Shown in pieces: positions 1 to 64,000 of a stretch of DNA of 64,000 nt. The notes under the pieces were generated by a model, which was not told where the DNA came from, did not search any database, and worked only from the letters and a program-made list of their open reading frames with translations. Each line of letters begins with the position of its first letter. Positions within the stretch are counted from its first letter, which is position 1. Position numbers and translations under genes: made by a program. The stretch is from positions 30,829,929 to 30,893,928 of the forward strand of contig OZ007582.1 in assembly GCA_963931925.1 (NCBI GenBank), in the 5' to 3' direction. Source of the stretch: Onchidella celtica (taxonomy: Eukaryota > Mollusca > Gastropoda > Systellommatophora > Onchidiidae).

Positions 1-100
1 CATTTTTATCATTTCGGTGCCATTTTTCTGAAGGGCTGATCAATCCATTTTGAAATAAATGGTTGGTTATTTATTTATTTAGTGACCTTTTCTTTCTTAG

Positions 101-147
101 GAAGTATCGTCTGAACGTCCCGTCAGTTACCGTGGAATGTCCCCAAA
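101..147 (+). CDS. candidate isolated coding exon (unidentified)
   Basis: A 47 bp segment is bounded by a pyrimidine-rich acceptor (TTTTCTTTCTTAG) and a strong donor (GTGAGT). All but one frame is open; one frame reads KYRLNVPSVTVECPQ and another EVSSERPVSYRGMSP. I do not recognise either. The next 200 bp is a MITE, which fits an intron. If real, it is an internal exon of a plus-strand gene starting left of the window. A chance pair of splice-like signals is the main alternative. Confidence 0.25.
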
Positions 148-195
148 GTGAGTACACAGTATACAAAAAGATCCACGAAGTCGTGCATCTGTTAA

Positions 196-401
196 CCCTT
201 TCAGTATTTAAACAACATTACTGTTAACTCTTTATTGCTGCACCAATTACAGGTTTTGTTCCTCCATTACTGGCTTTTAAATATAGATCAATAGCCTGAT
301 TAAGATTCATTTTCACCATTGAAAATAACCGAAATACGTGAATCTTAACAAAAACTGGACCTGGGGAAAATCTAGCTTTCACGGTGTCAGTATTCAAAGG
401 G
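196..401. mobile_element. TTAA-flanked MITE, family A, copy 1
   Basis: This 206 bp non-coding element starts CCCTTTCAGTATT and ends AGTATTCAAAGGG, which are inverted repeats. It is preceded by TTAA (192-195) and followed by TAAA (402-405). It aligns over its whole length with 6640-6844 and 39071-39278. TTAA duplication and CCC-starting ends suggest piggyBac-type (or Kolobok-type) mobilisation. Confidence 0.7.
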
Positions 402-540
402 TAAAGTTCGATGTTTCAATCCGAGCTAAACAAGGAAATCACCAACACGACATACACAAACAACAGTTTATCCATACAATTGAGCTTAACATTATAATTT
501 AAATACACTATACAGTTAAGATTTCTATGAAAAGTCCCTG

Positions 541-640
541 CGCCCCATTCTGAAGTCCCACACCCAACCAAAATACTGCCACCCCCCACCTTCAGAAACA
601 CTGTCATAGACCGAAATAGACTTGTGCTAAATCCCACGTC
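541..640. repeat. fragment of a hAT-like repeat
   Basis: The segment with CGCCCCATTCTGAAGTCCCA and then AGAAACACTGTCATAGACC resembles the right part of the hAT-like element at 26377-26597, and an inverted stretch near 37680-37735. No ends or target duplication are visible. The stretch 402-540 shows nothing recognisable. Confidence 0.35.
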
Positions 641-1020
641 CCCAAATGAAAACAAAAAATGGACAGCCACTCCCATCCTTCCAATTTAAATCCCCCCCCC
701 CCACCCCCTCCCATCTTATCAACATCAAGTGTTAAGATCCATTTCTAAGAAAGAAGGCTTGAGCCGCGCTACTTGGTCAGCTCTCGACCTCCTACCCTAC
801 CCCTTTCCCCTGCCAATCTGTCTATTCACAGCTCTCGACGACCCTCATCATGTTCGTGTAACGTGCTCACACACTCTCTACTGGATGTGATAGGGGGTCA
901 TCCATAAAGTCTGTATCCTCCATTTTGGCGATTTTTGACCACCCCTATGTAGGCTTTTCACACGCTTCGTTTCAGCTTTTCTGCTCCCACCTCCTCCCCC
1001 TTTGTATGAGTGTGTGTCGA

Positions 1021-1180
1021 AAGGGGGGGGGAGAGGGGAGAGAGAGGGAGGGAGACAGAGAGGAGGAGAAAGAGAGGGGGGGGGGAGAACGAGAGGAAAA
1101 GAGGGGGAGAGAGTAAGGGAGAGCGAGAGAGATGGGGAGTGGGAGAGATAGAGAGAAAGAGAGAGAGAGAAAAGAGAGAA

Positions 1181-1213
<33 letters not shown>

Positions 1214-1312
1214 AAAGAGAGAAAGAGAGAGAGAGAGAAAGAGTGAAAGAGAGAGAGAGAGAGAAAGAGAGAAAGAAAGAGCGATGGAGAGAGAGAGAGA
1301 GAGAACGGCCAT
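1021..1312. repeat. long purine tract (GA/GGA-rich)
   Basis: About 290 bp are almost pure purine on the plus strand, dominated by AGAG with G runs and occasional AAAG. Open frames on both strands (Arg/Glu-rich or Ser/Leu-rich) are artefacts of this composition. The flanking 641-1020 holds C runs but no gene. Confidence 0.9.
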
Positions 1313-2645
1313 AAGAATGGTGAATGTCCATAAAAAGGCTTTAATATTCTAATCCTTTAAGTGGCACCTTGCATGGACTCAGTTTGGCCGATTCTTCAGA
1401 AACACAAAATTGCTTTCTTTAACCGGGACATTAGAATGCTGAATGTCCATGACAAGGCCCTGATATGCTGAAACTAAGTGACCCTTTGTACGGACTATGT
1501 GGCTGTTTCATTTGAGAAATGTGTTTGATTTCTACATAAACCAACGACTGACTTTTTAATTCTTGTTGCTGTTGTTTTTTTAATTCGTTGTCATTAGTCA
1601 AAAAAACCTACGTATGCTCCACAGAACTCCCTCCCCGTCTTGCTCCAAAAATTCTTTTCATGCCCTGGGTGAGGTGACCCTCGCCCCCACCCCATCCATT
1701 CCTTTCCGTACGTACATATTTTACGGAAGGTCCCAGACCTCATAGATCGGCAGATTTCCTCCCTGACCCTGTTAGTGTTAGATTGGCTGGGGTTCTTTCC
1801 CGTCGTGACATCGAGTGTCTACCGTAAGAACTGATTTCTATGCATTGATATCTCTAAACTCAACTTGCAAAAACCACCGCTATCATCATCATCATCAATA
1901 CCACTGTCACGAGTGGAGTGAGCGATAGTTAATAATTACGGGAGGAAAGGAGGAGAGTAGAATTAACGCACGTAGACAGGTAGGGAAAAGCGTGCCTGTT
2001 ATGAGTGGTGGGGGGTCTGAAGGAGGCGAGGGCGCTGTATTACTATCACTGCAAGTTAGAACGTCCTAAAGAGCGGACGCAAGAGAAAGCCCAGTGGGCG
2101 AACATAAGGGGAGCAGTCGGAAGACTAGTGAGAGAGTTTTTTCCAGTGATGACTGGTAGGTGAAACGATGATTGATAATTATGATTGATGTATTATATTC
2201 GTCTTATTACCATGATGTAAATAAGTATATGTGAGGAATGTGGAAGGCCTTGATATTGGATATAGCAATGTGCGCCATGAGCGATAGATGAAAGTTGAGT
2301 TCATGGATTTGTAGCACGAGTGAGTATTGTGTACTACAATGGAGGTGTGTTACCGTAAGATGTTTGGTGAGTGAAATGTGAACTATTGTGTGTACGCTTC
2401 ATGGGTTGTAAGGAGAGGTGGAGTGAATAGAAGTGGTATGGTGTTATACCAATGTAATGTTATTCTTGTAGGTGTCGGGGAGGGGCCAAAGAGCCACCTC
2501 GGTGAGCACAGGGGATAGGCCAGCATAGGGCCGGAGGCCACACATAGGCCAAGAGGGAGGCTGTCGGTGCAGGAGTGTAGAGGCACATAAAGCCGTGGCA
2601 GTCAGGCCACGGACAGGGACGTAGATATGAGCGTGAATGTGCTAA
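1313..2645. other. no gene recognised
   Basis: Unique-looking sequence with a short ATC run near 1880. No open frame with coding character, RNA gene or clear element boundary was found on either strand. Confidence 0.5.
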
Positions 2646-2830
2646 TTGAAATGATAATGTACTATTGCCATGTTAATGGGCTATTGAAATGATAATGTAC
2701 TATTGCCATGTTGAGGGGCTATTGAAATGATAATGTACTATTGCCATGTTGATGGGCTATTGAAATGATAATGTGTTATTGCCCTGCTGAGGTGCTAGTG
2801 GAATGCTAAGGTGTTATGGCAATAGGAAGG
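2646..2830. repeat. 38 bp minisatellite, about 4-5 units
   Basis: Head-to-tail copies of a 38 bp unit (core GAAATGATAATGTACTATTG) start near 2646, 2684, 2722 and 2760. The first three are almost identical and the fourth is degraded. Sequence decays gradually towards 2870. Confidence 0.85.
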
Positions 2831-2870
2831 TGATATTGAGAGACTGCGGTGCCAGTGAATTATTAATGTG

Positions 2871-3444
2871 CTATTAAGACCCTGAGGGGAGAGGCTGAGG
2901 CCGAAGTGTCTTTAGGAAGTAACTACCGGGTTGTGGATCCGAGGAAGAGTGCATGTGGGAATAAGGCCGTTGTACGGCAGTTAAATTCAATAATATAATG
3001 TATGTAATTGCGCTATTATCTGTATAATTATGTTTAATAAATGTGTGAGTCTGATGGGTTGTTCTGTTAAGTGTTAAACTTGTTCGTTCGTGATTGTTGT
3101 CTTGTTATAATAATTATTACATCTCCCAGTCTGGGATTTGTGACAACCACCACCACCACCACCAACACCAACACCAGTAGCAACAGCAACCGCTCGATGA
3201 CCCTGGCGGTCCAAACTACGGGCTGCCACTTGTCCGGACTATTGATTGGCCATCAAGTTATCTAGGCCAGCATCATCATAAGGAGTGTTTCCTATGCTAT
3301 AATTGTCAAGTCTCACACTCTTTGATCTTCCTTGAACATTACTTTTATCCCTTCAGTGGAGAACAAGGCAGGCTTGAACACTACAATGTGATATAGCAAT
3401 CAGCTAAATAAATGCTGTTTTTGAAATGGGACCATCAAATACTG
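2871..3444. other. no gene recognised; short CAC run
   Basis: The stretch holds a short (CAC)n/(AAC)n run at about 3149-3185 and an AATAAA hexamer near 3037, but no supported gene. Confidence 0.4.
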
Positions 3445-3731
3445 TGTTTAGGTCTTTATTTTAGGAGGATCGCTGCCCTTGGCATTTACTCACGTGTTCT
3501 TGTTTCTGTGTGTTTTTTGTGGTAGGGATTAGTTTGTTAGAATTTTGCCCGGGCAGCGGCCTTGTTCGGCCTGCCCTTCTCGACTTTCAGCTGCCAACGT
3601 ATTTTTAACGCGCTCAACGTGCAAACTCCGAGTTTTTCGTCCTTATCCGAGCAGACTAGGTGCTCGATCCTACCTACCACAGGATCAGGGACAGGAAAAT
3701 ATGAGAAAAATCCCAAAATTCCAACATAAAT
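3445..3731 (-). mobile_element. tRNA-derived SINE, 5'-truncated, tail type A
   Basis: Read on the minus strand this matches the body of the SINEs at 20688 and 23523: the shared segment about bracketed TAGTCTGCTCGGATAAGGAC, the GGCCGCTGCCCGGGCAAAAT block, and a tail ending in TAAAATAAAGACCTAA. The tRNA-like head is missing, as expected for 5' truncation. The 100-residue minus-strand frame inside it is a shadow of the SINE. Confidence 0.8.
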
Positions 3732-3949
3732 AGTCAATGTGTGCAAAAGTCTTACTTTGTGAAAGCAAAAATTTGTTCTCCAGTGATAAAAGTATGTGCG
3801 CACCAAATCGTCGGCGGTGTAATTCTGTAACCGTCTCAATGCATTTCACAAAAATTTACAAGAGAAAAAAAAACGACAACTCCTTCATGGACGGAATTGG
3901 GACATTTTTTAAACACACTCACGAAATCATATCTCCAAAACGATGACAG

Positions 3950-4170
3950 ACATTTTTGTTAGGGCTTCTAGCACACGTTGTAGATTCATTTTGGAACAAG
4001 AAAGATTGGTCCACAAAAAGGGGAATTAGAGAATTACACCGAGGAAATGCTTGTCTGAATGTAAACTTGAAGTAACAAGGCAAATTAATTTGACACAGCA
4101 CATTTCTCATGACTACAAAAACTCTATTGGCATGTTTCAATTTATGCAACACACAAATTGACAACATTCT
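3950..4170. repeat. dispersed repeat shared with 62675-62775
   Basis: About 75 bp around AGATTGGTCCACAAAAAG, followed by a GAGAATTA-ACCGA block, recurs near 62690-62760 inside an NKTR-like intron. Element ends are not visible. Confidence 0.5.
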
Positions 4171-4414
4171 GCGAAGAAACACATTTAGTTAGATATTGTT
4201 CTTTACTTGGAAAACTACTTAAGAGATTATTTTCAATAATGTTTTATTTTCAATCCTATTATAATGAAGCTAAAGGGTGAACATGTAAGCATTCAAAACG
4301 TGTGACTGAGTGATCAAAAATTACGAAACTTTGTGCACTGATCCAGTCTTAAACGATAAATTACGTGGACACAGCCATTTTGGACAAAAGTCAGTCTTTA
4401 TTATTATTATTTAA

Positions 4415-4873
4415 CAGGGTTCATACAAAGTCTTGAAAACTAATTTTAAAGGACTTTTTAAGGACTTCCTAAGGACCCATAGTAAACAAATTACGGACCT
4501 GTGTGCCTATGACCAAGAAATATTACAATCATGTTGTAGGCAACGCAGCACTCAAAAATCAGGGACCCGTGTGGAAGAAATATTACAACTAAACAAGTGG
4601 TGTGCAGCACTCATCGAAACGGGATGTTTCTGTATCCAGAGTCCAAACATAGTAAATTCACTTTGAAAAGTTCAGTTATTCCTTGTTCAAAGTACCAATT
4701 ATCCAGTGTGCAATTGGAAAATTTTAATCTCAAACGTTTCAATGGAGACACACAAATTTTAAGGACTTTGACATCATTTTCAGAATTTCAGGACTTTTTG
4801 AGTACATGTACTTATTTTTTCTTTTATGAAAATTAAGGACTTTAAGGACTTTCAAGGACCCGTGTGAACCTTG
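4415..4873. mobile_element. hAT-like non-autonomous TIR element
   Basis: The ends are inverted: the left begins CAGGGTTCATAC and the right ends GTGTGAACCTTG. Subterminal AAGGACTTT motifs repeat in both halves. ATTTAA flanks both sides (4409-4414 and 4874-4879). No transposase is encoded. The CAG start fits hAT, although an exact 8 bp duplication is not seen. Confidence 0.6.
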
Positions 4874-4879
4874 ATTTAA

Positions 4880-5408
4880 CTACAACTTTTTTGAGCCGCA
4901 AAGAAAGAGATGTATTTTCGCCGAGTAGAATCAAAAAGTGTGATCGGAAATTTCGTTCTTTGCCCATGTTTACGCGCTGCTGGCAGAAAATCAACAGTAA
5001 TAACAAACATCTCTGTATTCCCGAAGTCGAGGGGCTAACTAGTAAGCATAATTATTAATTTCTACATTGTTTTTTGGGTAACTAACCTTTTGTGCCTGTA
5101 TTAATTTCCACCATGCCCTGCTTGCCAAACGTATGTGCGCGAGTATATATGCGCTCAGCTTAAGAGAACTGTTCACGACCCACACTTGGAGCGATACCGC
5201 TATACACAATGATACACTAGAGGGAATTACAGGTCAGAGATCTCATTAGTGCTAATTCAGCTGACCATCGACTATGGAGAATACTCACAAGAGGGCACTC
5301 TGTGGGATTTTCTCGTATTGGTACTCGTAGTGAGCACTCGGTTGGTGATGCTCTTTTGCGTATCATGTCTGGTTCTCGGAGTTCTCACCTCTCTCTCTCC
5401 ACTGGTGG
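4880..5408. other. no gene recognised
   Basis: Unique-looking sequence between a hAT-like element and a GA tract. No coding or RNA signal was found. Confidence 0.4.
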
Positions 5409-5537
<129 letters not shown>

Positions 5538-5681
5538 GAGAGAGGAGGTAGACAAAGTATGTTCCGGTACGTGAGAGAGATAGACATTATGCCGAGCTGC
5601 AGGGCTGGGCAAGGTGACAGACACACGGCGGCGGGGAGAGGGGGGGGGGGGGGGGGGAGTTCGAGTTTAAGTTTGGACAAA

Positions 5682-5861
5682 CGAAGAGCATATCCGTACA
5701 ACATGTTGTGCACACAATTCGATGACGTGGGCTGGGGTAGCTCTACCTGATTGGTCTAAAATGTAAGCGCTCTTCTATTGAATGAAAAAGATTCATTCAC
5801 ATTGTGTGTTCTACGTCATCGAATTGTGCGCACAACATGTTGTACGGATATGCGCTTCCAC
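5682..5861. mobile_element. palindromic MITE with 9 bp target duplication (Mutator-like)
   Basis: Two ~46 bp arms (about 5685-5730 and 5813-5858) are near-perfect inverted repeats sharing CATATCCGTACAACATGTTG. TTGGACAAA flanks both ends exactly (5673-5681 and 5862-5870). Nine-base duplication with long TIRs is typical of Mutator-like elements. It sits inside a copy of the ~150 bp repeat; removing it and one duplication rejoins that copy. A 17 bp G run precedes the site (5641-5657). Confidence 0.8.
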
Positions 5862-5975
5862 TTGGACAAAACATGTCGACACGATAACGGTCATATTGTG
5901 CTAGGAAGACGCAAGCCGGCAGGGGCTAATGGCAGAATGATAGGACAGGAGACTGCGAGACACAATGGCCTACCA
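5862..5975 (+). repeat. copy of ~150 bp dispersed repeat (family C)
   Basis: GTCGACACGATAACGGTCAT followed by TTGTGCTAGGAAG matches the units of the array at 19727-20680 and copies at 17750 and 45320. Its left part (5655-5681) is split off by the palindromic MITE. Confidence 0.7.
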
Positions 5976-5999
5976 GTCACGCCCGCCAACCACCAGTCA

Positions 6000-6290
6000 A
6001 GAGAGAGAAAGAGTGTGAGAATGAAAGAGAGAGAGACAGTATGTGAGAGAAAAAGAGAGAGACTGAAAAGAGAGAGAGGGAAAGAGAGGCAGGGAGAGAA
6101 CCCAAAAAGTCTGAAAAAAAAAAAGAGAAAGAGAGAGAGACAAGGGGACAGAGAAAAAGAGGGAAAGAAAAAGGAGAAAGAGAGAGAGAGTGAAAGAGAG
6201 ACAGACAGAAAAGAGAAAGAGAGAATGAAAAAGACAGTCACTCACATACTCCCAGAGGGAGACAGAGAGAGAATGCATCTTTTAGCGCCC
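6000..6290. repeat. GA-rich purine tract
   Basis: Impure GA/GAAA repeats on the plus strand with an A run near 6115. The 198-residue frame at 5778-6374 is mostly Arg/Glu/Lys from this tract and is not supported as a gene. Confidence 0.85.
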
Positions 6291-6581
6291 CAGAGAGACA
6301 ATAAGTCGCGCCGAGGGAGGGCTGGATATGTGGGTATGAAAGTGTCCAATAATCAAATATTCACAGCTAAATGACCGCTACTCACAACTTCCCATCAGCC
6401 ACAGTGGGAGCTCTGGCAAGTCCAGCGGCTTAGCGACTACACCAGCCATCAATATTCATAGTGTCCGGGGGTTGTTTGTCACCTGCTAGGTAGTGGCAAA
6501 CTTACAAATTAATTGCATGGTTACGCAAAATCTTGCTAGTCGCTTGTTGCTAAACGGAGAGAATGGAATTATATGTTGTGT

Positions 6582-6618
6582 ATATGTGTGTGTGTGTGTG
6601 TGCGTGCGCGCGCGCGCG
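6582..6618. repeat. alternating purine-pyrimidine tract (GT)n(GC)n
   Basis: A GT run passes directly into a GC run, giving about 36 bp of strict alternation that favours Z-DNA. Confidence 0.8.
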
Positions 6619-6639
6619 GGAGGGGAGGAAGATCCTTGA

Positions 6640-6844
6640 CCCTTTAAGTACTGATGCTGTGAAAGCTTGATTTTCACGAATCCAGTTTATACTGAGATGC
6701 ACTTATTTCAGTTGTTTTCAATGGTAAATATGAATCTAAATCACTCCACTGATCTGCATTTAAAAGCTAGAAATGGAAGAACAAAACCTGAAAGTGGTGG
6801 AGCAATAAAGAGTTTACTGCCATGCTATTTCCGTATTGAAAGTG
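6640..6844. mobile_element. TTAA-flanked MITE, family A, copy 2
   Basis: This starts CCCTTTAAGTACTGATGC and ends CCGTATTGAAAGTG, with TTGA on the left and TTAA on the right (6845-6848). It aligns with 196-401 and 39071-39278, including an internal AAAACCTG block. It carries no transposase. Confidence 0.75.
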
Positions 6845-7009
6845 TTAAAGCTTCTACCGCCCAGCGTACAACATTTGAGGATGAGTCACCTGGAGCTAGT
6901 GCTGTAACTTTGATACATTAATTCGCTCTTTCTGTTTTATTAACTAATATTTGTTTTTCCAACTAGATGAAGTAGCCGGCATTATCCGGGATAACCCTGT
7001 GAACCCACC

Positions 7010-7012
<3 letters not shown>

Positions 7013-7055
<43 letters not shown>

Positions 7056-7059
7056 TCTC

Positions 7060-7103
<44 letters not shown>

Positions 7104-7105
7104 CT
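7013..7105. repeat. (CT)n microsatellite
   Basis: A CT dinucleotide run of about 90 bp with rare CCC or TA interruptions. Confidence 0.95.
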
Positions 7106-7206
7106 AGAAAGATTCCCACATTTTACAGTCTTTACAGATTTCATGCGCACCAGAGCACTCAGCATTCATTCCTGGTAGGGCAATTGCGTATTAATTGAAC
7201 GCGTAT

Positions 7207-7537
7207 CAGAGAGTATAGATGTAGAGAGGGTTCACTTCCGCCAAATCGCGAAACTAGGTCGCTGCGGTAAACAAGAAATTGAAGAATTGAAAGAGACCTT
7301 CTTCGCCAAAGATAGTGCGCATATCTGTTTAGTGTGGTTTGTTCACATTTTTGGGCTGACTGAAACTATTCAGATCCGTTTGTAAGTTCTTACACCCCAT
7401 GGAAATGCACAAACCGGTTTTGTTTACCGCAGCGACCTACTTTCCGCTCCATGCTAACAATGGTTTCGCGGAGCCTTCCCTGTCTCGCAGTGCAAACTGA
7501 CCAATAGTGAACCCTCTCCAAACATCTATACTCTCTG
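7207..7537. mobile_element. TIR element with 7 bp target duplication, copy 1
   Basis: This 331 bp element has ~30 bp TIRs beginning CAGAGAGTATAGATGT and ending with the complement, and a second inner inverted block (GGTCGCTGCGGTAAACAA and complement). CGCGTAT is duplicated exactly at 7200-7206 and 7538-7544. A second copy at 21115-21439 also has a 7 bp duplication. CA...TG ends with a 7 bp duplication fit P-type elements better than hAT (8 bp) or Mutator (9 bp), but the superfamily is an inference. No intact frame is present. Confidence 0.85.
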
Positions 7538-7544
7538 CGCGTAT

Positions 7545-8071
7545 TAATATATATCGCTTCCGGTGCCACGGGCTTACTACAGGGAGCCAAAGCAAAGACC
7601 ATTGCATTGTATTTCACATTTTTTACAAATATTTATTTAAAAATACCCAAACCTTAAATCAACACAATCGGTCGATACAAAAACCGATTGGGCTCGATTA
7701 GTTGACAAATAAGAAAATTAAGTTTATGATTTTTGAAACTGTCATTTAAGCTGGAGAGTCGAGCAAACAAAAGGGCCAAAATTGCGTACTTTTTCGATGA
7801 CCGTCGTCCAGAGGTTGTGGCGTCAATGGTAGACGTTGTGAGAAACAGTGGTGTTATATTTTGTGTTGTGAAGAGAGTGGTGCTAATAAATACAGTTGTC
7901 GAAAAAACATCAAATATACGCTGAAAATTTCAAAAGTGCTAATTGCAGCGTAATGTTATTTTGATAGCTGGCTCGCATTACGAATGTGTAAAAAGATTAC
8001 TTTAAACAGTGCTTCTTATTTAGAATGAGTGTGGCAACACCATCGATTTTTCTCGAAAATCACGCGTTGGA
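7545..8071. other. no gene recognised
   Basis: AT-rich sequence. The open frame at 7733-7924 has no recognisable domain. Confidence 0.4.
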
Positions 8072-8462
8072 TGTATCGCAATCTTAGTTCTCGTTTGTTC
8101 TTTTTCCATTTTCTGAAAAACTGGAGATCTTTTAGTATGTAGAAGAGGTACATAACAAATGCATACTTTGACAGATGTGAAGAAATACTTCTTTAAAAAA
8201 AAAAAAAAAAACCACACAGAAAAACTGTGGGCTCGCAGCAAGGCTTAAAGCAAAGTCAAAAATTGACAAAAAGAAAAAGTTGTATGTACCATGAGGGTTT
8301 GCCACATACAACCTTTTCTTTTTGCCAATTTTTGACTTTGACAGATGTGGCACTTATCAAGCTGTTTGACAGTTTCGATTTATTCTAATTCCTTATCACA
8401 ATACTAAAGCTGCAAACGTTATCACAAAAAGTGGAGTTGGAACAAACATGAACTAACGTCGT
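8072..8462. mobile_element. CTTAG-TIR MITE, copy 1 (interrupted)
   Basis: The left end, ATCGCAATCTTAGTTCTCGT, is inverted relative to the right end near 8440-8462. The body is shared with copies at 12700, 24405, 25028 and 44216 (CTCCAGTTTTTCAGAAAATG and TAATTCCTTATCA-type blocks). It is interrupted by a 156 bp insertion at 8180-8335. Confidence 0.7.
8180..8335. mobile_element. hairpin-forming insertion with 14 bp duplication
   Basis: CTTTGACAGATGTG occurs at 8166-8179 and 8336-8349, so the intervening segment looks inserted into the MITE. It has an A run, a small CACAGAAAAACTGTG hairpin and a 37 bp near-perfect inverted repeat (about 8251-8287 and 8303-8339) containing AAGTTGTATGT. Related sequence occurs at 19434-19665 and 40870-41098. 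Long duplication and A run suggest retroposition. Confidence 0.65.
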
Positions 8463-9702
8463 AAAATATTTTTTTCTGTCTAATGTTAGACTAATTTTGG
8501 TGCATACAGTCTTTGTCCGTAGTTCGGTACTATTCTTCAGCCTCTGATCCCCGCTGGGTTTCGCGTTGTGGCCGGGAGTTGACAGGTCAACCCAGCTCAT
8601 GATGGATTATTGGTTTCCCTCGCCCTTCCTTCCTGCACTCTTTTATCCGGGGAGGATACATTAACAAGGGTGACAAAAGAGCGTCAGTCCGGGTTTGCTC
8701 GTGCGGCGGGCACGCGCCAGATAACCAGACACATCGCCGATCTAGTTTACAAGTGTTCCAAGTAAAGTTTTCATAAAAATTGTCTTCATGTCATCAAAGG
8801 ACTTCCTTGACATTTTGGTATGCGTGTCTTATTAATTTCAGGTCTACACTTTGTCCATAAGTAGGTGAAAATACTGAAGATTTCTATTATTTTCAGTATT
8901 TCTGGTTTAGATGTGAGCTCGAATTCTGAAGGGCAAATTTGTCAGAAAGTGGAATCTAAGGAGACAGATCACTTGTCCACTGGGATGCCGACATGCGGTG
9001 ATCAATACGTCGTAACCACGGCAGGGTTGATAAACTGAGCCGGTGTTTCAGACGAGCAACCTACCGGTATTTTATATCCCAAAATAACGCGCACTTTGGT
9101 TGATTGTTCGGTGGAGACAGTGAAACCGTTGTATCAAACGACAAAGCGTCTGCGTTTTGACGGCCCCTAAGACCAAAAAAGCAAGACTTCAACAACAACA
9201 AAAAGAAACAAAATTCATGTTTTTAAACGAAGGAGAAAATGGGGAGCAGCGTTACGACCAAAAACATTTCAAAAAAATTTTTTAAACAAACGAAGAGGAA
9301 AAAATATGAAACCCTTCTGTATGCCGACAAATCCCCTGCATTTTGAGAAGCACTACGGTCAAAAACGCAAAAAGCCAATAAAAAGGTGCAAAATGTTTTT
9401 TGTGTTTTTTTTTAACAAAGAAGAACAGCAGATTGATTGGTTCAATACCATACCTATGTCCATCGTCCCTGGACTCCAAAGCAAACTTTACAGTAGTTAT
9501 GCAAGAAGATCAGTGAGTAGAGTGTTTTTATTACTGTCTTCGGCGCCAAGCATTTTAACCCAGAGCTGCTGTTACTATAGCGAGGCATTTTGAAAGAGTT
9601 TAACTCTTCACAGCTAAAGAGTGCACATAAAATTTATTAAAATATTTTTAAAAAACACTTTTTGCTCAATATCTAAATTTCAGATTTGGGTGTCTTGGGG
9701 AT
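8463..9702. other. no gene recognised
   Basis: Unique-looking sequence. Short frames here show no domain, and no element boundaries were found. Confidence 0.4.
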
Positions 9703-9904
9703 GTATCATACCAGGCCCGGAACAACACAGCCAGCTGCTGGAACACAAAAAGTGCACACCATAATCTCCTATATTTTCTTAGTAAATCTAGGAAGATCAT
9801 ACCATACTAAGCATGGTCAGACACAGTCAGCTTCTGCCACTATCTCTTGGGTGTACATTTTGCTGGCAGCAACTGACTGTGACGTTCCAGGCTTAGTATG
9901 ATAC
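9703..9904. mobile_element. TIR element with a third internal end module
   Basis: The left end GTATCATACCAGGCCCGGAA is inverted at the right (TTCCAGGCTTAGTATGATAC) and similarity continues for about 60 bp. A further copy of the end module, in the left orientation, lies at about 9795-9838. No clear target duplication was found. Confidence 0.6.
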
Positions 9905-9964
9905 CACCCCCTCCCCCTCCCTCCCAGCCTCCTTACGCATGATAAAAAACTAAGCCCCAACTTC

Positions 9965-10262
9965 TCCTTCTTCAAGTGCCGGATCTGGAACAGATATCGA
10001 CGATCATGGTTCGCCACTCATTCCTCCGCTCGGATGCTCTCAAAAAGCCCATATTGTCCTGGTTTTTCCCTGTCGCCCATCTGTTCAAACTCTCTAGATA
10101 TGTTATTCTTTGTCTACCTCTGCTTTTTTTTTTGCCCTCTATTTTTCCAGTTAGAGCAAGGTGTTCAAGACCTTTGTGTCGATTCAGGTGTAAGCCCAAA
10201 CTACACAGTCTATGAAAGGCATTGTCTCGAAGGCAGTTATCAATTCTGTGGGATCGCATCTA
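9965..10262 (-). mobile_element. non-LTR retrotransposon 3' fragment (LINE family 2)
   Basis: The minus-strand frame (about 95 residues) contains KGLEHLALTGKIEGKK, GRQRITYLESLNRWATGK and WRTMIVDICSRSGT, typical of the C-terminus of non-LTR reverse transcriptase proteins. Only the tail of the protein remains. Matching tails occur at 20158-20236 and 37862-38325. A 5'-truncated dead copy. Confidence 0.75.
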
Positions 10263-12284
10263 TCTCACTTACTAAGTCAACAACAGTAGGAGCTACCTCA
10301 ACAACAACAACAACAACAACAGGTACTGCTGCGATAAAATTATGCAACTTGTCTCGGTCGAAGTAGCTGACATGACCCATACTCAGCACATTATATCACC
10401 ATTGGCAGACAATTACCGGAATCATTTTCTGAGTTACGCCTTTGTTTTGCCACGTTCCACTAACAACACCAACAACAAATGTGGGGTGCAAGACTGTCAT
10501 TTCACACTACAGCCACCACGCTAAGCACAGATCTAACACGATGTACAAGTGTGGCATTGATTGCAAAAGGTGAAAGCACCATACACGTGAGATTCTATCC
10601 GTTTAAAGTAGATCTTGTCATGACACCGAGGGACGACCTGTTCTAAGTGAATTTTCCGGCTGGCAAATGATAGGGGTCAATTGTTAAGTATGTGCGCTCG
10701 TGGTTGTGGTGGTCGGGGGATGGGGGGCGTTCAGTCCTGGCATGAGAAAAGCACAAAAGAGAGAGAGAGTGGGTCTGTGGGACTTCAGTTTCTGGTGAGT
10801 ATTTCTTCACCTTTCGCTAAGACTACAGTAACTCAAAAACTCCCCAAAAATCGATATTCAACTACATTCAAAGCCCCATCGAATGATCTTAGTTACACAC
10901 TCCTAAGCCGAAAAATAATCGAACAGCAAACTTTCAAAAATTCATGGCCACTTGACCATTTTGTGCTAAAATAAAAGAGTTTTTTGCTTCTCCTGAAAAG
11001 TAGCCAAAACCAATTACTACAGTTTTAGGGACCGGTGACGATTTCAAAAGGTGCCAAAAGGAAGGTATGTTGTCGAAATATACGAAAAATCTCTTTTAAG
11101 TTATGTTTCTGATGATTTGTCTCATATATCGAGATAACCCGAGAGCACCCTCAAATCACCGGCGGTATCGACTAACTTCCTGGGCAGGGGTGAAAAGGAA
11201 ATCGACGAAGGAATATGCCCGGGTCGTATTCGCCTGCCACTTTATTGCGCAGACTTAATCGAAATTTGGTCGGAACGGGAGGTGAATGATGGGTAGGATA
11301 AAAATCCACCAATCACAGTCGTCCGCACCATTGAGTGCCACCCGAATTTCCGATGCAGATTTTCATTAACCGCGTGACATTTTTCCCCCGTCACAGTGGC
11401 TGCACCAGAGAGTATCTATCCTCTCTGGCTGCACCTAGGAAAAACGTGTCTCCCAGATTTATAAAGTCAAACGGAAAAAAAGACATTTTGATTTTAAACT
11501 GGGTAAGAACTCAGCATACAAATTATATATACAAAACCGCTGGCCCAATCGTGAATGAAACTGCACTATAAGTGCGAAAGATTTCATCTTACAGAACACG
11601 TGAAGAAAATAATAACCGCTGTCTTATTTGAATTTTGATATATATTCCTGATGTTAGATACATCTTTAGTTACATTAGCCAACCCCACCCACCCCGGCAA
11701 GATAAATCTGGCAAATTTTCCTTGTACCAAGCCCAGCTGCATATCTAGATCTAGGACGCATCAATAACGACATTTGGACTCGATGCAACGGGCAACAAAT
11801 CTTTTCTACACCACAATTCCTTGCAGAATGCATAGATGTGACAAATAAAGGTCAGCAGTGTGTGATGGAGAACGCAATTTCCGGTCCTAATTTTCAATTC
11901 TGTTCGGCGCAAATGCGCCACTATTTTTGCGGCTCAAATAATTTGTAAATAAATAATATAAAAGACTAATTTTTGTCCCAAATGAAGGTCTCCACGTAAT
12001 TCATCGCCAAAAAATGAGACAGTTCACAAAGTTTCATAATGTTTGATCGCGTAGTCACGACATTTTAGGTGATTACATGTTTACCCTCTAGCTCCATTAT
12101 AGTGAGCAGATTAAACATTGGACTCTCTCTCTCTCTTTCTCGTGAACATTTGGCAACAACAACAGCAACAACAACAAAGTTCCGTCTGCAGTTGTGCAAA
12201 TATACCCGTGCAGTTTGATGGCAGGACCAGTGAAACACTCGCGATTATTAACCCTTTATAATGCCCTGAGAGACGAAGGAGAAA
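10263..12284. other. no gene recognised; (ACA)n run
   Basis: An (ACA)n run lies at about 10299-10320 and a small CT run at 12121-12138. Otherwise this is AT-rich unique DNA with no supported coding, RNA or mobile feature. Confidence 0.4.
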
Positions 12285-12425
12285 TGATGACATTGTGCGG
12301 ACAGGTGGACAGACATGGACAAGACGGGACAGGGAAAACAGAAAAGACTGGAGATCATTGGCGGAGGGGCTACGTCCTGCAGTGGATGGACAAGGCCTGA
12401 CAAGAACAAGAACAAGAACCCTTTA
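12285..12425 (+). mobile_element. non-LTR retrotransposon 3' end (LINE family 3)
   Basis: The plus strand reads DRENRKDWRSLAEGLRPAVD after a GQTWTRR stretch and ends in a (CAAGAA)n run. It matches 41100-41318 (TGGACAGGCATGGACACGAC, CAGTGGGTGGACAAG). It resembles the extreme C-terminus and tail of a LINE. Confidence 0.65.
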
Positions 12426-12699
12426 TTTGCCGACGCCAGAAATATTACGATTTTTATGGTTCTTGTTACTCTCGGGAAGTCTGATAATAATAATTGTACT
12501 GTAGTGGAGATTTCTAATATCGAATATGAATCCATAAATCATCTTAAAGGTACTGGAGATATTATAACTCTAACATTGCTTTGACTTGTCCATGAAATGA
12601 TATTTAACAAAGGGTAAAGAAAGAAACGCCTTTATTCATGGAAATTCTTCCAGTAACCAATAAATAATTCCCTCGACGTCTACGATAAAGTAAATACAT

Positions 12700-12968
12700 T
12701 TGATATTCTTGTTTGTTCTATCTCCATTTTCTGAAAAATTGGAGGTCTTTGTTTCGTATGTTGGAAGAGGTATAATAAAAAATAATGCACACTTTGACAC
12801 TTGCCTGCAATGCGTTGTGGCACCTATAAGGCTATTTATTTCACAGTTTCGATTTATTCTAACTCCTTATCATAATACTGAAGTCGCAAACGTATAACGA
12901 CGATTTTCTTAGTCATGTAGAAAGTGGAATTGGAAAAAAAAACAAATACTAAGGCCGCAACAGCGTGA
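12700..12968. mobile_element. CTTAG-TIR MITE, copy 2
   Basis: The body (CTCCATTTTCTGAAAAATTG, TTCGATTTATTCTAACTCC) is uninterrupted and aligns to both sides of the 8072 copy, confirming that copy's insertion. The right end ACTAAGGCCGCAA is the expected inverted end. Confidence 0.65.
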
Positions 12969-13499
12969 TTAATGCACTTGTCCCATCGGTGCACATGCGC
13001 ATTGATACCCTCCCTGTAATTTAACTGTAAAATGTGCCGGCAAGTGACTGTACCCACTCTTTCACCCCCGCGATTTCAGCCTTATCAGCGCTGAACCGCT
13101 TAACGGATAAATGCATTTTGAGGGGCATTGATGATAATTTGAAGAAACAAAGCCAGGACTATGCAGAGGATGCGGTAAAACCTGCCAACAATGAGAAAGA
13201 AAACGGGTGAACGAATGGCTTCAACATTCATAATATCGGTGATTTGGCCACCGTCACGCTCGCTCCAGAACCCGCTGACTGATCAATCGATCCCATCAAT
13301 CAGACATGCATGCACGGAAACAATCAATCGGTCATTCGATTAATGAGCGAGTTCCTGAATTAAACGTAATCCGTGACAATGACTGGCATGCCGATGGTCC
13401 AATGAGCAAATGTCGGCCACAAAATAATGATAATGTGATTCTTCCACAGCCATTCGTTGACCAACAAGCTAAAAGGTAATATTAAAGGAATTGTACACA
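12969..13499. other. no gene recognised
   Basis: Unique-looking sequence with several ATCAATC-type motifs near 13270-13350. No gene supported. Confidence 0.4.
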
Positions 13500-14240
13500 T
13501 ATTTATCCATCCGCCAGTCGGTTTGTCCGTCTATCCATCCATTCATTCATTCATCCATCCGTCAGCCTGTCCGTCCATCTACCCATTCATTCATTCATTC
13601 ACCAGTCAGTTCATCCATCCATCCGTACGATAGTCCGTCCGTCTATTCATCCTAACCCATCCAAACATACATCCCCATCCATCCATCCATCCGTCTGACA
13701 ATGAGCCCATCTACCCATTCATCCGTTCGTTTGTATATATATCCATCCATTTATCAATCAATTCTTCCGTAAGTCCAAGTAATCCGTCCAGCCATCCAAC
13801 CAGCAGTTCGTCCATCCACCTGACTGTTTGTCCATCCACCCGTTAGTTAGTCCATCCACCCGTTAGTTAGTCCATCCATCCATCCACCCGTTAGTTAGTC
13901 CATCCATCCATCCACCCGTTAGTTAGTCCATCCATCCATCCACCCGTTAGTTAGTCCATCCATCCAACCATCTATCCTGCGTACGTACATCCATCTATCC
14001 ATCCACCGATCAGTCCGCCCATTCATCCACCTATCGATCCGCCAGTCCATCTACCCATCCATCAATCCATTCATTCGCCCACCTGTCCATCTACCTATCC
14101 CATTATTCAACCATCCAGTGTATCCATTCATATCTGCCTATCCACTCCATCCATCAGTCCACCTATTTATCTATACATTCATCCATCCCTTTACATATCC
14201 ATTTATCCACCTACCCACTCCTTCCATCCACCCCCCCCCC
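13500..14240. repeat. CCAT-rich satellite with 28 bp minisatellite
   Basis: About 740 bp are built from CCAT/CCGT words. At about 13840-13960 four near-identical 28 bp units (core CCATCCACCCGTTAGTTAGT) stand in tandem. No open frame persists. Confidence 0.9.
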
Positions 14241-14376
14241 CGCCAAGCCTTGAATTACTACAGAGGTACGGTCCCTTAGTCTCTTCTGAACCCGGATCAC
14301 GTCCTCAGCGACCGGATAGAGACACTCTGTACACCGCATTCATGATCAGGTCACAGTGCTCATATTGATTGAAAGG

Positions 14377-14494
<118 letters not shown>

Positions 14495-14625
14495 GGAACC
14501 TGAAAGAGAGAAGGGGAGAAAGAGGGAGAGAGACAGAGAAAGAAAAAAAAAGACCTAGAACGAGATAGAGAGAGAGAGAGCCAGAGCCAGAAACAGAGAA
14601 AGAAAGAAAGAAAGAGAGTGGTCAT

Positions 14626-15299
14626 TTGGAAAGTACAAAGTAAATCCATCTATCATGTCGTCGTGGAATAGGAAATTATCCACAGATGACAGGAATGGGA
14701 GGGGGGGGGGGTGTAGAAGACAGAGAGGACATTATGAAAGAGAAAGAAAAAGTGCAACAAAAAAAGAGAGAGAGAGAGAGAGATCAGAGAGGGTGTTATG
14801 AGGAGAAACCTATTAAAAGGTGGCGGAGAAGTCAACAGAGAACGAGCTCCAAGCCGAGTCAAGAAGCCAACATCCGGTTTTATACTGCTATAGACTGGAA
14901 AACTAGTGGCCTGTAAAAGGAGATTGGAAGCTTTCTGGACTTATGAATGGATTGCCGAGCGATGCAGGAAGGGTGGGTTTTTTTGTGTGTTTTTTCCATT
15001 TCCAAGGCTGTCTAGCTCTCCCCTTTTCCGATGACATCATCCTGGTCTCTCGTCCAAACTGCCGCGTAGAAAAATCAATTTACAGATAATGCCATCTACT
15101 CAGCTGCCATGATGGAAAACGATAAATAGTTTATGGATCGATAGATGGGTAAAGAGAGAGAGACAGACAGAGAGAGAGAGAGAGACAGACAAAACAGACA
15201 GAATGGTGGTTATTGTTAGTTGATAAACAGATGGACACAGACACACAGACAGACGAACGCACGGACAGTCAAAAGATAGACAAAGAAAGAAAATCTGAC
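14626..15299. other. no gene recognised; GA and GACA runs
   Basis: Short GA runs at about 14740-14790 and 15150-15185 and short CAGA repeats. No supported gene. Confidence 0.4.
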
Positions 15300-15865
15300 G
15301 AAATAATCCCAACGAATACAGGCGATATTGAAAGAAAACCACCGAAGACGTTGACACAAAACCACCCAATATCGGGGATACGGAAAACCACCCAAATCGA
15401 CGAAATAAAACCATCGAATTGCTGGGATTTGGAAATAAAACCAGCGAGTAGAGGGGATATGGAAAGAAATCCACCGAGTAGAGAGGATACGGAGACAAAA
15501 CCACTGAGTAAAGGGGATATGGAAAGAAAACCACCGAATAGGGATATAGAAAGAAAACCACTGAGTACAGGGGGATATAGAAAGAAAACCACTGAGTAGA
15601 GAGGATATGGAAATAAAACCTGACTAGAGGGGAGAGGGAAAGAAAACCACTGAATAGAGGGGATATGGAAATAAAACCAGACTAAAGGGGATATGGAAAG
15701 AAAACCACTGAGTTCAGGGGATATAGAAAGAAAACCAGACTAGAGGGGATAAGGAAAGAAAACCACTGAATAGAGGGGAGAGGGAAATAAAACCACCGAA
15801 TAGGGGGAATATGGAAAGAAAACCACTGAATAGAGGGGATATGGAGAGAAAAACACCGAAGAGAC
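15300..15865. repeat. 30 bp minisatellite, roughly 17 diverged units
   Basis: Tandem units of about 30 bp (core GGATATGGAAAGAAAACCAC) run through the interval with indels. Because 30 is a multiple of three, several frames stay open and read as decapeptide repeats. I treat these as non-coding: the frames break at indels and lack start context. Confidence 0.85.
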
Positions 15866-16105
15866 ATGTCATGGAAAGAGAAAAGAAAGGAGAACCGCTG
15901 GGGAGACGAGACAAGGAAAAGACCCGCTTATCGAGTGCAATGATTGGTGGTAAGGACAACATAGCAGAGCAAGGTTGATCACTGCCTATTATGGGCCTAA
16001 CGCCGTTATTGATTGGTCGCACCGATCTCTAACGCTGTCTCTCACTGCCCTGACGTCATCGTGCTCGAGATGTAGCCTTCCACTCCAGCCGCCAGCCGGA
16101 TGTTA
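15866..16105. other. no feature recognised
   Basis: Short unique stretch between a minisatellite and a GATA microsatellite. Confidence 0.4.
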
Positions 16106-16262
16106 GCTGGTGTAGATAGATAGATAGATAGATAGATAGATACATACATACATAGACAGACGGGCAGATACACAGGTAGACAGACAGACAGATGGATGGA
16201 TGGATGGGGGGGGTGGATCGATGGATGGATGGATGGACAGATAGGTAGATAGACAAACAGAT
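16106..16262. repeat. GATA / CATA / GGAT microsatellite
   Basis: GATA repeats pass into CATA, CAGA and GGAT repeats. Purine-rich DNA continues to about 16545. Confidence 0.9.
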
Positions 16263-16894
16263 GGTTAAAATAACAGCAGACAGAAAAATGTAGCTAACAG
16301 TGATGAGAAAGACGATCCCAAGGCGTGTGGAATAAACAAACCAAAAAAAGTGAAGAAAAAATAGTTACAGAAAGGTGAAAGAAAATGTTGAGCAACAACA
16401 ACAACAAAAGGCTAAAGAGAAATGAAAGATAGAAAGAGGGGAGGGGGAGGGGGCAGGGGACTGACAGATAAAGAGAGCGAGAGAGGCAGAAAAGAGACAG
16501 CGTGAGGGAGAGTATGAAAGAGAGAGAGAAAGATGGGGCGGGGGAGGGAGGGGTAACCTTGATCCTTAGCCATGCACCAGTCTTCATCATTTATCACCCC
16601 CCCCCCACCTTCACCCTTTCCCCCCGATTATAAACGCCTCATACATTACAAAAACGTGCAGCTAGCTCCTCTCGTTCCGAAGATACCGATCTCCGATTGG
16701 CTGGCGAATGTTACACTCGGGCAGCGGATCCCCACTTCTGAATGGTCACAGTCATAGATATGGTACAGTTGTATTATATCTATGGTCACAATAGAACATG
16801 GAATTACAAAGCCCAATAGCAAAATAAAGCCGAGAAGAATCCGATGCTCCGCCGTGTCGTTATGTCGTCAAAGTGTTTATTATTACTTATTTAA

Positions 16895-17272
16895 GTGACC
16901 TTTTGGCTTTCTATGTACCATCGTGACATCTTAGATCATCTGCAGACAATAGAAAGTTTAAAATTTCTCAGATGTCCCTTAAGACCATGGGTGAATTTTT
17001 TTTTTTTTCTTATCAAGGGCCTCAGATTTGGAATTATCTGCCTGTCTTTCAGAGAGACTGAAAATTTTATGGCTTTTAAACATCAGGTGAAGAGTCATCT
17101 TTTTACACTCTGAATGTCCATCAAGCTTTTGGTTTTTCCCGAGCATGCCTGTGTATTGTGTGTGAGAGTTACATGATATAAATGTTGTAAAGCGCTTAGA
17201 GCCTGGTTTTAACGGGATGAAGAGCTACACAAATGCTGTGTATTATTATTATTATTATTATTATTATTACAA
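16895..17272 (+). mobile_element. CR1/L2-like non-LTR retrotransposon 3' end
   Basis: The plus-strand frame ends in LSFRETENFMAFKHQVKSHL followed by FTL and stop, matching the F-K-x-x-L-K-x-x-L-F ending common in CR1/L2-type reverse transcriptases. A 3' untranslated segment with GTAAAGCGCTTAGAGC and an (ATT)n tail (about 17242-17270) follows. The frame upstream is degraded. Confidence 0.6.
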
Positions 17273-17530
17273 GGATCTATCTCCACTTTTTGACTCAATT
17301 GAGTTGCACACTACATACAACTTCACTGTTGTGTGTCAAAGTATCAAGCGGGCTCGGTGTGTAATTTGTAAGTATTACTAAAAAGAAAAAAAAAACAAAC
17401 AAAGTCGTATCTCTAAAAGCTTTGAGCACCTGAAACTTCAATCATCAATGTCTCAAAAGTTGATGGAACGGAATCAGACCATGTCATTCTAAGGGGACGG
17501 TGTGTAGGATTTGACTTCGGAGCTTGGAGG

Positions 17531-17752
17531 AACGGGGATGGGAATTGCTGTCAGAGAAAAATTCCTGAACTTCAGAAGTACATGTCACTGCCAAAGACAA
17601 CACACACACAGTGGTACACTATGGCAATTCATATTTTGTTTGTTACCGAATACACGAATTGGCCTAGTATGTTTCGACAACAAAGTAATGTTTACAAAGA
17701 AAAAAACATTTCAAAAATCGGGAAATTTCCTGAGAATTCCCATCCCGTCGAC
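17531..17752. mobile_element. GGGATGGGAATT-TIR MITE, copy 1
   Basis: The left GGGGATGGGAATT is inverted at the right (GAGAATTCCCATCCC). The body (CCTGAACTTC, TTCATATTTTG, ACAAAGAAAAAA) is shared with 48416-48637. It abuts a family C repeat at 17753. Confidence 0.65.
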
Positions 17753-17850
17753 ACGATAACGGTCACACTGTGCTAGGAGGCAACAAGACAATAAACAGAA
17801 TATAACTAAATGATCAGACAGAACGAGACTCTCCCAAAAGTTGCCACTAA
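17753..17850 (+). repeat. family C repeat copy
   Basis: GTCGACACGATAACGGTCAC and TGTGCTAGGAGGCAACAAGA match the units at 19727-20680. Confidence 0.7.
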
Positions 17851-17939
17851 CCAAACGTATATGTGTGGGGAGAGAGATTACACTCATTCGCGCTCTAGCC
17901 GATTTTTGATCGGCCGGCTGGTTGGTCTGTGATGTCAAG

Positions 17940-18060
17940 ACAATAAGTTTCAGAGTGACACCCAACTAGATGGCTGGTGCGTGAGGTCTCATTGAAACTC
18001 GGTGTCATGATGACGTCACCATCCAACCTGACAGCCGATCAAACTCGGGACTGGTGTGTG
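17940..18060. repeat. dispersed repeat shared with 39370-39500
   Basis: AGGTCTCATTGAAACTC, TGACGTCACCATCCAAC and GCCGATCAAACTCG occur in the same order in both places. Element type unknown. Confidence 0.6.
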
Positions 18061-18339
18061 CTGTCTAGATTTCTTATTTTTTGCAAGGGGCTGTCGTGGG
18101 ACGGGAGGTGGGGGATTGGAGGCAGGTGGGATTGTTAGAGGAAGGTGCCGCGGGGGCAGGAGTGGGGGCAGGGTGGGAAATACTGTTGAAGGGTGTGTAT
18201 GGGAATTTGAAGTGAAAATGTTACGTACGTTATTGTTATGGATGTTTTAACGTTACACAATATAACACAGCATATCAATTTATTACATGTATTGTTTAGC
18301 GGAATCAACGACATGGTTATTAAGGAAATGAATAGAGAA

Positions 18340-18600
18340 GGGAAGAGGCAGGATGAGAGAGAATACGTGTTTGTGGGGGGGGGGGGGGGCGAATGGACTC
18401 AACGAAGTAAAATAAGAAAAAGAAAAGACAAAAGAGAGAGAGAGAGGGGGGGGGGGAAACAGAAGGGGAAGGATGGGGGACGAATGGATGGAATGAAGAA
18501 AAAAGGTACGAAAACAAAAGACAGAAGAGAGAGAGAGAGAGAGAGAGTGGGAGACAGACACACACACGCACGCATAGAGCCAGTGAGAGAGTGAGAGAAA
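18340..18600. repeat. purine tract with G runs
   Basis: GA-rich DNA with two long G runs (about 18377-18389 and 18447-18457) and a short ACACGC run. Open frames across it are composition artefacts. Confidence 0.85.
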
Positions 18601-18779
18601 GTGTGAGAACAAGAAAACTAAATCAATACAGGTAATCAAATTAATGCATGTCACAATGTTAATGCAAATGACTTTCCATTTGGAGATAGAATCGCTCACC
18701 ATAAAATAAAATCATTATCATCTTTTCTGCTTCTTCTGTTCTCTAATTAAACCAAAAGCAAAAAGAAGATACATAATTA

Positions 18780-19358
18780 AGCTGTGTTTCCATGTGTACG
18801 GAAACGGAAACGTCAAAAATCCGTCAAGTAGTAAAAAGAAAGAATGTTTCCATGTATGCGGAAACGGTGTTCCTATACAAATGATAATATTCTTTCTATT
18901 TCACTGTCAATAAAACATATTATTTTAACTGAATGTGTAGACTTCACGCATATCCAAAGAAAGCCCTATGCCTGCGGATCCATGAAAGAATTATTTTCTG
19001 ACGTGTATCCGCAACGCATCCTGCACTTTCTGAGAGAGGCTGAGATCTGCAACTTGATTTGATAACTTTTATACATGTACTCATTAACAAAACTTTTTTT
19101 TACAGATGTATACAATACAACTTTTTTTTTTTTGTCCAATGTGTTAAAATTATATGAATGTATTTGGTTCTGTGTTGAACTTAACAGCTCTGAATGTGAA
19201 ACATAAATAAAGAACGTGTACCCAAACAGACCGTGAAGGGTGCAAAGTGGCTGTTATCGTGCCGACGATCCGTAAAACCTAAACTCAAAACTCACTATTT
19301 GAAGGGTTTTTGACGTTTCCAGTGCCGTTTCCGTTTCCGTACACATAAAAACCCAGCT
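18780..19358. mobile_element. Harbinger-like TIR element with TTA duplication
   Basis: Left AGCTGTGTTTCCATGTGTAC and right GTACACATAAAAACCCAGCT are ends of ~33 bp inverted repeats that continue as GGAAACGGAAACG. TTA flanks both sides (18777-18779 and 19359-19361), the three-base target of PIF/Harbinger elements. Internal frames are short and lack a transposase domain. A right-end fragment recurs near 43890-43984. Confidence 0.7.
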
Positions 19359-19433
19359 TTAGCGTTCAGAATGATGAATAAAGTGAGTTCGAAAAGCAGA
19401 ATCAAAATGTGGCAAAAAGAGACAGTTATGTGT

Positions 19434-19665
19434 AGTAAAGCCTCGGGTAAGAAATGTGTAGGCCTAATACAGAAACGATACAATAAAACGTGAAGGAAAA
19501 GGGAAGAGAAATCTCGTGTTTTACGGTATCGTTTCTGTAGTATTTCTTACGCCAGGCTTTGCTACATACAACTTTTTCTTGTTGCCATGTCTTGACTTTC
19601 TTTCAAGCCTTGTTGCGGCTTCACCGATTTTCCGTGGTTTTCATAATATTTCGACAACTAGAACA
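19434..19665. repeat. ~55 bp imperfect hairpin, related to 8180 and 40870 repeats
   Basis: An arm from AAAGCCTCGGGTAAGAAAT to CAATAAAACG pairs with CGTGTTTTACGGTATCGTTT to GCCAGGCTTTGCTAC across a ~22 bp loop. The following TACATACAACTTTTTCTTG and TTTCCGTGGTTTTCATAAT blocks also occur at 40880-41098. Confidence 0.65.
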
Positions 19666-19726
19666 TGAAATGACAGACATAAAATTAACAATATATAATT
19701 TTTATAATAATAAACATAGCGTGGTC

Positions 19727-20680
19727 TGAGTTTGAGTTTGCAGCAAGCACGTCGACACGATGACGGTCACACTGTGCTTGGAAGAAGAAGAAGAAGGTAA
19801 GACGATAGATAGAATGTAACAGTAAGATACGACGTAAGGTACCATACAAGAAACGCCCACCAGCTACCTGCGATGAAATCGCAGTTGAGTTCGCAGAAAG
19901 CACGTCGACACGATAAGGGTTGTAGTGTGCAAGGATGAAGCAACGACGATAGATACAATAATACAGAATGTCAGGACGTAAGGTACATTATTGCCCATAA
20001 GAAGCGCTCACCAACTACATGCGATGAAATCAGATGTATAAGTTTGGAAAAAAGCACGTCGACACGACAACGGCAACATTGTGTTGGTAAGAAGCAAAGA
20101 CGATAGATAGAATAATAACAGAATGATGGGACAGAAAGAGACACCACCATAAGCGTCCGCCAACTCATCAGTTGCCCTGTCTGGAACAGACATTGGCGAT
20201 CATGGCTCTCCACTCGGATCTGTCACCAGCCAACCTCAGACAGAATATAGCACAACTACGTGCGATGAACTGGCAAGTTTGAGTTTGGAGAAAGCGCGTT
20301 GGCGCGGTAACAGCCACATAGTGCTGGGAAGAAGCAAAAAAGGCAACAAGACAGAATAGAGCAGAATGACACGACAGAAGGAAACTTTACCAGAGACACC
20401 CACCAACTATCCGCTTTTGAAATCAATTTGAGTTGGGAGACAGCACGTCGGCACGATGACGGTCACACTGCGCCAGTAAAAAAGCAAGCCAAAGGACAGG
20501 ATATAACAGAAGGATAAGACAGAAGCAGACACTATCACAAGTGTCCAACAACCACCCGCTATGAATTGGAAAAAGCACGTCTAAATAGTAACAGACATTG
20601 TGCTCCATTGTGTCATGTTGTGCCTAAAAGATGCAAGATGATAGACTGAATATAAAAGCAAGATAAGGCAGGGGGAGACC
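19727..20680 (+). repeat. tandem array of six ~150 bp units (family C)
   Basis: Unit marker CACGTCGACACGAT (or variants) occurs at about 19748, 19901, 20056, 20296, 20445 and 20577, spaced 153, 155, 240, 149 and 132 bp. Each is followed by a GGTCAC-TTGTGC block and an AAGACGATAGATAGAAT-type block. The 240 bp spacing is explained by ~80 bp of LINE tail at 20158-20236. Single copies lie near 5862, 17753 and 45315. Confidence 0.8.
20158..20236 (-). mobile_element. LINE family 2 tail inside the tandem array
   Basis: Minus-strand sequence reads LRLAGDRSEWRAMIANVCSR then stops, matching the tails at 9965-10262 and 37862-38325. Only the last ~25 codons are present. Confidence 0.75.
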
Positions 20681-20687
20681 CTGCAAG

Positions 20688-21062
20688 GGGACACAGTGGC
20701 CTAGAAGCAAGGTGCTCACCTCTCATGCAGAAGGTACTGGGTTCGAATCCCGGTCGGGGCAGGCATGTTGGAAGTTTGGGATTTTTCTCATGTTTTCCTG
20801 TCCCTGGTCCTATGGTAGGTAGGACCGATCACCTAGTTTTCTTGGATTGGGGCGAAAATTTCGGAGGGCCCGTGCGTAAGCTGCGCACGTTAAAGATACC
20901 TTGGCAATTGGAAAACGAAAAGAGCAGGCCGTACAAGGCGCAACCCAGGCAAAATTCTAAAAAAGATGAATCCCTACCACACAAGGGAAATAAAAACAAG
21001 AAAACTGAGATGCAAATGCCAAGCGCAGCGAACCTCCTAAAATAAAGACCTAAATATTAAAA
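20688..21062 (+). mobile_element. tRNA-derived SINE with complete head, tail type A
   Basis: The head has an A-box-like TGGCCTAGAAGCAAGG and a perfect B-box GGTTCGAATCC, so it could carry an internal pol III promoter. The body (TTTTCTCATGTTTTCCTGTC, GGCCCGTGCG) matches the four other copies. It ends CCTCCTAAAATAAAGACC. No target duplication could be defined here. The 106-residue frame inside is not a gene. Confidence 0.85.
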
Positions 21063-21114
21063 GAAGACTCTATTCCCATGCAAAAGAGCTAGTCTACTTT
21101 TGTAGACACTATAC

Positions 21115-21439
21115 CAGAGAGAATGTATCTATAGAGAGCTTTCACTATTGGTCGATTTGCACTGCGAGACACGGGAGGCGCCGCCAAAGCAATGTTAGCA
21201 TGGAGCGGAAAGTAGGTCGCTGCGGTAAACAATATCCGTTTGTCAATTTCCACGGGGCGTAATAACTTACAAACGGCTCTAAACAGTTTCAAGCAATCAG
21301 CCCAAAAATACTATCAAACCACAGTAAACAGATGCACACTATCTTTGGTGAAGACGGTCTCTTCCAATTCTTGTTGCCGCAGCGACCTAGTTTCGCCATG
21401 TGGCGGAAGTGAGATCTCTCAATAAATACATAGTCTCTG
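21115..21439. mobile_element. TIR element with 7 bp target duplication, copy 2
   Basis: This 325 bp element is inverted relative to the copy at 7207. It starts CAGAGAGAATGTATCT and ends ATACATAGTCTCTG. ACTATAC is duplicated exactly at 21108-21114 and 21440-21446. Inner blocks GGTCGCTGCGGTAAACAA and CCGCAGCGACCTAGTTTC are shared with copy 1. Confidence 0.85.
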
Positions 21440-21446
21440 ACTATAC

Positions 21447-22024
21447 TAAAGCAACCCGTGAAAATAATACTGTCTTACATATAGATCTATATTTTTCGCT
21501 TTGTCTCTTCCTAACTCCTGATATGTCAAAGTTCGATATTTCAAACACTCGCTTGTGAGCTGAAACCACTTCGCCTGTGTTTAATTTCCGCCCTCAAGCG
21601 ACACTAGGAAAAAAAACCAATGTACTTTAACAAGCGTGCAAAGATCAGATCTGGCTCAGTCACTCGCCCGTGTATACCATGAGCAGCAGCGAAACGAAAC
21701 AAACATGACCTCGATCTCATAAGTTGCTGGGGACAAGTTTTTTAAGTCTCTTAATAAATCGATATTTTCGTGCATGGTGTAATCACGAAAATGCGAAAGA
21801 CCACGTCACGAGACCGAAAGCGCGTTTTCTATTCAATAGGACAGCCTTTACTTGTGCTGTCAATCAGGATGGAGTCATACTCGATACGCGTTAAAGTTAC
21901 AATGTCGTGGAGTCTTACGTCAAAGATTCTTGGTCTACAATTGTATACAGCAAGTCAACCAACTCTACCGCCTCCCATAGTGGGTTGAATGTGATCTGTT
22001 ATATGCAATTGATCAAGATGGGGA
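21447..22024. other. no gene recognised
   Basis: Unique-looking sequence with short frames only. Confidence 0.4.
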
Positions 22025-22140
22025 TCGTCTCTTTTTTTTTTGAGAGGGGAAGTGGCCGAACGGTCAAGCGATCTGTTTTCTTCATGGCAAGGCGATGGGT
22101 GCCGCAGCAGAAGTCGCAGGTTCGATTCCCATCTTAATCA
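22025..22140 (+). pseudogene. tRNA-like sequence (Leu/Ser type), probably a pseudogene or SINE head
   Basis: AGTGGCCGAACGGTCAAG is a good A box and GGTTCGATTCC a perfect B box, about 60 bp apart as in tRNAs with a long variable arm. AAGATGGGGA near 22014 could pair with TCCCATCTT at the 3' end, but a T-run stretch separates it from the D arm, and the T stem pairs poorly. A functional tRNA is therefore unlikely. Confidence 0.45.
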
Positions 22141-23009
22141 TTTCTTTTTCTTCTTTCTTTCACTCCCGCTTTGCTTTTCTAAGCACTAACTAGGCACTTC
22201 AACATTAATTCGCCTCACATTTTCTCTAAATTGTATACTAATTTAGCCCGATCTTGGTGGGGCACACTTTTATTACTCTGAAAATTGAAGTGGAGCGTAG
22301 AACAAAAACAGGTTAAGAAACACTGGGCTAAATACATGACGGTCCTGCAAAAATGGGGGAGTGTTGGCAGATCTGCACTCGAAGAACAAGTTAAGGAGAT
22401 TACGGGCAGCTGACACTAATATAGAGTAGCGGGTCATTCTGATAATGCTGGGGGATCGATTACATAATAATCAGATCGATGCTTATCAGCTGAATGCTTG
22501 GCGACCCCTCCCCCCCCCCCCCCCCAACCCTCCTTTTTTTTCATATTTCTCCCCTTCCCACGGGAGAACTAATATGAGGGACAAGGATACGTATGAACTT
22601 ATAGCGCCCCCCCCCCCCCAACCTCTCCTTTTGCCCCTTTCACGGGAGAAATAATGTGAGGGGTAAGGCTATGTAGGCTGTACACTCGTATGAATTGATA
22701 GCGTGGCAGTCAATTTCGTGCAGCATCAACATCCGGAAATTTGTCCTCTCACGCAAGCGCTGTTTTCTTTGGATGTTTGGCCCTCTGTGATGAAATGCCG
22801 GGTTCTTTGATGATTTCTTTTTCCCCGTTTTTTTTTTCTTTTCTTTTTTTAAAGCTTTCTCTTCCTTCAAATCACGGGCCTGTAACATGGAGTTATTTAT
22901 TCACGTAAGAACTGAAACGCATTGATTGCGCGCGTCATTACACTAAAGGATTGCAGTATCGATCCACGGTGGAAGGCTGATAGACTCGATAATGGTCGTA
23001 CCAGGAAAA
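22141..23009. other. no gene recognised; poly-C tracts
   Basis: Two C runs (about 22508-22525 and 22609-22619) and a T-rich stretch near 22820-22850. A segment near 22255-22330 (TGGTGGGGCACAC, GAAACACTGGGC) looks like a hAT-like remnant. Confidence 0.4.
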
Positions 23010-23385
23010 CAGCGTAGAGAGGGATAGAGAGAAAGTGAGAGACGGGGAAAGAAAAAGAGAGAGAGAAAGGGTAAGACGGAGAAAGCGACAGGGGGATGGA
23101 CAGAGAAAGCCAGAGGGGGATAGACAGAAAGAGTGAGTAAGAGATAAAAGGGAGAGAGGGGGACAGATAGAAGAGAGAAGGAGAAAGGGAGGTACAGAGA
23201 GAGGATAGAGACAAAGAGTAACAAAAAAAAAGAGAAAAGGACAGGACGAGAGAGACAGACAAGGAGTGGGGTGGGGGGTGGGAGGGGTGAAAGACAGAGA
23301 CAGAAACAGAAAAAGACAGAGAAAGAGAGAGAGAGCGAGAGAAGGAGAGAAAGAAAGAAAGCGAGGGGCAGGAGGTAGAACATTG
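23010..23385. repeat. purine tract (GA-rich)
   Basis: Nearly 380 bp of impure GA-rich sequence. The three long Ser/Leu-rich minus-strand frames across it are artefacts of composition. Confidence 0.85.
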
Positions 23386-23522
23386 AAATAAAGGACTCTT
23401 TGTTCCTTTCCGGAGAATATCCTATAAACAACACAATCCATCAAGCCAATAACACTGACGATGAAAAAAAAAAAAAAGAAACGGTCGTATAATAATACTT
23501 CTGAACTCTAGGAAATGATCAA

Positions 23523-23909
23523 GGTGGTCTAGAGGCAAGGCGCTCGCCTCTCATGCCAAGGGTCCCGGGTTCTAAACCCGGGCAGTGCAGGCATGTTGGA
23601 AATTGGATTTTTCTCATATTTTCAAGTCCCTGGTCCTATTGGGGGGTAGGATCGAGTACCTAGTCTTCTCGGATAAGGACGAAAAAATTCGGAGGGCCCG
23701 TGTGCACGTTAAAGATACCTTGGCAGTTGGAAATCGTAAAGAGCAGGCCGAAAGGCCGCTGCCCGGGCAAAATTGAAATTAATAGATTAAAATTTATCCA
23801 TATCATCTCCCCCCCCCCCCCCCCCGCCAGAACAAGAAATAATAAAAGAAGTAAAGTGAGGTGTAAATGCCAAGGGCAGCGAACCTCCTAAAATAAAGAC
23901 CTCAAATCA
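23523..23909 (+). mobile_element. tRNA-derived SINE with 12 bp target duplication, tail type A
   Basis: The head has TGGTCTAGAGGCAAGGCGC as A-box region and GGGTTCTAAACCC as a decayed B box. The body matches the other copies and the tail is CCTCCTAAAATAAAGACC. GGAAATGATCAA flanks it exactly at 23511-23522 and 23910-23921, which defines the element ends and shows retrotransposition. A C run (about 23810-23825) lies near the 3' part. Confidence 0.9.
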
Positions 23910-23921
23910 GGAAATGATCAA

Positions 23922-24404
23922 TCTTTCACAAACAAATCACAACATGGCTACATTTCTCAAGAAAAAGCGTCCTAACACTGTATTTGTTGGTCCAAATTGC
24001 GTGAACGGGTGTCTCAGACGTAACAATATTAATCAATCTCACGACGATTTCGAATAAAAAGAAACAAAAACGAGAAAAAGCGACAAGGAAAGACGGAATT
24101 GACCCATCTCTGTGACGGAAATCCAAGGGCAGACCACTCAACCACTCGGACTAACTTAGAGTTCTCTTCCGTGTCACCTCACCGGGATTACACAGCCTCT
24201 CACTGGGCACAAGGGAACTTGTACAGAGACAAATGGGGGGCAGAGAGACAATTCGTTTCTTACACTTCCAGTCACGTCCCTGCCTCAGCGGTGCTCAAAC
24301 GACGGGTCACAAGACCCACAAAATCCGGCAATTCCGGAACAGCATTAAAATTTCAGACTGTAGCTAAGTGAAAGAAACAATTAATAAACAAACAAACAAA
24401 TCAC
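23922..24404. other. no gene recognised
   Basis: Unique-looking DNA with an (AAAC)n run near 24380-24400. Confidence 0.4.
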
Positions 24405-24682
24405 CACCTTAATTCTTGTTTGTTTCAGCTCCACCATTTGCACGACTGAGAAATTCGACGTTAAACCTTGTGCCGCTTTAGTATTATGATAAGGATTTAG
24501 AATACATTGTAACTCAGAACTGTGAAATAACTTGATAAGTGCCATGAGGCACATGTGTCAAAGTGTGCATTAATTGTTCCACCTCTTCTACATACCAACA
24601 GATCTCAAGTTTTTTGTGTTGTTGTTGTTTTTTTTCTTCAGAAAATGGAGATAAAATAAACGAGAACTAAGGTCGCGATATC
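24405..24682. mobile_element. CTTAG-TIR MITE, copy 3
   Basis: It begins CTTAATTCTTGTTTGTTTCA and ends AACGAGAACTAAGGTCGCG, an inverted pair. Internal CACGACTGAGAAATTCGACG is shared with the copy at 44216. Confidence 0.75.
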
Positions 24683-25027
24683 AAGCTCCGACATGGCCCC
24701 ATAGCATGTGTCAAAATGCAAGGCGTAAAGGCAGTATGCAGGCTTGAAGAACTTGGTGTGCAGTAGGTTAATACTGATCCTTTTCACTACATGCAGTGCT
24801 GGGGGCTGGAGCGGTATGCGGGGGCCAGTCTTGCCTTGACGTTCCGTAAAGGATTAGTCTCTTTCTATGACCTTTGGTCAGTCGCTTATTACTTTTTTAA
24901 TATCCCTGTTATAATCGGGTGTAATGTGATCCGGTCCGTTGATTCACAACGGTTTATGTGTCGTGAAATTTTTCTATGAGCCTGATATTGGGAAAAAGGC
25001 CTCTCTCTCAATCTCTCCTTCTCTACG

Positions 25028-25156
25028 TCTGTCTCTCGAGTTATTCTAACTCCTTATCATAATTACTAAAGCTGCAAACGTTTAACATTGAATTTCTCAG
25101 TTGTGCAAAAAGTGGAGCGGGAACAGATAACAACTCTAAGGTCGTGCTATGACCAG
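25028..25156. mobile_element. CTTAG-TIR MITE, partial copy
   Basis: Only the half from TTATTCTAACTCCTTATCAT to CTCTAAGGTCGTGC is present. Confidence 0.6.
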
Positions 25157-25394
25157 GATTTCAGCATCTCTTTGACAATGCCTTTCCAGGGCTTTTCCAT
25201 GGCTACACTGATAAATTCCAAGGCCACAAGTTAATGTTCAGTTCTTTGTCATACTGAGTGGTGTTTTCAGTCAACTGTCGAAGCGCAAAATTGTACCTGT
25301 GCATCCTCTTCCTTTCCGACAGAATGTTGTAAGGGACGCGTTCTCTAGTTACAAAGCCAAATAGAGAAAATACTGAGTCATGTTTGCTGTTCAG

Positions 25395-25795
25395 CAATGG
25401 CTAGTAATCCCATTTGGGAAATTTGCCTTTGTGTCATTGCACATTGTGGAGCAGGCACGTCGTCGCCACAGTGCAGCGCCGGTCGGCGTTTTTTTTGGGT
25501 TGTTTTTTTTGGGGGGGGGGGGGGGTAAGGGTGAATTTAATTTGATTTTGCCCGGGCAGCAGTCTGTTCGGCCTGCTGTTTTCGACTTCCAACTGCCAAT
25601 GTATCTTTAACATGCACAACGTGCACAAGGGCCCTCCAAATTTTTTCGTCCTTATCGGAGAAGACTAGGTACCCGATAGGATCAAGGACACGAAATTATG
25701 AGAAAAATCCCAAACTTCCAACATGCCTGCACCGGCCGGAGGGGACCCTTGGCATGAGAGGCGAGCACCTTGGCTCTAGACCACCTTGTCCCCTA
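25395..25795 (-). mobile_element. tRNA-derived SINE with head, tail type B
   Basis: On the minus strand this starts with an A-box region (GGTGGTCTAGAGCCAAGGTG) and has the standard body. Its tail differs from type A: after a G/T-rich stretch it reads CGCCGGCGCTGCACTG-like sequence and ends AAATTTCCCAAATGGGATTA. The copy at 28421 has the same tail. The B box is decayed. Confidence 0.8.
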
Positions 25796-26368
25796 TGTAA
25801 AACAGTACCCGTTCCCAACAAGAGCCTATCGTATATCCGATCTGTGCCTCACTCAGTTGGGGTTCTACGACAGGTCTAAGAAACAACTAAAAGAATCAAC
25901 CAAACCATGGCAAACGCAACCCATCAGACCCACGTCCGAAAGCTGCATCTCCACTCGACGTTTAACAACACAAGAAGATAGAAAAGAAAAAAAACGAAAA
26001 AGAAGACTTCAAGAGAGAACATTTATACAGTTATTCATTTTGTTCCCATTTTTATTCCTCCCATGTTTTTTACAATGTAGCTTAAATGCCTTGAGAATCT
26101 CGGGGCTGTTTCCAGGGCTCTTCCAGGGATCTCTGGGATCCCATGACTGTGGTGGGAATGTTGATTAATACAATGTTAAATGTCCCTCTCTCTCTCTCTC
26201 TCCCTCCCCCCCCCCCCCCTTCCATTTTGCAAGACGTAATTTAGCAATAAACCAGAAAACAAACACAAATGTTTTCTGTTGTTGTTGTTGTTTTTAATTA
26301 ATTCAGAAGTCATTTCTCATTTGAATGTAAAGAAATTGTACCCACGTGGAAATAATGTACATGTATTC
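25796..26368. other. no gene recognised; CT and C runs
   Basis: A CT run followed by a C run lies near 26185-26219 and a (GTT)n run near 26278-26292. The 132-residue frame at 25770-26168 overlaps the SINE head and shows no domain. Confidence 0.4.
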
Positions 26369-26376
26369 CATTAGAC

Positions 26377-26597
26377 CGTGTTTCTCAACCTTTTTTTTTT
26401 GCCCCATCAACATCATCATTAAGTGCCCTGTCCCGTACCCCACTTTAAAACAAACAAACAAAAAAAAGTGCGCCCACCGTGATCGGCCAGTGTTAGTACA
26501 CAGTATAATTATTATATATGTGTACAAAAGGCTCGAAAAATATTTCTACGCCCCATTTTGAAGTCCCACGCACCAATTTGACTTTTGAGAAACACCG
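26377..26597. mobile_element. hAT-like MITE with 8 bp duplication
   Basis: GTGTTTCTCAA near the left end is inverted at the right (TTGAGAAACAC). CATTAGAC is duplicated exactly at 26369-26376 and 26598-26605. The 8 bp duplication is a hAT hallmark. Related fragments lie near 541-640 and 37630-38440. Confidence 0.75.
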
Positions 26598-26612
26598 CAT
26601 TAGACTCTACAG

Positions 26613-27384
26613 CAGGAGTGGCCAAACCTATTCAATGTACGAGCAACGTAAGCTTGAGACGTTCGAGGGCCACAAGATATGAACAAAATTGACACACACG
26701 TTTTTATTTTTACACACATATTTTGTTACAAAATGTTTTGGGCCCTAGGAAAGACCGGCAGAAATGTCTTCCGCTATATGACAACACCTAAACCAAGTGA
26801 TAGCCTAAACTCCCTAGAAAGAAGAAAACAAGTTGTCCTTTTCCGCCTACGCACACAATATAAATATAGCTCTTAAAGCCCACTTAAACAGAATTTACCC
26901 CCAGAAGGAACCCCTGTGCTCACTGTGCCCTCACCGCTATGAAACTGTATCGCACCTCCTTTTTAACTGCCAATCACTTCGTGATTTACGAACTACACTG
27001 CTACCAACCAACCCAGACTTTGAAAACACTCTATTCTGTGGAACAGACCAACTCAACCAAACCTACAAATTTTATGTCATGGCAACAAGACAAAAGGCAC
27101 AAGCTCAGAAGACTGCTGGATCGGAAAAGGACAGTAAGTTACAAAATGTTTATATAAATGTTAGGAAATTCATGTATGCAACCATAATTATTTACTCATG
27201 ACGCAGTTTTTAAACTCTTAATTGGAATTAGTTTCAGTAATCACATATATACCAAATATCTTCCAAATCTTGACTGATAAATTAAATGTGATGCAAAAGA
27301 GCTCTGCCAACATATTTCCACGAGCCGCATATTGAAGGTCAAGGAGCCGCGTGTGGCTCCCCGGCCGCGGTTTTGCCACCCCTG
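26613..27384. mobile_element. hAT element with 8 bp duplication, carrying a LINE fragment
   Basis: Ends CAGGAGTGGCCAAACC and GGTTTTGCCACCCCTG are inverted (14 of 16 match). CTCTACAG is duplicated exactly at 26605-26612 and 27385-27392. It inserted directly at the right end of the preceding hAT-like element. Inside, no transposase is visible; instead there is a LINE-derived piece at about 26730-27180. Confidence 0.85.
26730..27180 (+). pseudogene. non-LTR retrotransposon C-terminal fragment with frameshift
   Basis: One frame reads VFRYMTTPKPSDSLNSLERR then KQVVLFRLRTQ. A second frame continues KAHLNRIYPQKEPLCSLC and ETVSHLLFNC, a CxxC...H...C zinc-like motif common after the RNase H or RT region of LINE proteins. 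The change of frame near 26860-26870 shows a frameshift. It lies wholly within the hAT element. Confidence 0.6.
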
Positions 27385-27392
27385 CTCTACAG

Positions 27393-28059
27393 CAAGCCAC
27401 TCTCCTATCCCCTCTTCCCTGGCTGGATGTTTATCAATGGTCACAGCAGTAACAAAAACAACCAAAAAACAACACCGGAAATTTTAAAAACAAAACAAAA
27501 CGAAACAAAAGCCTCCAGTCTTCCGTATCGATACAAGCTACAGAACTGACAGCCCTCGCGAGCGTTTACTAACCATTTTACTCAGTGATTCCGAAAGGTC
27601 ACACACGAAGCAACGATTTTTTCTGTCCGTCTGTCTCTCCCTCCATGGTATGACATTGCACTCAATGACAGCCCACCAATTATAGTTTACACAGCTACCT
27701 AACTACCTGTGTATCTCATAGATCCGACACATGCCATCACAAGGGGTTGCAAAAAAATAAATTTTTAAAAAGGCGTGATGCCAAACCGTTATGACAGTTC
27801 TGAGGCCGAAAATCCATAATTATATCCACGACTCCGTCACGATACCGAACCAAATAACAGTTGATATCAGTGTTGTTCTGGTGTCGTTTCGTGTTGATGG
27901 ATTCAGAAAGTAAGATTTGCGCTGGTGCGATCTGTTTCGTCTCAGCGACGCTTTGATTTCGTTTCGGAGTGGGCTGTGCATATTTATGTAGATTTCTAGC
28001 TTTGGACCCAGTAAAACAGACCAACTGCTACCACAACTGACCCATTTATAATTATGTGG
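27393..28059. other. no gene recognised
   Basis: Unique-looking DNA. The minus-strand frame 27737-28024 has no recognised domain. Confidence 0.4.
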
Positions 28060-28420
28060 TACACCAATTTCGCGTCTTTCCTTCGTCTAAAACACAGGAA
28101 TTTATAGTGACATCACAAAAATTCTAGCTACATGTACATATACAGCAATTTCGTATGTTTACTTCGTCTAAAATACAGACATAATTATATAGTAATACAG
28201 TGTAATGATATCATAAGAATTCCATCTACATTTATGCAGCAAATTCGTGTATTTGCTTCATCAAAAACACAGACTTGTATAATAATTGGTACTACAAAAA
28301 CTCCAGCTGGGCAGCTACACAAGGTTAGGTATAATTATTCGTGTATTTACTTCATCTAAAGCACGATATTTATATTATTGATATCACAAGAACTCCAGCT
28401 ATGTTTTTTGTATTTTATAT
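28060..28420. repeat. diverged ~90 bp tandem repeat
   Basis: The motif GTATTTACTTCATCTAAA with a following ACAGA and ATCACAA-AACTCCAGCTA block recurs near 28066, 28150, 28245 and 28340, and once more after the SINE at 28820. The SINE therefore inserted into this array. Confidence 0.65.
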
Positions 28421-28818
28421 ACTTCTTTAATCCCATTTGGGAAATTTGCCTTAGTGTCGTTGCAGCTCAGTTACAACTAGAGCAGACACGACGTCGCTAC
28501 AGTGCAGCGCCGGTCGGCGGGTTTTTTTTTCTTTGGACGGGGGGGCGGGGGCGGTAGGAAATATTTTATTTAATTTCGCCCAGGGCAGCGCCCTGTTCGG
28601 CCTGCTCTTCTCGATTTCCAACTGACAAGGTATCTTTAACGTGCACAACGTGCACACCGGCCCTCCGAGTTTTTCGTCTTTATCCGAGAAGACTAGGTCC
28701 TCGATCCTACGTACCAAAGGATCAGGGACAGGAAAATATGAGAAAAATCCCAAAATTTCAAACATGCTTGCACCGACCGGGATTCGAACCCAGTACATTC
28801 AGCATGAAAGGTGAGCAC
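28421..28818 (-). mobile_element. tRNA-derived SINE, head truncated, tail type B
   Basis: Minus-strand body as in the other copies, with a perfect B box (GGGTTCGAATCCCGGTCGGT) and the same tail as 25395, ending AAATTTCCCAAATGGGATTA. The first ~20 bp of the head appear to be missing. The 115-residue frame across it is not a gene. Confidence 0.85.
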
Positions 28819-29007
28819 CTCCGTGTATTTCATCATCTAAAACTCAGATATCTAAACTGATATCATATTATATATCTTAGGACATCATGCCATATTGGAA
28901 TTCCGGCGGAAATCCTCAAATGCTTTACATCAAGTGTGTCTTGTCAAAGTTACGATGATGTACAAAATATGTTAAGAAGGTTCATTTGTTTTGGTCGTCA
29001 CGTGTTT
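28819..29007. other. last unit of ~90 bp repeat, then unique DNA
   Basis: CGTGTATTTCATCATCTAAA resumes the array interrupted by the SINE. Nothing else is recognised. Confidence 0.4.
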
Positions 29008-29218
29008 TAGCCCTCTAGTGCCAGAGCCAAACTGACAATTTCAAAACTTCTGGAATAAAGTGCTGCACTGAATTTAAATAATCAGATTATTGCCAAAAAT
29101 GTAAACATGTAATTGATAAAATTATTTGTCAATAAAATACGAAGGGTAAAATGTCAAAGAGAGCATTATTTTGTTCCACGTGACCAGTTTCAAATATGGC
29201 ACACTGGGCGCTAAAGGG
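29008..29218. mobile_element. possible TTAA-type MITE, diverged
   Basis: The left TTAGCCCTCTAGTGCC is similar to the complement of the right end GGGCGCTAAAGGGTTAA. TTAA is present on the right (29219-29222) but decayed on the left. Size (211 bp) fits the other TTAA MITEs. Confidence 0.4.
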
Positions 29219-29339
29219 TTAACAAACAAAACCTGAACAAACTTCAAAGAAGGACTTCCGCTTTGCCTGCTGGAGAAATGGGGGGAAACAGCCAGGGAGA
29301 GAAATTTGGGAAATAGTGAACTTTTTCTCTTCCCTCCTT

Positions 29340-29630
29340 GTCCTTTCTTCACTCTCACGTTTTTCTTTCCTCGTCTTCTTCTTCTTTCTCTCTCTTCTTC
29401 TTCTTGTTCTTCTCCTCTCTCTCTCTCTCTCTCCTTCTTCTTCTTCTTCTGTCTTATCATTCTGCTATATTCTGTCTCACGTCTAGTTTCTTCCTAGTAC
29501 AATTTGGCCGTTTTCGTGTAGATGTACTTTCTCCAGATCCCCCCCCCCCTACTTCTGTCCTACCTTTGTGTTATATTCTGTTTAACGTCTTGCTTCTTCC
29601 TAAGAACAACATGATCGTTTTCGTGACGAC

Positions 29631-29680
<50 letters not shown>
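29340..29680. repeat. CT/CTT tracts flanking two inverted family C units
   Basis: CTT and CT runs at about 29350-29460 and a CT run at 29636-29678. Between them are two minus-orientation family C units (about 29490-29530 and 29590-29630; complement reads ACGAAAACG-type and GTACTAGGAAGAA). Confidence 0.65.
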
Positions 29681-29681
<1 letters not shown>

Positions 29682-30480
29682 CGTCCCATTCTACAATTCC
29701 TAACGTTCATCTTTCGCCACGCCCCCCCCTCCCTCTCCCCCACATCCTCTTTTCTCATTCCGTCTTAACATCCTGCCCTGACACTCAGAAGAAAAAAAAA
29801 ATAAATAAAAAATCCGAGGATTTACTAGCCCTAAGGCCACGAGTCTTCATAAAGATCTCTCCTATTGAAAGCCATGCAGCCTTAAATCCCCCTTTGAAGC
29901 CGTAATTACTGCAGTGAAATGTAGCGTCAACTATGCGTAACCCCCCCCCCCCCCCAAAGTTGTAACTTGCGAAACAGTTAGGAAAGCCGACCCAATACCT
30001 TTTCAACAACAGAAAATAAGTTCAAAACTGAGAGACAAAAAAAAAAAACAACAACTATGCGTTCTCATGCTACACGGACTGAGTGCAAAAACAATCACGT
30101 CACTGCTTTACGTTAAAGGCATACGTCAGACTTATGCCAAAAGGCAACTGAGCAACTAACAGTTCACTGCATTCCTGAGCACGGGACTATCAGATAATAT
30201 TATAGAAAAAGAAATAGGAAAATGTAATAATACAACAGAATCATAATGGCATAAGTCATCAAATGGCAGGAAAAGAAACAGTGTCAAAAACGACTTACGC
30301 CATTAGCGTAGAGCAGTGATGATCAGACCCTCAGCACTGCAGAGTTAGGAATCTATGATGTATTTGGGCGATTCAACTTAACACCAACTAGTCAAATGTG
30401 GCAAATCCTGTGCTACAAATCTACATCAGCTACCAAAGCAGGCGAAAACCGCAAATCATTGCAATGAGAAAAACAAAAAT
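29681..30480. other. no gene recognised; C and A runs
   Basis: C runs near 29541, 29721 and 29940-29955 and A-rich runs near 29791 and 30037. No supported gene. Confidence 0.4.
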
Positions 30481-30483
30481 AGA

Positions 30484-30765
30484 ATGGATTTCGAGTATAC
30501 AGCACTGTGGTCGGTGCAATACTGTCGCATTATTGGATTCAAAACTGAGGGTTACCGCATACGACAATGGCGCATTATTGTATGGAGCACTGGTGCATTC
30601 CTGCATATAACATTGGCGTATTACAGTACACAATACCGGCGCATTGCTGTATACAACACTGGCACATTCCTACATACAACACTGGCGCAATACTGCACTG
30701 ACACAAGACTGGTGCACTACTGTATACAAAACTAGCAAATTACTGTATAACTATATTGGCGCTTC
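30484..30765. repeat. strongly diverged ~29 bp tandem repeat
   Basis: Words of the type ACAACACTGGCGCATTACTG recur every ~26-30 bp about ten times. Frames on both strands read through but lack domains. Confidence 0.7.
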
Positions 30766-31935
30766 CCGCAAAAAGCTCTGACGGAATACTGTGGATACAA
30801 CACCAATGCAATCGCATACAACGTTATCATAAGGATTTTTTGCTCTCAACATCTCCTCATCTCCAATCTCAATCACAGTCGTAACTTCGGCATGGCTCGC
30901 TGACTGCAGGGATTACATGCACAGCTGATTCTGCCACGCCCATTTCTAACCCCAAACACTCCACACTTGTTGAACACAGAACAGATTGCAAGGTTCTCTG
31001 CTCAAAACACTATAACACGTTCATAATGTCTGAATGGCATTTAACAGATCTTTGTGGACATTAATTCCGAGCCTTAACTTTCGCCCAGGAGGTCGAGCAA
31101 CCCCGCCCATCCATTTAAAATCCCTATTCAAACTTGTACAAGCAAAAATATCCCCCGTTATCTGACATCTCACCCAATACATCAATACGAATCTTATCGC
31201 CTAATTCGGCCTGTTACACTGAGCGCATATAAATGACCTCCACGATGCAACAAATGCCCACACCATGCTTTCATAATAGAACAAAAAATAACTAGTGCTC
31301 AGCATGGCTCGGCTCGGCACCTTATACCGCGCAGTTTGTGGACAGGACATACACTCAGAGAAGGAATGGTTTGTTTGGCTATCCTGTCTCCGGTCTAACT
31401 TCAAAGAGACATTGTACAGATTTTGGCAAAACTTTCCCTAATTTAATTCTTTTGCTCTCTTTTACACCATAAAAGAATTGGAAAATATGATTCAGAAGAC
31501 AATCAAACACGGCACATGGAAACCAGTCCGTGCAAACAAAGTAAGCTGTGATTCTGTACCATTCTGAATGAAATACACTTTGAGAATACAAGAAAACAAG
31601 AACAAATCTTCATGTACATGATCCACATCTAAATGGCAATCCTATTACTTCATTCTGTATATAGTTACTTTGTTTAGCATTTCTTGAACACAATAAAAAC
31701 GTGATATCTCCAGCGGAAGAACCAAAATCTCACTTCAGCTGAAATCCTGTGACATTGACAATTTTCATCACTGTTACACGCGTACTTATACTGGAAGAGA
31801 GAGATACATGCACACAATACGCAGAAAGAATAAGATGAGATTTTCTTTCATTTGTTTTCCGCCTTTTGGCGCAGGATCGCTTTGACAATGTCTTTTGCAA
31901 CTCCCATGGGGGCCATGATCCCCAGGTTGAAAACC
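30766..31935. other. no gene recognised
   Basis: Unique AT-rich DNA with short frames only. Confidence 0.4.
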
Positions 31936-32130
31936 CTTGCTCTGGTCCCATAGGGGACCTACATTTTTAGGACCCTGAAGTTTGAACTGTTATGGGGCCC
32001 CTTTGCAACCAGCAACAGTAGGGCAACATCCAAAATTCACTCATTAAAAAAAAATGAGGGCATTTTTCAGGTCCCCTGAAGCTTAAAAGCTTCTTTAGTT
32101 CATAGCACAAGTAGATCTATCACTGCTCTG
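31936..32130. repeat. dispersed repeat, inverted copy at 50935-51100
   Basis: GGACCTACATTTTTAGGACC, AACCAGCAACAGTAGGGCAA and the ATCCAAAA-TCACTCATT block appear as reverse complements, in mirrored order, at 50935-51100. Element class unknown; GCTCTGGTC occurs near both ends of this copy. Confidence 0.6.
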
Positions 32131-32392
32131 GTCTATGAGATAGAAGGACAAAGCAATTTTTACCCAATTAGCGCAAAAGTCTGGCTTACCTTCAAAGAGC
32201 TTGACAAGACACAGTTTGCATGTCACATCTCCCTAGTGATGTATAATCCATCATAAAGTGAGTTACCCCATTGTGTTGACACAGGCAAATGTCATGCCCA
32301 AGGCTAAATGAAGACAGTTTATCTGCAAGCAAAGACAAACAAACAAAATGTCATGGGTATTTGACCTGGGCAGAGCAAATGACATTTCCTAC

Positions 32393-32482
32393 CTGATGTT
32401 AAACATGCAGGGCACGATGACAGGGAAGTCGAGGACAAGAAACTGTATTGATGGGGATGGAGAACTGGAGAGGGAGAGTCAT
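32393..32482 (-). CDS. doubtful exon candidate
   Basis: On the minus strand TTTACCTTGTAG could be an acceptor and CAG|GTAGGA a donor around 90 bp. One frame reads IQFLVLDFPVIVPCMFNIR and another is also open. The plus strand here also has an acceptor-like ACATGCAG and donor CAAG|GTAAAC, so strand and reality are uncertain. Confidence 0.15.
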
Positions 32483-34225
32483 CTACAAGGTAAACTATGA
32501 TGAGCTTTGGATGAGACATGATTTACCTACCTGACAGAAAGAGCAAGCGGCATGTTTGAAGCCCCCACATTTTGAACTGCTCAACTCTCTCTCTCTCTCT
32601 TGTATTAACTCTTCATTCCCTATAGTCACATTTGTGAGTATGGACAGGAACTCTCAATACTATCCAGTTTGAAATTTAGCGGCGTTCAATGTATTTCCTT
32701 TCACTCAGTATGAACACAAGCCATAACATATTATACATCAAAGTAAAGGAAAATCAGTGAACCAGGATAGGATTTGATATTTTGAAAATTTGGCTTAGAT
32801 ATTGGTGTCTGAAAATCGGTGTCCACTCAAGTCTAATATTCTGCTTGCCATCGTGAAGCGAAAACCAGAGAGACAATATTCGGCTTACCGAAGACAAAGA
32901 AAGTAGTTTGCAGCCAAGCAATTCAGTTCTTACATTTCTGAGTTAAAAAAATTTTTGTTCTATATTAAATTACACAAAAACTATTTGTTATAAATCACTC
33001 AGTTCCTCTTCAAAATAAAGAGTAAGACTTATCCTGAAAATGTTTGATTGTCGTGTCATTCTTCATTACTCCAATATGAAAAATTTGACCATACATTATG
33101 AAGGACTCAAGCTCAGACAGCCTCTGGGTCAAAAAAGTGCACGCGAAAGTGACCACACATTATCAGTATTCCTCATTTTTATTTATGCATTCTTTTGCTC
33201 ACCTCATCTTAATTCTCCATCAAAATCTGAGACACCTCTCCCCCTCCAATTTCTTCATCCACTTCTTTTTAACATGATATCAGTTTTAATGAAAGGACGA
33301 TAGAATCATTGATTAAAGTCTCCAAAACCTCTCAGCGTGCTGCAAAGAACACATCTTATGCATTTTCCATTTCTCTGTGCACCAACTCGTTAACTCATTG
33401 TCATAATATCTGGAACTAACTTGAGAGGACAGGAAAACTGTTAAATTTTGGGTGCACAGCTCCGTATAATTATAAATTATATTGCATAACATTGCAAATA
33501 TAGGTAAACATTTTTGGTCATGTATAAGACAAAAAGAGCTCTTCATTACTTTATCTAGAGAGTGCTCGGTTCCTTGTGACATTTTACCATTAACAGAAAA
33601 TCAGCCCTACATACACTTCATTGTGCTAAGCCATGTATTAACGAGTTCTGTAGACCCCGACCACCCAGATTTATAAGGCAACCCAAACCCTCTCCTCATC
33701 CCTAACCATCACTTATCCTCAACCCTACACGTTACCTTTTCAATCAGGAAACGAAAACAATATCGTCAAAAATCTGTCAGAGTTAAAAGTGGTCAGGATG
33801 CATGCAGGCCTAACTCTTTCAAAGCTTTCTGTTTCTAAATTCTACCCTGACATCACTGAAGCTTATGTTTCACTTTCTACAGCTCAAATAGAGAATGAAT
33901 TATCAGGCTCATTTCTGACATGCCATTTTTCATCACCCACACATTTGCCTAGTGAAATTGGGGAAAACCAATGGCTGTTTCAGCCATGAAACTCCATAGT
34001 TGTATCATGCAATACTCATGAGAATCACTGATATAAACTTCTACATTGGGTACACCTCTTAATTATTGACAAGATAACTACGTGTTGGCTGCAGAATGGC
34101 ATATAAATGTCCTTTTTAAACTATATGCAGCACAGATACCATGCAAATGTGTGTCAAACAATAATGCTTGTATCATTATAATCTCATTCTCTCTTTTAAA
34201 TATTTTCTTGTGGGCCTTGTTTTTA
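32483..34225. other. no gene recognised
   Basis: AT-rich unique DNA with a short CT run near 32587. Frames up to ~90 residues show no domain. Confidence 0.4.
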
Positions 34226-34229
34226 TTAA

Positions 34230-34492
34230 CTCTTTCAGGACGTATTCCCGATTTATCAATGCCCATGAAAACTGCATTTGGATGTATAGCCGATTTATAT
34301 TGTATTCTATTATTTCTACATTCAATTCTCTTTTATTTGGTGTATAATGTTTTACTTCATTACTATCAATACTTTTTTTTTTCTGTAAGTATTTTTCTGA
34401 ACCATATATTATGGCTGTTTTTTCCCAAAGTGGGAAAAAGTTAATTACGTCCAGACTTGACCGAAGCCCCTAACATTGACGTCCTGAAAGAG
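34230..34492. mobile_element. TTAA-flanked MITE, family B
   Basis: Perfect 14 bp TIRs: it begins CTCTTTCAGGACGT and ends ACGTCCTGAAAGAG. TTAA lies at 34226-34229 and 34493-34496. The 263 bp interior is AT-rich and non-coding. It fits piggyBac-type non-autonomous elements but differs from family A. Confidence 0.8.
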
Positions 34493-34496
34493 TTAA

Positions 34497-35090
34497 ATGA
34501 GAATACAAACATCTCACAAGAAATAAAAAATGGGGCTCTTTAAATTTAAAATTCACACTTATGATGATAATTAATTAATTAGGCTACAACTAGGTTAATC
34601 TCTGGTGTTCTTTTTGAAGTTTGCACACAATCAATAGTTCCGGCCCAGGGATCATTTTAAAGGTCTGCAGTGTGTCACTGTCAGTGCAGCATAAAACATC
34701 AACAAGTGAATGAATGAACACACGCAAAACCTTTTGAGTCAGCAGCGGGTTTCGGCTGCAAACCAACAATTGGCATGTATCTGTGCTACAATCTTATATT
34801 CCAAATCAAACGACAGGAAAAACCACTATAAAAGAAAACATATACCGGGCTTGCATTTCTTCCTATTCCTTAACCTTTTTCATAAATTTACTGTTTACAT
34901 CCACTCGCTCGTTGGGAACGTATCATAAACATTGTCACGATTTCTGTCTATTTTTAGACTGTGCGTAACTGCGATATTATGAAAACAATCCATTCATCAC
35001 CAGCTATTGGAAAGAAACTGCATAATAATACACAACTTCCTGAATCAAAAACAGTTGCAAATGTGCAAGTTTCATCAAATCTGACTTACG
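34497..35090. other. no gene recognised
   Basis: AT-rich unique DNA with no supported feature. Confidence 0.4.
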
Positions 35091-35260
35091 ATTTGTCGTC
35101 TGGCTTTCCAATCATCGAAGACGTTTTGACGTTGGCGACTCCACCCTAGCTTGTCTGAAAAGCATGGCGGCGCGCCAAGTAACCACAACACACAATCAAC
35201 ATCTTGCATTGACTATAGCGACCGCGCGAGGAGAATGTGTAGAGCCAGGCACACACCCTA
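35091..35260 (-). promoter_or_regulatory. possible CpG-rich promoter and first exon
   Basis: A locally CpG-rich patch contains GGCGCGCCGCCATGC on the minus strand. From there an exon-like stretch runs to a strong donor (AAATC|GTAAGT) near 35093. An ATG in it gives MIGKPDDKS before the donor, whereas the GCCGCCATGC start soon meets a stop. No downstream exon could be linked. The call rests on composition and splice signal only. Confidence 0.25.
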
Positions 35261-35970
35261 GCGCTAGACACGGGTTCTGTATCTGGCACACGCCCTCTGT
35301 CTTTTCAATAAATGTGCGACATTAAGTGTCCTTCAACCCTTCACGCGTCCTCAACTTTACATAATTTTCATTCCGCATTATCGCCCAGACTCCAGTTCTT
35401 TCTCGCTTGCTCGTTCGTTCTTGCCACTCTGTTTTCTCTCACTCTTTCGGTGCGTGCGGACTTAAAATACCAAGATTTACCTCCCCCGAGACATTGAAAC
35501 AATAAGAATGAAAACGAAAAATGTATGCAAACGAGGATACTCATTATACGCACTCACCTTTCCAAAACAAGGAGGAGCCCTTTACCTCGTCCGTGTATAC
35601 AAGCTGCATCAGGTCAACTCGACGTCATGCAAGATCAAAAGACAAGGGAATCGCCATTGAAGTTTATTTTGGTCTTATGCTAATGATGCGCGCGGACTGC
35701 CAACTGTTTGCGTTTGTCGTCTGCTGCTGGGCGGATACGTTTGCTGTGTCAGACATGGGTTTTGAAAACACGAGTTTCCAGGATTACCAAGAAATTGTTG
35801 CCACCGTTCGGGGTAGGGGGTGCAGAGGGTGGGGGAGGGGGGCAAGGCGAGGTCGGAGACCTGACATAATAGCTGTCTTGGAACAGGGGAGGTTAAATTG
35901 TTTGTTTGTTTTTTAACTGATGAATTATCAATAAATTATTATGGTAAACCAGGAAAGAATTTTTTTCATC
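35261..35970. other. no gene recognised
   Basis: The plus-strand frame 35521-35916 (131 residues) has no recognisable domain and ends in a G-rich stretch. AATAAA hexamers occur near 35306 and 35930 without context. Confidence 0.35.
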
Positions 35971-35972
35971 TG

Positions 35973-36033
<61 letters not shown>

Positions 36034-36036
36034 ATA
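35971..36036. repeat. (TATC)n microsatellite
   Basis: About 16 TATC units, nearly perfect. Confidence 0.95.
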
Positions 36037-36560
36037 TCTATGCAGGGCTAGAATAACCATTAAGCAAAATAATGAGGGAAATGACAGAGGAAGACTGAGC
36101 GTATGGAGTAGCTGTGAAAGTATTCTCCGTCATCACACACACATAATAATTATAAAATTTAAGATACATGTACCACTATCAGTCATTGCTTCACCTGAAC
36201 TTCACACATAATTTTCTTGTAGTCCAGCACAGAAAAGCAGTCGATTTCATTTATAACGATTTTAACATTCAGGTACATGTATAGAGTGGAGAGATACTTT
36301 GCCTCTCGGTAATTCTTTTCATTTTTCCATTGTAAGAACCAAGTTTCGACCTAGTTAATTAAATTACACGTTCTGAACAATTCCAACTATCTACCATCAT
36401 TTCCATCAGGGTCAGAGTTGCTGGCTACTCGCCTTTTTTTTTTTTAAACTGAGTTGACATTAATTTTATGGAAGCAGCATAGGACTAGGATCGTGTCACA
36501 CATAATATAACATAACCTATTTGGTTACAACAAAATTTATAGAATGTAAAACTCTCTGTC

Positions 36561-36563
<3 letters not shown>
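36037..36563. other. no gene recognised
   Basis: Unique AT-rich sequence. Confidence 0.4.
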
Positions 36564-36613
<50 letters not shown>

Positions 36614-36970
36614 TCTCTCTCTTCTCTTTCTTTCTTTCTCGCTGTCTCTCTCCCTCTCTTCTGTCCCCCTCTGTCTCTCTCTTTCGTTCTCCATGCCTCT
36701 ACCTCCCTCAATCCCGCCCCTCTCTCTTTTCTGTTCCTCTCTGAATTTCTTTCCTCGCTCTGTTTCTTTCTCTTCTGCCCCTCGCTATCTCCCCCTCTTT
36801 CTGTTTCTCTCGCACCCCACCCCCCCCCCCCGTCTCTATCTCGCTCGCTTCTGTCCCTTTCTATTTCCCCCTCCTTTATCTATCCTCTCTCTCTCTCTCT
36901 CTCTCCCTCCCTCTTCTGTCCCTGTGTGCCTCTCTCTCTGTCTCCCTCGCTATCCCCTCTGTCTCCCCCT
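36564..36970. repeat. long pyrimidine tract (CT-rich)
   Basis: A (CT)n core at 36564-36622 passes into impure CT/CCT sequence with a C run near 36820. The 167-residue Ser/Leu frame across it is an artefact. Confidence 0.9.
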
Positions 36971-37629
36971 TTTTCTGTCGGGGTGGGAACAGGGGGGCGT
37001 AATAAAATAACATTGATACTGTAAAAAGAATCAGGGGGGACCTTAAGCACAAAACATTTGTATTTGAAAAGAACATTCATGAAATGTTAATACAGGTATG
37101 CATTTCGAACTAGATCTAATTACGTGTAGCCTACAAATCTTATTGAGAAGTCTAAAATGGGGGGAGAGATTTTTTTTTTTTTAATTTCCTATCTGACCTG
37201 GGCCTACAACCAGCTTTTGCGAGGCCCCGAGTGTTCTCTGCATCTACCACCCCTTTTCTGACTGACACAGTTATGACCTATGCCTTTATCTTTCTTTCTT
37301 TTCTTTTCTTTTGCCTCCCTTTATTTTCTTTTTTGCCTCAGGTCACTTTGAACATGCGCTGAAAATCAATCGCTGTTCGCAGATCACACGGCAGACATGT
37401 TCATTAGCTAATGAGCTACGCACGAGTAAACGCGTGCACACTTGCTGTATGCACAGGACTGCACCAGTTTCTTTTCTATGGGGCCCATCGCATAATCGCG
37501 CGGTGTTAGAGGTGGTTCTGGATCATTACATAGAGTAGGAGGCAGGGTTCTAATCAGTGGCGTGCACAAAGGGAATGAGGCAGAGGGGGCGAGGGCCCCG
37601 GGCATCCATTTCATGGGGCCGTCCAACTA
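36971..37629. other. no gene recognised
   Basis: T-rich stretches near 37172 and 37300; otherwise unique DNA. Confidence 0.4.
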
Positions 37630-38440
37630 AAGTATGACTAGGCCAATTTTTCTCACGGTGGGGCACATACCATACCTGTGGCGTCTGGCAATATTTTGGT
37701 AGGGGCGTGGGATTTCAGAATGGGGGCTAGGGTTTTTTGGTGTTTTTTTTTAGGAATCCTAATTTCATCATATGTTTTAACTTAAATATAGATTCCAAAA
37801 ATTGAGACCATTATTAATGGACAGAAATATACCAACGACCACTAAAATCAGAGTCTTGAAAACATTATGATTGTGCGGTCAGTGCTTTTATACGGATGTG
37901 AATGTTGGACAATGAACAAGGAAATACATGTAGAGAGGAAACTAGAAGCAGCAGAAATGTGGTTTATTAGAAGAATATTGAGAATATTATAGATGGAGAA
38001 AAAATCAAATGAGTTAGTACTGAAAGACTCTAATCTGAAAAGATCATTAATTATATAAAACAATAAGACAGGGGCAACTGAAATTTCTAGGACATATCTT
38101 TCGTCGCAGGAGCCTCGAACATCTAGCAGTCACACGGAAGATCGAAGGCAGGAAAAGCAGAGGTAGAGAGAAAAACTTTCACTGAAAATCTTAATTCACC
38201 GACAACAAATTTGTGTCACAGCAACAACTCCTTCTTGAGGTTGGCTGATGGTAGATCTGAGTGGAGAGCAATGATCGCAAATGTCTGTTCTAGACAGGGC
38301 AACTGATGATGATGATATAGATAAACTTGTTGTACATACTGTACACTTTTTCCGATCATGGTGGAGCACACGATTTTTGGGAAAAACTGAAGTGGGGCTT
38401 GGGGCAAAAAAAGGCTGTGAAACACTGGTCTAGGCCCCAT
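37630..38440. mobile_element. hAT-like remnant split by a LINE fragment
   Basis: The left part (GGTGGGGCACATACC, GGGATTTCAGAATGGGG) and right part (GAAGTGGGGCTTGGGGCAAA, GAAACACTGGTCTAGG) resemble the hAT-like elements at 26377 and 541. LINE family 2 sequence lies between them. Ends and duplication are not clear. Confidence 0.45.
37862..38325 (+). pseudogene. LINE family 2 3' fragment, disrupted
   Basis: The plus strand reads SVLLYGCECWTMNKE, EAAEMWFIRRILRIL, then with stops and frameshifts FLGHIFRRRSLEHLA and EWRAMIANVCSRQGT. These are conserved C-terminal segments of non-LTR reverse transcriptase proteins. It ends in a (GATGAT)n run, and the tail matches 9965 and 20158. Confidence 0.8.
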
Positions 38441-38462
38441 ACTTGAGTCTTGGGGCATATAA

Positions 38463-38870
38463 TCAAAGATACTAGAAACGATAAGATGAGACACTGTCTT
38501 CTTCGCGCCACTAAAAAAAAAAAAAAACGTTTACACAATTTTGCGCCCTGGTCGGGGCGGGGCTCATGGCGTATAGTATGAAAAGAATGCTTGATATAAT
38601 GGTAAATTTATGATGCAAAATTGTGACAGTGCTACTGCGACTGAAAAAAAAAAAAAAGCCAGTTTTTCCACAGTGATTGGGGTTATAATTCCATAATAAG
38701 TGACGTCAATCAAGGCTTATAGCAATAGCTGAACAGTGAACAAATTTCAATATTTTCCCTATTTGGCTTTGTAAAATACGGCACTTTTCATGACTTCCGC
38801 CCGTTTGCCGCTATGTAGCGTTTGCTACGGAATCTGTGCACGCTAAAAGCACTGGCTGTCTCATCTAATC
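38463..38870. mobile_element. AGATGAGACA-TIR element, copy 1
   Basis: The left end GATAAGATGAGACACTGTC resembles the complement of the right end (GGCTGTCTCATCTAATC). The whole ~400 bp recurs inverted at 47826-48215, sharing AATTTATGATGCAAAATTGT, the poly-A stretches and GTGCACGCTAAAAGCACT. No transposase is visible. Confidence 0.65.
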
Positions 38871-39070
38871 AATTGTAGTAGCCTACATGTATCTTTGATA
38901 CGACCAAGGCGCTGGCCCCGGGGCATGATGGGGCATCATCACCAAACTTTGCACGCCACTGATTCTAGTGTGAGATCTGAATTAAGGAGGTAACAAAACC
39001 TCTCGCGCTGGCGGGACTAACACAAGTCTGTCCCACTGGTTCGGGTACGTCAAAACTGTTCTTGAGTTAA

Positions 39071-39278
39071 CCATTTGACTACTGACGCTGTGAAGCTAGA
39101 TTTTCTCAAATTCAATTATTTATTATTGACATCCACTTCTTTTCGTTACTTTAAATGGTGAATAGGAATCTAAATCAAGCTATTGATCTGTGTCTAAAAG
39201 CTGGTAATGGTAAAACAAAACCTGTATCTGACGAAGCAGTAAAGAGTTAACAGCAGTGTTGTTTCAGTACTGAACGGG
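39071..39278. mobile_element. TTAA-flanked MITE, family A, copy 3
   Basis: It begins CCATTTGACTACTGACGC and ends TTTCAGTACTGAACGGG, with TTAA exactly at 39067-39070 and 39279-39282. Full-length alignment with 6640-6844 is evident (ATGGTGAATAGGAATCTAAA versus ATGGTAAATATGAATCTAAA). Confidence 0.8.
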
Positions 39279-39359
39279 TTAACTGCCGCCCCCCCCCCAC
39301 CATTTTTCCCCCTTAAAAAAAATAAAACGTTCGATTTCTTAATTTCTGTACTTGCAGGG

Positions 39360-39505
39360 TGACGTCACGACACGAGTTTCAGTGAAACCCAGCTAGTTGG
39401 CTGGTGTGGGCGAGGTCTCATTGAAGCTCAGTATCGTGACGTCACCATCCAACTACGTGTAGTTGCCGATCAAACTCGACTGATCCACGACTGGGCTTAT
39501 TCTTC
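39360..39505. repeat. dispersed repeat shared with 17940-18060
   Basis: Contains two TGACGTCAC palindromes, AGGTCTCATTGAAGCTC and GCCGATCAAACTCG, in the same order as the earlier copy. Confidence 0.6.
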
Positions 39506-40869
39506 GTCCGTGAGCTTCGCCCTATTTCTCTCTAAGAATTGCTAATAAATATAGATTGTCGATGTTTGTCTTATTCCTTAGTGTCATAGCAAAGTGACTA
39601 ATTAGGAAAGCTCCCTAAGAACTTCACGCCACGGCAGCCACCCCCCTCCCCGATTTTTTTCACTCCGTACCGTTTCATACGACCAAGCCTTCATGGTCCA
39701 GATACATGTTCCCGTATTTTTTGCGTTGACTCTGTCTAGAGGGGTTTCATTTTTTTGTTGAATGTTACCCTTTTTGTATTGCCATCTCTTATAAAAGCTG
39801 GGATCGATACACGAGGACCTCCACAACCACACACATACATACAATCATGACAACAACCTTACAATCCCCCCCCCCAATTTACTATCTCTCTCACACACAC
39901 ACACATACAAGCGAGATAGAAACTGAAACACGCACAAGCAGAGAGAGAGGGGGGGGGGGAGAGAGAGAGAGAGAATGAAAGAAAAAGTGATAGAGAGATG
40001 AAGAGACAGACAGAGAAACCTACATGACAAGTGATATTTGCACACAAGAAGAGAGAATCGAAAGCGAGGAGTTATTTGCACTGGTTTGTTTTTGTTAATC
40101 TCGTCTCTCTTCCCATCCTTCCTTCCCCGCCCCTCGGAAATGTCATGACTTCCAAGGTTGAGAACCGCTACCTCAGATGAATACATTTGCAAGTAGATCT
40201 GGCAAAATCTGGTTTCAGATGAAAGACCAAATTCCTGGAAAACCCTTCCATGGGTCAAAATATCTCTATCGAAATCGAGATTTGCTTATAAAATGAAAGA
40301 TCAGCCATTTTTCTGCATTCAGGAAAATTTTTTGCTTGAAATCAGCTTAGAAATATTTTATTTTATTTTGATTTTTTTTCAAAGCCAGGTTTTCACCTTA
40401 AGCCTTATTTTGCCAGATCCACTCACATTTGTAAACCAAATTAATCGTTTGGTCCAAGACAGAATGTAACTTTGCCATACTTTTCCTCACCCAATCCAAG
40501 TAGCCTACAAGTATTTCTTGCCTTATAGCTTAGGAATTGAACTTGTTGGCTGAAGATTGACCAAGCCACAATCGGCGGTTGCAGAATGTGTTCATCTAAA
40601 TATAGTCCAACGAAAATCCTACCAGGAAGGTTCGGGATTTTTCTTTGGCTGCAGTTCTCAACCACACCCAGAGTGTTACAACGTACTGTTGCGCCGGGTC
40701 TCGTCTTAGTGGTTGTACACAAATAAAACTTTAATATAAAATAAGTCATTCCATATTAGATCTAATAATATCCAGTTACATTTACACTACTTGTGAAATT
40801 CATGCTATGACAAAAATGGAAACCAAGTGACCATATCAAAAGAATGAAAGACAACAGAATATGGACAAG
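39506..40869. other. no gene recognised; GA and CA runs
   Basis: A short CA run (39892-39904), a GA/G run (39936-39974) and T-rich sequence near 40350-40380. Frames 39845-40258 and 40441-40749 show no domain. Confidence 0.4.
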
Positions 40870-41098
40870 GTGAAAATATTTGGCAAAAAGAAAAAGTTGT
40901 ATGTAGCAAAGCCTCGCGTAAGAAATAATACCCAAACAATACAATGCAAACTAAAAGAGAAGACAGAAGATGGCCGATATTTCGACAAGCACCTTCATCA
41001 AGGGAAAAAAAGAAAAAAAAAACAATTTTGACATTGTTTGAGTTATAAATTAACCTTGCTGCGACCCCACAGTTTTTCTGTGGTTTTCATAATTATTT
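40870..41098. repeat. dispersed repeat related to 8180 and 19434
   Basis: GGCAAAAAGAAAAAGTTGTA, AAAGCCTCGCGTAAGAAAT and CCACAGTTTTTCTGTGGTTT are shared with those loci. It stops where LINE family 3 sequence begins. Confidence 0.6.
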
Positions 41099-41099
41099 C

Positions 41100-41318
41100 G
41101 TCAGCAGATGGACAAGGCGTTGCAATGAATGGAGGCCTAAAGAAGGAAAGAGGACAAGAGGACGCCACGAGAGACGATGGATAGATGATTATTGTGCAGA
41201 CAGGTGGACAGGCATGGACACGACGGACGGAAACAGAGAAGGGTAGAGATCATTGACGGAGAGGGCTACATCCTGCAGTGGGTGGACAAGATCTTACAAG
41301 AGCAAGAACATGCTGAGT
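41100..41318 (+). mobile_element. LINE family 3 tail
   Basis: The plus strand reads KRTRGRHERRWIDDY then a W-rich segment and ILQWVDK, matching 12285-12425 and resembling the C-terminal tail of LINE proteins. It ends near (CAAGAG)n-like sequence, 50 bp upstream of the next element. Confidence 0.65.
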
Positions 41319-41578
41319 ACGTCACCAAACTGGTGCTTTTAACAACAAAAACAGCTGTTCACGTAAAGACATCCGCCCGTGCAGATGCAGGGCTCTCTTG
41401 TAGAAGAGGGACAGCAGAGAATACATCTGACGTGATACTGCGTGTCGTAAGAGGCGACTAAAGGTGCAAAGGTCCTGGTCTCCCGAGAAGAGCCAGTTGG
41501 CGGTGGGCCAACTACCCACCCTGTAAAAATAAACCAGTTACAGAAACACAAGCAAATACTTCAAATCAGTCTTTTATC

Positions 41579-43342
41579 TTGGGAGAAGGGGGAGCATCTG
41601 CACCTGTAGATTCAATGAAGGACAATGGACAAAGCCGAAAGGACGCCACTGGCCCGACTGCTCCTTCATCAAGCAAGTCACTCCGGATTGCGTCGTGGAA
41701 TGTCCGCTCCATGTATGAAGCAGGAAAGAGTGCCCAGGTTACAATGGAGATGAGGCGATACAGACTGCACATACTTGGAGTTAGCGAGACCCGCTGGATA
41801 CAGTCCGGACTGAAACAACTTAATTCTGGGGAAAAGATTTTGTATTCTGGAAGGGAGGACAAAAAGCATACAGAAGGAGTAGCGATCATCTTGAGCAAGC
41901 ACGCCCAGAGGTCACTGAGGGGATGGGAACCCTATGGAAGGAGAATTATATTGGCATCATTTACTACTAAGAACAAGAACATCAACATGAACATTGTGCA
42001 GATATACGCCCCAACAAATGAAGCAACCGATGAGGACAAGGACGACTTCTACAACCAGCTTCAGGAAATAGTTGACACATTGCCAAGAAAAGATGTGAAC
42101 ATTATAATGGGAGACGCCAATGCCAAGATAGGACAGGACAATACAGGGTATGAGGACATTATGGGGTGCAATGGTTTAGGACAAATGAATGAGAATGGAG
42201 AGCGGTTTGCAAGTTTCTGCGCATTTAACAGCTATGTGATTGGAGGTTCAGTATTCCCACACAAGAGGATCCATAAGGCCACTTGGATTTCACCGGATGG
42301 AGTAACTGAAAATCAGATTGACCACTTTTGCATCACCCGACGATTCAGACGCTCACTAGAGGATGTCATAGTACAGAGAGGAGCAGATGTTGGATCTGAC
42401 CATCACATGCTGCTGGCAAGACTCAAACTCCGCCTCAAGAAACAAGGTACCAGAGCAGGAACAAAGAGGAGAAAGTTTCAAGTGAGCCTTCTGGATGGAG
42501 ACAAGAAGGAAGAGTTCCAGCTGACACTGAGGAATAGATTCAAACCCCTTGTTGACCTCGAAGAGACAGTAGATTTGGAGACTCACTGGGCTAAGGTAAA
42601 AGGAGTATTTACATCGACATGTCAGGATGTTATTGGGGAAAAGAAAGTGGAACACAAGGAATGGATCAGTCAAAAATCACTGGACTTGATAAGGATAAGA
42701 AGAGACCTAAAAGAACGGGTAAATGCAAGTCGTACAAGAAGCTCAAGAGTTGGTAACCAGGAAGAGTACCGAGCATCAGCTAAAGAGGTCAAAAAATCAA
42801 TTAAAAAAGACAAAGAGGAGTTCATAGGAATGTTAGCAGAGAAAGCAGAGAAGGCAGCAACAGGAGGACACATGAGGATCCTCTACCAGACTACAAAGAC
42901 TCTTGCTGGAAAATATGGAAAACCTGAAGTTCCTGTCAAGGATTACAACAGGAAGGCTATTTTTGGAAAGGAAGCTCAGGCAAAAAGATGGATAGAACAT
43001 TTTAACAGCCTCTTGAACAGACCTCCACCAAGCAACCCACCCGACATTCTACCCGCAAGAAATGATTTACCGATCAGTTGCGACCCTCCGACTAAAGCAG
43101 AGATTAATGATGCCATAAAGCAGTTAAATCGAGGCAAGGCAGCTGGACCAGACCAGATCCCACCAGAGGCGCTGAAGGCAGATGCTGCTGGGGCTGCAGA
43201 GGGTCTGCACTCACTATTCTCGAGGATTTGGATCGGAGGCAAGTTTCCAAAGGACTGGAAGGAAGGACACCTCGTGAAGCTCCCAAAAAAAGCTGAGGAT
43301 ATTCAACTCGAACGTGAAGTCAGTCCTGTTGTATGGATGTGA
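41579..43342 (+). CDS. retrotransposon endonuclease plus truncated reverse transcriptase
   Basis: This 587-codon frame starts at ATG 41579. Residues ~34-270 form an apurinic/apyrimidinic-type endonuclease of the exonuclease-endonuclease-phosphatase fold: ASWNVRSMYEAGK (metal-binding Asn), GVSETRW (catalytic Glu), QIYAPTN, IIMGDANAKIG (catalytic Asp), WISPDGVTENQIDHFCI and the SDHHML box. This domain nicks the target DNA for target-primed reverse transcription. A Lys/Arg-rich linker follows. At residues ~505-575 the start of a reverse transcriptase appears (PPTKAEINDAIKQLNRGKAA, GPDQIPPEALKAD, PKDWKEGHLVKLPKK). After ~573 the sequence is out of frame: the fingers and palm, including the expected F/Y-x-D-D motif, are missing. 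The endonuclease looks intact, but the product cannot copy itself. Confidence 0.85.
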   Translation: MGEGGASAPVDSMKDNGQSRKDATGPTAPSSSKSLRIASWNVRSMYEAGKSAQVTMEMRRYRLHILGVSETRWIQSGLKQLNSGEKILYSGREDKKHTEGVAIILSKHAQRSLRGWEPYGRRIILASFTTKNKNINMNIVQIYAPTNEATDEDKDDFYNQLQEIVDTLPRKDVNIIMGDANAKIGQDNTGYEDIMGCNGLGQMNENGERFASFCAFNSYVIGGSVFPHKRIHKATWISPDGVTENQIDHFCITRRFRRSLEDVIVQRGADVGSDHHMLLARLKLRLKKQGTRAGTKRRKFQVSLLDGDKKEEFQLTLRNRFKPLVDLEETVDLETHWAKVKGVFTSTCQDVIGEKKVEHKEWISQKSLDLIRIRRDLKERVNASRTRSSRVGNQEEYRASAKEVKKSIKKDKEEFIGMLAEKAEKAATGGHMRILYQTTKTLAGKYGKPEVPVKDYNRKAIFGKEAQAKRWIEHFNSLLNRPPPSNPPDILPARNDLPISCDPPTKAEINDAIKQLNRGKAAGPDQIPPEALKADAAGAAEGLHSLFSRIWIGGKFPKDWKEGHLVKLPKKAEDIQLEREVSPVVWM

Positions 43343-43739
43343 GACTTGGAATGCGTCCCAGGCCTGCATAAAGAGAATCCAAGTTTTCATCAACAGATGT
43401 TTGAGGAAGCTACTTAAGATCAGATGGACAGACAAGGTCAGCAATGAAATTGTATGGAAAAGAACAAGACAGAACCCAGTCAGAGAGGAAATTGGTAGGA
43501 GGCGATGGAGATGGATCGGCCACACTCTCAGGAGGCCAGGAAACAGCATCACGAAGAAGGTATTGGACTGGAATCCCCAGGGCAAGAGATCAAGAGGAAG
43601 GCCGCGCGGAACGTGGAGAAGAGCCAGAGAAAATGATGTGCAACGAAGCGGAAAGACTTGGAATAATGTAAAGAGGCTGGCCCATGATAGAGAGGGATGG
43701 AAGGTGTTTGTTGGTGGCCTATACCCTGATCCAGGGTGA
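43293..43739 (+). pseudogene. retrotransposon reverse transcriptase C-terminal part, out of frame
   Basis: After the deletion joint a different frame reads RIFNSNVKSVLLYGCETW, then CLRKLLKIRWTDKVSN, RRRWRWIGHTLRRPG, GKRSRGRPRGTWRRA and REGWKVFVGGLYPDPG before a stop at 43737-43739. These are the usual C-terminal motifs of this LINE type. It overlaps the end of the upstream frame by ~50 bp because of the frameshift at the joint. Confidence 0.85.
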
Positions 43740-43775
43740 GAAAGGCAATGATGATGATGATGACGTAAAGACATC

Positions 43776-43889
43776 ACGTTCTATGTACCCTCGATTTTGG
43801 CGACTCCTCCCCCCCCCCCCCCCACATGCCGTTTTTCATTTAAACAGGATATCACCCCCCCCCCCTTTCCCCCAACCATTTCTCATGGA
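43776..43889. other. C runs
   Basis: Two poly-C tracts (about 43809-43823 and 43855-43865) within otherwise unique sequence. Confidence 0.6.
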
Positions 43890-43984
43890 CCATTTGACTG
43901 TATCCGTACATATGAACGCATTCTTTCTATTTCACTACTTGAAGAGTTTTTTGACGTTTCCGTACTCATGAAAACCTCGCTTTA
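43890..43984. mobile_element. fragment of the 18780 Harbinger-like family
   Basis: CATTCTTTCTATTTCACT, TTTTTTGACGTTTCCGTA and CATGAAAACCTCGCTTTA correspond to the ends and interior of the element at 18780-19358. Confidence 0.5.
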
Positions 43985-44215
43985 GATGCATAGCCAATGT
44001 TCGATTTGTTTGCACACATTCATGTGTATTACAACTTACTTTGTTGAAATTTAAAAAAAAAATTAAATACATGCAAATAAACACAAAGCCAAGTTGTTTT
44101 TTTTTTATTTCACTACCACACATAATTTAAATGCATACCCTGCTCAACCCCTCCTTACATAGGGGCTTCTCATACACAAGAGGGACCCCACCCATCCGAA
44201 TGCATGTACTTCTGC
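43985..44215. other. no feature recognised
   Basis: A and T runs near 44053 and 44097; nothing else. Confidence 0.4.
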
Positions 44216-44480
44216 ATGTATCGCGACTTCGGTTCTTATTTGTTCCAATTCTGCTTTTTTTGCACAACTGAGAAATTCGACGTTGGGCGACTGCGGCTTT
44301 GGTATTATTTTAAAGACCTGGAATAAATCGGAGTTGTGAAACAGCTTGATAAGTGCCACAACCCCTTTTAAATAAGTGGTCAGAGTGTGCATTTTTTTTA
44401 TACCTCTTCTACATACTAAAAGACCTCCAGTTTTTCAGAAAATGGAGATAGAACAAACAAGAACTAAGGTTGCCATATGA
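44216..44480. mobile_element. CTTAG-TIR MITE, copy 4
   Basis: It starts ATCGCGACTTCGGTTCTTAT and ends AACAAACAAGAACTAAGGTTG. The interior is shared with 24405 (GCACAACTGAGAAATTCGAC, TGATAAGTGCCAC). Confidence 0.75.
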
Positions 44481-45094
44481 CCCCTTATTTTACAAGCACC
44501 AACACACGCTGAGATTATGACACAAAAGGCACAACGAACGTAACTTACATTGCAAGTAAACACCCTAGTTGTTGAAATCACGTGACAAATAGAGCTTTTT
44601 TTTCCTGCCGTCTGCTCATCGTCTGGCGCATCAAGTCACAGTAGAACTAGAAGTGGAAGGCAGTATTTATTTGGACGATGCCGTTTTATTCATCCATTTA
44701 CGCCTCTCCTCCAACTAACTTTCATACATAAATACAGACACTGACACATGGCAGCGCGTTAATTATCGATTGATGGAAAATTTAATAAGGTTGATTTCTT
44801 TCAAAAACAATAACGGTGGGTTTTTATTTGTTTGTGTTTGGCGTTTTTGCTTTATAGTGATGCAGATGCACCAAAACTGCATGAAATTTACGGTCGATAG
44901 ATATAGAATAAAAAAATAAAACAAAAGAAAATTATTTTTTTTTATGTAGATAGATAGATAGATAGATTGATTGATAGACGGATGGATGGATGGATAGACA
45001 AACAGATAGACAAATAGAAATTCAGCAATGTCGTAAAATTATACGGCACTATTTAATTCTATGTGGGAAATTTCAATTGAATGGATGAAGCTTT
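44481..45094. other. no gene recognised; GATA run
   Basis: A short GATA/GATT/GGAT microsatellite at about 44948-44998 and T-rich or A-rich runs near 44930. No gene. Confidence 0.4.
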
Positions 45095-45470
45095 GAATAC
45101 CAAACATAAATGAAGTACCCCAAACAGATCATGAACGGCGCAAAGTGGCTGTTATCATGCCGACGTGCCGTAAAAAAAAACAAACTCAAACTCAGATAGA
45201 CAGACAGCAAGGACTACTATATAGTAGTCCTTGACAGACAGATAAAACTCAAACACAGGTTGTAAATGAAGACTTTCTCCCTACAACAAACCAACAACAC
45301 ACACTTCCATCTCTACAGTTTGAGTTTGGAGAAAGCACATCGACACGATAGCGGTCACATTGTGCTAGGAACAGCAAGATGATAGACAGAATGTAACAGA
45401 ATGGTAGGACAGAAGGAGGCCCTACTGGAAGGGCCCTCCAACCACCCACCTCTATCTCTACAACACACTC
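45095..45470 (+). repeat. repeat shared with 19190-19290, then a family C copy
   Basis: CGCAAAGTGGCTGTTATCAT and TGCCGACG at 45140-45170 match 19235-19265. From 45318, GTTTGAGTTTGGAGAAAGCA and GTCACATTGTGCTAGGAACA form a full family C unit. Confidence 0.65.
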
Positions 45471-46042
45471 ATTCACTATATAACCTAAGCAATGAAAACA
45501 CAGCCCGAACAACATATTTGTGTAAGTTCAAACTTTTAATTATTTTTTTTCGTCATCATCGTGAGTCACTCATAGTCATACTTACTCAAGAAAAACACGA
45601 CTCAAAAACGCACATTTACAATACACAGTAACTGCCAAAGGAAACAAAAGGCATCCTTCACATGAATGACAAAATACAATCCAATGGTACTCTCTCAATA
45701 TGTCCTCCATGTTCTTCACACATACAGCATAACATTTAACAGGACTTCATAAAAAACAAATCTACTATATAAATGTTTATATATTACATGATACATGTAT
45801 AGAAATTTACTGTACTTTTTTTCCGTTTATTTTTTTGTTTTTGTCAAAGGTTCTCAAGTTACTGAATCAAGAGCAAACAAAAAAAATGAGTTGTACAAAT
45901 GGCCGGCACAGTCATGAAAGCAAGTAAGTGCAAGAAACGTAATGATTTTACAGGACAGAAGTAAAACTATTTTACCTGAAATGTACGCCTAATTTTTTTT
46001 ATCTTAATCCTCTTCTGCCAACTCCAAATGCCCTTCCTTCCT
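45471..46042. other. AT-rich, repeat-poor; possible 3' untranslated sequence
   Basis: Repeat-poor sequence lies downstream (minus strand) of the small ORF at 46043. It could be that transcript's 3' untranslated region, but no poly(A) site is demonstrated. Confidence 0.2.
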
Positions 46043-46209
46043 TTACACCACCAATGGATTATTGGGTAGAAAGACAGCAGGAAGTAGTAAAATTAGGAGT
46101 GCAAAACATACTGGAGCAATGTTGGCTGATATATCACGCCATGCTGCAGTTTTCCACAACACAATGATGGGTTCATTTATCGGCCCCATTTCAGCAAGAG
46201 CGTTAAATA
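46043..46209 (-). CDS. small membrane-protein ORF or terminal exon (unidentified)
   Basis: On the minus strand ATG at 46189 in a strong context (GAAATGG) opens a 48-codon frame: a polar start (MGPINEPIIVLWKTAAWRD), then one hydrophobic segment (IAPVCFALLILLLPAVFL) and the end PNNPLVV, with TAA at 46043-46045. The frame is open six codons further upstream to a possible acceptor (ATTTATTTAAG|TA), so it may be a terminal exon instead. The composition looks protein-like with one transmembrane helix. I do not recognise the family. No upstream exon with matching phase was found. Confidence 0.3.
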
Positions 46210-47825
46210 CTTAAATAAATATCAATGAATGTTGGAAATACACTTCATCTAAATCCATAGAAATAAAAATAAATCCTTGAAGGAGTTCATTCTGCCACCA
46301 AAACGAAAAACGATGTAACTGACACATGGCCTTTGTCTACTTGACTGCCTCCGATCACCAACAGTCACTTACGTTGATTTGCCACACCGGAAAACTACTA
46401 TTTTGGTTGCAGATACATCTATCCCAGTATCTGCCTTTGATATAAAACAATTACACACCGTACATGTGAGACAAGTTAAAAGAGACAATAAAATAGAAAA
46501 AGACCACGTTGTCAGTAACCTCTTTTTTCCTTTAGCCAGCAGCATAGTAGAAATATTGGGGTAAAAAGTGTTCTGTTAGTGTTATCTGCAATTGTACGAG
46601 TGAATATACACTTATATAGTTTCATTACATGGCCAGCAAAATGCTTACATACTAACACAAGAGCAACCTTTTAACTGGAAAATGGACACATCCACACATA
46701 TTAGAAACAAACATATAAATAAGCAAAGAAAAAAAATTCCGAAGTTTTAATTAAGTAAACGAGTACACGTGACGCTGGCAAAGCCCAAGCCCAGTCCCAA
46801 TCAAACACTTCGCTATAAAAAGTCCACACAAAGAAGTGATCTCCTTCAAAATAGGTCACAGAGCAGATCCTCTCTCCCATAACCACATTCATAATGCCTC
46901 TTCTAGATGTAACATTCGTGACCAAAATGCAACATGCAACTTCTGCGACAAAAGCTGAAACTTAATCCACATGTATAAGTTTTGTTACTTTCCGATAAAG
47001 TCCTGAGTGTCTCTTTTCCACGTCAGATAGCCAGTTATTCTTATAAATTTTTCTCCCTCTTGCTCGTTTACTCTGACAATGGATACCATTGCCCTAACCC
47101 TGCTTAATTCCATCCCACAATCAGCGTACTTTGAGAAAATCACTTGTTATTCATTGTTAAGTTTTACAATAACTCTACAAGGTGTCAGAACAACTTTTTT
47201 TATTTTAGCACTGTAGTAAAATCTACTGCCAGAGGTGAGACATCTTCACAAATTTGGAACAATTCAATACACACTGTTATGCCATATTATAGCATTCTCA
47301 AGTTTTGTAAAAAGTGGAGATTTATAGAATAAAGCAGTGTGGTGGATCCGACATGTAAAATCAAATTTTTGGAATTTGATAACTGTGATATGACGACCAT
47401 TAAACTGCCTATCTTCGTTTACATTCACTTCTTCCACGCATGCTTCGTTTCATCACATTATGACATCTTTGAGAACGACAAAACACACACAACATAACAT
47501 TTTCCAGTCATATATCCCCACCCTAATTGCCAGGGAATCACTACATGTATTCAACATATGAAATCCTTAAAATTATGTTTAACAATTATGCCAGGGATGA
47601 GAATCAGAGGGAAAGATGAAAACGAAAAAAGTGATGATGTAAAGCTGGAGTATCTGCAAAAGCAACAAAACAAACCAAATTAACTTTTCAGTGGCAGTAC
47701 TTTCCAAATCTTCTGTCCTATTTATTACCAAAAACATCATAACACAACTACAGATTATGTTCATGAAGGTTCAAAAGCATTTGCTCTGTACCTATACCCA
47801 GAAGATACTAAAACTGATGAGATAA
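46210..47825. other. no gene recognised; possible exon fragment near 46370
   Basis: Near 46370-46432 the minus strand reads DTGIDVSATKIVVFRCGKS before a donor-like GTAAGT, but the phase does not match the ORF at 46043 and the plus strand is also open. The rest is AT-rich unique DNA. Confidence 0.2.
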
Positions 47826-48215
47826 GACAGCTAGTGCTTTTAGCGTGCACAGATTTTGCACCGCCACCTGGAGACAAACATGTGGAAGTCATGAAACGTG
47901 CCGTATTTTACAAAGCCAAATACTGAATTTTATTCAGTTATCACTCTTGGCCTTGACTGATGTCACTTAAAAGTTATTAGTGGAATTATATCCTCAATCG
48001 TTGTAGGAATATTCTAGCTATTTTGCCCCCTTTTTTTTAGTCACAGTAGCACAGTCACAATTTTGCATCATAAATTTACCATTATATGAAACATTCTTTT
48101 CTTATTATACGCCATGGGCCCCGCCCCCTGATCAGCGCACAAATTGTGTGCACGTTTTTTTTTTTTAGTGGTGCGAAGAAGACAGTGTCTCATCTTATCG
48201 TTTCTAGTACCTTTG
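47826..48215. mobile_element. AGATGAGACA-TIR element, copy 2 (inverted)
   Basis: Reverse-complement counterpart of 38463-38870: AGTGCTTTTAGCGTGCACAG at the left and GACAGTGTCTCATCTTATCG at the right, with CACAATTTTGCATCATAAAT in between. Confidence 0.65.
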
Positions 48216-48217
48216 CT

Positions 48218-48290
48218 ATAACTAACAATTTGAGATATGCTATAACTAACAATTTGACATATGCGATAACTAACAATTTGAGATATTCTG
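48218..48290. repeat. 25 bp tandem repeat, three units
   Basis: GATAACTAACAATTTGAGAT and close variants occur three times head to tail, just beyond the preceding element. Confidence 0.85.
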
Positions 48291-48415
48291 AAACCAGGGG
48301 TGCAAGTGGCCTTAAAGTTAGAAACGAAAATCTCGTCAGTCGGCTGTTGGAAAATTGTTAAAACTAAACACAGAAGTTGACAGCCATTGATATGGGACCA
48401 TAATGTTTTTTTTTT

Positions 48416-48637
48416 TCAGGGATGGGGACTGCTGACAAAAATTTCCTGAACTTCTGACGTACATGTGACTGCCAAATGCATAATATACATACAGTAAGGC
48501 TAGTTCATATTTTGTCTGTTGTGAAATATATGAACTGGCCTTTGTATTTGTATGTTTCGTCAAGAAACAAAATAATGTTAACAAAGAAAAAAGATTTTAA
48601 AAATCCGGAAATCAGGAAATTTCCTGAGAATTCCTGC
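48416..48637. mobile_element. GGGATGGGAATT-TIR MITE, copy 2
   Basis: It starts CAGGGATGGGGACTG and ends GGAAATTTCCTGAGAATTCC. It is collinear with 17531-17752, including TTCATATTTTGTCTGTT and ACAAAGAAAAAAG. Confidence 0.65.
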
Positions 48638-50231
48638 ACGTGTTTTTTTTTACACAGAAAGCTACATCTGAGAAGAAAACACAACTCAGTAATTTTCTCT
48701 CTCGTGGCTTTGGAATCAGACTAAGGTCCTCTGACAATAGAAGCTTTTGGTTTCAGGCTAGTTTTAATGAGGTTCCAACAGACGACCGACAACATGAAAA
48801 TCTCTATCGGAAATTGCCCCTCCAAGTAATAATTTTTAACATAGCTGCAGTGAACCAGATCAACGTATGCTGGAACAAAATTACTGGAAAACAAATGAAA
48901 ATCAACAAACTTACACCCTCCGAGAAACTTAACAATCCTAAAATTATGGTGGAATCAAATATTTTTTCTCTACTGTATTTTATAGGCAGTTTTCATATTC
49001 ATTATTTCTTAAGGTATTAGCATTTTATACTGCGTGACGGCATCATGGATGCCTTGAGTAAATCTCACTGTGACTATCCTGAAACTGCATTTACAGGCAA
49101 GCTTGCACGCGTCTTTCAATCTTTGGTGAGACACCCAGCAATAATACTCAAATCTCACAAATGGATATGAAGCCAATCGCTTTCCTATTATGAGATGTTT
49201 GACACATATCCTCACACTCTGTAACTGGAAATGTCCAAAATTCTGAATGCACAAACAATCAAATCATTTACATTCCTCATAAAAACTTTACAACTACCCA
49301 AAAATACTTCTGGCTAGAATAAGATTAACATTACAACTAAAGTAACTGATCATTTTTGACAAAATACTGAGTTACTTAAAAAAAAGTACACCTTCAAGTG
49401 TATTAAAAAAAAAAAAAAAGCAGCAAAATAAAATGAAACAAAAATATTCAATCTTGAAAATCTTGTGGGCATATGCGCTATACCACCAAGATACTTGAGC
49501 ATGCAATATTTACGGTGACCCCACAAGAATACTTCAAATTTACCGGTTGAACATTTTGAGCCATATGAAAATTCTTGTGTACTTACAAATTTAAAATTTG
49601 ACTTTCATTGTGTGCAACAACCTGCCACCCTATGTCAAGATGTCTGATGTTGAATGTATGTTTGTTGTATTCAAATATTCTACAATCATACTTGGGTTTT
49701 GGAAAATTTTCATTAAGGGCTGAAAATCAACAGAAATAGGTTGACAGGCCTGAACCTAGCTGAAAACTTGCATATTTTGTATGTTTATGAGTACAATGGT
49801 GATGCACGAAGAACATACACTGGCTGAGGGCAGACAAAGACCTCAATGGGGCTTGAAGTCAGCCCTAAGTAGGACAATTCCCACCTATGACAATGACGCT
49901 TGTAATCTTTTGCAAAGATCTCTGCCAAATCTACATAACACAACAAGTGATATTCAAACATATTCTCAGGAAGAATTAATAAGTAATACTCGACAATATC
50001 ATGACACTGTGACACACTTTCATACAATCTGACATGGCAGCATGAGTGTATTTCATTATCTTTCATCTCACAATCACTGATAAATCACAGTAACTTACTC
50101 AGGTGACCACCAACACATATTTGAGACTGGAACAGAAGATGGTTGCTGCAAAATTTTATCCACCATCAAATTCGCTACATTTAATTTAAAGAGTGTGAAT
50201 TCAAAATGGAAATTTTGATTAGACAATATCA
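48638..50231. other. no gene recognised
   Basis: AT-rich unique DNA with an A run near 49404-49419. Frames of 80-126 residues have no domain. Confidence 0.4.
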
Positions 50232-50235
50232 TTAA

Positions 50236-50895
50236 CTCACTTGTGACGGATCCGCCAACATTTGGTGGACTGGCCCCTTTACAAACTGGACGGATCCGCC
50301 ACCCCTTGGCGGACCGTGGTATTTATTTATTTTTTTTCTCTGTCCCTAACCCGCCGAGAACTGGCGGAACCGTCGCCAGCGCTAGTATAGCCATTTGTCT
50401 AGTTTTGTGCAAAGTTTCATGGAGATCCCGGTTATACTTTTAGAGTTATGACTGATAAAGGGAAGTCACTCTGAGTGACCCAGACAGTGCATTGAGAGAG
50501 GAAAACGTACTCGCAGTGCTGTGCGATGGCTTCTAAAAAACGAAGGTCCAGAACAAATGTTTTTGAACTTTTTGATGAAAACTGTTCAGATTACGATGTA
50601 AGTGATGATCAAGACCCAGAGTTTTTGCTTGGGCCAGACGAAAGTGATGATTCAGATCATGAATTTTCCGAAAAGTCAAAATATGGGTAATTTTTAATAA
50701 ATCATAAAAAAAAAAAAGTTTTGAACATACAGTATTTCTGTTTGTTTGATTACATTGTGCATTGTTTTATGTTTATTGTGTCAAAAGAACAAGGCAATTG
50801 AACAATTTTGAGCTGCTTGGTGATTTTTCAAAAACACCCTGAAAACGCCAGTCTCCAGCGTATGTAAAATTTCCAAAGGTCCAGTCTCAAGTGAG
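50236..50895 (+). mobile_element. internally deleted piggyBac-like element
   Basis: Ends CTCACTTGTGACGGATCC and GGTCCAGTCTCAAGTGAG are inverted, and TTAA lies exactly at 50232-50235 and 50896-50899. Repeated GGATCCGCCA / TGGCGGA motifs fill the left subterminal region. A short acidic ORF (50526-50690) is followed by an AATAAA and an A run. At 660 bp the element is far shorter than an autonomous piggyBac. Confidence 0.8.
50526..50690 (+). CDS. short acidic ORF, N-terminal remnant of a piggyBac-type transposase
   Basis: ATG at 50526 opens a 54-codon frame: a basic start (MASKKRRSRTNVFELFDE) followed by an acidic stretch rich in Asp, Glu and Ser (SDDQDPEFLLGPDESDDSD) and ending KSKYG. piggyBac transposases commonly begin with a low-complexity acidic segment before the DDE core, so with the TTAA-flanked ends I infer a remnant of that segment. 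The catalytic domain is absent. An AATAAA hexamer follows within 10 bp of the stop and an A run soon after. A functional micropeptide is possible but unsupported. Confidence 0.55.
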   Translation: MASKKRRSRTNVFELFDENCSDYDVSDDQDPEFLLGPDESDDSDHEFSEKSKYG

Positions 50896-50934
50896 TTAAG
50901 TTATCCCTCACATCAAAATTTCTGAACATATTTT

Positions 50935-51100
50935 GAACCCAGTGGCAGATCCTACGAAACAAATGAAGCTTAAGCTTTAGGGCCACTAATCCCAGAGGGA
51001 CCCTGAAGAAACTTTTGTTTCAATGAGTGAGTTTTTTGGATGTTGCCCTATTGTTGCTGGTTGTTAAAGGGTCCCAAAAATGTAGGTCCATCACAGTTTG
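50935..51100. repeat. inverted copy of the 31936 repeat
   Basis: TTGGATGTTGCCCTATTGTT, GCTGGTTGTTAAAGGGTCCC and AAAATGTAGGTCC are the complement of blocks at 31960-32050. Confidence 0.6.
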
Positions 51101-51640
51101 AACCACCGATTTCCCACGCCGCTTCACAAGTTAGGGTGGGGAAACACTGTCCAAAAATCACATTTGCAACCACCACCTTCTCTAAGAGTCTCATCTGTCC
51201 ACACAAAACAAATAAGGTCTGAATTTCAAAGCAAAAGTGGTAAGAAAGATTAAAACACGTTGAAAATGCAATGTCACACGTAATAATTATGAAATGATCA
51301 ACAACCATCCTGAACCTGCAAGCCTCCTGTGAGACTCTATATCTTACACAGAGCAACACAAAAATCACTGACCTAAGCATTGTGAGAGTGACCGGGGTTT
51401 TCAATGTGTAAGTCCAAGTGCTTCAAAATTTACACATTAACTAAAAATGACACAATACAAGCTGTGGCGCCTCTGTTCTGTTAAAACAAAGATTTCAAAC
51501 AGCAAAATATAAAGGCTGTAATTACAGAACCGTAGTCGAATTACAAAGCCCAATTGAGAAAGTAATGAATTGTGTTTACTGTTCAGCTATAGGTAAAATG
51601 TGCATGACGTAACTCAGTGTTTTTGTTTTGTTCTTCCCCC
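51101..51640. other. no gene recognised
   Basis: Unique AT-rich DNA. A stretch near 51541-51600 (ACAAAGCCCAATTGAGAAAG) resembles 25365-25400 weakly. Confidence 0.3.
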
Positions 51641-51644
51641 CGCC

Positions 51645-51660
51645 CAAGATGGCCGGTGGA
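51645..51660 (+). promoter_or_regulatory. YY1-like motif, possible start-site element
   Basis: CAAGATGGCCGG resembles the AAGATGGCGGC motif often found just downstream of animal transcription starts. A second CAAGATGGCGGA lies at about 51989. It is 45 bp upstream of the THAP-like frame. Confidence 0.25.
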
Positions 51661-51703
51661 TCAGCTGATGAGTGTAACTTCAAGATATGTCTAAGCAGTT
51701 AAA

Positions 51704-52063
51704 ATGTGTGCTGGTTGCATTGTAGCTGATTGTTATGGCAGAGGTGGAAAGGATGGATCCACGCTGGCCAGATTCCCTACCATCTTTGTAAACAAGGGAA
51801 AGGAAGTGAAAGAATTGACCGAACGTCTCCCATTGAACATGTTCATACATGTCATTGTTTACTGTAGCAATCTACTTTTAGCTCGCCGCCAGTTGGTTCG
51901 CGACACCTTCTGTGCTCGCAGTGCAAATCAGCTAACGAATCAAAATCAATGCCACAACCACCATGGTGATGCGTGGGTCCGGACACCCAAGATGGCGGAT
52001 ACGTGCATTCTACCTATAGCTTACTTTGTAAAATGCTATGATTTCCTATCACCAGCCGACTAA
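51704..52063 (+). CDS. possible THAP-type zinc-finger start, or P-element-like fragment
   Basis: The frame begins MCAGCIVADCYGRGGKDGST and continues LARFPT. This resembles the start of THAP zinc fingers (C2CH type: paired Cys, a basic/glycine stretch, then F/RFP). The remaining Cys-x-x-His pair and the AVPTIF-type box are not evident, so only the first part would be present; an exon end or decay after ~residue 28 is likely. The C-terminal two thirds of the 119-residue frame overlap a copy of the 7 bp-TSD element and are probably not coding. Confidence is low. Confidence 0.3.
   Translation: MCAGCIVADCYGRGGKDGSTLARFPTIFVNKGKEVKELTERLPLNMFIHVIVYCSNLLLARRQLVRDTFCARSANQLTNQNQCHNHHGDAWVRTPKMADTCILPIAYFVKCYDFLSPAD
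51857..51955. mobile_element. half copy of the 7 bp-TSD TIR element
   Basis: GTTTACTGTAGCAATCTACT and TGCTCGCAGTGCAAATCAGC align with the right half of the element at 7207 (GTTTACCGCAGCGACCTACT, TGTCTCGCAGTGCAAACTGA). The outer TIR is not recognisable here. Confidence 0.5.
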
Positions 52064-53089
52064 GCAAAGGCCATTTGTATTATTGGTTCATGAATGATGC
52101 TGGGGGAGAAAGAGATATTTGAAGCCCCAGTGGTGAGCAATGGAAAGAAGGTACAATCTGGGGTGAAAAATTATATGGCCAATTATTTGTTCACAAAATG
52201 TTTTTGGCATCACTTTGGTTGTGAAGTGAGTACCTGGCATAAATCCAGAGAGATTAAAATATGAGACTTCATGCACTAGTACCCAAGAGAGCATCAATAA
52301 AGATTTCTTACATGATACAAAACCTAGATAGATGCCCTGATTCTACAAAAACAGTCCTCAGCTGTGCGGAAACATAACAGCTGAGGTCCTGAACTACTGA
52401 AAGCATGTAACTGTAAACCCCACCCCCTACAGTCAAGGATTCTGCAGCTGAAAAAAGCTGAAGGAAAACACAGGAGAGAGTGAGCAAATCAGCTGAAATG
52501 GATGAAATAATTGTGTTGATAACTAACAATACTGCCCTCCAGAAACTGACATATGGAAATATCTGACTGTTTTCTAACAACTGAGCGGGGGCTGAGATGG
52601 ATGGTCTGAAAATATATGAATTCATCAACTTTTATACAACGTGCCTGTTCACTTACTCACAGTATATCTACACACAGATATCAGATAAGTGTGTGTCCAC
52701 AACACAACATATTTTGTCAAATGCACATCTTCCCCATGATATTTTTTTCCTTTCAAATTGGACTGTTCAATGTAGAAACCCATGGCAACATTTAAACATC
52801 AGTTCCTTCTCCAACTTATTTCATTTCCCCTTTTCACTGAGAGCAGAGATATTCTACAAAAGTGACCATGTCCTTGTTTAATTAGAATAATTTGAATTGG
52901 GTATGTCAAATTCTAACGCACCTAACTTACCTTCACCTGTAAACATTTGATTGCCCTTAAAAATCTAACACAATCAAGCATGAGATTTTTGCACAAATCA
53001 CTTGACACTAAACAGAATGTATTATATTCCAAGCCAGCAGTTCCAAACCTTGAAAGAAACAAGAGCAAGAAGGCGATATCTTGGTCGAC
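52064..53089. other. probable 3' flank of the NKTR-like gene
   Basis: AT-rich unique DNA just downstream (minus strand) of the NKTR-like stop codon. Part is expected to be its 3' untranslated region, but I could not fix a poly(A) site. Frames here show no domain. Confidence 0.35.
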
Positions 53090-53231
53090 TCAGTCACTGG
53101 AAGAGGAAGATGATCTTCGTTTGGACCTGCTGCTACTGCGGCTGCTGCGACTACTACTCCTGGACTTGGAACGACTATCTGATCTTCTTGTTCTTCTTGG
53201 TCTCCGCCGGTCTTTGCTGCGACTTCGGGAT
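53090..53231 (-). CDS. NKTR: NKTR-like terminal coding exon
   Basis: Acceptor CATTCAATCAG at 53232-53242. The exon reads an RS-repeat tail (SRSKDRRRPRRTRRSDS, then SRSSSRSSRSSSRSK and RRSSSSSSD) and ends with TGA at 53090-53092. It starts with one base that completes an Arg codon from the previous exon. Confidence 0.85.
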
Positions 53232-56200
53232 CTGATTGAATGTAACAATAAAACATTACCTGTGTCACACATCCAAAGTTCATCTCGATATTATATTGGG
53301 AGTCTCCCCGAACAAATCAGAAATTAAGGACATCTTATTTCTAAAGAAAAATAGTGGCAGGAGCGCTCCTCTGTGCAATTTTCATCGTTTCTTTTGCTCA
53401 ACGGTACAGCCTAAATAGCAGTTTCAAAATGATATAATTAAGCCCTTAAGTACCAACTTATCAAACCCATTTGTTTAAATTGTGTCAACCTATTCTGTTT
53501 TTATTCAAGTTTCAGGCAATGTTTTTTAAAAAGTTGTAAGAATGTAAAATACAATGATCTCTTTTTGCGCTCCCTTTGATAAGCCCATCACTCAAGGGGA
53601 CTGTATTTAATTTGACAAGTGTTCAGGTGACCACGCAAGAGGTCTGAATTGTAGATTATTGTAGATTATTACGGGAAACTGTTTAGATAAGAGACAGAGG
53701 AAGAGAGGAGGAAGGGAACACTGGTTTATCCCATGTAATGCCGGTTATCTCATCTAGTAACAATGTAAATACAGATCAATGCCAAGACTGGTACTAATGA
53801 CCTTCATGTCAACAGAAAAGAGTGAACCAAGCTAAACTCTTGTGAAACATCAAAGTATGCAGTGATTGGCTCATACTAGATACTGAAGATACTGGCATGG
53901 TTCACAGTAAACACTGAAGCACTGTGGCAATATAAACTAAAATACTAAAACATGGGAAAACATGCTGAAGTTGATCCACAGCTGATGAGTGACCTAGAAA
54001 CTTTGCTACTGTTAGTCGTGTTACTCTGAAGACAGTTAATTTTCAGATCAATACATCCTGACTTACCGACGCCTTATGGGAGATCGATCATATCTGCCTG
54101 GTCTTCGGCTGGACCAAGATGACCTGGAAACAAATCAATACCTGATATTAGAGAGATTGAATTCTTCAAATGTTGCTGTCATGCAGTGCCATGAAGATGC
54201 ACAGAATCATTGGAATAGTTTTACCCTAGGTTATTCAGGAAACATTATAACCAGTTATCCTCAAAGAATATGCACTGTTTTATACTGGGTCATATTAGAA
54301 AAATTAAAACCAACTATCCCAAGCAAAGACACATAATTTCATACAGGGTCATTTTGGAAAAATTTAAACCCACTATCTCCAAAGACGCATAGTTTCAACC
54401 AGGGTCATTTTGGAAAAATTAAGACCAAATATCCCAGGTGAAGATGAATAGCTTTATACTGGGTCATATTAGAAAAATTAAAACCAATTATCCCAGGTGA
54501 AGATGAACAGTTTCATACAGGGACATGGAAAAATTAAAACCAACTATCCCAAGCAAAGGTGAACAGTTTTAGACTCAGTCATTATGGAAAAATTAAAACC
54601 AACTATCCCCAGCAAAGATGAACAGTTTTAAACTGAGTCGTTATGGAAAAATTAAAACCAACTATCCCAAGCAAAGATGTAAGAAGTTTAAGGCTGTTGT
54701 CAAAGAAAACTAAAACTGAGCGCTACTTTAAATCGTTTATTCCATCATCAACTAGGATGTTACAATAATGTCGTCATCTTGATTGTAATCTGTGCACAGT
54801 TGAATTATGTCCTGCGTGTCAGGTCAATGTGTTTTAGTTAGGGAAGCATATTGTGTGCACTGTTAATTTTGTTAATTTAGTTAATTTATCAGTGTGTGTG
54901 TATATATGTGTGTGTGCGCGCTATGTATCATACTTTCTGCTTCTGTAACTGTATTGTTATGTATTCAATGATCAGAACAAATTTCCTTGTACAAGGACGA
55001 ATAAAATTTATCTTATCTTATCTTATCTTATGGAAAAATTAAAACCAACTATCCCAAGCAAAGATGAATAGTTTTAACTCATTTCTCCCCGCGAACGGGG
55101 AATCCCCGTTTTTTACCCCGACCTTATATATATTTTTTTCTTACAAATTACAACTTTATACCTATACAATAATAAAACAACCACAGAATATCATAAAGCA
55201 TTCATTTTTAAACACTTCCACCACATAGAATTGAAAAATATTATAAAATAAGCGAGTAATGAAGTTTTTTTCTAACCCACCCTATAAAAGCATGAAAACT
55301 GCAAAATTTACTTGGGCCAGCTGAGCAACTTGGCCAAATTTATTTGGGGAGAAATGAGTTTAACTGAGTCATTATGGAAAAAATAAAAGCAACTATCCCA
55401 AGCAAAGATGAAGTTTTAAACTGAGTCATTATGGAAAAACTAAAACCAACTACCCTAAGCAAAGATGCCTAGTTTTATACTGAGTCATTATAGAAAAATT
55501 AAAACCAACTATCCCAGATTAATGGGTGCAGTGTAGTACATATGGCATAAAATTCACAAATGAAAATTGGAAATGATTAAAAGGAGGAAAATCAGATGCC
55601 TTACACAGAAGCCGGTGCCTAATAGCCAATATGATTTTGTGCCATTTTGAATGAAATACACTTCTTGACTACCAAAAAAAAAACAAGAACACTTCTTCAT
55701 CTGCAGAATCTGCTTCAGACTAGCTGCTACGTATCTTCATTCTGCTCATTATGACTTTTGTGTTGCATTTCTTGAACACTATACAATATCAACACGTGGT
55801 GATCTCAATGGACATTTTCAGCCATTGGAGGAACAAAAATCTCACTTTGGCTGAAACCCTCTAAAGAGTTGACAATATTCATCTATGAAAATTACCACTG
55901 TGCTACTTTCCCTGTCAGAAAATGTCAAATGCCTTCCAAGGACCACGAAAGACCATCATAATATGCATGGTATAAGATGCCCATATCAAACTGCATATTT
56001 CAACTGTTATTAAATCGCTGCTAGGACAAACACAATATTCTAAGAGAATTGTAACTGTAAACGGAGTCATGGTAACTTTGGTCCTCATCTTTCTTCTCTT
56101 GGAGTTTGTTCACATATTTGTAGGTATACACTGTTACACAAAACTTATATCAAATAAACAATGAAGTTATACACATATGAAAACAGATGTTTTAAGACAT

Positions 56201-59200
56201 TTCTACTTCCAATATAAAAGCAGGCTTTGTTATTGTGATGTACCGGTATTTACCTCACTGGTGAACGTCTTCTGGGTGAACGGGATCTTGACCTTCGTCT
56301 TGGGGGTGACCTTCTGCCCCTCCGAGTTGACGACCTTGAACGAGATCTCTTTCTCACGGGTGAAGCCGATTTCTTGCGAGCACTTGATTCTTTTGAGCGT
56401 GAGCGTCTCCTATCTTTTGTAGATGAGCTACTGACTCTCTTAGATGTCTCTTGCTTTGGAGAGGATCTTCTGTCTGAAGATCTTTTGTCAGAGTCTTTCT
56501 TAGACTTTTCTTCTTTTGTTACTTCAGATTTCCTATTGTCTCGGGGCTTTGTCGGCAACGCCTCCTGTTTCAATTCCTTAGCAGGATCAGTTTTTTTCTT
56601 TGGTTCTACCTTTTTCTGCGACTCTGCTGACACTTTCTCCTTTGCATTTGCCTTATCACTGCTTTTTGCTGAGGAGTCCTTTTTCTTTTTCTCCCTTGAC
56701 GACGAACGCGATGACGACGATGATGAGGATGAAGACGAACGAGAGGATGATCTAGATTTATCAGAACGACTACTGCTTCGAGGCTTTCTAACCTTTGACT
56801 TTTTCGGAGAACTATCACCCTCTGAGCTGTATTCTGATTTTTTCACAGTTAGGGGCTGACTTTGCTCTCCAGCAGTTACATCCAGAGTGTTTTTAGCGGG
56901 TATTTTTTCTGAGTTGGTTCCTGTGTTACTCGAGCTGATTTCTCCGGGCAATGGAACATTGGACAGCTGTAGAGGATCAACCATGTTGTGCAGAGTATCA
57001 GGTGGTTTTGCCTCTTTTGGTGTTGGTGGTAAAGGAATTGACATACTAGTGACCGGATCACACGGGAGTGGAGGGGGTGGGGCAGTGGGGCTTGCCCCAG
57101 GCAACGGTGGCAGAGGTGGGGGTGCCACAGAAGTCAGAGGATATGCTGTAGACATGTTAGTTGTGGGTGGCGGCTCAGATCCTTTGGAATAGGCCGGAAG
57201 TGGAACACTGCTTATATTATTTGACACAAAAGTTGTGTTTGGTAAAGGTGGATACTGAATATTGCTCGGCTGATCTCCTGCAAATCCAGGCAGTGTGGAA
57301 ATGGGGCTCGTGGGAAGGGGTACTGTGGGTGGCGGCTGCAATGGAAGTGGTGGTGGATGGGCACTTTGAATTGTGGGTAATGAAGCTGTTGCTGATGTGT
57401 TCACGACTGCAGACTCTTCCTTCTTGTCCATGGACTCGTGAGCGACTGGTGGAACATCGAACCTTGACCGATGAACACGGGGAATGACAGGTGGTGGTTC
57501 TGGGGAGGATGAAGATGACCTTGGTGCTCTCTTTCTCCCCTTAGCACCCTCTACACCACTGTCCACTTTCTTTCTATCACCTTTTTCATCCTCTCCATGT
57601 TTCTCCTCCCCCTCCACAATCTTCTTCCTCCTCTGTTCCAAGAGGGAGGCCCTCAAGCGAGACGGTGATTCTGATCCAGATCTGGAATCCGACCTTGACT
57701 TGGATTTATCCGAGTCTTTGTCATCTGTCTGTCTTTTCTGACGCTGATGCGAAGGGCTTGAAGATGAAGATGATGATGACCTTGACCGCTGTGATTTTTG
57801 TTTCTCTCCTTGAGGTTCTACCAGCGTCTCTTTGCTCTTTTGCCTGGAAAATAAAATAATCTCTAGCTAATTCTATATTACAAGGTGGATGTGTTTATTT
57901 TCTTCAAGTATTGGCACCACAGCACTAGGTCACACTGGTCTGCTGACTTAATGGGTAAATTATGGCTCTCTCCTACAGTGTAAGTTTTATGCTTCTGTTT
58001 GTTTTTTGAGTTTACTGCTGTAAATTTTGACCAAAAAAAAAAAAAAAAAAAGGGACCAATGTAGCAATCAGGAAATTTGGTGAGGATTCCCACCAACGAA
58101 TGGAATGAAACGGTATCTGAGGACATGATCTGCCCTCAAACTAACGTCATTTCAAAATAAAGGGGTGAAAAATCCCAACTTGAAAATAGAAAACTCAAAC
58201 TATGGTGTCTGGAGGGACTTGCAAGCTGCTCACAATTCAAAGACCGGCGGAAGCCCTTCTGTAAAGTTCACCACTCTGAGGTTTGCCAAACCTTGATCTG
58301 GAAAGTGTTATACTGACCAGACTGTTATCTGGTGTACAAGTCACTAGTGCAATCTAGAAAGTAGCAAATTACATTCTCTCACAGAAACATGCACCTCGGG
58401 TTCCTGCTCTTCTTTCATAATGTTTTTTCCAAGGCCTTCCCTAGGCTAAAATGTGAAATTCATGCAACCCTGCACGCGCCAGCTTAAAGCCTGCTGTCCG
58501 GTCAGTGACCGTACTCACGAATCTTATCTGGGGTCACTGACCCTTGCCGATATACAATGACCACACTACTACTGCCCACGTGGTTCGGTTTGTGTTTTGA
58601 TCTTTATGAAAACATTCGCTGCTATGCCTTATCACGCTTGATAATAAATTAACCAGCAAAACCTTAGTCTGTCAGTCTCTAACCAATGATCTAACTTATA
58701 ATTCCAAACTGACAGTTGAGTTTTCGTGAGAACGAAGCATAATAACTAGCCACGCCCTCCCAAGCCCTACACAAATGGTTTCATCCTGATTGACACATAC
58801 TAATAAACCAATGTGGGTATTTGGAGCAAAAATCATTTCAGAGCTTGTTTCTGATTGGTTCTTAGACAACTCCCGATGGTGGTCAGCTTGTGAGAAAATG
58901 CAATAATATTGCAAATTTGTTGAGCAACAGTTCGCATATCGATGTTACATCTTTTGATAGTATGGGGAGAGCCTTTGAAAGCTTAGTCTTTGTGATTCTG
59001 ACCAGTGGTTCACTGGTTAACATGTCCATGTCACAATGCTTTTGATTTAGAAGAGATACAGTGAACAACAGTGGTTACATCTCAAAAAGGTCAGTGACCT
59101 GACGCGTGATAATAACAGCTTGCGCATGGCGTGGTCAGCTTGACCATGCTGTGTTATCCCGCCCGTGCAGAATGAACGCTTGTGAAGTCGATACCAACTT

Positions 59201-62200
59201 TCGGCGCCCTGCGCAGCATGAAGGTTAAATGCAAGAAAACTCCATTTATTGAGTTATACCCCCCCTTTTAAAAAGTGTTTAAACCCCAAGACAATTCCAG
59301 GGCTATTACAAGTTTTCCAGTGGTGTGCAGGAACCCTGACAAATCAAACCATTTATGCAGAATATTAACTGATTCTTACTTAGCTATTTCCGAAGCTTTC
59401 TCCACTATCTGGTCCAAGGGAGGCAATGCTGGTGTCTTTATCTGAAGACTGGTTTCCCCTTTCCTGTCTGTGTCATTTCTAGAAACATCCTTCTCTTGTG
59501 ACTGAAAATGAGAAATATACTGGCTCACATGATAATTGTCTTTCCTGTTTCACTAGGAGATACAATGCTCATCTACATGTCTATGGCTAACAGTGAGCTG
59601 CAAAACTTATGCTGAGGATCACATACGGTTTTCACCCAAATTCCTAAAACATAATGTATCTTGTGAGTGATGAATGAAATACGACATTATGTGTACATGC
59701 TCGCACTTTGTTTTGCAAGGGCAATTTTCAAAGCTGAACAATAACTTAACCACGCTCAATGAGTTTAATCAATTGATGTGCAGAAATGACAAATCTGTTA
59801 AAAAAAAAACAACAACGTTCAGCCAACCTTTGCTGCTGCTAAAGTTTCTTCAATTTCTCCATCTTCTGGCTCCAGTGGTGGCTGCCACTTCATCTTTTCC
59901 TGTCAGAAATATTACAAGTATTACATATCTTTGTTGTTGTCATCATCCATAAAAGCTTTGTGTTATCTAGATGTATTCTTTGGCAGGGTTCCTGCCCAAA
60001 ATATATGACCACTTTCAAGGAAATTTTTTAAACGAGATAAAGAGATATTTTAAAATCCCACAAACATTTCCAGGAGACCAAAAGACAAGGCCCAAGGGTT
60101 CCTGTGTTTGTAATTAAGGGATGGAGGTTCCCTTTGCAGTTATTTTTCAAGACTTAAAACGTCTTCAAAATTTTTCAAGGGGATTCTCTGTGGGGCTAAA
60201 TGCAAGGAATTTACAAGGACTCCTTGAATCTAAGGAGTCATGGGAACTCTGAATTTAGGTGCAATATTTACATGTTCAGTGGGGCAAACTCACCAAAGAA
60301 ATGAACATCTCATTAAAGGACATCTCAAGACTCAAGGGCGCATGAACCCAATTAAATATTAAACATGCACTTCAACTTTAGGACGTATGATGTACGTCCA
60401 CAGCTCAGTGAAGGGATTTTTTTTTAAAATATAAAAAATCACTTCTTCAAATGACACTTCACAACTCAGAATGCTTGCTGAAGATTGTTGTTACCATGAA
60501 ACTGTACCATTGAAAGGAATTTAATCCTCCTGTGACAACGAAGTATTCAAGCCTCACACTAAAAAGCTAACCCCTAAACCTATTCAGTGCATGATGCTGA
60601 CTACATAATAGAAACGGATAACATAAAAATCACTCTTACGTGTGCAAATTTGCATGCCTTCGTGAAACCCTAACTAACAGACATAAATTACCATAATACT
60701 AAACAAAAGACCTTTTGATACCTCTGTAAATTTCCTTGGTTTCTTGTCTGTGTCTTTGCTCTGAGATCGATGGTCATTTTTGGATTTGCGATCTTTGGAT
60801 TTGGACCTTGATCTTGATGACCTTGAGCTGGATGACCTTGAATGAGACCTGGATTTGGAGCTAGCTGAGCGAGACCGGGATTGAGATGAAGAGCTCTTGT
60901 TCTTACGATCACTTGAAGATATTTTGGCTGTGACCTTTGTGTCTAGCGCACTGGTAACCGTAGGCTGATCTGCAGACAATAATAAAATCACCTGTGGTCA
61001 CACCGTACTGTATTTGCTCCCCTTAATGAATCCTTTACTCACAAAAAAGTTAACTTAAGGCATGCAGGACAAAAAAAAAAGCATCATTTGGCAAATACAA
61101 ATTTTGGACAGAAATGCAGCAAAAATAAAAACTGGAAACACTAGAGCAGTTTATTACCAAGACTCTAAAAGTGAAAAAATTCTGAAGACCACTGAGTTTC
61201 ACCTGAACCCTGCAGCTGTTGTTTCTAAATCTAGAAATGGGCCAGTAAGTCATCAATTTTCACAAAAACAGCTGATGAATTTCTTTTATTTTTGGAATGC
61301 AGTCTGATATTATACCTGATGAAAATGATTTTTTGGTGTCAGAATTTCCATTCAAACTAAAGATTCCTTAAATGTAATCCAATAGGAGGATGTTTTCCAA
61401 AAACAAACGAAATTCGTTGGTTGGACAGCTTTTGAGGAAACTGATGATTTATTGACTCATTTCCAGAATTATGAACGATTATCAGTACAGACCCACATAC
61501 ATATAACTATAAGTATATAGATAAATGTGTGTCTGAGCACTCTTGTAGTGACATGGGGCCAGCCACACAAGCAGCAAAAATCACACAATTCCTAAAAAAC
61601 TGCAAAGGTCCTGGAACCCTGCATTACAAAAATGTGCATGAGGACAAGAAGGGAGATCAACCACGCTGTACCTGTGGTCACACTGTATTGTATTTGCTCC
61701 CCTGAGTCCAGCTTGTACTGAATCTTGGCACTGGTGGTAATGGGCGCCGTTGTAGACAATGACAGGGCCTCGTCAATACTGTCTGCAGCCAGCTGGGCCT
61801 TGAGCAGGGCTTCTGTCTCTTGCAACATGGACAGAGAGGCCTCATCTAGAGGGTTCTTGGGTCTGATTACCAAAGAAAAAAATTACTTTTCATACAAATG
61901 TATCCACAGTAAATAAGATGATGCTCCTTAATTTCAGCAACAAGCCTGATTATATCACACTCCGTGCATGGTTAATGGAAAGTTGATATGTGGCTTCTTT
62001 TGTAAAATAAAATCTCTTATAGATCTATAGTTCTGAGCACAGGTAAGTAGTCTCCACATATTCTTGCCTCCCCCCTTTTTCCTTCCAATTTGTGAAAAAA
62101 TTTAAAAAAAAAAAAGGAATCAAGTTTTATAAGCCTCACAAAGATCCCAGTAACAGAAGGTCTGCATATCTTATTTCATTTATTTTTCATTGCAGACTTC

Positions 62201-63011
62201 GTTCCATAGTCTTCATGATTTTCTTGCTAAAGTAGGGCTTTGCAAAATACAGCCCCCCGACCTTTAACCCTATTGATCTGACAGGTCAACAACAGCCTGT
62301 CCTCTGCCAAAACTTTGCAGAAAACTGCCTTCTGTTGCTGAATTTGCACTACACTCTTAAAATGTCATGGCACAACTGTCAACGATACCATTTCTTCACA
62401 AAAGTCAGTAAATGACCATTGGTCACCATTTTGGTTTATTCCTATTATGCACTTCTGGGGCCTGTTAAACCCAGATCCCTCATAGGACTGGTGTAATTCT
62501 CTAACCATCTAAGTGCTTTTTACAAAATTTTTACAGGTAAGCAAAAAAAAAAAAAAATTTATATCCTTCACTGGACAAAACTGGGTCATTGGGTAGGCCT
62601 ATTCTCTTAGAGAAATGTTACTTTAGAGTGATTTACCTTGGCCACAGTGCTCCAATTCTTTGTTAGGACATGTAATTCATGTTGCAGATTCATGATGGAA
62701 CACAAAAGATTGGTCCACAAAAAGTGAAGTTAGAAGATTAGAGAATTATACCGACGATATATTACTTTATTGAAAGAACTGGGATTGATGGCCCCCATGC
62801 AGTATGACTTGGTGGCATTTAGTTCCTTTTTTGCTATTTGAAAAGTCTGGGTCTAACAGAGCCCAGTTGGTATGAATCATAATATGAATACAGGAGATTA
62901 AACAGGATTAAAGCCACATACTTGTCTGGTTTTGCGCTGTTCTTCAGAGGTCTCTGTCCTGGCTTCCAGTGTGTGGGTGGGGGACTATCTGACCTTCTCT
63001 TCTGCACTCCC
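53090..63011 (-). CDS. NKTR: NKTR-like SR-rich cyclophilin, C-terminal part (8 exons, 5' end outside window)
   Basis: Joined exons: 63011-62922, 61862-61672, 60969-60722, 59899-59828, 59501-59380, 57843-56254, 54123-54067, 53231-53090. All have AG/GT borders and codon phases agree at every junction, giving 2,512 coding bp and ~836 residues to TGA at 53090. In order: SPPPTHWKPGQRPLKN; an acidic Leu/Ser segment; a first RS block; MKWQPPLEPEDGEIEE; a ~530-residue exon with Ser runs, a Lys/Glu-rich part, Pro-rich runs and a strong RS region; then two RS exons. NKTR-type cyclophilins carry an N-terminal peptidyl-prolyl isomerase domain followed by long RS regions with THWKPGQ and WQPPLE motifs, act in the nucleus and associate with splicing. 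The isomerase exons are not in this window. A related SR-cyclophilin (PPIG) is the main alternative. Orthology rests on remembered motifs. Confidence 0.8.
53232..54066 (-). other. NKTR-like intron
   Basis: An 835 bp GT-AG intron without recognised elements apart from a duplicated TGTAGATTATT near 53650. Confidence 0.7.
54067..54123 (-). CDS. NKTR: NKTR-like internal exon, 57 bp
   Basis: Acceptor TTTGTTTCCAG and donor CG|GTAAGT enclose SSWSSRRPGRYDRSPIRR. Phase 2 on entry and exit matches both neighbours. Confidence 0.85.
54681..55030 (+). mobile_element. LINE-type 3' end with stem-loop and TTATC tail
   Basis: Foreign sequence within the minisatellite ends in TTTCCTTGTACAAGGACGAA, AATAAAATTTA and (TTATC)n. 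CCTTGTACAAGG is a perfect palindrome. Short 3' stem-loops followed by microsatellite tails are typical of some LINE 3' ends. No protein motif remains. Confidence 0.55.
55078..55358. mobile_element. TTAA-type MITE in an NKTR-like intron
   Basis: Ends CTCATTTCTCCCC and GGGGAGAAATGAG are perfect 13 bp inverted repeats. TTTAA flanks both (55073-55077 and 55359-55363). Removing the element and one TTTAA restores a normal minisatellite unit, which confirms the borders. Confidence 0.85.
55521..56253 (-). other. NKTR-like intron, 5' part
   Basis: Unique AT-rich intronic DNA next to the donor at 56253. Confidence 0.6.
56254..57843 (-). CDS. NKTR: NKTR-like large exon, 1,590 bp
   Basis: Acceptor TTATTTTCCAG, donor GTGAG|GTAAAT. 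It begins QKSKETLVEPQGEKQKSQRS, runs through a Ser block, LRASLLEQRRKKIVEGEEK and the RSRFDVPPVAHES segment, then Pro-rich repeats with PPPLPLQPPPTVPLP, a Lys/Glu/Ser region and a classical RS domain (RKRSRSRSSTRRGRRSPPRR). Opposite-strand frames of up to 161 residues are shadows. RS domains are usually phosphorylated and mediate splicing-factor contacts. Confidence 0.9.
57844..59379 (-). other. NKTR-like intron, 1.5 kb
   Basis: GT-AG intron. An 18 bp A run lies near 58033. A fragment at 58060-58100 (ATCAGGAAATTTGGTGAGGA) resembles the end of the GGGATGGGAATT MITE, and 59325-59340 (GTGCAGGAACCCTG) resembles a hAT-like end. Confidence 0.6.
59380..59501 (-). CDS. NKTR: NKTR-like internal exon, 122 bp
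   Basis: Acceptor TTCTCATTTTCAG, donor GCTAA|GTAAGA. It encodes SQEKDVSRNDTDRKGETSLQ and IKTPALPPLDQIVEKASEIA. Phase 0 in, phase 2 out. Confidence 0.85.
59828..59899 (-). CDS. NKTR: NKTR-like internal exon, 72 bp
   Basis: Exactly 24 codons (EKMKWQPPLEPEDGEIEE, TLAAAK) between acceptor ATTTCTGACAG and donor AAAG|GTTGGC. The WQPPLE followed by an acidic stretch is one of the two motifs used to identify the family. Confidence 0.9.
59984..60251. mobile_element. hAT-like non-autonomous element in intron
   Basis: CAGGGTTCCTGC at the left pairs with ATGGGAACTCTG at the right as short imperfect TIRs. AAGGA and CAAGG motifs fill the interior, as in 4415-4873. The 8 bp flanks match only partly. Confidence 0.45.
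60722..60969 (-). CDS. NKTR: NKTR-like internal exon, 248 bp (first RS block)
   Basis: Acceptor TATTATTGTCTGCAG, donor AGAG|GTATCA. It encodes DQPTVTSALDTKVTAKISSS, SRSRSASSKSRSHSRSSSSR and a Lys/Asp-rich end DTDKKPRKFTE. Phase 1 in, phase 0 out. Confidence 0.88.
60991..61023 (-). pseudogene. 33 bp duplicate of the preceding exon's 3' end and donor
   Basis: This segment matches 61671-61703 at 31 of 33 positions, covering EQIQY-VTT codons and the splice-donor G. It lies in the intron only 21 bp upstream of the next exon's start. Its own donor would be GTGATT. Its frame does not join the downstream exon. Confidence 0.85.
61672..61862 (-). CDS. NKTR: NKTR-like internal exon, 191 bp
   Basis: Acceptor CTTTGGTAATCAG, donor CACAG|GTACAG. 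It encodes PKNP then LDEASLSMLQETEALLKAQL and DSGEQIQYSVTT, with no RS repeats. Phase 2 in, phase 1 out. Confidence 0.88.
61863..62921 (-). other. NKTR-like intron, 1.06 kb
   Basis: GT-AG intron with A runs near 62103 and 62547. A segment at about 62675-62775 (GATTGGTCCACAAAAAGTG) matches the repeat at 3950-4170. Confidence 0.65.
62922..63011 (-). CDS. NKTR: NKTR-like internal exon, 90 bp (THWKPGQ exon)
   Basis: Acceptor TTGTTGTGTCATTCAG, donor ACAA|GTATGT. It encodes GVQKRRSDSPPPTHWKPGQR then PLKNSAKPDK. The THWKPGQ motif is the clearest family signature. Its phase requires two codon bases from an upstream exon not found in the window. Confidence 0.85.
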
Positions 63012-63091
63012 CTGAATGACACAACAAAACACTGGTAAACATGCGTGTATAAAACTGAACAGCTTCAGTCGGGGATAACCTGAATCAACAT

Positions 63092-63621
63092 GTGCCAATC
63101 TATTCAGGTAATTCAAGCTATCAAAACCAGGAAGCAATATGGCTGGTAATAATATTCAGTGTTCAGATTTCTTTAGGCGCTACGCTAGCCGTGAAGGCCA
63201 TCCCGGGTCACCCCGAAACGTCGCTGGCTAACAGGGCTCTGGTGAAATCCTGGCAGCAGGGGATGGATGAGGACGGAAGGCGACCGAAGGATCTTTGGGC
63301 ACGGCTTTTGTCTCTCGTGGTTGCGGGCAGAGGATTCCGTTTTTGGAACAATGGCCGGGACCAATGCACAGTATGTGCACTGCGCTTTCAGAAAGCAATG
63401 GCAGACCACTGGAAGAATTTCTTGCCAAAAACTACAATGAAATGTCCCACAAAAGGAAAGAAAGTTATAGTTCTGTGTCCTCTGAGTCCCCCAGAGAGGG
63501 TCGGGACTCAAAAACGACTGGGGAGGGAGAATCCACAACTGCAGAAGGCACCCGTGATGATGATACTGGCGTATCTGACGGTGAGTGCAAGAAACAGAGG
63601 TGTAGATACTCCTATTCAAAG
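63092..63621 (+). other. sequence of unknown origin with long open frames
   Basis: Two plus-strand frames are open here. One (63092-63655) includes AIPGHPETSLANRALVKSWQ. The other is open from 63271, with ATG at 63364, and reads GRPLEEFLAKNYNEMSHKRK then a Ser/Glu-rich stretch, running without a stop into the reverse transcriptase fragment. Neither is recognised. It lies in the NKTR-like intron region on the opposite strand. Confidence 0.35.
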
Positions 63622-64000
63622 AAAAGAAAAAGCATCATCATACTCAACAGAATGAAATCTAAGGTAGAAGAGGAACTATCAGAATGTCAAGCTGGTTACA
63701 GGACCAACAGAGGAACCGCTGACATGCTCTTCATACTACAAATAATGATTGAACAGATAAGAAGCAATGGAAACGAAGCCTTCATCACGTTCATAGACTA
63801 CAGCAAAGCGTTCGACAGCGTTAGGCACCATCACCTGTTCGATATAATGATTAAGATGGGATTCCCGAAACACCTTGTGACCCTCATCGCTGCACTATAC
63901 CACGAACAAAAGGCAACGATTAGATGGAACAATGAGAACTGTCCATATTTCAACATCGAGAAAGGAGTCAGACAGGGTTGCATACTTTCACCTCATCTTT
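63622..64000 (+). mobile_element. non-LTR reverse transcriptase fragment, runs off window
   Basis: From about KSIIILNRMKSKVEEELSEC the frame has the conserved palm region: QAGYRTNRGTADM, FITFIDYSKAFDSV (first catalytic Asp region), MGFPKHLV and GVRQGCILSPHLF. The N-terminal fingers are missing, so the copy is 5'-truncated. It is a different family from the element at 41374. The frame is intact to the window edge. Confidence 0.85.

Follow-up and report, generated by a model that had tools for sequence, protein, structure and literature searches.

Two copies of a short inverted-repeat element lie in the window

The window, which is the whole 64,000-nt stretch of Onchidella celtica DNA that was analyzed, carries two copies (A and B) of a short element with inverted ends (Table 1). 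An earlier note on this DNA described two copies in opposite orientation with terminal inverted repeats (TIRs) of ~30 bp, inner inverted blocks, and exact 7-bp duplications, and this description was borne out. The duplications CGCGTAT and ACTATAC are exact, and the 19-nt inner block AGGTCGCTGCGGTAAACAA has two inverted occurrences in copy A (7256-7274 and 7420-7438) and a single exact occurrence in copy B (21214-21232). The search for this block permitted up to 3 mismatches, and 100 shuffles gave 0 matches. The A TIRs pair over 30 versus 32 nt with one mismatch and a 2-nt gap, and those of B pair over 32 versus 32 nt with six mismatches. Alignment of A with B gave 273 identities, 46 mismatches, and 18 gap positions (~80% identity; K2P 0.16). 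The termini of the family are CAGAGAG...CTCTCTG, with a TIR of ~32 bp and the CA...TG ends of the P superfamily.

Table 1. Features of the window and of four P transposase places elsewhere in the assembly
Feature	Position	Strand	Details
Copy A, non-autonomous element	7207-7537	+	331 bp; no long open frame
A left target duplication	7200-7206	.	7 bp, CGCGTAT
A right target duplication	7538-7544	.	7 bp, CGCGTAT
A left TIR	7207-7236	+	
A right TIR	7506-7537	-	
A left inner inverted block	7250-7274	+	44-68 bp from left end; putative transposase-binding site
A right inner inverted block	7420-7444	-	94-118 bp from right end
Copy B	21115-21439	-	325 bp; more diverged subfamily; orientation opposite to A
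B left target duplication	21108-21114	.	7 bp, ACTATAC
B right target duplication	21440-21446	.	7 bp, ACTATAC
B TIR, left in window	21115-21146	-	
B TIR, right in window	21408-21439	-	
Putative excision footprint	11399-11434	.	GCTGCAC + 22 nt + GCTGCAC
Diverged match to A/B profile positions 195-302	51829-51933	+	nhmmer E 8.5e-10
Family's own ends			CAGAGAGTATAGATG
End-pair pattern for short abutted-end remnants			CAGAGAGTAT...ATACTCTCTG
L071			4220 bp; ends CAAAGAG (9/12); 7-bp CTACCAT; 881-aa frame with THAP
L072			674-aa frame with THAP
L073	contig C4		2342 bp; ends CAGAGACCTTATA (CAGAGA), paired 12/12; 7-bp ATAGTAC; 616-aa frame
L074			5157 bp; ends CATGGAG (10/12); 8-bp GGTGGAAG; 916-aa frame with THAP

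The window was scanned for inverted-ended elements of 100-6000 bp, which gave 5, 4, 2, 2, 0, and 1 candidates at duplication lengths of 5, 6, 7, 8, 9, and 10, respectively. Both candidates at length 7 were exactly A and B, and three shuffles each gave 0 candidates at lengths 7 and 8. Among 366 CAGAG...CTCTG pairs lying up to 6 kb apart in the window, exact 7-bp flanks were found for three: A, B, and a 22-nt stretch at 11406-11427, which the earlier note does not mention. Flank repeats end 60 bp before B and begin 25 bp beyond the right duplication of A, and no empty site for either copy was found within the window.

In their three forward frames, neither A nor B matched any Pfam family up to E 10, THAP among them. 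A decayed THAP coding piece in the interior of the element (frames at ~7270-7340) was considered and rejected, as Pfam searches at limits of E 1 and E 10 both came back without a match. An ORF at 51704-51844 that appeared THAP-like by eye was also rejected; it had no Pfam match, and a PDB search returned only four DotN/IcmJ chains (best E 0.62). An exact search of viral contigs for the inner block gave 0 matches, and none of four literal sequence strings occurred in the library of papers searched.

Other elements were noted in the window. The diverged profile match at 51829-51933 sits between a 16-nt inverted pair, 51585-51600 and 52006-52021 (AGCTATAGGTAAAATG, 94%). This ~437-bp stretch (51585-52021) holds a block 73% alike to A positions 214-290; its bounds differ from those of the family while the inner block is alike, and therefore two different-ended elements seem to share an inner module. 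A 772-bp element at 26613-27384, whose CAGG ends make it look like hAT, has an exact 8-bp duplication (CTCTACAG). Frames at 41462-43739 match the endonuclease family PF03372 and PF20049 and probably belong to a LINE-like retroelement.

Genome-wide copies have 7-bp target duplications

The assembly to which the window belongs (1.14 Gb, 43 contigs) was searched with both copies, and for each the best 40 first-look candidates were scored, out of 4681 for A and 4448 for B. Because the scored places are the best candidates, old copies are under-represented. We read 70 of the 80 scored places, namely, the 40 from A and 30 of the 40 from B. Six HSP rows that lacked both ends were excluded, which left 67 copies complete at the two ends. 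Allowing the ends to slide gave false duplication values of 8 and 9 bp, and the tabulation therefore uses ends fixed by the terminal sequence.

Flanking k-mer identity in these 67 best-scoring copies reached 0.89 at k=7, whereas at k=4-6 and k=8-12 it was 0.25-0.29. Tabulation of duplication length over at least 50 copies had been proposed in the earlier note as a check, and it upheld the 7-bp value: the duplication was exact in 45 of the 67 copies and had one mismatch in 10, two in 6, three in 1 (L058), and five in 5. Three of the five-mismatch copies (L012, L031, and L033) had ends misplaced by the script and have exact 7-bp duplications if the ends slide by 3-4 nt. L045 is without a duplication. 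L037 has an exact 8-bp duplication, the single such case among the 67. The earlier note had named copies with 8- or 9-bp duplications as evidence against its reading; this one copy does count against it, but Galileo, a P-superfamily element of Drosophila, has the same mixture of 7 and 8. The duplications of the family fall within the 7-8 bp of the P superfamily. The family consensus is 333 bp long. The first 30 loci hold 31 copies, of which 30 diverge from the consensus by 0.9-3.6% and one by 14.8%.

Some copies are nested or composite. At L006 (1501-2163), two family copies stand in tandem with the middle 7-bp TTGAAAC common to both, as if one copy had landed within the other's duplication. 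Five copies (L005, L012, L014, L053, and L067) occupy the same place of another repeat (GTTCAAC; GTTCAAG in L067), three of them at 98-99% identity to the consensus and two at 90-91%. This shared site may reflect either repeated insertion or one old composite.

Insertion sites have a weak palindromic preference

Insertion sites were counted as the 45 exact duplications minus those of L014, L053, and L067, whose flanks resemble those of L005, leaving 42. They give the consensus TTTAAGTATAACTAAGA, in which the second position of the duplication is T in 36/42 sites and the sixth is A in 31/42. The palindromic score of the 42 sites averaged 2.98 of 8, whereas 2000 shuffles averaged 2.15 and never exceeded 2.76. 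The preference is loose, with GTNNNAC exact in 7/42 sites and.TNNNA. in 26/42. The sites thus have a weak palindromic preference, AGTNNNACT-like, that is close to the printed Galileo target. Across six species, the duplication reported for Galileo reads GTANTAC, and D. willistoni is given a 15-bp palindrome; targets of P and 1360 are described as tending to ANAGT/ACTNT (PMC4168063).

A 22-bp remnant is a candidate excision footprint

The stretch at 11406-11427 consists of two abutting element ends flanked by exact 7-bp repeats. The window has two end pairs that are up to 60 nt apart, one of them with exact 7-bp flanks; none of the 914 such pairs from 300 simulated windows had exact 7-bp flanks. 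A looser scan of 292,812 bases (the window plus loci, some overlapping) tested 39 pairs at length 7 and recovered no remnant besides this one, and the same scan found none at lengths 5, 6, 8, and 9. Cleavage by P transposase takes place 17 bp within the inverted repeats and produces long overhangs (PMC7776569). The retained ends of the remnant are at most about 14 nt, which fits inside such a 17-nt overhang, and the two ends may overlap by 2 nt where they meet.

The remnant (11399-11434) looks like a P-type excision footprint, with ends short enough to come from joined overhangs. Alternatively, aborted gap repair could have produced it as an extreme internal deletion, or it could have arisen by chance, given that it is a single case and that internal deletion can befall any cut-and-paste element. 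The short retained ends, which fit the overhang, and the simulated pairs argue against this origin, which we regard as possible but rather unlikely.

The genome encodes many P transposases

The PF21787 profile (P transposase RNase H N-terminal) picked out 1146 first-look candidates in the assembly. All 150 that were scored passed the Pfam cut-off, and many of the matches lie within long open frames. The same profile had no match in 14 control genomes. We read four of the 150 scored places (L071-L074; Table 1).

L073 combines CAGAGA ends and a 7-bp duplication with a frame that matches PF21787, PF21788, and PF21789; no THAP match was found in this frame. When L073 was shuffled 100 times, no end candidate paired at 12/12. 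The L071 boundary is weaker because 100 shuffles gave 4 candidates at 9/12 or better. In L074, an 8-bp P element is inserted within a copy of the 7-bp element family (191-5670). Family positions 31-38 are present on both sides, and 8 bp is therefore confirmed; a second, weaker L074 candidate at length 7 was set aside since the interrupted copy fixes the 8-bp boundary. No element boundary was found for L072 in the scan. An exact 12-nt search with the inner block found it absent from L071-L073 and present at one place in L074, inside the interrupted family copy. Among the four places read of the 150 scored, we saw no element that joins the CAGAGAGTATAGATG ends to a transposase.

The L071 and L073 transposases are 41% identical to each other, each is 25-27% identical to those of L072 and L074, with L073 at 25-26%, and L072 and L074 are 34-35% identical. 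These pairwise identities, set beside three boundaries of which one is weak, suggest that duplication length may follow transposase lineage. Two P-transposase lineages might accordingly be distinguished, a 7-bp lineage (L071, L073, and the short family) and an 8-bp lineage (L074 and possibly L072), with length as a clade property. We hold this division tentatively, at somewhat less than even odds.

The family probably belongs to the P superfamily

We assign the family of A and B to the P superfamily as a non-autonomous (MITE) family, with a probability of roughly 0.88. The earlier note had proposed a P-like non-autonomous family, and that proposal gains support from the 7-bp duplications, the Galileo-like target, the candidate footprint, and L073. 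Several observations weigh against it: none of the four transposase places read of the 150 joins the family's own ends to a transposase, the exact inner block is missing from L071-L073, neither the L073 frame nor the forward frames of A and B match THAP, the footprint candidate is a single case, GTNNNAC is exact in 7 of 42 sites, and the right inner block lies deeper than the P sites. Its view that 7 bp is unusual does not hold within the P superfamily, as Galileo makes 7-bp duplications and some of 8 (PMC4168063). P-superfamily TIRs are given as about 13-31 bp in the sources consulted.

Other superfamilies were weighed against this assignment. The ends of hAT elements often start CAGNG, and those of the family start CAGAG, so that a hAT MITE whose transposase makes 7-bp rather than 8-bp duplications has to be considered. 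The earlier note set hAT aside as giving 8 bp, but values of 5-8 bp are given for hAT (PMC4482050); length alone therefore did not exclude hAT, and a length of 7 does not discriminate it from P. What speaks for P over hAT is the Galileo-like palindromic target preference, the end-retaining remnant at 11406-11427, and the presence in the same genome of L073, in which CAGAGA ends and a 7-bp duplication go with a P transposase; moreover, the hAT-looking element of the window has 8 bp. Together, these observations make a hAT origin improbable.

Duplications of 6-7 bp would also fit a Dada MITE, and many Dada families target tRNA or snRNA genes (PMC8869645). No Rfam family reached the gathering score in the window, where a gene split by an insertion could escape detection, and the 42 sites have a short palindrome in common rather than the tRNA or snRNA gene insertion of Dada, which leaves this origin scarcely credible. 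A superfamily not yet described, sharing its duplication length with Galileo by chance, might be favored by the lack of an exact autonomous partner among the four of 150 transposase places read. Length, target preference, remnant, and the CAGAGA-ended P element nevertheless all indicate P, and we consider a novel superfamily highly improbable.

Within the P superfamily, the family differs from its known relatives (both P-derived MITEs, with 8 bp in Anopheles, and 7-bp P relatives such as Galileo, are already known). It resembles Galileo in 7-bp duplications with an occasional 8, a palindromic target, and transposase-less copies; in contrast, Galileo has long, internally repetitive TIRs, against ~32 bp in this family. 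The likeness drawn here is one of features. P-derived MITEs of Anopheles gambiae are comparable, with P-element TIRs of 27-31 bp, but have 8-bp duplications (PMC1562414). Zebrafish Pdre2 shares CA...TG ends and subterminal inverted repeats and has a P transposase, but its TIR is 13 bp (CATACCTGTCAAC) and its duplications are 8 bp (PMC10983969). L073 is like the MITE in its ends and duplication length, whereas its ends diverge past about 6 nt and its interior lacks significant blastn similarity (best E 0.83).

A P-type transposase would move the family in trans

A and B are two of many copies, most likely mobilized by P-type transposases of larger elements. Under the proposed mechanism, the MITE has no gene of its own, and a transposase encoded by a larger element would act on it in trans; we infer that this enzyme is of P type. 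Such a transposase would have an RNase-H-like core, a GTP-binding insertion, and usually a THAP domain. It would bind near both ends, probably at the inner inverted block, and presumably make widely staggered cuts within the ~30-bp inverted repeats. Insertion into AGTNNNACT-like targets with an offset of 7 bp, followed by repair, would yield the 7-bp duplication. On excision, the overhangs could be joined so that the duplication stays behind together with a few nucleotides from each end, as proposed for 11399-11434.

The inner block is probably a transposase-binding site by analogy with P, in which THAP sites lie at 53-63 and 41-51, and with Galileo, in which they lie at about 70 (PMC3688188). 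The left block of A falls at a comparable distance from its end; the right block is further in than the P sites.

Implications

The P literature consulted for comparison concerns flies, mosquitoes, and fish, and in the portion available of a curated bivalve transposon library, the counts name no P elements (PMC10294476). The large animal genome studied here contains numerous genes for P transposases alongside a P-type MITE whose duplications are 7 bp. P-type elements of 7 and 8 bp seem to coexist in this one animal genome. If the two lineages are real, they would offer natural pairs for studying what makes a P transposase use an offset of 7 or 8 bp. The 22-bp remnant suggests, in addition, that excision might be readable directly from genomes.
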